Of a stretch of 64,000 bases of DNA, positions 1 to 64,000 are shown in pieces. A model generated the notes under the pieces. The model saw only the letters and a program-made list of their open reading frames with translations, was not told where the DNA came from and did no database searches. Source of the stretch: Skeletonema tropicum (lineage: Eukaryota > Bacillariophyta > Thalassiosirophyceae > Thalassiosirales > Thalassiosiraceae); the NCBI GenBank assembly GCA_037178625.1, contig CM074128.1, positions 4,836,001-4,900,000 on the forward strand, in the 5' to 3' direction. Within the stretch, counting starts at the first letter, position 1, and each line of letters begins with the position of its first letter. The position numbers and the translations under genes were made by a program.

Positions 1-1380
1 TAAATATGGGCATGAACCGCTTCTAGTGTCCCATTATAGTCGGCGGCAATACTAGACAAGCACATTAGCACTGCTCAGACGGCTGGCGTGCGTAGAAGCG
101 ATGCTACAGTCTTGTATCTCATATATACATAGGTCCAGGCCAGCAGCACCACTTCCTACGGAATCGTATCTATCGTCGTAAATATGGGCATGAGCCGCTT
201 CTAGTGTCCCATTATAGTCGGCGGCAATACTAGACAAGCACATTAGCACTGCTCAGACGGCTGGCGTGCGTAGAAGCGATGCTACAGTCTCAAAGCTGAT
301 CTGAGAGGTCCAGGCCAGCAGCACCACTTCCTACGGAATCGTATCTATCGTCGTAAATATGGACATGAGCCGCTTCTAGTGTCCCATTATAGTCGGCGGC
401 AATACTAGACAAGCACATTAGCACTGCCCATACGCATACGACTGGCGTGCGTAGAAGCGATGCTATAATCTCGTAGATGATCTGAGAGGTCCAGGCCAGC
501 AACACCACTTCCTACGGAATCGTATCTATCGTCGTAAATATGTTCATGGGCCGCATCTAGTTTCCCATTATAGTCGGCGGCAATACTATACAAGCACATT
601 AGCACTGCTCAGACGCAGACGGCTGGCGTGCGTAGAAGCGATGCTTTAATCTCGTAGATGATCTGAGAGGTCCAGGCCAGCAGCACCACTTCCTACCGAA
701 GCGAGCTTTCGTATCAATCGTCATAAATATGGGCATGAACCGCTTCTAGTGTCCCATTATAGTCGGCGGCAATACTAGACAAGCACATTAGCACTGCTCA
801 GACGGCTGGCGTGCGTAGAAGCGATGCTACAGTCTCGTATCTCATATATACATAGGTCCAGGCCAGCAGCACAACTTCCTACGGAATCGTATCTATCGTC
901 GTAAATATGGGCATGAGCCGCTTCTAGTGTCCCATTATAGTCGGCGGCAATACTAGACAAGCACATTAGCACTGCTCAGACGCAGACAGCTGGCGTGCGT
1001 AGAAGCGATGCTACAGTCTCGTATTTCATATATAGGTCCAGGCCAGCAGCACCACTTCCTACGGAATCGTATCTATTGTCGTAAATATGGGCATGAGCCG
1101 CTTCTTGTGTCCCATTATAGTCGGCGGCAAAACTAGATAAGCACATTAGCACTGCTCAGACGGCTGGCGTGCGTAGAAGCGATGTTACAATCTCGTAGAT
1201 GATCTGAGAGGTCCAGGCCAGCAGCACCACTTCCTACCGAATCTCATCTATCGTCGTAAATTTGTTCATGAGCCGCTTCTAGTGTCCCATTATAGTCGGC
1301 GGCAATAGAGATATAATCTGATTAACTTTGTATTTATTTAATACTAGACAAGCACATTAGCACTGCTCAGACGGCTGCTG
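1..1380. repeat. Satellite-like tandem array, ~175-190 bp unit
   Basis: About seven and a half head-to-tail copies of one unit. The landmark ACTAGACAAGCACATTAG recurs at about 51, 229, 404, 584 (one base changed), 774, 952, 1132 and 1340, so the spacing is 175-190 bp, with a longer last interval. Each unit also holds the shared words TAGTCGGCGGCAAT and GGTCCAGGCCAGCA. Copies differ by point changes and small indels. The last copy is split at about 1308-1340 by roughly 30 bp of AT-rich DNA. Short reading frames of 65-75 codons arise once per unit only because the unit repeats; I do not regard them as genes. The array continues off the left edge. A second block with the same unit lies at 14457-14880. 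Confidence 0.93.
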
Positions 1381-1565
1381 TAATATTTATTCGGCAACCG
1401 AGGTAATTTTTTGTAATACAAATTCGTTATTCCATAAAATTACTTTGTGAGGACGGCTGAACAAAATGGATTACGGCGCATGCTGATGCTGGCAATCAAA
1501 CGGGAGTTGGATGCTACTATGCTTGAATATCCAACGTTTGGCTTCTTTCTCGCTTTGAGTCAATT

Positions 1566-1964
1566 ATGTTGACATCTGTCATTCTCGACTCCATGGCAGC
1601 AGGCATAATCTTCATTTTCTCCGACACTATCATGCCTACCCTTGCCACCTTGGACACAGACTTTGGAATTAGCATCATGAATGAAATCAATATTAACATT
1701 GTTAATCCAACTTTCGCCGTGGCTTTTTTCGGTGGCCTCATTTCTGCTTATCCTGCAGGAATCATGTGGAAGAATCCTAATGATTTCACCATACCTAGAA
1801 ACAATGTTTTGTTAGCCGTTGATCCAGAATCTGAAGAGGGTGCAAGTTATTGGGAGGTTCAATTTTTGAAAGGTTGGGTTGGCTGGAACAATGCTCGCTG
1901 CTTCTTTAGCGTTACGTCTGCTATTCTTGGAGGGCTTTCCCTTGCCTTTATGAGGAAGTCTTAG
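1566..1964 (+). CDS. DUF1772 (anthrone oxygenase-like) membrane protein
   Basis: A 132-aa protein matching the DUF1772 pattern over its whole length. It has an N-terminal hydrophobic helix with a small/aromatic-rich segment (AAGIIFIFSDTIMPTLATL), a second helix after an INI-NP-F motif (NPTFAVAFFGGLIS), a central N-V-P-x-NN-type loop seen here as IPRNNVLLAVDP, and a last helix preceded by W-x-x-WN-x-x-R (VGWNNARCFFSV). Family members are about 150 aa, so this is near full length. Some members act in anthrone oxidation, but most are uncharacterised, so no substrate is proposed. The start is the first Met of the frame. No obvious intron is needed. It lies directly downstream of the satellite array. 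Confidence 0.75.
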   Translation: MLTSVILDSMAAGIIFIFSDTIMPTLATLDTDFGISIMNEININIVNPTFAVAFFGGLISAYPAGIMWKNPNDFTIPRNNVLLAVDPESEEGASYWEVQFLKGWVGWNNARCFFSVTSAILGGLSLAFMRKS

Positions 1965-2761
1965 ACTAAAGTTATGTAAAAGTATCGATAATTGTACAAT
2001 TTGTTTACTTGACTTGAAACACTTGCTTATTACTTATGACCCTTGGATCGATTTCTTACAATGATAGAAGAACGGAAGATGTATAACATGATGTAAAATG
2101 TATAGTGCCGATCGCTTCTGGCTGTTTTCCTGTAGCGGCGAGACAAAAGATACGGATACGGCCCACTGTGCGGTGTCGATTTTGACATTGAGAGTAATCA
2201 GCTGAATGAAAGTTAGAATCTTAATTCGTAGTAGGCTAGGAAACAAGAAGCAGTTACCGCGGATTGGGTGTGAAATCCACCTCTACTTCTTCAGCAAAGT
2301 ACCGCTAGAGAGTACAGAAGTAAGTAGCATGCACAAGTCTGCAATTGAATGCATTCATTGTGGATACCTTGAATAAGACAAGTCCAGTACCGTTATGGAC
2401 AATATATTCTTTCTTCTTAGATGACCGGTACACGAAGGGTCACAAAGTCTCTACTTACAGTCTGCTTGCCCGCAGTTAGTAACGCAGCGCAGGATAAGCA
2501 AGCGGAGGAAAGGGTCGTCGCGCTATGCACTGATATTATTTCTCACCGCTATCTGGCTGCTCTAGAGAGAACTGAACACACTGCTCGAGAAGGATTTGCC
2601 TGCACCACGACAAAATTGTTTCTTCTGATGTGCAGCTGCAGATGCACGACTCCTTGCCTTTGCATTTGCTGCAAGTGAGCTCAAAATCAAAACCACTGTC
2701 GTAAAAAGTTTCAAGCACAAACATAAAACTGTCGAAATTTAATCAAGGAAGAGTAGTCATC
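1965..2761. other. Intergenic, no supported gene
   Basis: About 800 bp between the DUF1772 and oxidoreductase genes. It holds frames of 85 codons (2421-2678, plus) and 62 codons (2536-2724, minus) that overlap each other and show no family signature or biased composition beyond Cys-rich ends. The 3' part probably contains the oxidoreductase promoter. Confidence 0.5.
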
Positions 2762-3601
2762 ATGATGAAAGCTGTGGTCTTAGTTGACAAGAACATGGTG
2801 AAAATCCGAGACATAGACTTAAAGGTTGGTGATGCAGTGTATGGCCACCTGCAGTATTCTCGAAGCACTAAACAGGGTGCTTTCGCTGATTTTATCACAG
2901 TTCCGGCATCTGAATGTGCCAAGATTCCCGAAGGCATTGAATTGGATGCAGCTGCAGCAGTGACGACTGAGGCGCTAACGGCTCTTCAAGCAATAAGAGA
3001 CAAAGGTGGGTTGACCGAAGAAAAAAACCTTCTGATCATTGCGGCAGGTGGCGGCGTAGGTACTCAAGCCGTCCAGATTGCAAAATTACCGAAGGCAGGG
3101 AAAGTGCATGCAGTTTGTTCCACCAAAGATGTATCGAATGCAACGAAGCTAGGAGCGGATCTTGTCATTAATCGTATCAAAAAGGACGTCACCAAGACCC
3201 TGAGCGCTGCGTCATACGATGTAATCTTCGACACATCTGGCAAGTATTCACTCATGAAGATGCACTACGCTATGAAGAGAGGAGGGACCTTCGTATCAAC
3301 CGTTCCACACCTGACTGAATATCCACCCTTTTCCTGGATTATTGGTAGTGTAACAGGGAAAAGTTCCAAGTCACTCATGGTCAAGTGTAACCGTCAAGAC
3401 CTCGAGCTCGTTGCCGAATGGCTGAAAGCAGGTGGCATCACCGTTCCGATCGATAGCATATATAATGTCGAAGATATCATTGAAGCTATCGAACGTCAGG
3501 ACAGTGGTAAAAAGTCAGGGCGAGTGGTTATCAAAGTAGCAGACGGTTGGCAGTATTGCTGTCTCGTCCTCATTCCCAATTTTGTTGGGTATATGTTATA
3601 A
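2762..3601 (+). CDS. Medium-chain (zinc-independent) quinone oxidoreductase-like, N-terminal domain shortened
   Basis: A 279-aa member of the MDR superfamily of NAD(P)H-dependent oxidoreductases. The Rossmann nucleotide-binding loop is clear (AAGGGVGTQAVQIAK, near residues 97-111), followed by KVHAVCSTKD, LGADLVIN, VIFDTSG, and the C-terminal KKSGRVVIKV typical of NADPH:quinone reductases. The N-terminal GroES-like domain is wrong: the first strand (MKAVVLVDKNMVKIRDID) runs directly into LKVGDAVYG, so roughly 50-60 residues normally between them (the G-x-D-x-x-x-x-G core) are missing. Either the gene has lost an internal segment, which would disturb the active-site domain, or the true 5' end uses an exon I cannot identify. 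The last ~20 residues are hydrophobic and beyond the usual family end. Confidence 0.7.
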   Translation: MMKAVVLVDKNMVKIRDIDLKVGDAVYGHLQYSRSTKQGAFADFITVPASECAKIPEGIELDAAAAVTTEALTALQAIRDKGGLTEEKNLLIIAAGGGVGTQAVQIAKLPKAGKVHAVCSTKDVSNATKLGADLVINRIKKDVTKTLSAASYDVIFDTSGKYSLMKMHYAMKRGGTFVSTVPHLTEYPPFSWIIGSVTGKSSKSLMVKCNRQDLELVAEWLKAGGITVPIDSIYNVEDIIEAIERQDSGKKSGRVVIKVADGWQYCCLVLIPNFVGYML

Positions 3602-3696
3602 CATTTGCATGAAAATGAATAGTCGAGAATCACACAACACACAACCCGCCCTCATGTCAGCTGTTTTCTCTAAATAGGCTAAGATAGCTTATCTTC

Positions 3697-3966
3697 TTTC
3701 TCGAAACCAATCACACGTGAAACATTTTCGTGTCGGTCACACTTTTTCGATCCCAAAATGAAGTCTTCCAGAATCTTATTGTCACAGATGAGGGGATGGG
3801 ATCACATTCTTAGCTAGCTGTTTATGTCACGCGTATGCCAACCATTCATTTCTTTTCTCGAAACCAATCACACTGAAACATTTTCGTGTGGGTCACACTT
3901 TTTCGATCCCATGAAGTCACTTATTCACACAGACGAAAGATGGGATCCCATTCCCTAGCAGTTCAT
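3697..3966. repeat. Two direct repeats upstream of the protease gene
   Basis: A block of about 115 bp at 3697-3812 recurs at 3854-3966, offset by about 157 bp. Shared words include CTCGAAACCAATCACAC, AAACATTTTCGTGT, GGTCACACTTTTTCGATCCC and a GATGGGATC-CATTC end. The second copy ends about 100 bp before the protease start codon, so the pair sits where promoter elements would be expected. The region also has an ACACACAC tract. Confidence 0.8.
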
Positions 3967-4063
3967 GGTTACACACACACACGCACTCATGCCAATCATG
4001 AAATCATTTCATAATCATTAGGAGCATCATTCCACACTTAGTCCAATAAAAGCATCGACCACC

Positions 4064-5668
4064 ATGAAAGTATCTGCTCTGCTGTTAGCCCAACTACTTC
4101 AAGCTTCCTCTACCGGGGCTCGCCTGTTCCAGAATACGAGGACGAGGGAAATGAGTATAGTTAGTAAGAATGAAGATGATACTGATCGTATTATTAACGG
4201 TGTCGAAGCGGAAGAGGATAGGTATTCTCATATGGTATCTCTGTCTGATAACAATGGTGCGTTTGTACTTTCTATATTATCTTCAAATTATGTTGCTTCC
4301 TCAACTTCTTGCACTCACACTCAAAATGAATGTTCAACTTACAACTTACGAATCAAGGTCACTTTTGCGGAGCATCACTCATTGCTAACGATATAGTGCT
4401 ATCAGCAGCACATTGTGCAGGTAATTACACACATAGTTTGGTCTTCTTTGTTGCATGAAGTCTCTCACACACTCACTAACAATTCATGACTGATACCTCA
4501 TTCTTCCCCAGGTGGTGGCTACGACGCCATCATTGGTAGGCACAAGCACAATGATAGAGATGGCGACGAAGTACCCGTGTCTAAAGAATTCATTCATCCA
4601 AATTACAACGATCGGACCACGAACAACGACTTCATGGTATTGAAGTTGTCTCGTAAAACAACCGCAGGTACACCAGTGCAGATCAATTCCTCAGGTTCGT
4701 CTCCAAAAGACGGACAACAGGTCGTCGTCATGGGCTTTGGTGTCACCAATGAAAACACTCAGCAGACGAGTAACAAATTGATGGAAGTCACTGTGGATGT
4801 TGTCTCGGATGCAGATTGTCGTGAAGCGTATGGAAATGAATTCACCCCCTCGACAATGCTCTGTGCAGCTAGCCGTTCCAAAGACAGCTGCCAAGGTGAT
4901 AGTGGTGGTCCCGTAAGTCGTTTGTGTCAGAAGATTGCTCGTACTATTGCGTCACCCCCCTACCATACTCACAGCCAATTTTTCTTTTACGTCGCTCCAG
5001 TTAATCATCAAAGGCAGCAATTCTGCGACCGATATCCAGGTTGGGATTGTCAGTTGGGGTTATGGATGCGCGGATCCTAGCGTAAGTGCATGCTGAAATC
5101 TCTTATCTGTTTTGAAGCAATCACTCTTTTATCGTATCAAACGCTTTTCATTCCCAAGTCTAACGTCTGTTCCTTTTCAATATAACTCTCTTAGTACCCG
5201 GGTGTATACGCGGAAGCAAGTGCTGGGTATGATTTCATCCAAAAAATCGTTTGTCAAGAAAGTCAAGATGCAAACGCTAGAGAAACCTTTGGATGCAGCG
5301 GTATTGCTTCTGGCGCAGCTATAGCACCAAGCAGTGGAGGCAGCTCATCAGGTAGTTCAGTTTCTCAGGCAAATAATGATGATTTCAACTATGACGATTT
5401 TGGATTCAGCTCCGGTGTCTCAGGCTCAGGCTCTGGAGGAAGTTGGGGCTGGGATGACTACACTGACGACGATTGGGACTATGATTATGATGATGATTGG
5501 GGTAGTGGAGCGTCAGCGTCATTTGGTAGCGGCGGAGGGTGGGATGACTATGGCTACGAATATGATGATGACGATGATAGGGTAGCTTCGACACAAGGCC
5601 AGTCGTCCGGTGGTGGAGGCGGCTGGAGCGGATCGATGGCTGGTTGGTGGGCCAATTTGTGGAATTAA
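4064..5668 (+). CDS. Secreted trypsin-like serine protease (S1), five exons
   Basis: Exons 4064-4256, 4358-4420, 4512-4912, 5001-5081 and 5195-5668 join in frame to 403 aa; all four introns are GT-AG. An N-terminal hydrophobic signal peptide (MKVSALLLAQLLQASSTGA) precedes a short propeptide and the trypsin activation-type start IINGVEAE. The catalytic triad is present: His83 in SAAHC, Asp125 in TNNDFMVLKL, Ser216 in GDSGGP. Asp210, six residues before Ser216, predicts trypsin-like cleavage after Arg/Lys. VSWGYGCADP and YPGVYAE are standard S1 motifs. The last ~130 residues form an unusual low-complexity tail, rich in Gly, Ser, Asp, Trp and Tyr (WGWDDYTDDDWDYDYDDDWG). This may bind cations or surfaces; that is inference. 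The upstream direct repeats may be regulatory. Confidence 0.93.
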
Positions 5669-6133
5669 ATCCTATTAAAACGCTGATGTAAATCATTGTG
5701 TTTGTTTGTTTTGCGCTGCTTGAATAATCGCGTAACCTGACTCTGCGTTGTTTTTCAAAGTTGACGATAGTGTTGATTGGGTGCGTGTGACAGTTTCTAA
5801 ACATCATCAATCAATCCGATCGAGTCAGCGACTTTCACATCAATTATTGGTTGTTATATTTTGCATTGGCATTCTTTCGTTTCATACTGTCAATCTAGGC
5901 GTCCTTTTCATCCAGGAGTCTTCAGTTCCGTCCAAATCGTCTCGAGGCAATCCATGAAATATCATAGGGAGACGTAGACCCGCAGTTTGGGGTCTACAGC
6001 TCTCGCCTACCCTTCTCGTGTATCGCTCTAGTAGGTTAGCCTACTTACGCTTGAGACCAATCAAGGTACATACTTAGTCTCTCTGCCACGCCCGACCGTT
6101 TCGTGTAGCACAGAACGTCTCATTCCCTTAGAC
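5669..6133. other. Intergenic with two perfect hairpins
   Basis: No gene seen. Two clean stem-loops lie close together: GTAGACCC-8 nt-GGGTCTAC at 5974-5997 and AGTAGG-TTAG-CCTACT at 6030-6045. A ~37-bp word at about 5769-5805 (TGTTGATTGGGTGCGTGTGA and on) recurs at 14281-14317. The right edge is the start of the inverted-repeat element at 6134. Confidence 0.6.
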
Positions 6134-7203
6134 GATCTGTTACATCGAATCCTAGGATTCTGAAAATCCTAGGATTCGATGCCGGCGAATCCTTGGACTT
6201 CGGAATCCTAGGATTCGTGAGGGGGCTGCACATCGAATCCTTGGATTGTCCGAATCCTAGGATTCCTGCCTCCGAATCCTAGGATTCCTGCTCCGAATCC
6301 TAGGATTCGCCGGCTCTGATCCATCGAATCCTTGGATTGATGGGCGAAGATGAAGACACCTCGACCGACCATGATACGATATCGCTGCTATGCAGCAGTA
6401 GATAAGGAGGGGCATCAAGTAATTACAAAGGCAACCAACCCGCTCCCTCGCCTCTAATATGATTAAAGACGACGGCTTAGTCACCTGGAGCGGAAGGAAA
6501 CGCCACGACGTCGCCTACACGGTACAAAAAGTTTGCATAATTATTCGTTTCCGTCGAACATCAACACAACAATCAACTACAATTCAATGCAAACGGCGAA
6601 GATATCGATCAAACAAGCATTAAAAATTCATTATTACGATAACATGCATCCGTGGGAGCCATATTAATGATAGATTGAGGGGAATATGACATTTATCAAG
6701 TATTACTTCTAATAATTTACATCACATACCAACAATTAATAATAACATAGTCTATCTGATACTTTAAACTCTGTATTACGTACCACCAAGACATACACAT
6801 TCATTAGAAGAGTATGATTGAATGGTACATGAATACAACTCATTTGTTGTTATTGACTTTGTTGTTATCGGCTATCTCGAGTGCTGATTATTGCGTATTG
6901 CGTACTCTGGATGTGAAAATTAAATTATGTCGGTCGACGTGTGTATTGGCGATGGTAGCGCCGAGAATAATAACGGTCGAGAGAACATCGTCGGCATAAT
7001 CTAAAATAGTGTGAAGTAAGTATCTGCTATGTTGTTGCTGCAGCAGTAGCCCTCTCTAGTAGGCGTTACTTCATCATCGTGGAGTTCTTCTTCAAGCAAG
7101 CCTTGCCAGAATCCTAGGATTCGGACGTCATGTTTTATCGAATCCTAGGATTCGGAGCAGGAATCCTAGGATTCGGAAATCCAAGGATTCGATGTAACAG
7201 ATC
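6134..7203. mobile_element. Palindrome-rich inverted-repeat element, copy 1
   Basis: A 1070-bp element with identical 19-bp ends: GATCTGTTACATCGAATCC at 6134 and its reverse complement ending at 7203. Both flanks (about 200 bp left, 100 bp right) carry repeated copies of the 14-bp palindrome GAATCCTAGGATTC, at least eight in all, plus variants such as GAATCCTTGGATT. The interior has no long reading frame; a 61-codon frame at 6814-6999 is not supported. A second copy at 47848-48810 shares nearly the whole interior, so this is a dispersed element and not a local duplication. No convincing target-site duplication is visible. It is most likely a non-autonomous DNA element mobilised by a protein encoded elsewhere. 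Confidence 0.82.
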
Positions 7204-7589
7204 ACTCACTTCTCACCAATCTTTATCCTTGTTATGTATCCTTACCATGTAATTATATTATTAGTTGATGTTATCGCAGTAGTACTGATTAGTCTGTATA
7301 TATTACATAATCATTAACGTAGAGTGAGAAACGAATCGGTTTATCAGACAGCCATTCTCACGGCTGCATCTACGATGGCAGCGTTCGAAAAGAATAGAAT
7401 ACGGGGAGAAAATGATGACAATATTTATTCTATTCTCCGACGGGGAGGAACGCGGACATAATAAGTATGAGGAAATGGAACCAGTTCACTGAGGTTCTAT
7501 TTGACTGAGAGGAACGATAAGATGAATTTGTCGAGGAATGCGAGAGGAAAGAAGGAAAGAGATTCGATATCGATATAAAGAATTGCCGA

Positions 7590-8330
7590 GGACGCCGGCA
7601 TAGTAATTGGCCCCCCAGTAAGGACACCTGGGATATCAACAACCATCGCCGAGGAATGCCGGCGATAAATAAATCGGCCCTGCTGGGGAGGAATGCCCCC
7701 GTCTGCATAAAAGGAATTGGCCCAAAAGATAGTCCGAAGACTTTAAACTGGGAACAAATAAATAATCATCCAGGAGGGATGATCGGAACAATAATCACCC
7801 AGGAGGGGTGATCGGTACAATATAATCATCCAGGAGGGATGATCGGAACAATAATCACCCAGGAGGGGTGATCGGAACAATACAAATTTTCATAATCACC
7901 GACGGGTCATCGGAAGAATAGAAGGGTGATCGGAAAAACTGAAATACTGCAAGGAGCCAGTATAGACCCTGCAAGGAGCCAAGGGCGATGGAAATTGCTG
8001 CAAGGAGCCAGTGATAACACGGGAAATCGGAAATTGCTGCAAGGAGCCAGTGATAACACGGGAAATCGGAAATTGCTGCAAGGAGCCAGTGATAACACGG
8101 GAAATTGCTGCAAGGAGCCAGCAGATAGGGAATATTACAGAATATCGCTGCAAGGAGCCAGCAGAATCACGGAAGGAATAGGGATAACAGAGATATTAAC
8201 GATGTAACAGTCAATGGCAAAGTGCCGCCGCATTCTTGGAAAGATAAAGGAAAAGTAAACGTAAGTGGCAAAGTGCCACCGCGTCGTTGGAGATAGAAAA
8301 GAAAGAAAAATACCTCCAGGAGGTGGGGCC
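7590..8330. repeat. Array of short hairpins with purine loops
   Basis: Successive stem-loops of 4-7 bp share loops of the type AGGAG/GAGGAAT/TAAGGAC. Clear ones are ATCGCC-10 nt-GGCGAT (7645-7666), GGGG-AGGAATG-CCCC (near 7685-7700), ATCATCC-5 nt-GGATGAT (7765-7783 and 7825-7843), ATCACCC-5 nt-GGGTGAT (7794-7812 and 7854-7872), GTGGCA-4 nt-TGCCAC (near 8265-8280) and ACCTCC-A-GGAGGT (8312-8324). CCCAG-8 nt-CTGGG lies just before, near 7615-7632. A five- to six-copy GCTGCAAGGAGCCAG repeat fills 7960-8165. The alternation of ATCATCC/GGATGAT with ATCACCC/GGGTGAT preserves pairing through matched changes on both sides. Confidence 0.75.
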
Positions 8331-9104
8331 AGTAGAGCCTATCGTCTTCGAAAAGAAAGAGAAATACCACTAGAATAGGAAGGAGATACAAAAGAAAGAA
8401 AAATACCACTAGAATAGGAAGGAATGAAATAGATCACCGAGTAAGTGAGGCGAACACCCGAAGGAGAGCATAAATAGTAGTAGTCATGGTCGCAGTGCCT
8501 GACGGAGAAAAGATGGCCGAAGTGCCGACGTAAAGTGAGAAGGCCGGAGTGCCTGTAATGTTGGTAAATGAAAAAGAATAGGGACCGTGATTGACCAGGA
8601 AGAGAGATAGGAACATTTCGTATGAGAGACGACAAGAGAGCTGAAAAGGCCAGAGTAGTAGACGAAAACTAATGTGCACCCAGAAGATAGGGTCACCGTT
8701 AACTATGTCATATTAGTTAGATTAGAGTGGCCGCACCTCGGACGAAAGCTGAGGGGAGATACTCTAGAAGGAGAGATGTCGAACACGATAATCAACGTGA
8801 AGCCTTTGATATCCAGGGAGACAGTCCGATAGAGGACAACTGCCGTATTCGAGGAGTAGAATACCGAAGAAAATTGAGCAGAACTAAGAGACAGATGAAT
8901 AGCAAGAACAGCGGTTAACCAACAGATGACATAAACTCTGCGAGATCGTAGAGACCTGACTTATCGGACCAGAACGAGAGTGCTCACGGTAATGAACACG
9001 GGCCGGTAATATAATAGGTTGCACGTCACGGATGTCAAGTACACTATCCAAAACCTCATGGAGAGATCTGACATGGAATCGGAGACAAGATACTATGAGA
9101 TATA

Positions 9105-9141
9105 CAAGCATCCCTGCTTGATATACAAGCATCCCTGCTTG
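9105..9141. repeat. Duplicated hairpin CAAGCA-TCCC-TGCTTG
   Basis: The sequence ATATACAAGCATCCCTGCTTG occurs twice in tandem at about 9100-9120 and 9121-9141. Each copy contains a six-base-pair stem (CAAGCA with TGCTTG) around a four-base loop, in the same style as the hairpins at 7.6-8.3 kb. Confidence 0.85.
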
Positions 9142-10124
9142 AGAATGAGATCAAACGTTAAACCACGACAAGTATGAATAAAAATCCTTTTGAGGGCATA
9201 AATGCGAGAATAGTATTCGGGACTGCTCTGCATGAGAAGTCGATTGCAAATGGAAGCCGGGAAGAGGTTGATCTCAAGACATGAATATAAGCAATGTGAA
9301 ACTGAAACACAAGATGAATGCTTGAACGCTTACAGTTACAGCAAAGCTATGACATTTAAGGTTATGGCATTTTGAGCCGACCGGCGTGATTGTTACTCTG
9401 ATGATATGTATGTGCAAGTACCTTGGCACAATTCGTGTGAACATCCCTTTATCTTAGGTCAAACCAGATCAGTGAATGGCATCCCGGGTATATTGAGTAC
9501 AGGACATCCGCAGACAGAGCTACGTGATGTTGCGAGAAAGATGGGGAGAGAATGGCACAGAGTGTGTCATCTAACAACTCCTCCTCCAGGAAGGGAGAGG
9601 GAGAGAAAGAGAGAAATGGACAGCACTTGCTGTAAAAATAAGGAATAGGTGGCAACTCGATCATAACAAGAAACGGCTTGTCAACAAGTACTTGATAGGG
9701 AGTAGCTTCATGCCATGTGATGAGACAGGGACAAAGACAAATTCCATGATGTTGTACATACAATATACCTTGGGATCGGCGTACAGAAGATCGTAGCAAC
9801 AGAGTTGGTTACCCTAGAACTTTATGACGGAGCAAATATTAGATGCGTGTAATGGTGCACGGGCATTCAAAGTGAATCGGAAGCGAACACAAATATTAAC
9901 AATCAATCGACAAACATTCTTATTTTGAATCGCAGGTTTGATGTGGTTGAGATGTCAAGAAATAGGAAGACCTCATCTTGGCAAAAGATCCCTCAGTATA
10001 AGCGTAGCCAATATATAGTACAAGCTGTATCGCTTTGATAACAGCGGGCGCGAATACAAGCTGTAGTCTATGACAATGTGTAAGAGACAAGAAATTGGAT
10101 GTAGCCAGAACAACACGACCGCGG

Positions 10125-10320
10125 ACGTTATTATCCATCATGATGAGCCGAGGAGGTAGTTTGAAGAACGGACCGCAGACAAGGACGTTACTATCCATCA
10201 TGATGAGCGGATGATAATCTAACCCGAATTGATGGAGAAACGCCCTGCGGCAAAGGGGAAACAAAGCTGAAGAGAATAGATTGATGGAGAAACGCCCTGC
10301 GGCAAAAGGACGAACAAATG
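10125..10320. repeat. Two pairs of short direct repeats
   Basis: A ~25-bp word with core TATCCATCATGATGAGC occurs at about 10130-10150 and 10190-10210. Right after, ATTGATGGAGAAACGCCCTG with a following CGGCAAA occurs at about 10229-10255 and 10280-10305, and GGACGAACAAATGTACGAG occurs at about 10308 and 10333. These pairs look like independent local duplications, not one tandem array. Confidence 0.75.
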
Positions 10321-12949
10321 TACGAGAATAAGGGACGAACAAATGTACGAGCCGTGACTACCAAGGCATAACGAAATACTCCATAGCATCTTACCAATGA
10401 GGAGTCCAGAGTGAAGGACGATTGAACAACATGGTGAAAACAATGCGCACTGAACTGGAGACGGGTTGACATCCAAGACCGGGAGACACTCGATATGATC
10501 AAGAATAGGGGCAGCAATACCTCGTGTAGACCAATAATTGAATGTCAAGCAGGGGAGAATATTGATACTTGACATTCCCAATATGGCACAGAAGAGGCAG
10601 ATAAAAGAGATGACATAGACGAGGCAGATAAACGAGACAGAGAAGAGACAGAGAAGAAGAGGCAGATAAAAGAGATGGCATAGACGAGGCAGATAAGAGA
10701 GACAGAGACCAATGTAACAAGGAGTTGCCCTCATAACAGTTGCTAATGATGCTCACGCTAATCATAGTGCAAGACGTGAAGGTACATATGACACTACTGA
10801 TGAATGTGGATTAAACGCCAGATGTCAAGCTAGGAAGAACGTGATGCACGTCTTATCACCCGACATAATGGCAGAGGAAATCAACGAGGTAGTACAGACC
10901 AAGATATCGGCAGAAGAGCGCAAATGAAGAAATGATGTTGAAGAACGCCTTGGGCCTTGGTCGGGTCGAATGGAAGCAACATGAGAAAGATTGGATGACC
11001 CACAGAGCGGCTATATAGCATCAAGTTGACCTTGTATCGTGATAACTATGGTGTGAACACCGTGATACCTTACATGGGCATAATTGCGTTAGCAGAGCAG
11101 AGCAAAACATTTCCGACAAGCCGACTCGATAGCTTAGTGATTATTGTCAGTGAGTTTCATGAAACTAGGACGTTAAGACCACGCGTAGTACCCGCAGTTG
11201 AGGTGACTGCTGACAATACTTGAGAGCAATTGCATGACAAGCACTGCGGGAGCGCCCTAACACATTTGGAGACGATTCTAGATGCATCGACAACGAGCCT
11301 TCTTAGTATGAGACGACAACAACAACTAGACTTTGCATCGACTTACTTGTAGTAGGACACTCAGACCAGGGATCGCAAATTCATATTATCAAACGATACT
11401 GGAGCTGCAAATGAGTTTGAATATATCAGGCGAGACCAATCTCAAACGGCACGAGAAGGTCTGACAGAGTACGGGGTGCCATCGATAGGTTATCGTGGAC
11501 GGTTAGATGCCGATTGTGGTAGACGGAGTAAAGCCACCACAGACTTCATGAGACTGATTCGACCAATCACCAACTCGACCAACAAAAGACTCGGCATACG
11601 GGGAGAATATGAGTGATATACCTCGCTCGTGATGCTGAAACACGAGATATAGGCCAGGCTAATGCGAGTTGAACTAGAGGCGCACTGGACAATTTGATGC
11701 ACAAATGTAAATGACTGGAACGAGGCGATATGACCGACTTAAACGAGGCGATATAACCACGACAACAAGAGACCGACTTAAAGATGTAGAGATATGCGAG
11801 AGGTGATGAGGCAATAGCAGGAGAGCCAACACCAACATACCAAGGAAGTCACACGCTAACTCTGGAAGCACGACATCCCACATGTTACACAAGCAATACA
11901 GGCGACACATATCGGAACATAGAAGAGGTTGCGAGGAAATGATTCCTTGAACAGCCAGACGCATCATTGCCGCGAATAGAACAGCCAGGCGCATCAAGGT
12001 TTGGGCTCATAAAACAGCACAGATACAGATCCAGATCCGTCACCCACGGGACAATGCCTACCTCATCTACATAACTGCCATTAGACGTACCGGCCACCGA
12101 TTTTTGTATGGGCAACGCACGCTTGAATTTAAGTGAGAACGTGGCTCGAAGCTAGAATCACTTGAGATAGTGAAGATAAAGGGAATGAAGTGAAGACTCG
12201 TCACTATGCGCAACATGATTTACAACGTACAGAACTATGCTTGCCAAAGGTGTATACAGGATGAAGAGTCACTCTCAAGACACGCGATTAGGGACACCAT
12301 CCATCGTCCATTATGAGATAATATCGATCGACGTAGATGACATCCTACCAAGAACCAAGAACCCGAACGAGGTGATGATTAAGCTCTGAGAGAATAACAA
12401 ACGACCTCGGGCAGGAAGAAGGACATGGCAAGAGCCTCTGAGACAACACGACGAATGAGAAGGAGGAGAGAGAACTCAATCAATTAAGTATCCAGAACGC
12501 TAGAACTAGACACCGGACTAAAGCGGTGAAAGAGGTAAAGATACCAGCAACCCATTTCTGTACGACGATCAATTCTGACTTGGACCGTCTCTACGATGTG
12601 GTCAAAGCACCTCGTGACACTCGGGCATACAGAACCGCGATGCATATGAGGAGTTACATTAAAAGGATGTACATTGAAAGGTATTTACGTTTACGGGGAG
12701 ACCGTAGAGGCTAGTGAAGATTGATCCAGCCGGTATGTAGGGATCATTTTGACCGCACTTCGTCTTGGACACCTCGAAAGCTGTTTACGGAATTATACGT
12801 TACCTGGATAGGTATCCAGATAGGAGACTTGCTATGTATACAATACATGTCGAAGAAGCCCCAAAGCATAGCACAGATTGGAAGGATTTTTTGAGAAACG
12901 AATCGCGACAGCATGGTAAGTGAGTTTAAGTGCAAGGCGCTTCTCAGAA

Positions 12950-13215
12950 TCGGTATTTCGTCTTAGTCAACATCACTTCACAACTTCATTCATCACAATT
13001 AGGAACAGGTCCAGTGCGACATAAGCATGACGTGCTTTGCGATACACAACAATCTTATTGAAATTGCTCTTTTGGCCAAATGTATCATCCTTCTTCTGTT
13101 GAGCCCGCTTGCATGCTTTCTCAATAAATTTTGCTCCACTAATATCTTTCACCGCATCTTGGGTCTCCCGGTTAAATTCTCTGGTAGCTGGTAGGCATTT
13201 CTTACGCGTATATTG
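12950..13215 (-). pseudogene. Relic of an unknown coding sequence (partial)
   Basis: On the minus strand the stretch from about 13203 down to about 12985 reads open for roughly 75 codons and ends at a stop. It contains phrases such as TREFNRETQDAVKDISG, IEKACKRAQQKKDDTFG and NKIVVYRKARHAYVALD, which look like real protein rather than noise. A stop lies just upstream and no Met begins the frame. Its 3' half, with about 85 further bp of downstream sequence, recurs at 14318-14457 with coding-type substitutions (for example YRKARHAYVALD against YHKARHAYVALD). I do not recognise the family. It is probably the C-terminal remnant of a repeated or mobile-element gene. Confidence 0.45.
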
Positions 13216-13298
13216 ATCGTCTTACTCAATACTCTGGCTCCATCCCGTCGTCTCACGAGAGACGAGCGAGCCTTATTTTGCTGATCATATGCGAAAGT

Positions 13299-13316
13299 CC
13301 ACTAGACGTCTAGTGG
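13299..13316. other. 18-bp perfect palindrome next to an A-box-like word
   Basis: CCACTAGACGTCTAGTGG is a perfect palindrome. It runs directly into TAGTGGCGCAGTGGT, which fits the A-box consensus of tRNA-type RNA polymerase III promoters. No matching B box is seen at tRNA distance, so it is not called as a tRNA. Confidence 0.5.
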
Positions 13317-13994
13317 CGCAGTGGTCGTCTCATGGTGTTTCATTATCTATTGCTTTTCCTTAAACTAGACAAATTCCTTTTGACAATATTGCACCGTTAT
13401 ATTATCATCTCCTCTGCTGTACGTCGCTTTGGAGGAGTATCTTTTTGCTACGTGGATAGACACATACGAATTAGGACAGTGTCATTCTATTGACAAAGCG
13501 AACAGAGAGTTGCTCCTACCATATTCATTCTTACGTTGCTCTCAAAGAGGGTGATACACGCATACACGCCGCTCGATCGTCGCTGCCAATTGCACTCTCA
13601 AACCAAACACATTCTTTTGATTTATATATTCAAACTCGTACTAAATATTCTCGGCGTACAAACGTTGTTGCTTGAATTTTTGTGTAAACATCACTCTCTA
13701 CTCTACTCGATCTAACAAAATAACAGTCACACGTGTTTGTGTGGTGACAGTTAACAGTTAGTACACCACCGCAAGGTTGGACAGCCCTTCTTGTGTTGTC
13801 ATCAAAATTGCACAGAAAGAATTGCCATCATTCTCCATTCTCCCTCATGAAAAATTGGAAGACCAGAGAGACAACGAGCATCTTTGGAAGTAAGAGGCGT
13901 CGTCAAGGAGTCGGCTACTATGGTACTTATGGTAACAGGTAACAGATGATGGTAACGCTTGTTGCTTGTAGCTGTTGCTGTTTCAATTTGAAAG

Positions 13995-14117
13995 TTCAAG
14001 AAAGTTTCAGTCATCTTTCGGTCATCTTTCGGTCATCTTTCGGTCATCTTTCAGAATCCGAAAGATGACCGAAAGATGACCGAAAGATGACCGAAAGATG
14101 CCTGAAACTTTCTTGAA
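13995..14117. repeat. Large inverted repeat built from an 11-bp tandem unit
   Basis: The left arm (13995-14053) begins TTCAAGAAAGTTTCAG and continues with four copies of TCATCTTTCGG. The right arm (14058-14117) is the reverse complement: four copies of the complementary unit followed by CTGAAACTTTCTTGAAG. The arms of about 59 bases differ at only about one internal position, and the loop is about four bases. It would form a very stable hairpin or cruciform. No gene overlaps it with support. Confidence 0.95.
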
Positions 14118-14317
14118 GTTTTTTTAGAATGCAGGTCGATCGGGCATATGTAGATCAATGGAACTTTATCACGCTTCGCGGATGGTGACGAATACGAAGA
14201 AGTGGTGTCCCGAGCTAACCAAGCTACCAAAAGCCGTACTGCACAAACCTTGAACCTTGGGAAGCTCCGACACAAGTGCTGTGTTGATTGGGTGCGTGTG
14301 ACAGTTTCTGAACATCA

Positions 14318-14457
14318 TCTTCTCAGAATCGGTATTTTGTCTTAGTCAACATCACTTTACAAATCACAATTTAGGAACAGGTCAAGTGCGACATAGGCAT
14401 GACGTGCCTTGTGATACACAACAATCTTATTGAAATTGCACTTTTGGTTAAATGTAC
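14318..14457. repeat. Second copy of the 12.95 kb repeat
   Basis: From CTTCTCAGAATCGGTATTTTGTC to the word TTGAAATTGC followed by CTTTTGG, this stretch matches 12937-13075 with scattered changes and a small deletion. It joins the satellite unit directly at about 14457, so two repeat families abut here. Confidence 0.85.
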
Positions 14458-14880
14458 TAGACAAGCACATTAGCACTGCTCAGACGGCTGGCGTGCGTAG
14501 AAGCGATGCTACAGTCTCGTAGCGTAGCTGATCTCAAAGGTCCAGTGTGGGCTGGCCAGCATCTCAAGCTACAAAAACGCACCTATCGTCGTGAATATGC
14601 GAATGAGCCGCTTCTAGTGTCCCATTATAGTCGGCGGCAATACTAGACAAGCACATTAGCACTGCTCAGACGGCTGGCCTTTGTATTTGTAGAAGTGATG
14701 CTACAGTCTTTTAGTGCAGCTGATCTAAGAGGTCCAGTGTGGGCTGGCCAGCAGCATTGCATCCTCCCGAATCGTATCTATTGTCGTGAATATGCGAATG
14801 AGCCGCTTCTTGTGTCCCATTATAGTCAGCGGCAATACTAGACAAGCACATTAGCACTGCTCAGACGGCTGGACTTCTAC
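14457..14880. repeat. Satellite block, about 2.3 units
   Basis: The landmark ACTAGACAAGCACATTAG appears at about 14458, 14643 and 14838. Units here are diverged from those at 1-1380: they carry GTGTGGGCTGGCCAGCA and GTGAATATGCGAATGAGCC where the first array has GGCCAGCAGCACC and AAATATGGGCATGA. The two blocks are therefore subfamilies of one satellite. Confidence 0.9.
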
Positions 14881-15079
14881 TCTTGTGGGCACAAGATGTG
14901 TGATGTCATTTATTTACCTGCGTGGCGAGATAGAAGCTTTATTCATCACGTCACACAACACTTGAATACTCAGCGAGGGCGAATAAGAAGCGAACACACA
15001 AAGAAGTACGTTACTCCATTGCAATCGCTTGCATCAAATTATTAATCTGTACGGTTCAGCAACTTTTACTACTTAAGCA

Positions 15080-16039
15080 ATGAGATTTAATTCCATCGCC
15101 ATCCTTCAAGTTGCTGCCGTAGCGGTTGCAGAATTTCAAAGTTCGAATGCCTTCGTTACTCCTGCATCTGCACGTCAATACAGCAACGCTGTAAACCGGA
15201 ATGAACTTCGAGCTGAAACGATTTCTGCCGAAACTACATCATCGACCGATACCACAGTAGCGAAACCTTCGACGGCAAAGAAGGTATCTAAATCACCAAT
15301 TTTTGAATATCTCAAATTTGATGGTGCTCCAACATTCGATGTAATTGAAAAAACCAAGGCATACGTCGCATCTCAACAACTTGGTGAGAATGGCGCCGAT
15401 AAAGAACTATACGACGAAGATTATGTCTTACGTGGACCAGTGATCGGTCCAATCAACCGTGAAGATTTGTTCGGGAGTCAAAATGGGTTAGGGTTGAAAG
15501 CTGCATTCCCAAATGTCGAAATCGACACATTCGGATACACAATTGACCCAGAAAATCCCTATCGTTGCTTTTACTTCCAGAGATGGAGAGCGGTACATGA
15601 AAATGATTTGGATGCATATGGTGACATCTACCCTGCAACTGGAACTGAAGCCGAAATGCCTGTCAGTGTCTTTAGTGTTGTTTGGACACCACAAGAGAAA
15701 ATCATTTATGAACAAGTTGGAGCTGTTGTAGATCGTCTCGAAGGTACGTGGTTATTTGGCAATCTATATAGCATCGTTTGCTCTTCATAATAACTCCTTT
15801 TCTAACGGTCCTAACCTAATGTCCTCGAAGGGAACACTCAAGGAAAGGCGGCAGTGTTCGGGCTGTTGCATCATGCTGGGTTAAAATTGAATGCAAGCCC
15901 AGGCGATGGTGTCTTTGCCTTCATTCAGAGATTAGGTCATGTAATTGGTGGAAGAGGAAGGAGTTGGTCCAGGAAAAACGATGTTCCCGGATGGTGGGTA
16001 AGCAAGTCAAAAGGAGCTGATGCTTCTGACCAGTGGTAA
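15080..16039 (+). CDS. Predicted plastid protein with an NTF2/SnoaL-like fold
   Basis: Exons 15080-15743 and 15831-16039 join in phase to 290 aa across an 87-bp GT-AG intron. The N-terminus has a hydrophobic signal (IAILQVAAVAVAEFQ) followed by SSNA-FVTPAS, a good match to the ASAFAP motif of plastid-bound proteins in algae with complex plastids, then a Ser/Thr-rich transit-like stretch. The core has the order seen in SnoaL/NTF2-like polyketide-cyclase folds: helix, YDEDYVLRGPVIGPINREDLFG, NVEIDTFGYTIDPENPYRCFYFQRWRAVH, then SVFSVVWTPQEKIIYEQVGAVVDRLEGN. The C-terminal part ends in basic, Trp-rich sequence. Substrate unknown; the family assignment rests on pattern only. Confidence 0.72.
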
Positions 16040-16332
16040 AAAGGCTTCGCTTCCAATTATCCGGAATTGAAAAGTAGATCAACATATTTTTATGTCCTGA
16101 GTTTCTTTTGAGCTAACCGACCTCAAGACAAACTTCTCAAACCCTCTTCGATGACTGAGTTCAATTATGTTGTTTTGAAGACTCTCAGTCACTATTCAAA
16201 GAGGCGGGGGCGGGCACATCTAATAGATCCTGCTTTTTGCAACACAGCTAGAACCAACACAGTCAAAATAGGAGGAGAAGATACGTAAGAAATGAAGTTC
16301 TCCTTGAAATGATGGTGTAATGAGTTCGTTTA

Positions 16333-17613
16333 TCACTTCCCTTTAATGCAATCTATCTTGTGTCCAGCCTTCCAGTGTTGCACCTGGCACTCCTTTCCAC
16401 AGTACCACGCTCCTTTACATCGTGAACATCGCATAAATGAAGAACATCTTGCCTCCTTCCAGCAGTTAACGCAATGACTCTTTGCCTGATTCTCTAATTT
16501 CGATATGAATTCTAACTCATCATGTGACACTTGCGACAAATCCCCTTCAAGCACCTTGCGAGTCCAGAATATGGATTTTGGGATGGGACTATGCCCAGGA
16601 ATTTCCAAGATCCTTTCATACTGCTCACAACCAAGCTCAAATAATGCTGTCGAAAAACAGTAGGCGAAAAGTTTGCATTGGCTGTCTGCGAGTTTTTCTT
16701 CATCTTTCAAGCTTTTTCCGTAGTAATGCTTTCCAAGGATCAATGATTTGGCTAGGCCACATCCACCGTTCATAAACAAAGCTCCCAGCAAACCGCAAGC
16801 ATTTGCATCACCCTGACTCGCTGCAAGCGTGATATAATGAAGATATCCCTCATCATCCTTCTGTCTGCTGTAAGCATCGGCCAAATAATACTGTGCAAAT
16901 TGATTTCCAAGATCTGCCGCCTCTTTTAAATAATACACATATCTCGTTTCGTCCCGATCAGGTGAAAACAACGACATCGCAATCTCCGGTAATGCATCTG
17001 GATCACGCTGATCGGCAGCTTGTTTGAAGAAGTCCAATCCCTTTTCTTTATTGAGTGGAAAGCCGAACTTTTTACCCGTCATTTCAAATGAGTACCAATT
17101 TCCAATCTGATTCTGCGCCCATGCCCTCCCTCTGTTAGCATGCTTCAATACCTTGGCTCCCACTTTCTTATAGTCGCCTGATATGTCTTCTCGACAAAGA
17201 GGGCATTTGCCATGATACATCGTATCAAATCCTTCTTTCTTACCATTGGCTTCGCGGTCATCGGCGCACTGAACGCATGTGAAACCACCGCAGCATTAGA
17301 ATCGAGAAATTGTCTTGGAATTCATGTGCTTAATTGTTTCGAGACATATGGGACAATCCTCAGAATTGAGAGGAGGATGCAGTTCGTCTTGAAGACGGAC
17401 AATGGCAGCCACTCGCTTAGATTCCAGTAGGATCTCGAGTTGCTCTTCGTTGTCCGAGAGCTCTTTGATAAGTTGTGCCCTTGCTCTGGTCTCTGGTGAT
17501 GCAAGACCAGTTTTACCAACTATGCTCATTAGCGAGGGAAGATCAGCAATTGCTGCCTTCTGAGAAGAAATTTTCTCCCGCAGCTGCTGCTCATTATTAT
17601 CGTCATCGGCCAT
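16333..17613 (-). pseudogene. RING-Sel1-MYND protein with an internal TAA stop
   Basis: Reading from 17613, the frame gives MADDDNNEQQ, a helical region, then the first half of a RING finger (CPICLETIKHMNSKTISRF), then TAA at 17296-17298. The same frame continues without shift as CCGGFTC, CPLCREDI, several Sel1-type repeats (AQNQIGNWY, AQYYLADAYSR, ACGLLGALFMNGG) and a C-terminal MYND zinc finger (CVNC, CSRC, WYCGKECQVQHWKAGHKIDC). In the paralogue at 18.1-19.2 kb the stop position is Tyr (TAT), so one base change explains it. The total would be 426 codons. Without readthrough only a short N-terminal piece is made. Zinc ligands elsewhere are intact, which argues for a recent event. Confidence 0.85.
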
Positions 17614-17654
17614 GCAGGAATATAAAACTTGTCAAACTGTCAGATAATGTCCAC

Positions 17655-17940
17655 TCATTTATCAGAGAGGAATTTGCTCTTGATGCAATCGATTTCGTGT
17701 TGCATTTGACATTCCTTTCCACAGTACCACGCTCCTAAACATCGTACACAACTTTTGAGTGAAGAACATCCTACCTTCGTCCTGCAGTTTGCGCAATGAC
17801 CCTTATCTGGTTCTAATACCTGCTATCACTTTTGTCGCAGCTTCTTTGTCATTTGACGGTTCTTCGTGAAGTGCTTTGCGAGTTTATTCTATCACGCTCC
17901 TAAACATACATAGTGGACGTCGCTTAAGTGAAGAGTTCTA
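17655..17940 (-). pseudogene. C-terminal fragments of further RING-Sel1-MYND copies
   Basis: On the minus strand, 17890-17820 reads RKALHEEPSNDKEAATK, matching the linker before the MYND finger in the neighbours. From about 17805 to 17650, in another frame, a whole MYND finger reads GHCANCRTKVGCSSLKSCVR and on to GAWYCGKECQMQHEIDC, with all zinc ligands kept but a six-residue deletion before the last His. Around 17890-17940 a further short MYND piece is detectable. No N-terminal half exists, so these are decayed duplicates. Confidence 0.75.
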
Positions 17941-17949
17941 CTTCCAAAT

Positions 17950-19201
17950 CCTCATTATTTGCTCTTGATGCAATCTATCTTGTGCCCAGCTTTCCAGTGT
18001 TGCACTTGACAATCCTTTCCACAGTACCACGCTCCTAAATATCGTGCACATCGCATAAATGAAGAGCATCCTTCCTCCTTCCTGCAGTTTGCGCAGTGAC
18101 CCTTTATCTGTTTCTCAAAACGTGATATCAAACCGGTGACGATTTTCCGTTCAGTGCTTTGCGAGCCCAGAATACAGATTTTGGGATTGGACTATGGCCA
18201 GGTATTTCCAATTCTCCTTCATATCGCTTCCAACCAAGTTCATACAAAGTAGAGGATAGCAAGTTGGTGAGTACTGGATTGATCGATCCTTTAGCACTTT
18301 CGATATATTTTTCTGAGTAATGCTTTGCAAGGATCAATGATTCAGTCAGACCGTATTCAGCACCATAGAAACAATGCCCCAACGAGTGGTAAGCTTCTAT
18401 AAAGCCCTGACTCGCTGCAAGTGTGAAGTAATGAAGAGCCTTCTTGTAGTCGCCGTTCCTGAAATAACAATTTTCAGCCAGATGCTGTTGTGCATTTGGT
18501 TGTCCAAGATCCGCTGCCTCTTTCATCAATTTCATTTTTTTGTCGCTGTCGTTTGTCTCTGTGGCCGCCATCCAGTACAACGCCTCTGAATAACGTTGAT
18601 CTGCGGCGTGTTTGATAAACTTCATTCCCTTCCCTTTATCTAAAGGAAAGCCGTACTGTGCACCCGCTTTAGTCCAATAACATTTTCCAATCTGCATCTG
18701 CGCCCATGCCCTCCCTCTGTTTGCATGTTCCAGCACCATTGTTCCGAATTCGTTACAATCATCGGGAAACTCCTCTCGACAAAGAGGACATTTGTCACGA
18801 TACATCATATCAAATCCTTCTTTTTCACAATTGGCTTCGCGTTCCTCGTGACACTTATTGCATGTGAAACCGCCGCAGCAATAAAATCGAGTAATTGTCT
18901 TGGAAGTCACGTGCTTGATTGTTTCCAGGCATATGGGGCAATCCTCAGAGTCTTCAGGAGGATGCAGTTCGTCCTGAATACGGACAACAGCAGCCACCCG
19001 CTTAGATTCCATTAGTAGCTCGAGCCGTTCTTCATTGTCCGCGAGCTCTTTGATAAATTGCGCCCTTGCTTTCGTCTCTGGCGACGCAAGGCCCGTTGCA
19101 TGAATTAGAAACGATAGCGAGGGAAGAGTAGCAATTGAAATTGCTGCCTTCTGCGAAGCAATCTCCTCCCGCAGCTGCTGCTCTTTATCGTCATCGGCCA
19201 T
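17950..19201 (-). pseudogene. RING-Sel1-MYND paralogue, frameshifted before its MYND finger
   Basis: The main frame runs from ATG at 19201 (MADDDKEQQ) to a stop at 18128 (357 aa). It contains an intact RING-type finger (CPICLETIKH, FYCCGGFTCNKC, CPLCREEF) and Sel1-like repeats (AQMQIGKCYW, AQQHLAENCY, AYHSLGHCFYG). The MYND finger expected next lies in another frame at about 18115-17955: GHCANCRKEEGCSSFMRCAR then GAWYCGKDCQVQHWKAGHKIDC. A frame slip around 18128-18150 separates them, and one MYND ligand (second Cys of CSRC) is Tyr. Either the protein has lost MYND function and ends at 18128, or the gene is decaying. RING-Sel1 proteins generally act as ubiquitin ligases or scaffolds. Confidence 0.8.
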
Positions 19202-21037
19202 GGTCCTGTCTATTATCTCCCGCAAGAGAGCTCTTTTTTCTTTTTGGGAATCCAAATCCCAATTTTCATTCCCACGTAGGAATTAATATCTGAAGAGGCG
19301 CCAAACAACATCATTAGCTTAGCATTATAGACACTTCCATCACTATAGCTGTCTCATCTCCTCGACTCCGTCAAATTGATTCCTACGTATATGTCATACA
19401 ATATAGATAACGGCACTCCCTTTCCGCCGAAATTAGAAAAATAAAATATTTCACAAAAAATCCCGCCTCTTTTGCTCCATGCAGATTTCGCAGCAAAAAC
19501 ATCATCACACATCATGAGGAAGTGAACCAAAACACCATGTTGATGGCATAGCGGTAAAAATCGTATCTCCTGAAGTACACAGATTTGCATTTCGTGCTAT
19601 ATAACTGTATGCAGCTGAAGCTATGAGGAAACTTTCTGGCTAGGCCACGTAATGCACTTTTTGGTACCCCATCTAAGCGTCACATGAGAAAAAGTCAACC
19701 AGAAGAAGCCGAATCTCCCGATGTGTCGTCCGATACTACGCCTGTAACACCTCGGAGATCGTCCTCTCTCCGCCAATTATCACCGCTACTTCTACATATA
19801 GACATCTAGTGTCGGTGTGGTTCATTGTTAGTGACTTCATATGGCCATAGCACTCCGTCGGGCACCAACATTGCTGCTACACATCACATCATCAATTACA
19901 AACAAATGTCACCCATTTCGTTGTTCTATTCCGACCTCTAATCATGACGAGACAACTAAACACGACAAATGAGCTCTCAATAATATGTAAGGATCGCTTT
20001 GTACCGTGAAGTTGACAATTGAGATCGATTTCACTGCCTACACCACCATCGGCGAACTCAGCCTTGGTATCACCATCGCCCAACACATGGCCATTCCTCG
20101 AACAAATTCCAATGGATTCGTTATTCAAATCAACATTACCATCTGACAACAATGACACAACAACTATTGTATTTGATTGAAGAGATAAGGTCGTAGTTGG
20201 GTGACTCGTAGTTCGATTAGGGTGGAATAGGTGCACATTTTGTCTCCGAAGAAGGCTATTGTTACGGCGCTACATTGAATTGATCGGAGTGGAATCTTCA
20301 ACGACTTGTTAAGGCCCTTTGGTTTCAATGAAGTAATGTTCGACGGATAGAGCTGCATATGATCACTACTGACATCATTGGAATGCACAAAGTGATTCTC
20401 TTGTAGTAGATGGATGTGCATACAGAAGTGTTTGTGTTGAATGACAAGGATCTGTGGGCCTCATAAATTATTATTACCGCATTAAAAAGATGCAAACATT
20501 CTTTTCATAACTCTACAAGCGTTATTTTAGCAGTGTTTGGTGTCGTTAGTGCCGAAATATTTGTTATAACACCATCGTTCATTGCTCATGAGAGTTGAGG
20601 ATACACATTCATGTGCACAAATTGGCTTTTATTTTACATCATTTGTAAAAATTAGTACATATAAAGTTGCTACATGCAATCATATGTGTCTATATAAACG
20701 TCTCGAGCATTGTATCTTTTATATAACGGCACCACGCTTAGTACAGTACGCTACTCGGGCGGAAATCCCATGGTGGTGATGTGCTCGATGATCGTTGGCG
20801 CCACTTTGGTACCGCTTCTTGGACGATTCCTACGTAGACAAAAAAATCCACGTCATGGAGTCAAGGAGATGAGACAGCTATATCATAATATCACTTACTG
20901 TTGTCGATGGTTTGCTGATGCGTCTCATGTGACGAAGATAAGAGAATAGTACCGCCGATAAGATTGAGCAGATTGCGTAGAGAGTCTCTTCGATTACTTG
21001 TTATTGACTTCTCAGCATCAAACACATCATAATAATC
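19202..21037. other. 1.8 kb intergenic with a distant inverted pair
   Basis: No convincing gene. The word ATAGCTGTCTCATCTCCT-GACTCC at about 19344-19370 recurs inverted at about 20862-20890 (GGAGTC-AGGAGATGAGACAGCTAT), followed in both arms by a CCTACGTA word. The 1.5 kb between could be an old inverted-repeat element, but the arms are short and I see no coding remnant. A 27-bp word at 19274-19300 is shared with 44305-44331. Confidence 0.4.
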
Positions 21038-22126
21038 ATGCATATGCCGTGGAAAATCGTCTTGTCAGTGGCCGGGGTCTTCTCTTCGTCACTCTCCCAT
21101 GTACAAGCAGACGCGATTGGATTTGGTGCTTCTTCGTTTCTTAACCATCGAGGCACACCTGCATCTTTCCTATCTCTTCCCAGATCTACATCTCGATCTC
21201 GCAGCAATGGTCTCAAAAGACAACAGCATCAAAAAATCATCGCGCTGAAGATACCTCGAGGAGGGCAACAATCGCCACACCCGCTAAGGACGTACTCGAC
21301 TGCATTATTTGATGGATCTATCTTGTCAGCAGCAACATCGTCGCCTTTTCTACAATACAACATCGTCGTATTCTTGGTAAACCTTCTCGGGATGATGTTT
21401 AGCTTGATATTTCCAGGGATGCAATATCACTTAGACTTGTTAGGGACAGGTTCCTTTGCTGTTGCATCATCCTACATGTTGCTAATCAACGGCGTCAATT
21501 CATCACTGCTGCGGGTACAACTTTCGAGCTGGGCAGTGATTCTTTGGGCAACAAAACTAGCAGCCTTTCTATTCTACAGGGCACTTCAAGTGAAAGAAGA
21601 TGCAAGATTGGAATCTACACTGTCGACGAAATCTGGAGTAGTCTTCTTTTGGTTGATTTCATTCTTTTGGGGTGTGATTTCTTCTTTGCCTCATTCTCTT
21701 GGGATTGTATCGTCTCTGGAGGGCAATGATATTGGTTTGTACTCTGGCACAATCATCTACACTGCGGGTTTGTTAATGGAGAGCATAGCGGACTATCAAA
21801 AGTGGACTTGGAAACAATCCAATCCAGGTAAATTTTGCCGGAATGGGCTGTGGTCGGTTTCTCAACATCCTAACTTTGCTGGGAACATTTTAATCTGGAC
21901 AGGAATTGCTATTATGAATGTGCCAAGTTTGAGTTGGCAACTTGTTCCGATTGCGTGTCTATCACCTCTTATACTGTGGAATTTCTTCTTGGGACAAGCG
22001 CAAGGATCTATTACGTCAGGTGTGGAATTGGCATTGGAGAAGTATGGAGATGACCCTGGTTATAGTGACTATATCGAAAATGTTCCCCTGCTTTTTCCGG
22101 ACTTGAAGAGGTTGCTTGTAAAATAG
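21038..22126 (+). CDS. DUF1295 / steroid 5-alpha-reductase-like membrane protein
   Basis: A single-exon 362-aa protein. After a signal-like N-terminus (KIVLSVAGVFSSSLSHVQA) and a Ser/Arg-rich stretch come several hydrophobic helices. The diagnostic C-terminal motif is FCRNGLWSVSQHPNFAGNI, where the conserved N-G-L-W-x-x-S-R/Q-H-P-N-Y/F signature of DUF1295 proteins lies; this resembles the NADPH-binding end of 3-oxo-5-alpha-steroid 4-dehydrogenases and isoprenylcysteine methyltransferases. The ending YSDYIENVPLLFPDLKRL also fits the family. Substrate not predictable. The start is the first of two near-adjacent Mets (MHMPW). Confidence 0.85.
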   Translation: MHMPWKIVLSVAGVFSSSLSHVQADAIGFGASSFLNHRGTPASFLSLPRSTSRSRSNGLKRQQHQKIIALKIPRGGQQSPHPLRTYSTALFDGSILSAATSSPFLQYNIVVFLVNLLGMMFSLIFPGMQYHLDLLGTGSFAVASSYMLLINGVNSSLLRVQLSSWAVILWATKLAAFLFYRALQVKEDARLESTLSTKSGVVFFWLISFFWGVISSLPHSLGIVSSLEGNDIGLYSGTIIYTAGLLMESIADYQKWTWKQSNPGKFCRNGLWSVSQHPNFAGNILIWTGIAIMNVPSLSWQLVPIACLSPLILWNFFLGQAQGSITSGVELALEKYGDDPGYSDYIENVPLLFPDLKRLLVK

Positions 22127-22333
22127 CCAGGTTTGATTGAATATGATGCACTCGAATCTGTGTTGATAATCTGTGTTGATAAGAAGGAACGAACTCACAC
22201 TCACTCTTCTACAGTATGGTACACGGCTCTAAAATCAAAAGGAACTAGGATCCAAGACAGCTATACATAGAAAGTTAAGTCGCAAACATTATTAAAGAGA
22301 TTACACAAGACCATTACAGTTACAAAACACAGC

Positions 22334-23752
22334 TTACACCGGCCGAAAACTCAGTGATTCACTGGAGTTGTCATCACCAAAGTTGAATTCCCCACCCGAC
22401 TGCTGCATCTCGAAAGAAAGTCTCTTTGATTTCCTTTCCCTCACTTTCATCGCAACCTTCCCCCCAATAATCACGATAATCACCAAGAAGATGTAGCCCA
22501 GATACACAATTCCCCAATCTGTAGTACTGAACCGCTTCGAAAATAACCCCAGTCCACTGTGCACTTGATATGTCCCCAATGCAAAGATCAAAAGACCACA
22601 CCCAGCATGACTCAGATACCAAAGCGTCCTTGTCGTCAAACTCTTTGTTTGACTCCTGTGGATCGCTCCGGGAGTACGATCGTTTAAATCATCGGTGATG
22701 AACTCCCGCGGCGGACGCAAAAAGCCATTGGCTGTCTGAAAACTAACCAATAACAACAGAAGCAGTCCAACAATGTGATGAGCCTCCTTCAAATGACCCT
22801 CGCTTGCATCACCCATACCATTCAAGGTGGCAAACGCAATTCCAACTGTAAAGAAAGTCAGGGCAAATGTGGTAACGTTGAGAAATACGTGAATGTAGAT
22901 CCAATATCCTGGAATCAAATCACGAAAGAACGCCGAAGATATGGCCGAGGGGACCAAGAGACCGAATATGGTGGTCCCAATGGCACCGTGAGCCACCCAT
23001 TTCCTTTGTTGATCGTTAGAGTAAGTCTTGAGTGGGACAGCTTTTGTACTGCTGCCAAGAGTAGTTTCTTCTCCTTCCCATTTGGCCTCTTCTACTAATT
23101 CTTTGGCCGTTTCTTCAACATCCACCTCCTCAGTCATTCCAGTTCCATCAACAGCATCTGACTCCACTTCTCCGTCTGGTGTATCATCATACGGTTTCAT
23201 CATATCGCCGGGAGCAATGGCGTCAACACCGTCGTACACGATTTCTGGAACCACCTGTTCCACGGGTTCTTCTTCTGGCTGAGGGTTCACTGGCGTATCA
23301 TCATAATCCTTTGGAAGTTGATTGGTCCCAAGATTCATACCAAAATCATCATACACGACTTCTGGCACCTTGTTGTCTCCCCTACCTGCTACATCTCCTC
23401 CACCACCACCACCATCAAGGGCATACATCATATCATCAGGTGCATTATCCGGCACATTGTAATCAGCCTTCTCTGGAAAATCTTTACTGTCAAAATGATC
23501 TTCCATCAGAGCTGGATCATCAAATTGATACTCCGCTTCTAAATTATCATCTGTCATGACTGCAGCCTCATCTGTTGCGTCGATGACTCCTTCATTATCA
23601 TCTGCTTCGCCAGTGTTCTGCAGTTGCCGTCGAAGTGGGCTGGTGGTTTGTAATATCGCCGATTCTGTAGCGGCCAAAAAAGTGCACAAGAGAAGCAAGC
23701 TGAGTGCTGCTAATTGATTGCGGCTTCTGTGCTTTGACTTCCACATGGTCAT
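22334..23752 (-). CDS. Cytochrome b561-domain membrane protein, copy 1
   Basis: A 472-aa protein: signal peptide (LAALSLLLLCTFLAATESA), a ~200-residue acidic Asp/Glu/Pro-rich ectodomain, then a b561-type domain. The four haem-binding His candidates are in KWVAHGAIG, YWIYIHVFLN, LKEAHHIVGLLLL and LWYLSHAGCGLL, in separate helices as expected for a transmembrane ferrireductase-type di-haem protein. FQTANGFLRPP and RTLWYLSHAGCG are family-like. A basic cytosolic tail (VRERKSKRLS) ends in SLSFRPV. Related proteins move electrons across membranes, often from ascorbate to ferric iron; the actual donor is unknown here. Its promoter region carries a 310-bp MITE absent from copy 2. Confidence 0.85.
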   Translation of the reverse strand: MTMWKSKHRSRNQLAALSLLLLCTFLAATESAILQTTSPLRRQLQNTGEADDNEGVIDATDEAAVMTDDNLEAEYQFDDPALMEDHFDSKDFPEKADYNVPDNAPDDMMYALDGGGGGGDVAGRGDNKVPEVVYDDFGMNLGTNQLPKDYDDTPVNPQPEEEPVEQVVPEIVYDGVDAIAPGDMMKPYDDTPDGEVESDAVDGTGMTEEVDVEETAKELVEEAKWEGEETTLGSSTKAVPLKTYSNDQQRKWVAHGAIGTTIFGLLVPSAISSAFFRDLIPGYWIYIHVFLNVTTFALTFFTVGIAFATLNGMGDASEGHLKEAHHIVGLLLLLLVSFQTANGFLRPPREFITDDLNDRTPGAIHRSQTKSLTTRTLWYLSHAGCGLLIFALGTYQVHSGLGLFSKRFSTTDWGIVYLGYIFLVIIVIIGGKVAMKVRERKSKRLSFEMQQSGGEFNFGDDNSSESLSFRPV

Positions 23753-23923
23753 CGCTGTATGATAGAGTAGCTGTTTGCCTGCGGTTGCTACCTGAGAACA
23801 CTACCTACTGTTTAACTTCTCCTCTACTTATTCTCCTCTACTTACTTATGACCGTGTCGACTATCTTTTGGATTCGTAGGCCTTGGTCGTTCGTGACTAA
23901 CTCGGCAAGCAACAGGTAAAGTG

Positions 23924-24233
23924 TAGAGGTCCATCCCGAACCGTCCCGTCACCCTATCCGGTTTCCGGAGCGGGACGGGGTCCGACGGGACGGATAATCC
24001 GGTTTTGGTTAGTTGTGTATAATTATGGGTATTTTGACGAAATAATGGGGATAACAGTCTTACTAAACACCCGAATGGAGTTCGCTACTTTGAGAAATAC
24101 GCGTCTTGGGCGCGAATTCGGTCAAAAAACCAAACCCGGATCACCCGGATCGGGGTTTGATGGGACAGATTGGATTATCCGGTCGAAAAAATCCCGTCCC
24201 GTCCCGGCCGTCCCGGTTCGGGATGGACCTCTA
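23924..24233. mobile_element. hAT-type MITE, 310 bp, with perfect 8-bp target duplication
   Basis: The ends are a 20-bp inverted repeat, TAGAGGTCCATCCCGAACCG and its complement, and the flanks are identical 8-bp direct repeats GTAAAGTG at 23916-23923 and 24234-24241. An 8-bp duplication, terminal TAGAGGT sequence and many subterminal CCCGTCC/CGGGACGG words are hallmarks of non-autonomous hAT elements. There is no coding capacity. It lies about 170 bp upstream of the b561 copy 1 start. Confidence 0.93.
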
Positions 24234-24352
24234 GTAAAGTGCAAGCACGGGAACGTGCAAGCAAGAGCTATGTAGCGATGGTTGATTATCGACACCCTTT
24301 ATGTGCATCTTTACCTGACGGACCGCGACTCAGATGTCTGATCGTGTGATGT

Positions 24353-24813
24353 TCCACCAATCATCACGCCATACATCAGAACCAGAAAGTACAGGAGTAG
24401 AGGATACATCGCGGGAGGGTACGTCACGACGAAGAGCGAGGCCAGTTCTTCGTTAGTATGTATAATCAAGAAGAGGTGAACAATAATATACAATTAGAAA
24501 ACAGGGTTTGTGTATCTGTTGTGTATATCATCAAGAGCGGAATCAAACATGACACTTGCAGGGAGAGATGGGGTTTGTTTGGAGAGAGAGAGATAGAGAG
24601 GAGATCACATCATAGAATGTGTGTACTCGTGTGTCTGAGGGTGGAAGGGACTGATAAGAGTTCAGACACATGCTTGAATTGTTGGAGATCTTCATCGGAG
24701 ATTTTCAAAATTCAAATTTGAAGAATCTCTGGATGGTAATGTCCAACAATACATCATTCTGGATGTCTCCTCTCTCCACTCTCGACCAATGTCCACCTCA
24801 ATGATCTCTCCCT
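24353..24813. repeat. Duplicate of the 32283-32727 segment
   Basis: From ACCAATCATCACGCC at 24351 to CAATGATCTCTCCC near 24813, this stretch matches 32283-32727 almost base for base, with small indels (an extra GGGGTTTGTTTG stretch here and an altered GAGAG run). In its original place the sequence is part of exon 2 and most of intron 1 of the Gly/Tyr-rich gene. Here it forms the intergenic DNA and the 3' end of b561 copy 2. Confidence 0.93.
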
Positions 24814-25995
24814 CGCAACCTTCCCCCCAATAATCACGATAATCACCAAGAAGATGTAGCCCAGATACACAATTGACCAATCTGTAGTACCGAACCGCTT
24901 CGAAAACAACCCCAGTCCGCTGTGCACTTGATATGTCCCCAATGCAAAGATCAAAAGACCACACCCAGCATGACTCAGATACCAAAGCGTCCTTGTCGTC
25001 AAACTCTTTGTTTGACTCCTGTGGATCGCTCCGGGAGTACGATCGTTTAAATCATCGGTGATGAACTCCTTCGACGGACGCAAAAAGCCATTGGCTGTCT
25101 GAAAACTAACCAATAACAACAGAAGCAGTCCAACAATGTGATGAGTTTCCTTCAAATGACCCTCGCTTGCATCACCCATACCATTCAAGGTGGCAAACGC
25201 AATTCCAACTGTAAAGAAAGTCAGGGCAAATGTGGTAACGTTCAGAAATATGTGAATGTAGATCCAATATCCTCGCATAAAATCACGAAAGAACGCCGAA
25301 GATATGGCTGAGGGGACCAAGAGGCCGAATATGGTGGTCCCAATGGCACCGTGAGCTACCCATTTCCTTTGTTGATCGTCGGAGTAAGTCTTGAGTGCTT
25401 CTCCGTCTGGTGTATCCCTATCATTATAAGGTTTCATCTTATCGCCGGGAGCAATGGCGTAACCACCGTCGTGCACGATTTCTGGAACAACTTGTTCCAC
25501 GGGTTCTTCTTCTGGCTGAGGGTTCACTGGCGTATCATCATAATCCTTTGGAAGTTGATTCGCCCCAAGATTCATACCAAAATCATCATACACGACTTCT
25601 GGCACCTTGTTGTCTCCCCTATCTGCCACATCTCCACCACCACCACCACCACCACCAAGGGCATACATCATATCATCAGGTGCATTATCCGGCACATTGT
25701 AATCCGCCTTCTCTGGAAAATCTTTACTGTCAAAATGATCTTCCATAAGAGCTGCGTCATCAAATTGATACTCCGCCTCTAAAGTGTCATCTGTCATGAC
25801 TGCAGCCTCATCTTTTGCGTCGATGACTCCTTCATCATTATCTTCTGCTTCGCCGGTGTTCTGCAATTGCCGTCGAAGTGGGCTGGTGGTTTGTAATATC
25901 GCCGATTCTGTAGCGGCCAAAAAAGAGCACAAAAGAAGCAAGCTGAGTGCTGCTAATTGATTGCGGCTGCTGTGCCTTGACTTCCACATGGTCAT
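24754..25995 (-). CDS. Cytochrome b561-domain protein, copy 2, with a foreign C-terminus
   Basis: A 413-aa tandem paralogue of the 22334-23752 gene, near-identical in signal peptide and b561 domain with all four candidate haem His residues kept. Two differences matter. About 44 residues of the acidic linker are missing: copy 2 goes from DTPDGEA straight to LKTYSDDQQRKW. And after VIIGGKVA the native basic tail is replaced by RERSLRWTLVESGERRHPE, encoded by DNA copied from 32.7 kb. The junction is at the bases AATGATCTCTCCC/TCGCAACC near 24813-24816. The membrane domain is complete, so the protein could still function, with a new cytosolic tail. Confidence 0.85.
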   Translation of the reverse strand: MTMWKSRHSSRNQLAALSLLLLCSFLAATESAILQTTSPLRRQLQNTGEAEDNDEGVIDAKDEAAVMTDDTLEAEYQFDDAALMEDHFDSKDFPEKADYNVPDNAPDDMMYALGGGGGGGGDVADRGDNKVPEVVYDDFGMNLGANQLPKDYDDTPVNPQPEEEPVEQVVPEIVHDGGYAIAPGDKMKPYNDRDTPDGEALKTYSDDQQRKWVAHGAIGTTIFGLLVPSAISSAFFRDFMRGYWIYIHIFLNVTTFALTFFTVGIAFATLNGMGDASEGHLKETHHIVGLLLLLLVSFQTANGFLRPSKEFITDDLNDRTPGAIHRSQTKSLTTRTLWYLSHAGCGLLIFALGTYQVHSGLGLFSKRFGTTDWSIVYLGYIFLVIIVIIGGKVARERSLRWTLVESGERRHPE

Positions 25996-26311
25996 CGCTG
26001 TATGATAGAGTAGCTGTTTGCTTCCGCTTATATTGCTAAGTACCTGAGAACACTACTGGCCACTTCTTAATAACTTCTCTATGACCGTGTCCATTATCTA
26101 TGTCTATGTCAATTGATCTTTGCGTTCGTGATTCGGCAAAGTGCAAGCAAGATGTTGATTCGACACTTTACCTGTGGCTGACCGCGACTCAGATGCCAGA
26201 TTTAGAGATGTTCTCCCACGGACAGGAGTTTTCCTCACATTTTGATTTTGACCACTCATTTTTCATGAACCCTGAGAATAGGGCAAATAAGTACGTAGGA
26301 ATTCCATACAT

Positions 26312-26552
26312 GCCTGTCCCCCGTTTTTTTTTGGTTCCGACGATCTCCACTTTTTGCTCTCCACCGCCGCAGCCACAAAGATCCGCCCTCCCGTAGTATC
26401 ATATTACCACCCATACCATAGGGCACACACAACGCATAATAACTTGATAACATACTGTCCCCTACAGAATTTTCCGTAGAATTCAACGGCGGCCGCCGAT
26501 TTGTTACGTTTGCAGCGGTTTTATTTACGTATCGTCATAAAGCTGACGGTGC
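26312..26552. repeat. Left terminal inverted repeat
   Basis: Begins GCCTGTCCCCCG at 26312 and ends AGCTGACGGTGC at 26552. It is the reverse complement of 30405-30646 apart from a few substitutions and one-base indels. It includes GGGCACACACAACGC and the homopolymer T run at 26324-26332. It provides the upstream region of the transposase gene. Confidence 0.95.
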
Positions 26553-26581
26553 TTTTTCTTATCATCATCGCATCTTTCATC

Positions 26582-28618
26582 ATGGTTTCGACCAAACAAT
26601 TGTCTCCCAAGACTCCGAAGGTAGGAAAGAAGCGCCGATCAACAAAAGTTACTCCCTCTCCTGTGGCAGTGAAAAAGAAAAAGAATGCATGTGACTGCAA
26701 TTGGAAAGATTGCGCTAAACTTCTGGCAATTTTTAACAAAAACAAACACCCTGACTTTGCTGGCAGATGCATCAATATTGAAGTGTCCGACACAGTCAAT
26801 GCATTGAATTTTATTAATTGTGCATGTAAAAACCTTGGTATTTCCGTATCCGACTACAAAGAACTAAAACAGAAAGCAACAGATGACTCTAATATGAAAC
26901 GGACACGTGCAACACACACGGAGGGAGGGAGGAGGAAGAAGAACAACATATTCATTGCACGGCATCACTTCAAGCCTGGGCTATGGAGAATGAAAAAAGC
27001 GAGTAAGAAAAAGTGGCAATGGCTTCAGCCCATATCATCAGACGACGTTAAAAAATACAAAGTGTTGGCTGATAACTACACAACCGACAAAGTTGTACGG
27101 TTCGATCCGGACATATCCAACAAACTACAAAATGGGAGAGAGAAGAAAGTCGACTGTGAATCAGAGGAGGGGAGACTGTATATCAAAGCGCCATGCGCTA
27201 CAAAGGAGGATGTGCGGCAGATTGCAGAACCTCGTCAAGGACTTGACAGCAACACTCTTGATGAAAAGAGGGAAGCTGCACTTACAGCAGAGGAAATGAA
27301 AGCAACGATTGCTTCAAAGGATGCAATGATTGAAACGCTGCGAAAGCAACTAGAACAATCCAATGCAGAGAAGAAAAAGAAAGATGACGAACTAAAGCGA
27401 ATAAAATTACAAAAGGATGTTGCAAAGTCACAAAAGAAAGCTGTGCAGAAAAGTATCAAAAGAACGACGGCCAAGCATGCTGAGGATGTTGCAAACATTG
27501 CGGTGGAACTGCAGGAATCCACTATTTTGCAAGAAGCAAAGGAGATCGTCTTGAACGCTGGTGGTCTGTCAAGGTTAACACTATTTAGTGACCGATTTCA
27601 CAACAAAAACAAACATGCAGCAAAGGTTCTGTTTGGGTATGAAAGTTGGGACGAAACAAAGCAATACTTGCGTGTTCACTTCCCGAAGGAGATTGAAGCC
27701 GACTTCAACATGGATAACATCATATTCACAACTAACAGGAAGAGGAAGAAGTCAAAGGAAAAGTCAAACCAGTTCAAGATGCCAAATCTTCATCAGTTTG
27801 AGAAGGCTCTTATCTGCCGAATGTTCCTTCACCGTATCAGTGACCAACAAATGATTGCATTGATGTTGGCTCGCCACCGAACGACTATTAGCAATATACT
27901 GTACGAGTGGGGACCAAAGTGGGGTGAATTAGGAGATGATTTATGCAATCTTGACATTACTGAGGAATATCTTGAAGTCGAGCTTCCCAATAAATTAGTT
28001 GAGAATGGATACCCAAAAGTTGTTATGATTGATGGAAAGGATGTTACTATTGGCACAAAAGTTAATGATGGCACCGCAAGTAGAGTCACTTTCAGCTCCA
28101 AGACGGACTGTGATGCAGCCCGATGTTTGACTTGGTCCACAGCTGCGGGACTTGTATTTGAACATACGCCATTGTTTGGGGCCCGTGCATCAGAAACAAA
28201 GCTACAGCGTCTCTGGGGATCACTCGGACGTAAGTGTGCACCAGTGGAGGAGTGGAAAGATATTGCCAAGCAACGGGACGAACTGTCAATTGTTCCAAAT
28301 GAAGATAGGCATTACAATGCGTTAAATAATGTCCTCAAGTATGAAGATTTCAAAAGCCTCATTGATGAAGTTTGCAATGAATTGCTTGGTGACGAAGATG
28401 CGCCACACGACGATGTGTTGATTACTGGGAATGCAACAGGTTTGGATCGGCTTGGTCTTCTAAAAACTTTGGAGTGCGACGAGAAAGAAGCAGAAAACGG
28501 TGACAAAGATGCAACAAATGAAAAGGAGAGTACTGCGTTAGTGACTGATGCAGTAGAATGGTTCAAACAACGCAAGGCAATGAACTTGGCAGAAGAGATT
28601 TCTCCTGCAAAAGAGTGA
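26582..28618 (+). CDS. DDE-type transposase-like protein
   Basis: A 678-aa protein. The N-terminus is basic (KVGKKRRSTK, KKKKN), followed by a Cys-containing segment CDCNWKDCAKLLAIF and later INCACKNLG, possibly a zinc-binding DNA-recognition module. Residues near 245-320 form a Lys/Glu coiled coil. Next come an LSRLTLFSDRF segment, a helix-turn-helix-like stretch (DQQMIALMLARHRTTISNILYEW) and a catalytic-core pattern: PKVVMIDGKDVTIG, then CLTWSTAAGLVFEHTPLFGARASETKLQ. This order resembles eukaryotic IS4EU/ISL2EU- or Harbinger-like transposases, where an HTH precedes VIDG and G-x-x-SD motifs. The usual second acidic position reads SET rather than SD. The third acidic residue cannot be assigned with confidence. 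Start chosen at the first ATG inside the repeat end. Confidence 0.72.
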   Translation: MVSTKQLSPKTPKVGKKRRSTKVTPSPVAVKKKKNACDCNWKDCAKLLAIFNKNKHPDFAGRCINIEVSDTVNALNFINCACKNLGISVSDYKELKQKATDDSNMKRTRATHTEGGRRKKNNIFIARHHFKPGLWRMKKASKKKWQWLQPISSDDVKKYKVLADNYTTDKVVRFDPDISNKLQNGREKKVDCESEEGRLYIKAPCATKEDVRQIAEPRQGLDSNTLDEKREAALTAEEMKATIASKDAMIETLRKQLEQSNAEKKKKDDELKRIKLQKDVAKSQKKAVQKSIKRTTAKHAEDVANIAVELQESTILQEAKEIVLNAGGLSRLTLFSDRFHNKNKHAAKVLFGYESWDETKQYLRVHFPKEIEADFNMDNIIFTTNRKRKKSKEKSNQFKMPNLHQFEKALICRMFLHRISDQQMIALMLARHRTTISNILYEWGPKWGELGDDLCNLDITEEYLEVELPNKLVENGYPKVVMIDGKDVTIGTKVNDGTASRVTFSSKTDCDAARCLTWSTAAGLVFEHTPLFGARASETKLQRLWGSLGRKCAPVEEWKDIAKQRDELSIVPNEDRHYNALNNVLKYEDFKSLIDEVCNELLGDEDAPHDDVLITGNATGLDRLGLLKTLECDEKEAENGDKDATNEKESTALVTDAVEWFKQRKAMNLAEEISPAKE

Positions 28619-30379
28619 TCCATCTTCGCAACTGCATGTTGACAGTGGGGATGATAGAAAGTCCCCGTCCTTCTTATCTTCAAAGACGGCATGGATGGTA
28701 TGGATGACAGGTCGGACAGAACTCAGAGCTTCGCAGCGCAATAGCAGGCAAGATGAATTGTCTATTTTGGATGTCACATTGCAACATTGGATAGAGCGTG
28801 GATTGATGTTTCCTCCTTTCAAGAGTAGTATTGCTCGTGATCTCATTCCTGGAAGGGCTCCATCCAACTTCTCTTCCATGTAGCTGTCACTTACATCTCT
28901 AACGAGTTTTGCAATTGTGTAGTAGTCTTTGTCCCAAGAGTCAAACTTATTGTTAGCAATTCGTGCCTCTAACGCCTCAAATCCGTTGTACTTTCCCATT
29001 AGAAACTTGATACTAGGAGGAAGCACAGGTTTGTTGTTAGCTAATGCCCACCGTACATTCCGCTCGATAATTGATCTCGACTCCTTCTGAAGTGTTTTAA
29101 TCCCTCTTGACTGCAGCCAAAGTATTAGACACAATCGCGGTTGTGCTTCAAGTGGAACCTTTTCAAAGTCAAGGCGGGCAAATGTTGGAAGCGGCTCACT
29201 TGTTGCAACAGTTGCATTATCAGCAGCAGAATAACAGGGGCCACGCTCCTCATCAACTGGCTTCCCAGTCAATGGTACGACATTGCGTACATGGTAAACG
29301 TCATCGTATTGATGCGGGGTGATGGCAGCATCTCTGTCGAAGGCGATTTGAAGATATGATTCTAAATCGTCAACACCTTCTGGCAATGGAGTCAATGGTA
29401 CAACCGACACATTCCCGGTACTCTGACATTTCTGAAATACCGGTGCATGCAAGAGGTAACGGCGTGCTGCTTCGTAATCTGCCGCATAATTGTCGGGTGC
29501 ATTCTTATTTGTAGCCCCCAATGTCTTCACCCACTCCTCGCGGTCACTTGCTGCGGCTAGTTTATCAATCAATCCACCATCTTTCAGAACAGTCTTCTTT
29601 CCAACTAAGCGGATGTTTGGATGGTAATCATTACCTAGGAGCAGAGCGATGTCAACAATATTGTTGGGATGTTGTGCCAATTTAGACGATGTTTCTCGCT
29701 CAATGAATTCTTTCTTTTCGTAGATGCGTGAAAATAACTTTCCTGATTCTGTTTTCCATTTAGATAGAACCATCTCGCTGTTCAGGATAATCAGGTCGCC
29801 ATCCTCTGTCGCAATTGCGTCAACAACACCGTCCATCTCCAGCTTCCTCATCTGTTGGTCTGCCTCAAATAAAGAGCCAACCATCCAGATGCCTTTACTT
29901 GCCATCCAAGAAATAACTGCTGCATGATCGGCTGCGGTAGGATGCGCCTTTTTCATTCTACTTGCAATTGCTTGTTCCACCTCTTCTTCTTCAAAGTTAA
30001 GGGGTGCAGCATCATCTTGCAGTTGCAACACATCACACAAAAACTTATCATACTCTTCCCCACCTTTGTTGCGATCACCTTGCCTACGCAACTTCTCTCT
30101 ATTCTTTATTGGCGGCGCTTTCCCGTCAAATACGTAGCAGGGTATTACTCCTACATCAATCACCAGGTCGTGAAACTCTTGCACGTAGTCTAATATATCC
30201 GGAGATGCATAAGTTGGTTCGTTTGTTGAAGTCAGTTTCGTCAGCTCCTTGCCGTTTACCTTGTTCAATATGATTGCAGCATCGAAGGCAACTCTTTTCC
30301 CTTTCAAAATAGATAATGCTTGGTGTGGTTTGCTGCTAAAGCCACCCAAAGCATGCACCCAGAGGTGACGGACTGTCAT
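28538..30379 (-). CDS. FEN1/XPG-family structure-specific nuclease
   Basis: A 613-aa protein with the full set of XPG-family metal-binding acids: Asp33 (GKRVAFDAAI), Asp85 (CYVFDGKAPP), Glu172 and Asp174 (LFEADQQM), Asp193 and Asp195 (ATEDGDLI) and Asp251 (LLGNDYHPNI). The order of N and I regions and the following NIRLVGKK segment fit flap endonucleases, which cut branched DNA. After about residue 330 the sequence leaves the family, and the last ~100 residues, overlapping the 3' end of the transposase gene on the other strand, are Cys-rich and unlike a nuclease. It is not a normal host FEN1: there is no PCNA-binding QxxLxxFF tail and it lies within the inverted repeats. It probably acts in excision or repair of transposition intermediates. 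Confidence 0.85.
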   Translation of the reverse strand: MTVRHLWVHALGGFSSKPHQALSILKGKRVAFDAAIILNKVNGKELTKLTSTNEPTYASPDILDYVQEFHDLVIDVGVIPCYVFDGKAPPIKNREKLRRQGDRNKGGEEYDKFLCDVLQLQDDAAPLNFEEEEVEQAIASRMKKAHPTAADHAAVISWMASKGIWMVGSLFEADQQMRKLEMDGVVDAIATEDGDLIILNSEMVLSKWKTESGKLFSRIYEKKEFIERETSSKLAQHPNNIVDIALLLGNDYHPNIRLVGKKTVLKDGGLIDKLAAASDREEWVKTLGATNKNAPDNYAADYEAARRYLLHAPVFQKCQSTGNVSVVPLTPLPEGVDDLESYLQIAFDRDAAITPHQYDDVYHVRNVVPLTGKPVDEERGPCYSAADNATVATSEPLPTFARLDFEKVPLEAQPRLCLILWLQSRGIKTLQKESRSIIERNVRWALANNKPVLPPSIKFLMGKYNGFEALEARIANNKFDSWDKDYYTIAKLVRDVSDSYMEEKLDGALPGMRSRAILLLKGGNINPRSIQCCNVTSKIDNSSCLLLRCEALSSVRPVIHTIHAVFEDKKDGDFLSSPLSTCSCEDGSLFCRRNLFCQVHCLALFEPFYCISH

Positions 30380-30404
30380 CGGCGTGGAATAAATTAATTA
30401 TCAC

Positions 30405-30646
30405 GCACCGTCAGCTTTATGACGATACGTAAATAAAACCGCTGCAAACGTAACAAATCGGCGGCCACCGTTGAATTCTACGGAAAATTCTGTAGGGGAC
30501 AGTATGTTATCAAGTTATTATGCGTTGTGTGTGCCCTATGGTATGGTTGGTAGTATGATACTACGGGAGGGCGGATCTTTTGTGGCTACGGTGGTGGAGA
30601 GCAAAAAGTTGAGATCGTCGGAACCAAAAAAAAACGGGGGACAGGC
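30405..30646. repeat. Right terminal inverted repeat
   Basis: Reverse complement of the left repeat, beginning GCACCGTCAGCT at 30405 and ending CGGGGGACAGGC at 30646. It provides the upstream region of the nuclease gene. Confidence 0.95.
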
Positions 30647-31074
30647 TTTACGTAGGGATTCTCACGGTTCATCACATCACCAGTTTTGAGATGGATGCAA
30701 CGTTGAAGCAGAACAAAGACGTTTGGTAGAATAACTCTTCCTCTATCTCTTTAAAGTAACGAATAAAACCTTGTGAATCTATGGCCACAGGATGGAATAT
30801 GCCTCGAGCACAATCTTAGAATACCCATCCCACAAAAGTGACCCCTCTCTTTGCGATAAATTTCCCCATCAATATCGACATTCCATACTCAGACACTCTG
30901 ATCAACCGAACCATGTTATTTGTTGTTTCGTATTGTTGCAGACATCATCTCCTTCAATATTCCCAATCATCAACGGAATGAATCGTGTACAGCAGTCTTG
31001 TGCTTATAATTTCAACGTGAACAAAAATCTAATCTGCTGCTACCTCCCGTCCAATCCGTCATGAAATGAGTGCT

Positions 31075-33212
31075 TTAATAGTATCCGCCTCGGCCGTAGT
31101 ATCCTCCCTGTTGGTTCGGTAGAGAAAGAACAAAATGTTAAGCGATGACATTGTTACCGCAGCACTTATTAACAAACTATTGCAAACTTACATATCCTCC
31201 TCCGTAGCCTCCATATCCGTACTGCAAACATAACACAAAAGAAAAAGAAGAACACAAAACGTTAATGAGATGCCTTGGAACTTGAACACCTTGGAATTTG
31301 ACTTATTGTTTGAAACCACTGATAATATTTAGCTACAAAACGCATGAGATTCCACGCCAGCCACCTTTGCTGCACGGGAAGAGTAATATTATCGGCGGAG
31401 GTCTTGATTTCTATATCCCAACAAGATAACATCTCTACATCATTCCATCACTAAAATTTTCACTCACGTTCGGGTAGTAGTCCCTAGAGTACCTGCGACG
31501 AGCACGCCACTCGCGAGTTTCAGGGAAGTTGTTCATGTTGCTGTATCCTAATCCGTAGCCGCCTGATCGAGACCCTCAAAAATGATAGGCAAACAGAAAT
31601 GTTAGATCAAGAACAAGATTTCATTTGGTATTTTTGAACATTTGTGATTAAAATTACTCACCGTAGCCACGTCCATATCCGCCGTACTGTAGAAGTAAAT
31701 GAGTTACAGCAAATGAATGTTAGAAGATCGACAAAATGAAACTTGGGCACAACACACTGTCTTGAACGGGTTTGTATCGAACTCTTTGACTACTTACGCC
31801 ACCGCCGTATCCACCGTACTGAAGAAGCAAAGAGAACCAATTCATCAGTATAAGTCAAATGATATCAAGACGAAGAAAGATAGATCCAACACACGAGATA
31901 CTTACTCCACCACCGTAGCCTCCATATCCATATCCTCCGTACTAAAGATGAAAAGAAGTCATAATCCATATATGATGTCAGAAGAAAGAGAGATAATATC
32001 TTCACGAAGAAACTCTAGAGGTTGTCCACTTACGCCGCCTCCATATCCTCCCATTCCATATCCACCGTATCCCATCCCGTAGTCACCATACTAACATAGG
32101 ACGAAAACAAGACAAATCGTATTAGCAAAAGTTGTCGTTACCAGTACAAAACAGAAACCCATACTTCAAAGATATGCTCTCATACTCCACTTACCATACC
32201 CATTCCATATCCACCACGACCATACCGTCTATAACCCGAAGAAGAACGACCATATCCACGATTATACGAAGTCATCGGAAACGACCAATCATCACGCCAT
32301 ACATCAGAACCAGAAAGTACAGGAGTAGAGGATACATCGCGGGAGGGTACGTCACGACGAAGAGCGAGGCCAGTTCTTCGTTAGTATATATATAATTCAA
32401 GAAGAGCGAGTGTGAACAATAATATACAATTAGAAAACAGGGTTTGTCTTTCGGTTGTGTATATCATCAAGAGCGGAATCAAACACGGCACTTGCAGGGA
32501 GAGATTGGAGAGAGAGACAGAGAGGAGATCACATCATAGAATATGTGTACTCGTGTGTCTGAGGGTGGAAGGGACTGATAAGAGTTAACACACATCTTGC
32601 TTGAATTGTTGGAGATCTTCATCGGAGATTTTCAAAATTCAAATTTGAAGAATCTCTGGATGGTGATGTCCAACTTTACATTCTTGATGTCTCTCTCGAC
32701 CAATATGTCCACCTCAATGATCTCTCCCCCCAACTTCCTTCATATCTTCTAGACACCGAATCCTCGTCTTCTATCCTAAAAGACATCAAAAGACACTCTT
32801 TCACTGCGCGATAGCGCACTGACACACAACCTACCACAACAAAAGAGATTCAAATTCAAACCAATCAATAGAAGTATAGAAAAACTCACCCATATCCACC
32901 ACCATATCCGCCGCCATACCCACCATATCCTCCACGACGATATCCCCCACGGTAAGGGCCATATCCACCACCCATCATCCCATATCCACCATAACCATAA
33001 TCACCATCCCAGACATCATTCCAGTTGGCGTAGGAGCGGAGCATATTGTTCAATACGACGGACTCCTTGTCACGTGGGCAGGTGTCGATCACATTCTTCT
33101 CGGCAGGTTCTGTCTGGATGCCAAGGCGTGGCATGGCCTTACCAATGGGTGAATTGGTAAAGGCACTTGTGGCCACGATGAGGGAGAGAAGGAGGGCGAG
33201 GGTGGTCTTCAT
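31075..33212 (-). CDS. Gly/Tyr-rich predicted plastid or secreted protein built from nine mini-exons
   Basis: Exons read 33212-32890, 32375-32195, 32090-32034, 31941-31906, 31818-31798, 31686-31662, 31574-31468, 31221-31192 and 31107-31075 (the third may be off by one base), giving about 270 aa. The signal peptide ends in VATSAFTNSP, an ASAFAP-like plastid motif. A short conserved segment VVLNNMLRSYANWNDVWDGD precedes YGGYG repeats. Several exons are phase 0, start with TAC after CAG or TAG and stop before GTAAG: YGGYGYGGYGGG, YGGYGGG and YGYGGYGGGY are single exons. Exon 2 adds GSDVWRDDWSFPM, and exon 7 adds NMNNFPETREWRARRRYSRDYYP. The 32376 acceptor has TACTAAC a few bases upstream. A protein with the same NNMLR-YA motif is at 60.3-63.5 kb. 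Function unknown; it could be structural. Confidence 0.8.
32283..32727. repeat. Source copy of the segment duplicated at 24353-24813
   Basis: Covers part of exon 2 (from about 32283) and about 350 bp of intron 1 of the Gly/Tyr-rich gene. It is presumed the source because here the sequence makes sense as exon plus intron with a working splice site, while at 24.4 kb the exon portion is non-functional. Confidence 0.85.
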
Positions 33213-33736
33213 GTTTTTTTCTATTGCAATTCTATCGTTCGAGTGTATGTGATGTGCTACACTAATCTAAGTACTGCAATCCAAATGTTCTGTGAGAGTG
33301 ATATACTCGACGATTCAAATTTGAATTTGAATCTGTGTTGCTTGGATCGTTTGCAACAATATGGTGTCAGCGACGATAGCAGCTGGTCTCGTCTGTGGGA
33401 TAGAACAAACGGCTTGTTGCGCTCTCGGCATGCAAAGCGATCAATCAAGGTTGAGGCGATTTTTCCAAAATTAGGGCGCAAAGTTGAAAGCAGGCGTCAA
33501 GATGGACCACATCATCGTTCAATCCGGTAGGATCCAACGGGAGGAATAGTATGAATGACATGTACAGAATTGAGTGACGTGAGTAGGTTCCTTTGGGAGA
33601 AGAGATTTAAGGAGATACGAGGAGGGGTATCTTTCCCGCCAGAATTCACGTCACGATGAGGTCACCATTTTCAAATTTTTACGTAAACTTCATGAACTTA
33701 TCCGCCCAACAGTGATACTCGTACCCAAAGAGCGCC

Positions 33737-36004
33737 ATGGCAATGAAATACAAGCCAGCTTCCCTTGTAGGGATGCTTCTAATAATATCGATCGAAGGTA
33801 TTGCAGCTTTTCAGTCGTGCCGTCCATCACAACGACTCGTTCTCATCGGTAGGGGTGCACGAAAGAACACGTCATGTGCAATTATATCATCATCTGTTCC
33901 TGCATCAGCTGCGGCATCTGCATTAATGAGCTCCCGCTTCGATGACTTTGACGATTTTGATGATTTTGATACATTTGACGAATGGGACGATCGGCAGCCG
34001 CAACAGCAATATAATGGTAATCAATGGGATGTAACCATGGAGGAGAATCGCGCTGCTCAATTTCCACCACCGCCACCACCTCCACCTTATGATCGTCCAC
34101 CCTACTCCTCCAACCTCCGTAGCTACTCCTCCAACCTTCGTAACAATATTGTATCCTCACCATCACCGTACGACAACCCCTCCTGGACCAAGTCTTCACG
34201 ATATGGCAACCGCAATGTCAACTTCAACTCACGCTCCAACCGTAACATCAACACCTTCATCCGCAGTGCCAATACCGATCCGTACCAACTAAATTCTGGC
34301 TACGGTCGAGAAACCTATCGCAATTCGGCACCCAAACCAGACTATGAGGGCAATTATCAATCGCAATACAAGGGGTATCCATCGCGGACTACGTATAGTC
34401 AAGATGATAATTATGCCGGAAGGAGGAGATGGGAGGATAGCAATAGTGTTCGATTTAAGAAGAAAATGTATAGGGATTATGATGATGTAGATAATGATCC
34501 GAATAGTAGTAGGGGGAGAGGTGGTGCTGAACGATTCAACAATTCGAACAATAATGTGATGAATGGCGGTAATAATGGTAGGAACAGCTATGACTTTTCA
34601 CCACCACCACCACCAAGGCCTCCGCAATACAGAGATTACGACGATCCAACAAATGATGCACCAAATCGATCCTACCGACAAGATAGTACAGGGAGAAGTA
34701 ATGGCTTACCTCCTCCACCACAATATCGAGATTATGATGATGTGAATATGGAACCGAATCGATCGTATCGGGATGAGAATGTGGGGGGGTCAAGCAGCAG
34801 CAGCAGCAGATTTCCACCTCCCCCGCCACCACAGTACAGAGATTATGATGATGTGAATTCTGCACCAAGTCGATCGTACCGAAGAGGAGGAGGACCGGGT
34901 AATAGTCGTGAAACTAGCAGGAATAGCAACAGCAGCAGTAGAGACAGCAGCAGCAGCAACAACAGCAACAACAAGTTTCCACCTCGTCGGCCTCCTAATA
35001 ACAACAACAGGAACAACAACAGGAACAAATTTCCACCTCGTCAACCACCACGACCACAGTCTATACCGAACAATTTTGCTTCGCCCCAGTCGAATCGAAG
35101 TGATAGCCCACCCAACAACTTTCCACCCGGTGTAGGTAACACGGAATACATTCCTCCACCTGAATATATCCCGAAGAATAGTAGAGGACCACGAGCCTCT
35201 TCGACTTCCACCAACAACTTTCCACCCGGTGTAGGTAACATGGGTTACAAGCCTCCATCGGAATACATTCCGCAGAACAATAGAGGACCACGAGCCTCAT
35301 CGACTTGGTCAAATTCATTCCGAGAGGATGATCCAATGTCTCCTTCGTCAACTGATAAAAATCCAAACTACTCACCGTACAATACCTTCAACGATCGGAA
35401 TCCTAGCAACGAGAGGGACAATTTTAGATCACAATCCACTAACAATAACCCTCCACCGCCACAATCTCAATATCAATACAATGACAACAAGAGATACCAA
35501 TATGACGTCGACCGTCGAGAAGCCTACATAGACGGACCTCAAACAGAATACAATTTCCCCAACGGAGACGTCATCCGCAAAGAACGTCTCAACACCCTCC
35601 AACCAACTGGATTCAACTCCATCTTTTCCGATATGGTCCGCCCATTCCAGCAAATGTTCCAATCGGCGAACCAATCGTTGAAATATTCCGATATGTTGAA
35701 GGAGGCACGATTACGAATAATGGATAATGATGTGGTGGGTGCCAAACTTGGCAGGCCATTGCAGGTGAGTACGCCCTTCAGTCAAAGTTCATCATTGAGC
35801 AGTGTGAATGGGAAAAAGGCATCAAAGGTCCGAGCACGATTTCAGATCGGAGGACCCTATGGCACGGGAGTGGCCACGATGGATTCAGTGGATGGGGAGA
35901 TCCGCTCTTTGGTAGTGGATATTAATGGGTCTACTTTGAGAGTTGGACCACGTCAAAGGGGTAAGAAGAAGAATGTTGTGGAGGCAGAGATTTTAGAGGA
36001 GTAG
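33737..36004 (+). CDS. Low-complexity plastid-targeted-like protein with C-terminal Coa1/Tim21-like region
   Basis: A single-exon 755-aa protein. A signal peptide (LVGMLLIISIEGIAAFQSC) with AF at the predicted cleavage point suggests a complex-plastid presequence. An Asp/Phe run (FDDFDDFDDFD) follows, then about 450 residues rich in Pro, Asn, Ser, Arg and Tyr. Four repeats have the form QYRDYDD-VN-x-PNRSYR (first lacks the leading Gln), and two repeats read NNFPPGVGN with EYIP. The last ~150 residues look folded: FNSIFSDMVRPFQQMFQSANQSLKYSDML, then LGRPLQVSTPFSQSS, ARFQIGGPYGTGVATMDSVDGEIRSLVVDING. The LG-x-P-h, hydrophobic strand and G-x-x-G-x-G-V-A pattern recalls Coa1/Tim21-like domains; this is a weak match. 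The start lies about 500 bp from the divergent Gly/Tyr gene. Confidence 0.72.
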   Translation: MAMKYKPASLVGMLLIISIEGIAAFQSCRPSQRLVLIGRGARKNTSCAIISSSVPASAAASALMSSRFDDFDDFDDFDTFDEWDDRQPQQQYNGNQWDVTMEENRAAQFPPPPPPPPYDRPPYSSNLRSYSSNLRNNIVSSPSPYDNPSWTKSSRYGNRNVNFNSRSNRNINTFIRSANTDPYQLNSGYGRETYRNSAPKPDYEGNYQSQYKGYPSRTTYSQDDNYAGRRRWEDSNSVRFKKKMYRDYDDVDNDPNSSRGRGGAERFNNSNNNVMNGGNNGRNSYDFSPPPPPRPPQYRDYDDPTNDAPNRSYRQDSTGRSNGLPPPPQYRDYDDVNMEPNRSYRDENVGGSSSSSSRFPPPPPPQYRDYDDVNSAPSRSYRRGGGPGNSRETSRNSNSSSRDSSSSNNSNNKFPPRRPPNNNNRNNNRNKFPPRQPPRPQSIPNNFASPQSNRSDSPPNNFPPGVGNTEYIPPPEYIPKNSRGPRASSTSTNNFPPGVGNMGYKPPSEYIPQNNRGPRASSTWSNSFREDDPMSPSSTDKNPNYSPYNTFNDRNPSNERDNFRSQSTNNNPPPPQSQYQYNDNKRYQYDVDRREAYIDGPQTEYNFPNGDVIRKERLNTLQPTGFNSIFSDMVRPFQQMFQSANQSLKYSDMLKEARLRIMDNDVVGAKLGRPLQVSTPFSQSSSLSSVNGKKASKVRARFQIGGPYGTGVATMDSVDGEIRSLVVDINGSTLRVGPRQRGKKKNVVEAEILEE

Positions 36005-36303
36005 AATAGAGGTGGTAGAGAGAGAGAGAGAGAGAGGATGATGAATTTACATAGAATGCATAACAGTAATGTTAACGTGAATTTTGTTCCAGTGCATTCG
36101 TGCGACAGCTGGCGTTTTAAACGCCAGTAAACTCACGTCGCACTTTTTAAATATTTGATGAACGCTATTAAAACTCGCTTAAAGCTAGTAAACAAGCTTG
36201 ACTGTAGACCTCTGGAAATCATCCATCGGAACCCCTACGGAGAAAAGTAGCGGTAGGAATCTATTCTCCATCCAAAACGGTAGGGACACCACCCCTATCA
36301 ACC

Positions 36304-37142
36304 ATGAGGGGAGGGCGTAATTCGGGCGGTAGAGGCTCTCGAAGTAAGAGGTCTCGCAATGATCAGGAATTGACTGATCGTGAGGCACGTCTTCGTGCTA
36401 GGTCGGCTGCAGCGGAGGAGAGAAGTAGTGTACCCCCTCCAAATGAATCTGAACAAGTTGCTGCTCCCAATGATGGCTTGGAGTGCGCCTGCTGTAACAA
36501 GGCAATCGCAAATACCGATGATCATGTCTTCATTACGCCATGCGAGCATCATTATGCTGTTGTCGTCCAATGAAGATGAAGAGGCAGTCTGCCCGGAGGA
36601 GTCAATCTTCCAGATGACTCTGTCTCTGTCTTCGATCATGGGATGAGAGGCTGGAAGAATACTTTATCACGTGCTACATCTACAATAATAATGCTGTTGA
36701 AAGATCAGAGAAAGGACTAGCGAAGGTAAAGACTACGACGAAAGATCTAAAGGCAGCAGTGGAATTGGATACGAAACTTGCAACTACAACAAGCGCACAA
36801 GATCTAAAGCCAAGAGAGTGCAAAAAAGCTTTGCTTCTGAAAGAGATAGATCGCATGATCAAGCGAGATAAGGCGAGGACGAAAAAGAAGGTGAAAATTC
36901 CAGCGCACGAGATGAATTTGAACACAAAGAAAGATATTATCATTAAGTTCCTTATCAAATGGCGTCAAAAAGAGTTCAAAGCTTATCCGAAGCTAGCACA
37001 AGAGCTGAAGGATGGAGTTTTGACGAGACAGAGTGAATCTAATCTTGTGACGCATGCATCCAGAAAGGAGCTTATGGAGTGGGAGTTCTTCTCTCTAGCT
37101 CTAGGCAAGCATCTACGCGAAAAGAGAGACACATACTCATGA
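36304..37142 (+). CDS. Basic protein with a Cys/His cluster, probable two-exon gene in the element
   Basis: The first frame, 36304-36573, gives an Arg/Gly/Ser-rich start (RGGRNSGGRGSRSKRSR) and a Cys/His cluster (ECACCNKAIANTDD, ITPCEHHY) like half a RING or treble-clef finger. A second open frame begins near 36620 and ends at 37142; it reads RLEEYFITCYIYNNNAVE and then strongly basic, helical sequence (KARTKKKVKIPAHEMN, KFLIKWRQKEFKAYPKL). The two frames differ, so a short intron around 36560-36620 or a frameshift must join them. I cannot fix the splice. No family recognised. It is plausibly a DNA-binding partner of the minus-strand gene. Confidence 0.45.
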
Positions 37143-37160
37143 TAGCAATCTATATGATAG

Positions 37161-38573
37161 TTAATTAGTTCCTAGGACGTAGTTGTAGCAGCTGAACCAA
37201 GCTTGGTAAGAACTTTCGGTACTCTCACCCTCTAGACTTCTTCTCCGCCGCATAGTTCTCGTCAGTCTCTTTAATGCTGCATTTGTACTGGGTCGAACTG
37301 GCTCCTGATGCTGCTCAAAGAGACTACGAAGACTTTCAACGGCACCTGCATGGAACATTATACGGAGTAAATCATCCCACTCGCTCTTTCCTCCAATAAT
37401 CCCAACTTTAATGTCGGGCGATGGCGCATCATTAGCATTCATAGTATTATTCTTGGTTTGTCCACAAAGTCTACCTATTTGGTGGTGCGCAACAGTGTTT
37501 AGACTGATAACAACTTGTGAATTCTTTGCATCCGCACCAGCCTCGGCAACAGCTGCAGGAGTAAGAGTGTTACACTCAGAAAACTTCATGACATTCTTGA
37601 ACGCCACTTTTTCTAACTGACGGGCTGTCTTGTTCACCAATTGGCGAACATTAGTAGGCTTAGTATCCACTTTGCGCCGTTTGTTCTTGTTAGATGATAG
37701 AGCCTTGGCAGACGCCGAAGCATCAGCGGCAGCTTCGGGCTGAACAAGAGACCCAGTGATGTTCTAATAGATAACAGAGCAGCATTAGGGTGACATTATG
37801 ACGAAGAATAGCATTAGCATGGGCAATGACCGAACAACAACTATGGTACTTACATCTTCTTGTAAACGACTCTTTCTCTCCTTGGCCGCATTCTCCCTCC
37901 TAACGGCATTACGACGGTCATCACGAGCCCTCTTCAATTTAGCAGACTCATCTTTCTGTGCCTGCGTCTTTTCCTTGGGCGCTCGCTTCTTCTTCTTCTT
38001 TGGAGGAGGGACAACTTCCGTCGATTTCTGTTGCTGCGCCTTCTCCGTACTAGCTCGCTTTCTCTTTCCTCTGCCTCCTCCCATGTCAATCTCTGCAAGA
38101 GCCCTCGCTGCAGCTTGTTCCTCACGCTGCTGAGATTCCAAAATACGGTTAATTGTGGATAATTGCTGCCTGTCTGTGAGTATGCGCCATTCTCGGACTG
38201 CATTCGCCTTCCCTTTAGGAATTCTCCTCAAAGAAAGCACCTCGGGAGGGATATCATGCGTCCCCTTTCCTTTGTGGCAAGGGAATACCTCATTGATCGA
38301 GCCATTAGAATTAAAGTCACAACGTGCAGTCTTATCGGCCAGACTTTCGTTGCCCGTGATGCGGCTGACTCGCGATGCACTCGCATCATTCGCAGCTTGT
38401 TGCTTCGCCGACGGCTTCAACACTCGACCAGCTCGGGACGTCTTCTTTAGAGCCTCCGTGCTCGATGAGTTGACCACCCCCGACTCTGCAATAGGGGTGG
38501 TGTCCCTACCGTTTTGGATGGAGAGTTCAATACAATCCTTAGATTGATCGGTCGGTTGAGTTTTGGTTGACAT
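37161..38573 (-). CDS. Lys-rich nuclear-type protein of unknown family in the element
   Basis: Exons 38573-37854 and 37763-37161 join in phase (GTAAGT donor, CTATTAG acceptor) to 440 aa. The first half is polar with a conserved-looking central part (FPCHKGKGTHDIPPEVLSLR and KANAVREWRILTDRQQLSTINRIL), then nuclear-localisation-type clusters (GKRKRAS, PPPKKKKKRAPK) and a charged coiled coil (RDDRRNAVRRENAAKERKSR). The second half contains NVRQLVNKTARQLEKVAFKN and PDIKVGIIGGKSEWDDLLRI. Residues near 25-35 are encoded by the inner inverted-repeat segment, so that repeat is partly coding. I recognise no domain or catalytic triad. Probably the element's main protein. Confidence 0.65.
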
Positions 38574-38692
38574 CGGAGGTCGGAATGATTGAGATGTTTA
38601 CTAGCGTTATGCGAATTTATCTAAATAGTGCTCGGCAAATCTTTAAAAAGTGCGACGGTGAGTCTACTGGCGTTTAAAACGCCAGCTCCCCC

Positions 38693-39020
38693 CCCGAGCA
38701 TTGCCCTTCCCAGGTACGTTACTTCACAACCCGTCGAAAAGTAAGAGTACCAGTGGTAATCGTCGTGATACGTCAAATGTTTCATAATCATAAGTACTGT
38801 TTTGTCTTCTTAGAAGTAGCTTGCATGCATTAGGCAGCGAGTCATAGTTCTTGCTTCGTAATATGCTTACATACCGCTTCCAGCTCGCTGCAGCACTTTG
38901 ATCAATGTCGAACTGATCTTTTCATTCGTTATAGTGCTTGGTGCAAAAAATATGTAAGACTGCCTGACCAATCAATTGTTCCCAGTAGGAGCTTTATATT
39001 TTAGTCTACCTTTGCCGTTT
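38693..39020. other. Intergenic, nothing seen
   Basis: About 330 bp between the two-gene element and the coiled-coil relic. No gene, repeat or RNA motif recognised. Confidence 0.5.
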
Positions 39021-39640
39021 CTTTCGCGGTGACATCTTCCTTTAGGGTGGTTACCGATTCTTGCTCTTGCAGAGAATATAACTCCTCTCGTAGATGAACA
39101 CCTTCTACTACCAACTATTCCATCATGTAACTCTTCAACTGCAACTCATCTTCAAAAACGTCTGAGCAGCATCTACTTTCAATAGAATTACTACAAGCGC
39201 CTTCTTCTTGAGTTGAGATTCCATACTCTTCTCATCCAGAATCTTTCTTCTTTGTTTCAACTCTGCAGCCGCTTCCATTAGCTTTTGATTGTTGGTATTG
39301 TTTACATCATTCGCTGTATATTGCAATGTCGCCTTTTCCGCCTTGACTGTGGTCAATTTATCAATCAAATCTTCCATTTTTTCTGCAAGACACTGCTTCT
39401 CTGCGTTGGAGTTGGAGATGGTTAGTTCCCGATTCATTCCGTCAAGCTGTTGTTGAAGAGATCTGTTTTCTCAATCTTGACAGCTTCGAAATTGGCCTCT
39501 CGAGGACCATCATCATGATGTCGTCAAGAGTGATTTCATCTTCTTTTACAACGTTGAAGTGACGTGACGAGGGGTGGTAAAGGCAGAGGAGGAAGAAAAA
39601 TGGTTTCAAAAGCATCACTTGTAATCGATGCTTGTTCAAT
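39021..39640 (-). pseudogene. Frameshifted coiled-coil gene relic
   Basis: Three minus-strand pieces in different frames read as one long coiled coil. About 39570-39430 gives DDIMMMVLERPISKL in one frame and EANFEAVKIEKTDLF in the next. Then 39460-39135 gives RSLQQQLDGMNRELTISNSN and KMEDLIDKLTTVKAEKATLQ. Finally, about 39100-39021 gives LREELYSLQEQESVTTLKED and ends at a stop. Heptad-like Leu spacing is kept, but at least two frame changes interrupt it. No head domain is visible nearby. The parent family cannot be named. Confidence 0.5.
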
Positions 39641-40077
39641 ACTAATCAACACTTGTTTAACATTGCCACCACCACCACAAAAAACTTTCTCTACTCTTGG
39701 CCAAACGTTGTGATGCCTTATTCTTATTCCTCCTCGACACCTTGACATCATGCTGCGCAGAAGCGGGATTGTTCTCAGGTTAGGAGATGAACTTTCTTTC
39801 GGTGCGAGAGACCCCACATTCCCTTCATTGTAACTGCTGTAGCTGTAGCGAAATCCAGGTGAAAAATGATTTTACACTGATTTTAAGACCTCGGATAACG
39901 GGTCCTACTTATCATGGTGATGATCAGTTGATGTCTGGATTTTGCAGACATCACGCCAGGTTGACAGTGGCTGATCTAAATATTATTGTCGTGTGAATAA
40001 GTATTATTTTTCGTGTGAACTCGATAACTACGCCACCAACGATGAAGCCGCCGCCGGCCCCACGGCGCAGTGGTAGG

Positions 40078-40400
40078 GAGGTGGTGTGGTGTAGTGGTAT
40101 CACCGCCTCTCTTCTGGTTCGGGGTCTTGGGTTCGAGTCTCCCCCGTGCCAAATCCTGGCTGTTTGAGGTGTCGCAGCTCGGAGTGCGATCTGGGAAAAA
40201 AGACCATTACTTGGTTTGGAATTTCATATCACTGCCTCTTTGCTAATTCCGGGGTGATGGAAAAACTGTTGGTTATTTGCTTAATTACACTCGAAGGGTA
40301 GTAACTTGTGACATTGCTCTAGATAATTGTAGATAATTTCGCCCCTGGAAGGCCAACCATGACGTACTTTAAGATTTCCGTTAATTTTTTTTTTTTTTTT
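40078..40400 (+). mobile_element. tRNA-derived SINE with 19-bp target duplication and oligo(T) tail
   Basis: The insert is flanked by identical 19-bp direct repeats, CCCACGGCGCAGTGGTAGG, at 40059-40077 and 40401-40419. Its 5' part has an A-box-like TGGTGTAGTGG and, about 40 bp later, a B-box-like GGTTCGAGTCTCC, the spacing of an internal polymerase III promoter. The 3' part is unrelated to tRNA and ends in a run of about 16 T just before the second repeat. The tRNA-like 5' part does not fold into a proper cloverleaf, so it is not a functional tRNA gene. Interestingly, the duplicated target word itself resembles an A box. Confidence 0.85.
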
Positions 40401-40419
40401 CCCACGGCGCAGTGGTAGG

Positions 40420-40982
40420 ATCTTCCAGCAATCGATATTATCTACTCCTACAAACTGAAAGCTGAACCCAAACGTCTCTAGAGGCGTGCCCATCGACATT
40501 CGACATGGAGGTTGCACGTCCGTCCGTCACAACAAAAAATGTTCATCAACTTACGTGTTGAAGCGAGTCTTGCTAAATGAAGGTGAGAACCAGTGAGAAC
40601 CAAGACCAATGCAATTCCTCAAAGACAGTCGTCGTGAAATGCCTAAGTATATAGGACTTTTGCAAATATCAGTCATTTCAACACTTATCTGTGACTTGTT
40701 TCTTTCCGCTTGGTCTTGGCATTGTTGTTTCACATCCAAGAGTGACACACCATAAAATTTGGGAACACGTAACCTCCGTCCACCTCCTATCGAAATATCC
40801 TGTGCTCATAATCATAGATTTTGATAGCAATCGTTATCGTTAGGATTTCAAGCAACCGCTTTCATTGCCATTGCTATCGTCATCTTGATCTCTTGCTATC
40901 GCAGATTCGAGCTTCGCTCCGCTCCGTCAGACCCAACATTCTTACACACACCAGCACCAGCACCAGCACACAATCTCGCACA
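40420..40982. other. Intergenic / 5' region of the ferric reductase gene
   Basis: No gene supported. A frame open upstream of 40983 exists but its additional N-terminal residues are rich in Ile/Ser/Arg and not needed; a tandem CACCAGCACCAGCACCAGCA run lies just before the chosen start. Confidence 0.5.
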
Positions 40983-43752
40983 ATGAGCACCAACGTTGAC
41001 GTAGGCACCACTGCCACTGCCACTGCCACTGCCACTGCCACTGCCACTGCCACTGCCACTGCCACTGCCACTGCCACTGCCACTGCCACTGCCACTGCCA
41101 CTGCCACTGCCACTGCCACTGCCACTGCCACTGCCACTGCCACTGCCACTGCCACTGCCACTGCCACTGCCACTGCCACTGCCACTGCCACTGCCATTGC
41201 CATTGCTACAACCAAAAACAATGACTCAGAGAGTAGCGATCGCCCTGAACCGCAAGTGCTAGTGCTAGAGCAAGACGAGGAGAAGCAGACGCCCGTCAAA
41301 CGTATCAAGCTCAAGAGAGTTCCTAGTGCCCTCAATTTATCGAGACGCCCCAGTGCCCTACTCCAACGTAGCATGTCGCTTCGCAAGCGAGGCAAGAAGA
41401 AAAAGAAGAGTGGCAACTTTCACTACCGCAGCAGACCAACTCCACCCGAGAGGATTGAGGTAGATGTGGGTGTGCAAGATGAGAGCGAAAGCTCGAAGTC
41501 AAAGCCGCCAAGTTCGCCCAAGCGCCTTACACCATGGATCAACTACGAAGTCTTCCAATGGACATGGTTCCTCACTCTCTGCGTCCTCGCCATTGCAGAC
41601 AGGTTCGCTTGGAACGTTTGGCCTCGGCAGACGTACACAATCGGTGCTGGCTCTGCCGGGTCAGATCGTTTGTCAGGATTCAAACCAGGTTAGTATGCTT
41701 GTGCTTGTGCGGTTCTATGATGTATATGTATACAGTCCTTCTTGTTCTTGTCAGACTAAACATATACACACGCATGACTGCGCTTCTGATCTCTCTCTCT
41801 CTCTCCCTCTTTTCCGTATCTGCATCTTTCAGGTCCTTGGTCTGTCGTCCTTTACGATGCACTTGCTCGAGTAAGCGGTAGATATTCAATCATCTGTTAC
41901 AACTTCCTCCTCATCACGAGGTTGGAATGTCTTGAGCATCTCTTGACTTCCTCCTTTGTACGCAAGTATGTGCTTGATACAAGCAACATTGTCAATGCTA
42001 ACATTCGTTTGCATACTTGGAATGGAGTTATGCTCTGCGTGATGACTCTTTTACATGTTTGGAGTATCTTGTTCCCTTGTATTACACATGGATACACCGC
42101 TGTGGTTGTACCTGGAGTATGGGAGTGGCCTGCTTCAGAGAGGACTCCTGTCAAACTCCTGTCAAATGCAGCGTCAGTGATGAGCCAGGGTGTTGGCCTG
42201 GGGACGCTAATCCCGGTGAGGAGATATTGTGTACCTTATGCATGAAAATCATCTACTTTTACATTTACATATAGTCTCACGCTCACATTGTATTGTTTCT
42301 ATCTCTAATAAATACCGACGCAATTCCAAAGAACTAAAGCAGATGGGGTTGCAGGTTGACGATGTCTTCCGTATGGTTGAGATGACAATCTTCCTATGTA
42401 TCCTTCTTCCAATCAGTGTACGTTGGTTTGCTACCAAGTGGCATGCAGGAATACATCTTCACCGTTTCGTCAATCTCGTCTACTTTGTTGACATTGTTCG
42501 CCGACATTCCCATCCTCACTCATGGATCTTGAATACGCCAGTATTTGTCCTTTACCTCCTTGACAAGCATGTCTTCACTTACTTTTACAAGAGAAACAAA
42601 TCACCTGCGATGAAAAGGGTCAGACTTGGGGAAGATTTTATGGTGCTTTACTGGGACTCTCCCTATGGATTCACCGATACTGTTGGACCAGACTATTCTC
42701 TCCTCATGAACAATTCATCCTTTCTTGAACAAAAGCATGTCTTCACTTGTTTCGAGAATCGTTCTGGCAGGGGGTTGGAAGATGCCAACGAGGAGGAAGA
42801 TGAAGATGGAGTAGACAGTTATGAAAATGAAGCGGATGATAATCACAAATGGACAGTTGGCGTTGTCATTCGCGTCTTCCGCCGTCCCCGTTCCCCAGTC
42901 CTTGGTGCAAGAGACCGGGTTTCACATACGCAACGGATGTATGATGAAGAACCCCTTATGCTTGTGACAGGTCCACGTCAGGGAGAAATGTCTGAAATGG
43001 TACGTTCAATCTCATTGCGGGCTGTTGTTGTTTCTTCTCGTGATCTGGCATCAGCGTTCGTCTTATTTCATTAATCGTACCCCCATATTTTTCCCTTCTA
43101 ACAGATACGCCTCGAGCTATTGCGTGATCGCGATGCAAAGCTTGTTTTGCTTGGAGCGGGGTCTGCCATTAACTTTATCCTCGACGCACTCCAATGGTGT
43201 ACCGTGAATACACCCGCAAGGCGAATGGTCTCACTTGTCTACACCACTCGAGACTATGACCTCTTCCAGTGGGCTATGTCTGCGATCTCGATTCTTGTCC
43301 CAGTGTGTGAGGCTAAAGGCATCTTCTTTGATGTAAAGATGGCATTCACTGGATCTATGACAGAGGATAGTAGCCACGATATTGAATCAACTGCCCATAC
43401 CAATATGGTCGATTCATCGTCAATGCATGGGTCTATGCATGATACTATGCGCTCCGATCGTGGTGAAATCAATGCTGCATCAGGACATAGCATGGGTGCT
43501 TCTGCACATGGCATCGGTGGTTCAAAACATGGCATGAATGCTTCTACTCATTCCACTCGCAGTATCTTGAGTCGTAACAAGTCTGTGAGGACTCAACCAG
43601 GCAGGTTTGACTTGTACGGAGAAATCGAACACAAGTCAACTGTATTCTGCCAGGGTTCTGCTGGGTTGAAGGATGCAGTTGAAGCTGTTTGCAAGAAGGT
43701 CGGGGCTCGCTTTTATGGCGGACGAGGAGGAGCGAGGGAGGATTTGGTGTAG
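40983..43752 (+). CDS. Ferric reductase / NADPH-oxidase-like flavocytochrome
   Basis: Exons 40983-41688, 41833-42215, 42343-42999 and 43105-43752 join in phase to 797 aa. After MSTNVDVG comes a long Ala-Thr dipeptide run, then a basic cytosolic region ([17 protein letters not shown]). The membrane domain has paired haem His candidates in NIRLHTWNG to TLLHVWS (14 apart) and, after [14 protein letters not shown], in [16 protein letters not shown] and [10 protein letters not shown]. The C-terminal half has substrate-side and nucleotide-binding motifs: MLVTGPRQG and [19 protein letters not shown], and ends with [14 protein letters not shown], like ferric-chelate reductases. It should pass electrons from NADPH through FAD and two haems across a membrane to iron or oxygen. 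A long insertion after FTGSMTED is rich in Ser, His and Met ([20 protein letters not shown]). The 42216-42342 intron is the least certain. Confidence 0.82.
41006..41205. repeat. Coding hexamer microsatellite (GCCACT)n
   Basis: About 33 uninterrupted copies of ACTGCC, ending in degenerate GCCATTGCC. It lies in frame near the start of the ferric reductase gene and encodes an alternating Ala-Thr run of over 60 residues; length changes would add or remove residues without shifting frame. Confidence 0.97.
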
Positions 43753-44402
43753 AGAAATATGATTTATAGCTGGAGCAGAGCATCGCTGCTCTGCTCTAAA
43801 GCTTATCTTGGGGTTGTATTGTTTTGCCTTGTTTTGTATTGAATCTATCTATTCCATCAGTTGAAGTTGGCATTGGGGATTGAGTGCCATTATTTTTAAG
43901 TATAGGCTGATGATGTGCACATGATATACTGTGTATCTGCGACAGCCTCTACGTTGTTTCTCAAAGTAGTTAGCGTTTGGTTGGGATACTCACTCTCTAA
44001 GAATTAGTCAATCGTTATCATGTGTACACGCTCTGATCTCTGATACTCCATTTATTCTATCTATCGACCCACACAGTAAGTTCACGACATCAATCCAATT
44101 GCTTTGTGATAATACCCCAACAAGCATCATGGCGCGCTGCCAGCAAGTCAAAAAATGAATCTCATCAGATCATCTAACGAGGCGCTGCACGCAATAATGC
44201 AATCCGCATGGGCAGTGCTAATACTTATGCGTCTATGCAGCGTAGTACAAGGATAGGGTCACTCTCCTCTGAAACTTTTTGATTAGCTTTGGGGAGTTCG
44301 AGCAACGTAGGAATTAATATCTGAAGAGGCGGGAGCGGGAAAAGATCCTCCTATTCCACTCCTACCACTTCACACTTCTTATGCAACTGACTTGTGTCGG
44401 TG
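43753..44402. other. Intergenic with a shared 27-bp word
   Basis: No gene seen. The 27-bp word beginning ACGTAGGAATTAATATCTG at 44305-44331 is identical to 19274-19300. Here it is about 72 bp before a start codon; there it is about 73 bp before the start codon of a minus-strand gene. Confidence 0.6.
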
Positions 44403-45980
44403 ATGATATCCTCTCTGAACTTCTTCCCTCACAACAGTGAAGCAATGGCCAATAGCAACAGCAACAGCAACAGCAGATCTCAGAATCCTCACCAGTGGAC
44501 TATGCTGGCATTTTTTGCAATATCCTTCTGCCTTGTGATACCAACCTTTATCATTCTGGAGATCTTGACCAATTCATCTCCTCCAAATGAGGCCGAGTTG
44601 CCAATAATAATTGGCCCAAAGAACGCTGGGAATGATCATCAACTCCGTGATATTGACCGGCTGCAACGAATGAAAGTTATCGAGGGCAACAACATCAACA
44701 ATAACAACAATAACGAAGCAGTATCCAATAGCAACAGCCATCAGAACAATAACAAACCAACATTAAAACGCACCTACAACCAAACATCCTTCCCCGGCTT
44801 CTCCAACACACTCACCACAGTCCGATGCGGAGGACACTCGGCACCAACCTGTGCCGACTGTCCCAATGGCAATGGAGCCGCATGGTGCAATGGTGAATGT
44901 GAATGGGATTCCAAAACACATAGCTGTGGAACATCTTCCAAATTGGCACATATTCATCCAGATTATTTCAAAATTATTCAACGGTATGCATTCCAACCCG
45001 TCATGACCAACTCTGGAGAATATGTCAATATTATCATGGTCCGTTCCCCATTCCGTGATGATGACGATGAATCACTCTACCATTACTACAAACATGAAAT
45101 TTTATTCCTGGGTATCTCCAGCTTTGAATCATTCCCATTAACTTCTCCCAACCCCTATTCGGCAAAATATGACTCTAGTTATTATTTGAATATGTTTCCG
45201 GGATTTTTACACATGATGCATCAACCAGCCGAGTATTTTCCGGAAAATGTGACGACTATTTTAATGTCGCAGTCGGATTTTAATTTGGAGGAACCGTACT
45301 TGTTTGGACAACGACGTCAGCAGGAGCGACAGCAGCAACAAGCACAAGGTACTACCGAGATTCTCTATGACTTTGTCTATTCTGGTGGAGATCAAGATGT
45401 CGAAACGGATTGTGTCGGCTGGGCATCCTACAACAAAAACTTTTCATTTGTCCGTGAGGCATTGGAAGTGATGTGCAGTGATGAATTCAATGTGACTGGT
45501 GTATTAGTTGCAAACAAGAACAAGGCGAATACCAAGGCGTGTACCATCCCCCCCTCTTGTGAAGGGAAGATTGTCCAAACGACATTTTTGGATCAGCGTC
45601 AATTCTTTACATATCTGTCACAGGCACGGTGGGCATTCCTACCACAAATTTGTGACGCTAGTCCTCGAGTGAGTACGCAGGCATTGAGTATGAACAAGCC
45701 ATTGTTGATGAATCGGAATATTATGGGTGGATGGAAGTATCTCTTACCGGGGGTGACGGGAGAAGAGTTCCATGATATTCATGACTTTCGAGCGCAGCTG
45801 AGGAAGATACTGGATAATACACGGGGGAATAACAATCCGTATAAGCCGCTCGAGTTTGTACGAGAAAATTATGGAAATGCTATTGCTGGTGTGCGATTGT
45901 TGGAGTTTGTGATGTCACATTGGGGAGATAGAATAGACCTGCCCGATGGAACAAAGTTTCTTGTACCAACTGGTGCTTGA
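44403..45980 (+). CDS. Exostosin-like (GT47-type) glycosyltransferase, type II membrane protein
   Basis: A single-exon 525-aa protein. A short Ser/Asn-rich cytosolic end precedes one membrane anchor (MLAFFAISFCLVIPTFIILEIL), then an Asn-rich stem and a small Cys-rich module (CGGHSAPTCADCP, NGAAWCNGECEWD). The catalytic domain shows the exostosin-type C-terminal pattern: DFVYSGGDQDVE, GWASYNKNFSFVREALEVM, FLDQRQFFTYLSQARWAFLP and QICDASPRVSTQALSMNKPL, where the acidic residue and following R-V-S-x-x-x-L bind the nucleotide sugar in this fold. It is likely a Golgi enzyme of polysaccharide or glycoprotein synthesis. Start: first ATG of the frame; a second Met at 44445 is possible. Confidence 0.75.
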   Translation: MISSLNFFPHNSEAMANSNSNSNSRSQNPHQWTMLAFFAISFCLVIPTFIILEILTNSSPPNEAELPIIIGPKNAGNDHQLRDIDRLQRMKVIEGNNINNNNNNEAVSNSNSHQNNNKPTLKRTYNQTSFPGFSNTLTTVRCGGHSAPTCADCPNGNGAAWCNGECEWDSKTHSCGTSSKLAHIHPDYFKIIQRYAFQPVMTNSGEYVNIIMVRSPFRDDDDESLYHYYKHEILFLGISSFESFPLTSPNPYSAKYDSSYYLNMFPGFLHMMHQPAEYFPENVTTILMSQSDFNLEEPYLFGQRRQQERQQQQAQGTTEILYDFVYSGGDQDVETDCVGWASYNKNFSFVREALEVMCSDEFNVTGVLVANKNKANTKACTIPPSCEGKIVQTTFLDQRQFFTYLSQARWAFLPQICDASPRVSTQALSMNKPLLMNRNIMGGWKYLLPGVTGEEFHDIHDFRAQLRKILDNTRGNNNPYKPLEFVRENYGNAIAGVRLLEFVMSHWGDRIDLPDGTKFLVPTGA

Positions 45981-46100
45981 TTTCGGATTTGAACCTGTTC
46001 TTGTCTTATCGACGGACTTATTCTATAATTTTATCTATTCAATTTCGAATTGCCCAAAGCAGTCTATAACATTATCTATATACAACTGGATAAACCTGCA

Positions 46101-47378
46101 TTAGTGTTGAAGTTTCGCATCCACCTTTAAATGGTCCAAGTCATAAACATCCGAGATGCAATCACCCTCTCCACGAATCACCAACTTATCCTCATACACA
46201 TCCACAATAGCATACGTCCGAATAGGCGGCGAGCTTTCCAAAACCGCCTCCACCGATCGAAAATGTATGCCACTCTCTTCATCACGTACATACCCTCCTT
46301 TATGAGCATGTCCCGAGAAGGATGCAATGACGACATCATTATACGAGCGTAATATCTCCAATACTTCGTCGTAATTCCAAACAAGACAAGTAGGCCAAGT
46401 CGATTTCGGATGTATCGGTTGATGAGAAAAGACAATCACTTTCTCACCACTGGCCCTTGCCACATCCAGAGTTTGACGCAACCATTCCAATTGAGGCTCA
46501 TCAATCCCACCATTGAACGCCACAAATCGTCTCGCGACACCCTCCAATCCCTCTGGTGAGTTTTCTTCGTGTGGATAATTGTGATTGTTGGCGGATAAGA
46601 TTTCGTGTGCTCGGTGTCGTTTATGGGAGGAGTCGGGACAGCGATCTAATAGGCATAGATCGTAGGTGTCTAGGACTAATGCACGAAGTTTCATTGATGA
46701 TGATTGCTCCACATCTTTATTTTTCTGGTGGTTGTTGCGATTCTCCATCAAATATGTATAATACCCTACCAAATCACCAGATTCCTCGAGTGTAAATGGT
46801 ATACCAAGCTTTTCTTTCAGTCGCTCTCGAGATAAATTGTACAATTCGTGATTTCCATAAGTATGTAGCATTTTTCCACTGTAGGCACTTAATGATTGCA
46901 ATACGTTATCAATGGCATCGTGACCAACGCTAATCTTATCACCATTATCACTGTTTGTTGTTTCTACCTCCTCGGCAAAACTATCCACATCACCACCCCA
47001 TCGTCCAACATCGGCACACTTTCCATCAATAATATCACCCATATTCACCACACAATCCACATTTTCCTCTTGAAAATGCTGAGCGGCAAATGCCGCCGCC
47101 TCCATGGCATGACGATAATACCGTGCGTTCCCGGTGAAGGAATGTCCATCGGGGATGGGTGCATGTTGTATATCTGTTAATAGGCCAAAGGTGTAGGCTG
47201 GTGGTGTAGCGTTGTTGTCGTCACCGTTTACGCTGTTACTGCTACTACTACTTAGCGGATGCGTTCTTCTCTGTAGCGGCGACATATTATTGAGTTTTGT
47301 ATTGGTGAAGGAAATTGAGAGCTGGAGATGATGATTGGTGAGCAAAAGAATGATCAGCTCGAGACGAAGAGGAGACAT
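46101..47378 (-). CDS. ADPRM-like: ADPRM-type metallophosphoesterase (ADP-ribose/CDP-alcohol diphosphatase)
   Basis: A single-exon 425-aa calcineurin-like phosphoesterase. Metal-binding motifs occur in order: TDIQHA near residue 68 (D-x-Q/H), NMGDIIDGK, YGNHELYN, FSHQPIHP and FSGHAHKGGY. TDIQ and the ARYYRHAMEAA segment following it are typical of the Mn2+-dependent ADP-ribose/CDP-alcohol diphosphatase group, which hydrolyses ADP-ribose, CDP-choline and related nucleotides. A hydrophobic N-terminus (ELIILLLTNHHLQLSISF) could be a signal peptide or organelle presequence. The C-terminal IHFRSVEAVLESSPP also fits. A single GAATCCTAGGATTC palindrome lies just upstream of the start. Confidence 0.88.
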   Translation of the reverse strand: MSPLRLELIILLLTNHHLQLSISFTNTKLNNMSPLQRRTHPLSSSSSNSVNGDDNNATPPAYTFGLLTDIQHAPIPDGHSFTGNARYYRHAMEAAAFAAQHFQEENVDCVVNMGDIIDGKCADVGRWGGDVDSFAEEVETTNSDNGDKISVGHDAIDNVLQSLSAYSGKMLHTYGNHELYNLSRERLKEKLGIPFTLEESGDLVGYYTYLMENRNNHQKNKDVEQSSSMKLRALVLDTYDLCLLDRCPDSSHKRHRAHEILSANNHNYPHEENSPEGLEGVARRFVAFNGGIDEPQLEWLRQTLDVARASGEKVIVFSHQPIHPKSTWPTCLVWNYDEVLEILRSYNDVVIASFSGHAHKGGYVRDEESGIHFRSVEAVLESSPPIRTYAIVDVYEDKLVIRGEGDCISDVYDLDHLKVDAKLQH

Positions 47379-47847
47379 TGATACTGAATCCTAGGATTCG
47401 TGAGTCGTGAGGGTTTTCCTACGGAAAACCGGCGGCACTGATTTACTGCTAAGTTGTGCTGGTAGGCTGAAGAAAATTTTTGATGATATCTAATGGATGG
47501 GCATGGATGGTGGAAAAAGTCCTCGGTTGTTGGTCGCCGTAGCACACCTGACGCACGCGGATGGTGAGTTCGACACGAAGCCAGTGGGGCGGAGGGAATT
47601 ACTGGTCCCTTTATTGATGGTGGAGAAAACAAAATGATGAAAGCAATGATTGTTGTTTGGTGTTAGCTACGTGAGGAAGTTGACAAAACAATGATCATTG
47701 CGGCTACCAAGCTATCCCCCAAAAGAGCGGGAAGTGTCCAAGAGATAGTGCCTAACTACTAGAGCGATACGCTCCGCTGGAATCGAGGAAAATGGGTAGG
47801 TGAAAGGCCGCAGCAAGTGCGGATCTTGGCTCCCTATGAGGCGCTGC
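47379..47847. other. Intergenic between ADPRM-like gene and repeat element
   Basis: No gene seen. At 47388-47401 a lone GAATCCTAGGATTC palindrome followed by GTGAG matches the position in element copy 1 (6211-6229) that precedes GGGGGCTGCACATCG. This suggests that copy 2 of the element once began here and was later split by about 440 bp. Confidence 0.4.
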
Positions 47848-48810
47848 ACATCGAATCCTTGGATTGTCCGAATCCTAGGATTCCTGCCTCCGAATCCTAG
47901 GATTCCTGCTCCGAATCCTAGGATTCGCCGGCTCTGATCCATCGAATCCTTGGATTGATGATTGATGGGCGAAGATGAAGACACCTATTACGATATCGCT
48001 GCTATGCAGCAGTAGAGAAGGAGGGGCATCAAGTAATTGCAAAGGCAACCAACCCGCTCCCTCGCCTCTAATATGATTAAAGACGATGGCTTAGTCATCT
48101 GGAGCGGAAGGAAACGCCACGACGTCGCCTACACGGTACAAAAAGTTTGCATAATTATTCGTTTCCGTCGAACACAACAATCAACTACAATTCAATGCAA
48201 ACGGCGAAGATATCGATCAAACAAGCATTACAAATTCATTATTACGATAACATGCATCCGTGGGAGCCATATTAATGATAGATTGAGGGGAATATGACAT
48301 CTATCAAGTATTACTTCTAATAATTTACATCACATACCAACAATTAATAATAACATAGTCTATCTGATACTTTAAACTCTGTAGTATGTACCACCAAGAC
48401 ATGCACATCCATTAGAAGCGTATGATTGAATGGTACATGAATAACAACTCATTTGTTGTTATTGACTTTGTTGTTATCGGCTATCTCGAGTGCTGATTAT
48501 TGCGTACTCTGGATGTGAAAATTAAATTATGTCGGTCAACGTGTGTATTGGCGATGGTAGCGCCGAGAATAATAACGGTCAAGAGAACATCGTCGGCATA
48601 ATAATCTAAAATAATATGAAGTAAGTATCTGCTATGTTGTTGCTGCAGCAGTAACCCTCTCTAGTAGGTGTTACTTCATCATCGTGGAGTTCTTTTTCAA
48701 GCGAGCCTTGCCAGAATCCTAGGATTCGGACGTCAAGTTTTATCGAATCCTAGGATTCGGAGCAGGAATCCTCTAGGATTCGGAAATCCAAGGATTCGAT
48801 GTAACAGATC
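47848..48810. mobile_element. Palindrome-rich inverted-repeat element, copy 2
   Basis: From CTGCACATCGAATCCTTGG at 47848 to GATGTAACAGATC at 48810 this matches 6229-7203, including three GAATCCTAGGATTC palindromes on the left and a similar cluster on the right. Differences are small: a few substitutions, loss of CGACCGACCATGAT, and one palindrome broken by an inserted CT (AATCCTCTAGGATTC at 48767). The left terminal GATCTGTTAC sequence of copy 1 is absent here, so the copy is truncated or split. Confidence 0.85.
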
Positions 48811-48899
48811 GATGACGATGGGCGCGGCGGCGGGTGCATGCTGACGAGTGACGATGATGTTGTGATGAGTGCATCTTTCGCATGCTGCCATCATATATT

Positions 48900-49045
48900 T
48901 CGGGCGATCGGGCGCAAAACCCCAACTTTGAGGAGCAAGATTATCACCAAATCAGGTATTGAAATGACAATACTGAACACCAGTACGAGCTCTGGTACCC
49001 AAATGATTTTTCTTGGGGGATTCCTTGGGGCAGAAAAGGGAGTAT
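48900..49045. repeat. Dispersed repeat, copy A
   Basis: CCCCAACTTTGAGGAGCAAG through GATTCCTTGGGGCA matches 52215-52335 at roughly 80-90%, including a 39-bp identical core around GGTACCCAAATGATTTTTC. Frames across it are not conserved as protein. It may be an old mobile-element fragment. Confidence 0.8.
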
Positions 49046-49071
49046 AACCCGCATTCTTTCTACATACTATA

Positions 49072-49142
49072 AGAATTATGCATGTTGTGACACATACATA
49101 ATGATCACTATGTATTATGCATGTTGTGACACATATATAATG
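49072..49142. repeat. Short tandem duplication
   Basis: TTATGCATGTTGTGACACATA occurs twice, at about 49075 and 49114, followed by CATAATG or TATAATG. Purpose unknown. Confidence 0.85.
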
Positions 49143-49162
49143 TATCTCGAATCTCGATCGCT

Positions 49163-49700
49163 TCTCGATAAAGGCCTTGCGCCGCGCCAAAATCTTCGTT
49201 TTTTGGAACCGGAGCCTTTTTTCAATTTTTTTGTTAGTGAAATGCTCTAGCTTTGGGCCAAAATGGCCAAAATTATATTTTGGGGGGTTGCCGAGTATGC
49301 TTTTCCAGTATCACCATCCTTTTGTCGACCCTAATGGGGGTTCTATACATATGTTGGCTGTAAAATAATTCCAATGCTCCGCTGAGAAATGCATGTGAGA
49401 GTCCACAAGCTTTTTGCTGCACAAATTTGGCAGGCCCATCAAAGCTAGTACCAAGCTAGAGAGCACCTTCAAATGCATATCTCGACAAAAATATAAGGCT
49501 TCACCACCTGCCCCTCAGTATAAATACTCTCATAATAGTCACCTAAAGGATAGTATCTCGGGACAAGCATGTAAACCACTTCCCTGAAACTTAATTTTGG
49601 CCACCATTGCCCAAAGCTAGAGCATTTCACTAACAAAAAAATTGCGGGAAAGGCTCCGGTTCAGAAAAATCGACGCGCACGGCCTTTATCCTCCTTTATC
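49163..49700. mobile_element. Inverted-repeat element (MITE-like), ~540 bp
   Basis: The left arm, from CGATAAAGGCCTTGCG near 49168 to GGCCAAAATTAT near 49277, is complementary to the right arm at about 49598-49705. Perfect shared cores are TTTTTTTGTTAGTGAAATG, CTCTAGCTTTGGGC and GAACCGGAGCC. The arms are about 105 bp, 85-90% alike by eye. The interior of about 320 bp is non-coding. No clear target-site duplication; TCCTTTATCGCC near the right end and TCTCGATAAAGG at the left may define the ends. Confidence 0.82.
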
Positions 49701-49817
49701 GCCTCCAAACTCAAACTGCAAACTGCAATCCTTACTTATTCTGTAATGTTCTAGTTGTCTTTGGGTATCCCGGAGGTATACCGGTGTATTCAATTTTGAC
49801 TCTCCATTATTTTTATT

Positions 49818-50847
49818 ATGCCCATTCATCAGTATTCCTTCCTAATCAAGAAACAGCGGCGCTGCATCATTGTTGCTTCTGTTACAATTCTAATGTGGGC
49901 AGCCGCACTCATCTTTAATGTTGTGCCTCTGCTGGAGGAGGGTTCCTACTTCGGGGGGGGGGGGGTATTGAGAACCACACCCGCCATTTAACGATCCATG
50001 CGCCAATGTACTATGAAAATCAACGATCGTTTCGAAGAGGCCAATTGAGAGAAGATGCTTCATTGTGTTCCTACATGTCCCTAAAACTGGTGGAGTGAGC
50101 ATAGTCGACAACATCAAAAGAAGTCCAGCAAGCATGAAATATTTCATCCATAAAATGGGAGGAAGAAAGGCATGGAAAAGTGGGAAGGCATACATTGATC
50201 AATATTTCTCCATTCCAACAAGTACTACTATTGGAGAGAGGAAACAATCAGTATTTCTAGAAATTCACACGCTATCACCATCGTTTATGAGCATGCTTGA
50301 TGTTTTACAAGCTTGGAGAACAAGTGCCAAAGAAAATGGTATGGAGCTGTTCGTATTTACTACTCTGCGTGAACCTGTATCTTGGGCATTGAGTGCTTTC
50401 AATTACGCCCATAGACAAAAAGTGAGTGAGTTGAGAATGAAGAATTCAAATGCTACCACCATAAACGTGGCTTTGAGAGACCTTGCCCAAGAGAATCCAC
50501 AGTGCTCATTCTTAGCCCATTCCTGGATGTACCCTCAACCGCAACGAAGCCGTTGGCTACCAAAGGAGGAAGACTGTGATCTTCTCTTCGATGCAATGAA
50601 AAGACATATTGATTTCGTTGGTACAACTGAGCATCACCAAGATACAGTAGAAATGCTGATATACTTACTTGGTTTACCCAACAATTTTACATTCATACAC
50701 GAGAATGCGGCTGGTACCATCAATGATTCAAGCATTAGGTATAACGAGATGACCAACGGAACAATTCAGTTTCACAAGAATATCTCTCTGTTGGATTACA
50801 AGCTGTATGAGGATATTCAGTCAGAGTGGAAAATAGGTTTTGGCTAA
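49818..50847 (+). CDS. Type II membrane sulfotransferase
   Basis: The catalytic part (from about 50038) has the PAPS-binding motifs of carbohydrate 2-O-type sulfotransferases: FLHVPKTGGVS (5'-phosphosulfate loop) and FTTLREPVSWALSAFNY (3'-phosphate site). It has no ATG of its own. A fitting 5' exon starts at 49818: MPIHQYSFLIKKQRRCIIVA continues as a single membrane anchor (VASVTILMWAAALIFNVVP). Joining it across a GT-AG intron of about 73 bp (49965-50037; an acceptor at 50049 also works in phase) gives 318 aa. The exon ends in a run of 13 G, encoding Gly, exactly at the donor. The enzyme would sulfate glycans in the Golgi. The alternative is that the G run hides a frameshift. Confidence 0.75.
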
Positions 50848-51039
50848 AAGATCATTTTTTGGTTGAAGATGTAACTAAATATACTAAGTAGAGATACCCT
50901 TGAATGGACCTCACGGAGATGACATTAAGCAAAGCTATTTTTTCCTCTGTCAATGTTCTGCTGGGTCAAATATATTCATACTCAACAGAAGCCCATTTCG
51001 ACTTCAAATAAAAACTACCTTTTAACCCCATTCGCAAGC

Positions 51040-51842
51040 TCACTTCTTTAACACTCGATACACAATTGTGTTCCTCTTGAAATGTTTCATACTCGCTGCA
51101 GCCTGTGCAGCTTCAGTGGCCTCCCGATCAACAACAAATCCCCATCTTTCCATGGCTGCAATCGCATCCTTCTCCTCCTTGCAATTGACATGACCCAATC
51201 CCCCCGTCTGTGCAGGCACTGCCCACGAGACAACCGCCCCAACAGTACAAGAACATCGTAAATTCCGAATATAGTTGTCTGTAAACTGCGGCGGGATATG
51301 CTCAGCTACTTCCAATGACAAGACCCAATCCCCTTTCACACAGGGCCTCTCGTCTGCTGGATGGGGCTGGGTTAGATCCATGAATCGAACAAGTCCATCT
51401 GTGGCGCTTTCAACATTCATAGCACCATCAAATCCAACCCATGATTTGACAGGAGAACCTTCCTCCCGAAAGATCTTCCCGTAGTGCCCAAGTCCTGCTC
51501 CAAGGTCAACAACACTCATACCATTAAACACGTTATCTCGAAGATGATTGCCCAGAGCCGTATCCACCATCCAATTCCCTCCTATAATACGATTTTTCAC
51601 TGTGAGGCAAAACCCTCCAGTCGATGATGTTTTTCGTCCTCCATCACATTCCTTGTGGCGCTCCTCTTTGATGTCGATTGGAATTTCCCAGTCCATGGCT
51701 TGCATATCAGTTGGCATTTCACCCTTCACAACAAGTGATATAGGAGCATCATTGTCTTTGTCTGCAACTTCTTGTTCCCCCCCCCCAACCTCAGATTATT
51801 TGAGTCGTAGTCTGTTCCAGTTGCAGTAGAAGGGGATGCCAT
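51040..51842 (-). CDS. SAM-dependent methyltransferase, frame broken at a C/G run
   Basis: The main frame has methyltransferase motifs: MSVVDLGAGLGHYGKIF (motif I, SAM loop), WVGFDGAMNVE (post I acidic), GDWVLSLEVAEHIPP (motif IV-like) and a C-terminal GHVNCKEEKDAI. It is open upstream to a run of ten C (51777-51786, plus strand). Beyond the run, a different frame supplies the likely start at 51842, MASPSTATGTDYDSNNLRL. One more base in the run would join the two frames into about 267 aa. Either the assembly is one base short, the run is polymorphic, or the gene starts inside (the first ATG after the break gives MPTDMQAMDWEIP). Substrate unknown. Confidence 0.7.
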
Positions 51843-52482
51843 CACCTTTTCAGGATGTAGATGCTGACAAGAAGAATGTTGATAGCGGAAGCGGTCAAAA
51901 CACAAGAGAAAGATTATCACATATATGGAAAGATTTTCACTAACAATCCCTGCTTTGCAGCAGCCGCCGCCGCAGATAGTTTGGTATCTACTTTATATGC
52001 ACTGCCATCCTTTTCATTACCATTAGGATCAGTCTTCTTCTCTGCGCGGCGATGATGTAACATGCTATACTTAGCGGATACCACTATTGGACGGTTCAGT
52101 AGGAGTCAGGTACTCGGTACTTATAGGAGTGTCTGTTATTATCTTCATCGAAACTTCGATTCGACGATAATGTAATAAGGAGCTCTACTGGCCCCAAAGA
52201 CGGGCTGGAGGGCAACAACCCCAACTTTAAAGAAGCCAAATTATCACCAAATTAGACATTTATCTCACAATAATGAACACCAGAACGAACTCTGGTACCC
52301 AAATGATTTTTCTTGGGGGATTCCTTGGGGCATGAAAGGAAGTTTTGCCCGTCATTTCGATCTCTGCACGCCAATGCCTCTCATTCCTTAGATCTTAGAT
52401 CATCTGTCACTGTCTTCTGTCTTTGCTAGAGAGCTTCATAATACCTATCGTTTAGCACACGGACCAAGCAGGGGAAGCACCA
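51843..52482. other. Intergenic with dispersed repeat copy B
   Basis: Divergent promoter region between the methyltransferase and GT92-like genes. It contains the second copy (about 52215-52335) of the repeat at 48900-49045, differing by small insertions. No gene seen. Confidence 0.65.
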
Positions 52483-53966
52483 ATGGATCCACCGGGAAGT
52501 AGCACCTCCAACAACTCTTCCAACAATAATTCTTCTTCTTCTTCTAACCGAACATCCTCTCGATGCAAGAAGAAGAATTGGGAGAAATATCTCTACGTCG
52601 TAATTTTATTGCAAAGCATTGCAATTATTGCGGTCTTTCAGATATTTCAACTGCCGAATATCGTACAGGAGACGTTGATGTATGGGCAGGAGGAGATCAA
52701 AATTCAAATTCAAGAACGCCCCCTGCCATTCTCCTTTTCAGCATGTCTGCTGATCAAAGATAATAATATTCTCCTTCCCGAGTGGCTGGCATACCATTAT
52801 ACAGTCCTTCCACTACGTCGCCTTGTAGTTGCTGTCGACCCCATGTCACACACGGATCCAAAACCAATCTTTGATTTGTATGCATCCATCGGGATGAATA
52901 TTACCACATGGAGGAATGATTCATTTTGGGTGGATGGATATGCAAAACATGAAAAGAAGGACTTTCCAATCACCAATGAAACCGATCAAGAAACACTGCT
53001 GAAACGATTTGTTTATAGACAAGAGCAATTCTACAAATCATGCATGCAGCAGCTTCATGACGAGAATCGTACGTGGACTGTATTTATTGATACGGATGAA
53101 TATCTTGCATTTAATCATTATGATGAGCAAGAAGGCCCCCCTACTTGGTGTAGTAGAAAGGGACAGAAGCCTAGTTGTGCGGATGACTATGCAAAATCAA
53201 TACAGGATGGAACTCATCCTCGCACCCTGCTTGATCCGTCACCCACTGCTACGGTTGCGCAACATTTTGACAAACACGGCGTGGATGTAAACTGGGACGG
53301 CGTTGATAAACCCTGTATTGTATTTGGTCGCTATCTCTTCGTGTCAAAGGAGAGCAGCAGCAAGGAAGAAATCCGAAGAGGGTTGGATCCCGACTTCAAT
53401 GCGACCTTATTTCACACCCTGCGGTATCGCTATCGTGCCCCGTTGTCGACATATCAGTTGGGAAAGTCAATCGTTGACGTTTCCAGATACGATGGAAGGG
53501 ATATGTCCAACCCCCACCGTCCTCTAGGTGACTTGTGTACAGGGTAAGCTTATTACCATAGGTTGCTTTGAAAATTGCGGTGAAATTTTTACTCTTTGCG
53601 TTTCACATATGCCAAAACACTCATTTGATGCATTTCTGCTTATTATTATTGTCAACACATCTCAGCAACAATGCCTACGTACACAACGCGGCAATGTCTT
53701 TCCGAGTGCACCATTATGTAGGATCATGGGAGACGTTTCGGCAACCTGGGCTTGATGTAAGAGGGGAACAGCTCTTTCAAAAGCGAAACAATATAAATAA
53801 TCTGGTGGTAGACAACACAACCCCTCGATATTCGTCAAGTGGAAACAGTAATTGGCTGACACAATTTGCGAATCTGGTTGGGAAAGATAAGGCTTTGGAA
53901 CTAACTCAAAAGATACGTATTCGTGAGGAGTTGGAGATGGATAAAATGTGGCAGACACCAATATAA
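52483..53966 (+). CDS. GT92-like (DUF23) glycosyltransferase, type II membrane protein
   Basis: Exons 52483-53543 and 53666-53966 join in phase to 453 aa across a 122-bp intron. A Ser/Asn-rich cytosolic tail with a basic stop (RCKKKNWEKY) precedes the anchor (LYVVILLQSIAIIAVFQIF). The catalytic domain shows family-type motifs: FSACLLIKDNNILLPEWLAYH, LRRLVVAVDPMSHTDPKPI, and the metal/nucleotide-sugar motif TVFIDTDEYL (D-x-D). Later, NNAYVHNAAMSFRVHHYVGSW has the conserved H-Y-x-x-S-W. Several N-x-T/S sites suit a lumenal domain. Family members transfer hexoses, often galactose, in the Golgi; the acceptor here is unknown. Confidence 0.83.
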
Positions 53967-54041
53967 ATGTATCTCTTATGATAGTGCAAGATGTAAATGA
54001 TACTGCAAAACAACTATCGGATTCGGCATATACATAATATG

Positions 54042-55037
54042 TTACGCAAGATCAGTTGGTGCAACGTCTGCTTCTTGCTCCGTTTCAGAATGTTCTTTGC
54101 CTTCCTTGTCGATTGCCGACTTCTTCTTCCAGCGTGACGTCATGAAACCAACCACCACAAGACTTCCAACACACATCGCAATGACAACCATAACAATGAT
54201 TCCCCAAACAGGTGCGCCTCTCACCCTTCCACTCTCCTCTGGTGCATTCTTGACATTCACAATCGCTTCAATGCTCATCCCATCCTCATTCACTGCCGTG
54301 TTATTGAAACAACTCAACTCTAAATCATGATAACAATAATATTGTTCGTCTCCCCATACCTCTTTCAAACGTTTGGTCCGACCACAACGCTCCTTGTAGT
54401 ATCCATAATTCCAAGGGTTTTTAATGTAGTAATCTTGGTGATAATTCTCTGCCCTCCAAAAGAACGGTCGTTCTAGTAATGGGACTACCACACTAGCATT
54501 GTCCCAATTTGGATGCAAGTCAAGTACATCCTGGCGAACTTGCTGCGCTATCAATTTCTCCTCTTCATTGGCATAAAACAATGCAGATTGGTAGCTAAAT
54601 CCTCTATCACAGAATTGCCCATACGCATCAAACGGATCAATGTTTCTCCAAGCATACCGCAACAACAACTCGTACGATGTCCTATTCGGATCATACTCAA
54701 TAAAAACCACCTCATAATGCCCAGGATGGTTCTTATACGTTGGAAAGTCAATACCATCCGATCCAGCATAGCCAGACACAACTTCAATCACACCCGGTGC
54801 GTATTGTTCATAGGCTTGTTCGGCACACCAGAAGCATCCCGCAGCGATGATGAGAGATTTGTGAGCGAGGGATGTTAGTGCGTAGTTCCCATTGTCGTAG
54901 AAATTAGTGTTATCATTATTGTCGCTTAGATTTCTGTCGTCTCCGAGGATGGTTGGAATGGTCGCAGCGAGAAGAATGAGAATTATAGAGAGGATTAGGT
55001 GAAGGTTGTGATTGCTGCCGAACAAAAACTTCGTCAT
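54042..55037 (-). CDS. msrA-like: Membrane-anchored peptide methionine sulfoxide reductase A
   Basis: A single-exon 331-aa protein. A signal peptide (LHLILSIILILLAATIPTILG) leads to an MsrA domain: AAGCFWCAEQAYEQ with the catalytic Cys in GCFWC, then VVSGYAGS, FPTYKNHPGHYEVVFIEYDP, AWRNIDPFDAYGQFCDRG and FWRAENYHQDYYIKNP. It reduces Met-S-sulfoxide in proteins. Unlike ordinary soluble MsrA (about 200 aa), a Cys-containing extension (YCYHDLELSCFN) is followed by a membrane helix (VWGIIVMVVIAMCVGSLVVVG) and a charged tail. The enzyme domain should face the ER/secretory lumen or outside. Several candidate resolving Cys residues are present. Confidence 0.9.
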   Translation of the reverse strand: MTKFLFGSNHNLHLILSIILILLAATIPTILGDDRNLSDNNDNTNFYDNGNYALTSLAHKSLIIAAGCFWCAEQAYEQYAPGVIEVVSGYAGSDGIDFPTYKNHPGHYEVVFIEYDPNRTSYELLLRYAWRNIDPFDAYGQFCDRGFSYQSALFYANEEEKLIAQQVRQDVLDLHPNWDNASVVVPLLERPFFWRAENYHQDYYIKNPWNYGYYKERCGRTKRLKEVWGDEQYYCYHDLELSCFNNTAVNEDGMSIEAIVNVKNAPEESGRVRGAPVWGIIVMVVIAMCVGSLVVVGFMTSRWKKKSAIDKEGKEHSETEQEADVAPTDLA

Positions 55038-55345
55038 GGTAATATGTGGATGCGGCGTGAATGTAGATGGTTAGATGGAAGCAAGATGAGATTATTTATG
55101 AGCTCAAGAAGCAAGAACCAGAGCAATGTTGATTCATATCGAGTCTAATTGAGTCGTCTTGTACATCTACTGTCTTCTTTTATGCTCACGCAGTTTTCCG
55201 CAGAGCGGCATATTATTCATATTAGCTACTGATTCCTACGCATATCTATCTACGGCGCAGAAATCCAAAACATCATACTGCCATTTCGCTGCGGCGCCAA
55301 GTCTATTTGACAACAAGTTGATAACGATTGGAGATAAAAGAAATA
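55038..55345. other. Divergent promoter region
   Basis: About 300 bp between the divergent msrA-like and DUF3110-like genes. No repeat or gene seen. Confidence 0.55.
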
Positions 55346-56143
55346 ATGGGATCTGCCCAGCTGACATCGCCTTCATACCTTGTCATCCTGCTACTGCTAG
55401 CAGCCGATAGTGTCATCGGCTTTTCTTGCTCCTCGGCCAACACTTTCAGTGCCAACAGAAGAAGCAAATCGTTCATCCAAAAGGCATCAACGGACAACAT
55501 CCCTCCCAACAACAACGAAGACTCGTCGTCTCTCGATATGAACATACTACGGCAGCGAATGGATCGTCAACAAAATCAGTATGCAAAACTCATCGTAGAA
55601 CAATCGAAATATATCCAACAGACTTTACCACTGCCAGAATCAGTGCACATCATTCTATTCAATCCCGACACACCCAATCAAAACGTTCATACGTTGGAGA
55701 TACCAAAGGGATCTGGGAACAATATGATTTTGGCATTTGAGGATGGAGCTGATTGTGGTGTGTTTGCGCAGAATTTGAGAGAGTTGGAGTTTGTGGATCC
55801 TTCGGTGAGTGTTTCTCTTTCGTGATGTATTTACATATATTGTGTAGTAATCTCAACTTCATTGCTCATGAAACATACAACACAGCCTTCAGAAACAATG
55901 TATGAACCATTCCAACAGTTCTGCGAGTCAATGTCTCTCCCTGTACTTATAGTCCCAGCTGGATTTGATCTCTCACCACCACAAAGTAATTCTAAAGACA
56001 GAGATGATGATGATGACGACGACGACGAAGAAGAAGAAGATGATGATGTATTGGCGTCAATATCTACCTTGCTGGATAATGAGGATAATTCTGCAGCAGC
56101 TACTACTGTGATTATTGACGAAGAAACTGATTCATGGGGTTGA
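55346..56143 (+). CDS. DUF3110-like predicted plastid protein
   Basis: Exons 55346-55804 and 55886-56143 join in phase to 238 aa across an 81-bp intron. The presequence (LVILLLLAADSVIGFSCSSA) has an ASAFAP-like GF at the cleavage point. The core resembles DUF3110 proteins of cyanobacteria and plastids: VHIILFNPDTPNQNVHTLEI, then NMILAFEDGADCGVFAQNLRE (here F-E-D-x-x-D/E), then FQQFCESMSLPVLIVPAG. The tail is extremely acidic (DRDDDDDDDDEEEEDDDV), encoded by GATGATGAC/GAAGAA repeats, and is not part of the family. Function of the family is unknown. Confidence 0.68.
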
Positions 56144-56234
56144 TGCAAACTATTACCTGATATTATGTAGGGTGTATACAACATTATCATATAACATCGA
56201 TTTGAAAAAACAATGTGCTTCAATATGCATTGCC

Positions 56235-57155
56235 TTATTCCTCTTTCTTGTTGTTGCCGCCCGAAACTTCCTCTGCAAATGAGAATCCAGCAGTCATCTG
56301 TTCAATAGGCTTGACCTTCCTCTTCTTGAATACAAACAAATTCCTGAGGCCAGGCTTGAGCATAACAATGCACCAATGTAACGACAGAAGTCCAATCGCC
56401 GCATGTCCAAACACCATCACGCTATAAGACAGCATTTGAATCTGTTCCACATACTCGTCATAACGGGGAAAGATTTCCACCAACAACAAGTACGTGAACA
56501 TGACCACTCTCATGCCCCAACTCAATGCCACAAATGTATTTGTAATACCAAACCCGATCCAGTTCTCCTCCAGTGTGTTGATGAGATACCATCGATAATT
56601 CATTACCGCCGTCGAAACTTCCGATGTGTACCCAATAATGGATAACCAAATCACCCATTCGATATCTCCTGCCCCACTTAAAATCGCACCGCTATTGTGA
56701 ACTACGGGGTAGTGACACAAAGCCATGATGATATGATGAACAAATATCAACCCATCCTTGCGTGGTACACAGTAGAAGTAGATATCAGACAAAAAGTAGG
56801 AAATTGTAATGGGCAGGGCGACAGTTTGCCAGATTTCAAGTAGATTTATTCCACCGGATGTTGTCCATGAATTCCCCCCCAAGTGATAAACGATTAGAAT
56901 ACCACATGATATGATAGATGTCGCAACTGAATGAACAGTTGCAGCAATCACAGTTGGACGAGAGGCAATCATTGCCTTGAAACTACGATGATCGGGTGCA
57001 GTTTTGGGATCTCGTTTGACCGCGTCGAAGTAACTTTGTTGGGTTGTGTTGCCAATGTATGCGAGAATGCAGTATCCGACGGTATAAAGTAGAAAGCGAG
57101 TTTCAAATATCCACTCGCCCTTGACGAAGCATTCTACCCATGGATTGTTGCTCAT
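56235..57155 (-). CDS. TLC-domain (TRAM/LAG1/CLN8) membrane protein
   Basis: A single-exon 306-aa multi-pass protein. Hydrophobic helices are spread along its length. The TLC-type signature is the His pair after the second core helix (YCVPRKDGLIFVHHIIMALC), preceded by ISYFLSDIYFY and followed by EVSTAVMNYRWYL and a helix ending in LLSLHWCIVML. Basic KKRKVKP near the C-terminus could be an ER retention or topology signal. Members include ceramide synthases and TLCD lipid regulators; lacking the Lag1 DDxxD region, this one is closer to TLCD/TMEM56-like proteins of lipid handling. Confidence 0.82.
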   Translation of the reverse strand: MSNNPWVECFVKGEWIFETRFLLYTVGYCILAYIGNTTQQSYFDAVKRDPKTAPDHRSFKAMIASRPTVIAATVHSVATSIISCGILIVYHLGGNSWTTSGGINLLEIWQTVALPITISYFLSDIYFYCVPRKDGLIFVHHIIMALCHYPVVHNSGAILSGAGDIEWVIWLSIIGYTSEVSTAVMNYRWYLINTLEENWIGFGITNTFVALSWGMRVVMFTYLLLVEIFPRYDEYVEQIQMLSYSVMVFGHAAIGLLSLHWCIVMLKPGLRNLFVFKKRKVKPIEQMTAGFSFAEEVSGGNNKKEE

Positions 57156-58963
57156 GATGTTGTAATGTCTATGTCACGTTAATTATGAAGAGTACATAGA
57201 ATCACAGCCACGCCGACGACAATGACTTGCGTTTATTGCGAGGTTTTGCGTTGGCGTGTGTTGTGTGAGCAGCTGGTTGCGGGAGGTTGCGTGTGCGAAG
57301 GCGGCGCGAGCAAAGTGCAAATTCACAAGATTCGTGAGACGTGGACGTGAGACTGACGGAGTGGGTCGTGGTAGGGCTGTCGATAGGGTATGTGTTAGGA
57401 GATTTCGAAATCGTCCTTTTGAACGATTGTGAGTTACTCCAGTCCCCACTAGTGCCATCTGTACAGTGAATTAACGAGTAAAGGGGTCCATCGTGGCAAC
57501 TATAGTGTTGGGTGATGACTTGGACTGTGGGTCTGTGTGTACTCCATAACCCATAACAGATGGAGAGGGCTTCGATTCCAGCTGAGCCTGAGCCGTGTGT
57601 GCCGAGTTTGCAAAGCAAAATTCTCTGCCTAAGAGTTGGGTGTAGTAGGTGGATGGACATATGGGCTACTGTATGAGCCGCCGTAGTTGTTGCTTGCTTG
57701 TTTTGACTTATGGATACTCATTGAAGAGATGAACTTTCCTACTACTCTCGAACTCGAAGTTTTCGATTGTGCTCATTGTAGAAGGCACACAATCATAAAT
57801 GAACGGCAATGACTTGTGCTGCGTAACAAAAAATAGATGATCTTGTTTATTCAGTGACACTCTTATCAATTTCAATTATCATCGAAGCCATGCTTCAATT
57901 CGATTCCATTTTTTTGATGCTTGTACGATAGTATAGATCATTCGAAGCATTCACTCACTTACATGAAATTCAGCGCTGGAAGATACAGATACAGGCTGCG
58001 GCAGTAAACAAGCCAAAGATATCTTCTGTGCATGGAAATATTGTCGAATCTGAACACAAAAGATATTCTCTGCTATGGTAACTCGATATTGCATCGATTC
58101 GGAAATGCCGATGATATAGGAAAGTATCCTTGTTCAGTAGAGGAGATGAAAGTGTATCAGAAGGTGTAGGTGTTATGCGTTGAGAGGTAAAAGTAAAAGG
58201 ATACTGTGTGTACTGATCAATTGCAAAATAATGCCGTAAACAGGAGTGTGTTTCAACCTTGGCGCAAAGAAGAAGAAGCTATGCACCATGATGGATAGGA
58301 CGCTGTACGTGAGTGCAAAGTCCGGAAGCGGAAGTTCAGGTTCAGGGAGACGCGATGCGGATGCGATTCATCCAAAGCCAAAGTAAGCATGTGCATGTGC
58401 AACACATGGGTTGCAAAGTTGAACCTATCATATGCATCAGAGAAGGAGCCCGAGCAATGCCAACAGAGGAGGAGTGTGTACGAGGCTATACAGATTGTAC
58501 GACTCAGCTTGCTTGACAGGATGCCACGGCCGACGGATTGAGAACATTGTGAGAATCTTTGTGGCTATTTCGACATTTTCCTTCCTCGTTTACAGATAAC
58601 TTCAGCGGAAGGTTCATGCATTTCCTCAAATTCAAACCAAACCCAACGGCCAAAATTCATCATTCGACATGGCAAAACACGCCGCTATGTATTGGCCCTG
58701 TGACACGGTGAATAGTCCACTTATCGCGGAATAGGCAGAGATTGGAATCGTCAGACGACAATTCAGTGCGTTTGATAAAGAAAAATATTATAATCGAGAG
58801 GCTAATAGAGAGTGACGTGCAATAGCTTTTAAATTGCGGACGTGACATCACCATCTTACAGCATTTTTATAGAATCGATCTCGACGTATAACACGTACAA
58901 TAGTGGTTAGAGTAATCAAGTTCAATACAATACAATACAAACCAAATAGGGCAGCAATTAATC
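57156..58963. other. 1.8 kb intergenic, nothing recognised
   Basis: Frames of up to 152 codons (57202-57660, minus) have no recognisable domain, are rich in His/Ser/Thr and overlap another frame without preference. No RNA gene or repeat seen. It holds the promoters of the TLC gene (minus) and the chromo-barrel gene (plus). Confidence 0.5.
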
Positions 58964-59765
58964 ATGGGTGCATCAGTAAGCTCCAATTTCAATTTTACAT
59001 TCGGCACAACCAATGGAGAAACTCCTCCATCGTCGTCGAGCAGCAGCACTCCATCGGCAGCACCAACTACCGCAGCACCATCAACCACAGCCACCAAGCC
59101 GCCGCCACAGTCAGCAGTATCACTACCACTCAAAACACCCTCCCGTCGTTCCCGTCGCGTCACCAAATCCGACCCAGCCGTCGTAAACTTCACCTCCAAC
59201 CCGACCCTCCCCACCCCACAACTCAAACACACACCCCTCAGTGCCAACTCCCGCACGGCCCTCACGGACAAATTAACCCCCGCACGCAAATCCTCACGAT
59301 TTACCAAATTCAAATTACCCAAAGTGGCCGGGGCACCGAAATACAGTGCCAAATTGAGTTATGAGGTGGATGAAATGGTGTATTGTTGGGATAAGAAGTT
59401 GTTGTATGAGGCACGGGTGGAACGGAGGGAGGGGAATAAGTACAAGGTGCATTTTGTGGGGTTTAAGAAGGGACATGATAAGTGGTATACGACTGATGAT
59501 ATGATGGGGAAGGAGTGAGTATCGATTGTGTGTTCTTTGTTTTGTTGTTGTGCGTGATGTATGTCATGTGTACTTCATTTCTTTGTGTCGGTTTGCGTCA
59601 TTCAATGCGCTTTCTTCTCGTCAACGATCATCTACGTCTAATGTTTTCTTTTCAATTCTCACTTGTCCATGCTTTCAACTCCACAGTCCAAAGAGCAATC
59701 GATACTTTCGTGAAATGTGGCAAAGGGTCCAAGATGACGAATTAGGAAGAAACCGAAGAAAATAA
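58964..59765 (+). CDS. Chromo-barrel (MRG15/Esa1-type) protein with N-myristoylation-like start
   Basis: Exons 58964-59514 and 59687-59765 join in phase to 209 aa. The first 130 residues are low-complexity Ser/Thr/Pro with basic clusters (SRRSRRVTK, ARKSSRFTKFK). Residues about 135-185 form a chromo-barrel/Tudor-knot: YEVDEMVYCWDKKLLYEARV then NKYKVHFVGFKKGHDKWYTT, with the aromatic residues used to bind methyl-lysine. The end is FREMWQRVQDDELGRNRRK. Unlike MRG15 or MYST acetyltransferases there is no MRG or catalytic domain. The start MGASVSS fits a myristoylation signal (Gly2, Ser6), unusual for a chromatin reader. Confidence 0.83.
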
Positions 59766-60308
59766 TCATTCTACCATCTTCACACATACAGAGAAAAAGA
59801 GGAAGAAATCATCCCCGCTACGAACATTTTATAATGAGAGAGGCAACTGCACATTTGCAACTGCTGTTGGCTTGTGTGTGTGGTTCGTGCTATTTTCATT
59901 ATTTCACATTATGCATAGTTCATTATGTGTCCATATATATAAGAGTTAAAGTTGTGTCAAGAAACCATGAAAAAAAGAACGAGACTTTGCATTGAAAAGA
60001 AGTGGATGAGGACAGTGCCAACATCATCATGTCGTCCAACAGTTTTGATGTTTGGTGCTGTGACTTCCAAACTTACACTTAAAAAAATAACATCTTCTTT
60101 TTACTATGCAACTTAGGTGTGGTTTTCGAGGCACATCTTTCAAGTAGTTGGTAGATAAGTACAGTGGTGTGCCTCTCTCTCTATCTCTCTCCTGACTTTC
60201 GTTTTTAGTATGGAGTGATAAAGATCTCTCATTCATTGCGAAACGTCAACTTTGGTGTGTGTTCTTGTGTTTCTCTATCATCTACATATCACTAAAACAA
60301 ACAATATC
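59766..60308. other. Convergent 3' ends; no gene
   Basis: About 540 bp between converging genes, with AT-rich DNA, a TATATATAAGAG word at 59933 and CTCTCTCTATCTCTCTC near 60176. No feature recognised. Confidence 0.5.
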
Positions 60309-63300
60309 TTACGGCAGCAAAGTCAATGGTTCAACTTCCACCATCATACCCTCCTCCTTCAACTTCTCAAGGAGTTCCTCCGCCTTCTTCTTGGACGCCC
60401 GTTCGGCACGTTTGCGATCTCCCACTTCCGAGACGTAGAATTCGTCCACGACTCCAGCACCAAAGGAGTAGGCGGATCTCATGGCGTTTTCGGCACGTAA
60501 TTCGTCTAATCCGGCGGCTCGTCGGAGGATTTTGGTTGCCTCGGCCTTACTGGTAGAGTATCCGTAGAGCATGACGCGATATCCTGCCACACCTTCTGCT
60601 GGTACTCCATCATCATCGTCCTCTGAAGAAGTAGACGATGACGAAGAGCTAGTCTCCTCCGATTTTCGTGCCTCCTTCTTGCGTTTCTTCCGTCTCTCAC
60701 TACGAGTATCATCCTTCCCCGAAGCCCTCTTGGCATCTGCCTCACGTTGATCTTCCAACTTTTCCAAGAATGATTCACATTCTATAGATGACACGGCATA
60801 ATTCCCCAATGCTCGTAAGTCGGGACGGACAAGTGCATTCACACCCAGAACGACCCCTTCACTATTGACGAGTGGTCCTCCGGACATACCCCCCGCCATG
60901 GCGGCATCGGTAATAACAAACGATGTCCTTTCAAACGGTCTCGATTTGGATATTTCCGATGGTTCTTCACCTGTAGGAGCATCCATATAGTTGATGCCCT
61001 TGGTGGTGGCGGATAAGATACCAGAGGTCATTGTTGGACCTTCAAGTCCCATGGGATATCCGAATGCGTAGAGTGGACTTCCAATTTGATCGGACGTTAG
61101 TGGGGATGAGGAGGAAGATTTTGTATCAGTCAGTACATCTTCACTACTCAACTCCAAGGGAAGGGGGAAAGGATCCTCATCATTGTCATCAATTGAACAT
61201 TCCACAGAGAGGAGTGCCAGATCACTATTCAACTTTCTTCCCACGACAGTAGCTGCATATTGTATCGATGGGTCACTCGGAAAAGTCACAGAAACCTTCC
61301 ACCCGGGAGGAGCGACATGTGCCGATGTCAAAATGAAGCATCGATCCACCTCCTCGATATCCGTATCATCAGCTGCATCATCGAATTCCACGACAAATCC
61401 CGAACCCTGAGAATTTTCATTGCGTTTTCCTGTGGAAGTTACCAAAACTACCGAAGGGCGGACACTTCGTGCTGTTTGGACTGTTGATGGAGCGGATGAA
61501 GAAGTTTCCGCAACGTCTGGTTTTGCACGAGTTTCGATAATGGGTTCGGGTGGAGGTGCACCCACAGTGAGAGGAGGTGACCTTTCCGTTGCTTGTGGCC
61601 CGTAGGTGGAAGAGAGGGGGACATATTGAGAGGCTGTCGACGTGGGGGGTCGTTGTTGTTGATTCATCATGGGTCCCATTGACTCACCTGGGAGCTGCTG
61701 ACTGTTGTTGTTGGTATTCCTGCTGTTCATTGAGCTGATCACCTCGGCATCATAAGATTGTGTAGTCCGAGCAGCCATATCTTTCAATGACATCCTACCT
61801 ACAGGTTGGTCCCTCCCAAAACCACCTGGACCACCTGGTCCCCAGCCGCCAGGGCCTCCCATACTCGGACCTCTGCCACCCATATCACCTCTCATTGGTC
61901 CTCTTCCGTCCATTTCACCACCCATTCCATCGGGACCCATTGGACCACCAGGACCTCGGCGTGGACCTCCCCGACCACCTCCTCTACCATTACGTCGCAT
62001 GTCTGGCCCCCATCGTCCTTCCATCATTCGATCACCTGGACCTCCCATCATACCCGGTCTACCCATACCAGGGGGTAAGAATGGTCCTTCAAATTCGTCA
62101 TATATTGGGTACATGGACATTCTTAATGCCATGGAGTTGCTTTCAGACTTTCTTCCAATGCTGAAAAATAGCGGATGAAAATAAAAAGGTGTGAGAGACA
62201 CGGTTGGAGGAATATTATAATCAATCACATTCCCAATCATTTTAGCACACAAGAAGAGATGAATTGTTCCGGACAGTATTTCTAATACTGCCAAATCCAT
62301 ATTATTCAACAGGAGTAAGTCAGAAAATTTCCCTTTGTAGTTTTCATCGTCATTACAATTCATCTTCATCTTTTGTGTGTGTGTGTGTACATATTTATTG
62401 AGTGTGGGGGTCTAGTAAATAATAGAGCGAAGCACAAATGATCAAAGTTTGTCTCCCCTACTAATGTTTACCATGCTCCCCCACTCCTCAAGAGAGCAAC
62501 TCTGTGAACATCATTTTCCCTTATCCATTTCTCTCTAATTCAAAAATGTCATGATGGAAACTTGTTCTCTTCCTTCCTTCATTGATTGATTCGTTCATCC
62601 ACTAGCTGTTGTGTAAGACTTACCGCATCAAACTATTTCCATTGATCCCCTTGTAACCTGCAGTCCTTGCCTCCATCCACTTTTTCTTCATGTGGACACC
62701 AGCTGAAAGTCCTCCATCCAGCTGTGGTGCTATAGCCAACAATCCCCTCCCAGGACCATTCATCCTCCCATACCCACCAAACGCATCCCCACTCCCACCC
62801 CTATATCCACCCTGATACTCCGCCGCACCCATCGCCCTCCCCCCTCTCTTTCCACCACTACCACCACCATATCCATAATCGGGATAATATCCACCAAAAT
62901 AATCCCGATCATACCCCGGTCCATAATACATCCTATGCTCCTCCTCTCGGATTGGTTCATAATTCGCCTCATGATCATAACTCTGACTCCAAATTGGATC
63001 ATAATACGGATTGGTCGGATTGGTATACACCTTGCTCGACCTGTAGCTATCCCCCACGCCAGGATAGGTGACGGAATTCCAATACCCCCGATTGACACGA
63101 TAGGTACGTGGATCATCGTAGCCATTGTAATTCGACCCGGAATCAAAATTGGCAGCGGGATTATCCCGACGGGTCGATTGAGCCCATCCGGGATCGTAGT
63201 ACGGGTTGGTTTCCGCATCACGGTAGGATCCACCGAAGAGGTCGGGGGTTGTGGAGGTGGTGTACCCCTGATTTTTGCGCCAGTTGGAGGATTGGGCGCC

Positions 63301-63522
63301 GGAGTGATCGCTGTACGGACCACGGGGGGAGGAGTAGTCGGCGTAGTCTCGGAGCATGTTGTTGAGACTTGTGGTGGTGGTACTGCTGTGCGTGTGGGTA
63401 GTGGTGGTGGTTAATGATGACAATGGAAAGGCCATTGTGGTGACATGATGTGATGTGGATGTGCTCCCATAGAGAGCTAGTCCGAGGACTAGCATGGCGG
63501 CTTTGTTGGATACAACCGCCAT
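60309..63522 (-). CDS. Deg/HtrA-like serine protease with Tyr/Gly-rich N-terminal extension, predicted plastid
   Basis: Exons 63522-62624 and 62160-60309 join exactly in phase (CG + C, Arg) over a 463-bp intron to 916 aa. Without the splice both halves look like separate genes. A signal peptide (AAMLVLGLALYGSTSTS) and TMAFPLSS (ASAFAP-like) predict plastid import. Exon 1 encodes LNNMLRDYADYSS and repeats of NPYYDPxWxQS plus Gly/Tyr stretches. Exon 2 starts with Gly/Pro/Met-rich sequence (GMGRPGMMGGPGDRM), then a chymotrypsin-fold protease near residues 530-780: His in FILTSAHVAP, Asp in KLNSDLALLSV, Ser in AGGMSGGPLVNSEG. No PDZ domain follows; a Lys/Glu/Ser-rich region and AATKILRRAAGLDELRAENAM-like end do. 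The product could degrade damaged plastid proteins. Confidence 0.82.
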
Positions 63523-64000
63523 TGTTAATTATTAGTGATGGTTGAAGATATATAATGTGATTGTAATAGCGTTGTCTTTGCTTTTAGTTAGGTATCTTGC
63601 GTCTTGGCTCCTCCACTACTTATGCCGAGATCCATCGACATGGTTCAAGCAGATTCGACGCGATGTGGTTGATGTTTGATGTTGAAGCGCATGTCGTTCG
63701 TAGGAGTATTTGGTATGACATATGATGTGCGTCATTAAAGGTGCTACGGAACCATGTCAATTCAAGAGCAAGATACTTATCAACGAGATTTGATACTTCT
63801 AGGTATGAGCAAGCTTCAGCAGCTGTGAATTGCATGCGATACAATGTACAAGAAGCAACATGCACAAAGGAATGCATAAGATACATCCTACTCAAACAAC
63901 TTCTTCATTGCATTGAATGTGTCTCAGCAACCCTTATTGGAACTTGAGTTCTTGCTGTTGCAGCTTCATACTGACATTGCGATCACGCTAGCCTCTCGTC
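63523..64000. other. Right edge, no gene recognised
   Basis: Promoter of the protease gene and flanking DNA. Frames of up to 91 codons lie on both strands without any signature. Confidence 0.5.

Follow-up and report, generated by a model that had tools for sequence, protein, structure and literature searches.

A 64,000-nt stretch of the Skeletonema tropicum genome (C2:4836001-4900000, hereafter the window) contains one copy of a recently spread, multicopy DNA transposon in which a DDE transposase gene and an XPG-family nuclease gene converge between long inverted repeats, and both genes of this copy were cut by an internal deletion. The element is best classified as a cut-and-paste transposon of the PHIS kind (PIF/Harbinger-ISL2EU-Spy) that resembles ISL2EU and has an XPG-SWIM protein in the place of YqaJ. 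We consider it likely that the copy derives from a parent of approximately 5.3 kb encoding a DDE transposase and an XPG-SWIM nuclease, the latter acting on the 5′ ends of breaks and favoring gap repair. A preliminary description had placed an intact transposon with a complete FEN1/XPG-type nuclease at 26265..30673. The ends it gave are off by no more than one or two bases (the element runs from GAACCC at 26267 to GGTTC at 30670, and AT lies outside), its 241-bp inverted repeats were found, and its two genes are indeed convergent open reading frames (ORFs) (Table 1). The element is not intact, however: a single 907-bp deletion removed the D2 and E3 segments from the transposase and the C-terminus from the nuclease, whose family assignment, catalytic domain and metal ligands stand.

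Table 1. Features of the element, in positions of the window
Feature	Position	Strand	Evidence
Left AT of the duplicated 2-bp target site	26265..26266	.	AT at both ends in 15/17 two-ended copies; single AT at empty sites of two other insertions
Element copy with internal deletion, 4404 bp (GAACCC...GGTTC)	26267..30670	+	Ends common to other regular copies
Left end, 45 bp: outer inverted repeat of 13 bp (12/13 match the right end), then sequence containing TACGTAGG at 26292	26267..26311	+	
Left long inverted repeat, 241 bp	26312..26552	+	
Transposase ORF, truncated (678 aa + stop): retains the N-terminal Cys/His cluster, the coiled coil and D484, the first catalytic Asp; lacks the D2 and E3 segments	26582..28618	+	ORF scan, alignment with longer relatives
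Deletion junction: 907 bp of copy L037 replaced by approximately 8 bp	28599..28606	.	Alignment of copies
Nuclease ORF of the XPG family, 613 aa, with a complete catalytic domain, an interrupted SWIM-like finger at the C-terminus and a foreign tail	28538..30379	-	Pfam XPG_I 5.4e-10, XPG_N 5.3e-6; ligands; fold predicted for the protein of a full-length copy
Right long inverted repeat, 242 bp	30405..30646	-	
Right end, 24 bp, with TACGTAGG at 30649 and the outer inverted repeat	30647..30670	-	
Right AT of the duplicated target site	30671..30672	.	

The two long arms were approximately 97% identical. At least 40 matches to the arm were found in the 78.4 Mb of genome searched (19 left-type and 21 right-type, including the window's own two; 40 of 42 candidates scored); thus, the observation is not due to chance. 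The preliminary description had proposed a search for other genomic copies, and a comparison of flanking sequences among 17 two-ended copies (L030-L045 and the window copy) placed the element ends outside the long arms and defined the duplicated target. The two copies lacking AT junctions, L032 and L039, had GTGAT and CAGT on both sides instead, and their ends were slightly changed. They are perhaps aberrant insertions; both were counted against AT in the ratio of Table 1 and were omitted from the empty-site query and the target-context count. In the empty-site search, the best 40 of 522 candidates were scored and sites were judged for two insertions. The joined target of L040 was found unbroken in at least 39 other places (query 900-1003, 99%), and that of L038 in at least one other place (query 799-900, 100%). 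Because these empty sites each carry a single AT, the target-site duplication is the 2-bp AT. The L040 insertion hit a dispersed repeat with at least 39 other places at 99% identity, which was the source of its empty sites.

Close to each end of the window element, on the inner side, stands the sequence TACGTAGG, and CCTACGTAGG is located near the right end of L049 (4872-4881), an element of a distant family (family B); the two are a candidate transposase-binding site. No exact match of TACGTAGG was found in L050-L053. L049 and L052 also end in AT followed by AAGCGATT, the AT being read from the flanks, whereas a search of L051 and L053 revealed no terminal repeats. Beside the insertion, two neighboring ORFs of the window (22334-23752 and 24754-25995, minus strand) showed weak matches to DUF4079/cytochrome b561.

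The window family (family A) has spread recently in many copies. Aligned stretches of the copies were 97.1-100% identical, most of them at least 99.5%, and 16 of the 19 left arms among the matches listed (the window's included) matched the window arm in full, the other three differing slightly. One deleted form was present at three sites with different flanks (L034-L036). Every one of the 17 two-ended copies carried an internal deletion. None had a full transposase ORF, and the one-ended copy L029 runs into 500 Ns; the full nuclease ORF was kept in four (L034, L035, L036 and L038). The 17 exclude the one-ended L029, L046 and L047, the pieces on C15 (L048 and others) and right-arm matches at C6:844651, C7:2464873 and C7:2588016. 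Broken pieces of the family were clustered at C15:104000-152671, some of them apparently duplicated (106036 and 127794), which suggests a nested or duplicated repeat block. A hand tally of the 17 copies and L047 gave 23 distinct deletion junctions: 13 with 1-5 bp shared, 4 blunt and 6 with 2-14 bp of filler, in calls that may blur by a base or two at alignment ends. Since 9 of the 13 microhomologies were a single base, near the chance level, the junctions say little.

The stretch missing from the window copy is 907 bp long in L037 and 895 bp long in L045. Encoded there are LADKGF and ETVFSR, the segments of the transposase in which D2 and E3 lie, and also the end of the nuclease, including the last part of CSCEDGSLFCSH; as a result, approximately 64 C-terminal residues of the window nuclease are gone and its last 18 or so are foreign. 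The inferred parent is 5303 bp long, with a transposase ORF of approximately 902 aa and a nuclease ORF of approximately 659 aa. The parental ORFs converge with their ends 8 bp apart; thus, the 80-bp ORF overlap seen in the window is a product of the deletion. The window copy may have moved with transposase supplied in trans, or it may have lost its gene parts after landing. An open ORF pair between long inverted repeats can still be a dead deletion derivative. The truncated 678-aa protein could itself act as a DNA-binding repressor of full-length relatives, in parallel with KP, a repressor of P elements: its ORF is open throughout and keeps the Cys/His cluster, the coiled coil and the first catalytic Asp, without D2 or E3. 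This function seems quite improbable, as the window's deletion occurs in only 1 of the 17 copies, which are too alike for selection to show.

Relatives of the transposase were longer than the window's 678 aa (P0001, 901 aa; P0006, 947 aa; P0005, 1086 aa), and these three carry the D2 and E3 segments missing from it. P0002 (705 aa) and P0003 (686 aa, the protein bearing the Skeletonema dohrnii name) were shortened in other ways. In family B, L049 matched Pfam DDE_Tnp_4 (PF13359) over all three catalytic segments at 1.7e-7, above the cut-off, and L051 matched it at 4.5e-5, just under the cut-off. Within family A, P0001 matched at 5.4e-4, also under the cut-off. Pfam scans returned no DDE_Tnp_4 match for P0003, P0005, P0006 or the L053 ORF and no DDE match of any kind for the window protein, and the assignment of family A to DDE_Tnp_4 rests on P0001 and on its alignment with family B, whose transposase was 33-45% identical in the longer genome matches. 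Spacing between D2 and E3 was 47 in L051 and 49 in P0001. Between D1 and D2 it was 77 in L051 vs. 305 in P0001, family A being approximately 228 aa longer there. The preliminary description had made its reading depend on an RNase H-like transposase fold. Such a fold would rest here on the L049 match; the AlphaFold2 model of P0001, built from 10 rows, had a mean pLDDT of 44.9 and is unusable for fold. A transposase profile searched against PDB reached a best E of 0.11, with no convincing relative. Pfam scans of the transposases gave no THAP match (a CxCxWxxC...HHF pattern was seen by eye), and HTH_Tnp_4 was matched in L049 only at E 0.21. A search of viral contigs, at the sensitivity of the tool used, turned up nothing related to either protein of the element.

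The nuclease belongs to the XPG/FEN1/EXO1 family: it has XPG_N and XPG_I domains, and all seven acidic metal ligands lie at the residues named beforehand (D33, D85, E172, D174, D193, D195 and D251). At Asp174, FEN1 has Glu. One ligand is missing from the relative P0011, which has Gly at the expected D85. The predicted fold of the nuclease of a full-length copy was XPG-family and nearest to EXO1; the structure matches listed were XPG-family chains, and the lack of other folds in that list carries no meaning. Behind the catalytic domain, a CxC...CxH motif (CSCEDGSLFCSH) was present in L034 and P0008, and a similar one in P0011, P0013 and L049; the SWIM finger PF04434 was matched only at E 0.013-0.11, under the cut-off. 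The element nuclease differs from human EXO1 and FEN1 in its low identity (approximately 20%), in this C-terminal SWIM-like finger and in being transposon-encoded.

These properties bear on what the nuclease does. Resection of 5′ ends at transposition breaks is our tentative preference, at a little under even chances, because the predicted fold is nearest to EXO1, because the ISL2EU relatives carry YqaJ, a lambda-exonuclease-type 5′-3′ enzyme, and because gap repair that aborts would account for the deletions. This third argument is weak, as deleted copies are also common in transposons that encode no nuclease. It is also conceivable, if somewhat unlikely, that the nuclease, like FEN1, only trims 5′ flaps at the 2-nt integration gaps for ligation and does not resect the donor break. 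The best PDB sequence matches were FEN1 (3.6e-9), and the best NCBIfam match, the sole informative result from NCBIfam/PHROGs, was fen_arch (3.2e-12, under its cut-off). Staggered insertion over 2 bp leaves gaps with possible 5′ overhangs, as established for DDE elements, and the fold itself is common to FEN1, XPG and EXO1.

The preliminary description had put the transposase on the Harbinger/ISL2EU side and paired it with an XPG nuclease; this view was borne out, and the pairing recurs in distant families. In L049, an 829-aa XPG nuclease lies head-to-head with the transposase, and in L051 a full transposase adjoins a nuclease remnant. Among the genome matches counted outside family A, 20 of the 25 nuclease loci adjoined a transposase locus. 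Several of these pairs are copies of one family, so the 20 pairs are not 20 independent cases. Part of the XPG core was matched in only four of the 20 paired nuclease loci, and the other 16 matched only the region behind the core. Among the 39 transposase loci outside family A, 20 were paired and 19 had no nuclease match nearby; the latter were mostly short, many with stop codons. Short, stop-riddled matches (approximately 41-54%) to the family B transposase core, with no nuclease match nearby, were observed at C54, C100, C31, C15:503080, C4:1195951, C5:1470377, C23:450953 and other places, and they perhaps form a related family that is nuclease-free or very decayed.

A third, rearranged lineage (family C) was represented by L053 (C23:607500-613500). 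On its plus strand (1921-3759), a 612-aa frame joins an XPG domain to a C-terminal DDE-like part, of which Pfam found the XPG part only, and the N-terminal half of the transposase lies beside it on the minus strand (3620-5172). The frame looked like a fused XPG-DDE gene, but half of the transposase lies on the opposite strand, and a search turned up no second match over the full length. A simpler account, and probably the right one, is an internal inversion, a real fusion gene being possible. Metagenomes held relatives of both the transposase and the nuclease, and the metagenome proteins P0001 and P0008 each list a longest contig of 5793 bases, which suggests that they come from one element.

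This distribution bears on whether the nuclease serves transposition at all. It may be a passenger or serve another purpose (for example, cutting the DNA of rivals or opposing silencing by the host) and be dispensable for movement; it is established that the transposase alone moves many transposons, in four of the 17 copies the nuclease ORF is full although the transposase ORF is not, and the 19 unpaired loci agree with such a role. We regard it as unlikely, however, because the nuclease was kept beside the transposase in divergent families and in different gene orders, with its ligands and, in the copies and relatives listed above, its CxC...CxH motif retained. Chance capture of a host XPG gene between two transposon ends appears a very improbable origin. 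Host-gene capture by transposons is established, and the scarcity of XPG-core matches among the paired loci is consistent with it, but three families, A, B (L049) and C (L053), have XPG beside the transposase, and related proteins of both kinds occur in metagenomes. Moreover, in a tree of 10 rows with long branches and no outgroup, the transposon nucleases and L055 were set apart from two host ORFs, called EXO1-like by eye, with support of 100/99. L055 (C7:3203400-3206200; minus strand, 562-1698) is a diverged XPG-like ORF of 378 aa that fell on the transposon-nuclease side.

Two features associated with PHIS elements were found: a DDE_Tnp_4-type transposase with three catalytic segments, in L049 of family B, and a short target duplication, the 2-bp AT falling within the 0-4 bp range given in the available text on this group (PMC10045372, PMC12730594). 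For ISL2EU, the available text of PMC4482050 gives an AT duplication in an A-AT-T context, a transposase with DDE, HTH and THAP parts and YqaJ as the second ORF. Compared with that account, the window family has the same AT target duplication (here determined from empty sites), two genes, a DDE transposase (DDE_Tnp_4 in family B) and a nuclease as the second protein. In contrast, its second ORF is XPG with a SWIM-like finger, it has no Pfam THAP match, and family A is longer between D1 and D2 than family B. The A-AT-T context was also lacking: by hand count, A preceded AT in 1 of 15 and T followed AT in 2 of 15 regular copies. YqaJ had no match in the genome, in a search whose control rang in 2 of 14. 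Assigning the element to ISL2EU outright was considered and rejected on YqaJ and the target context.

Other superfamilies also pair a transposase with an accessory nuclease, and in the AcademX lineage of Academ we take that nuclease to be XPG-like. AcademH and AcademX are related to helicase and nuclease in the available text of PMC10045372, which gives Academ target duplications of 3-4 or 9-10 bp, in contrast to the 2-bp AT here. The window family's transposase points to PHIS. The lineages KolobokD, E and P of one superfamily carry different nucleases beside the transposase (DEDDh, lambda-exonuclease-like and His-Me finger; PMC9587614), and XPG goes unmentioned in the main text of that paper; both the transposase superfamily and the nuclease families differ from those described here. 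The preliminary description had allowed that the repeats might belong to a larger known element with the same gene pair. The element is larger (approximately 5.3 kb), but a literature search found no description of such an element, or of XPG joined with any PHIS or ISL2EU element; Repbase and most subscription papers were outside its scope, so newness is unproved.

Under the reading that we prefer, the transposase would excise the element and, with a stagger of 2 nt, integrate it at AT. The 5′-acting nuclease that the element encodes would resect the donor break in the manner of EXO1 and/or trim 5′ flaps at the insertion gaps, which would favor template-copied gap repair and thereby restore or multiply the element, and aborted gap repair would leave the deleted copies. 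The XPG protein would stand in for the YqaJ protein of ISL2EU elements. Counted against this explanation were the 19 of 39 unpaired transposase loci, the 4 of 20 XPG-core matches, the DDE_Tnp_4 matches that were under the cut-off or absent, the ligand loss in P0011, the unusable transposase model and the lack of a full transposase ORF. A further reading, which we put at slightly short of an even chance, is that the family represents a distinct diatom PHIS lineage in which an EXO1-like XPG-SWIM protein stands where ISL2EU has YqaJ; such a non-homologous swap of 5′-to-3′ nucleases would imply that 5′-end resection was selected, driving a gain in copy number.

An element that shares the AT duplication seems to have one nuclease class exchanged for an unrelated one, and this points to a function common to both, namely 5′-end processing at transposition breaks. 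Accessory nucleases occur in several transposon superfamilies, and the partnership of transposase and nuclease could show how elements steer the repair of their own breaks. The element is recent and present in many copies in a diatom strain with a sequenced genome, so the role of its nuclease is open to experiment.
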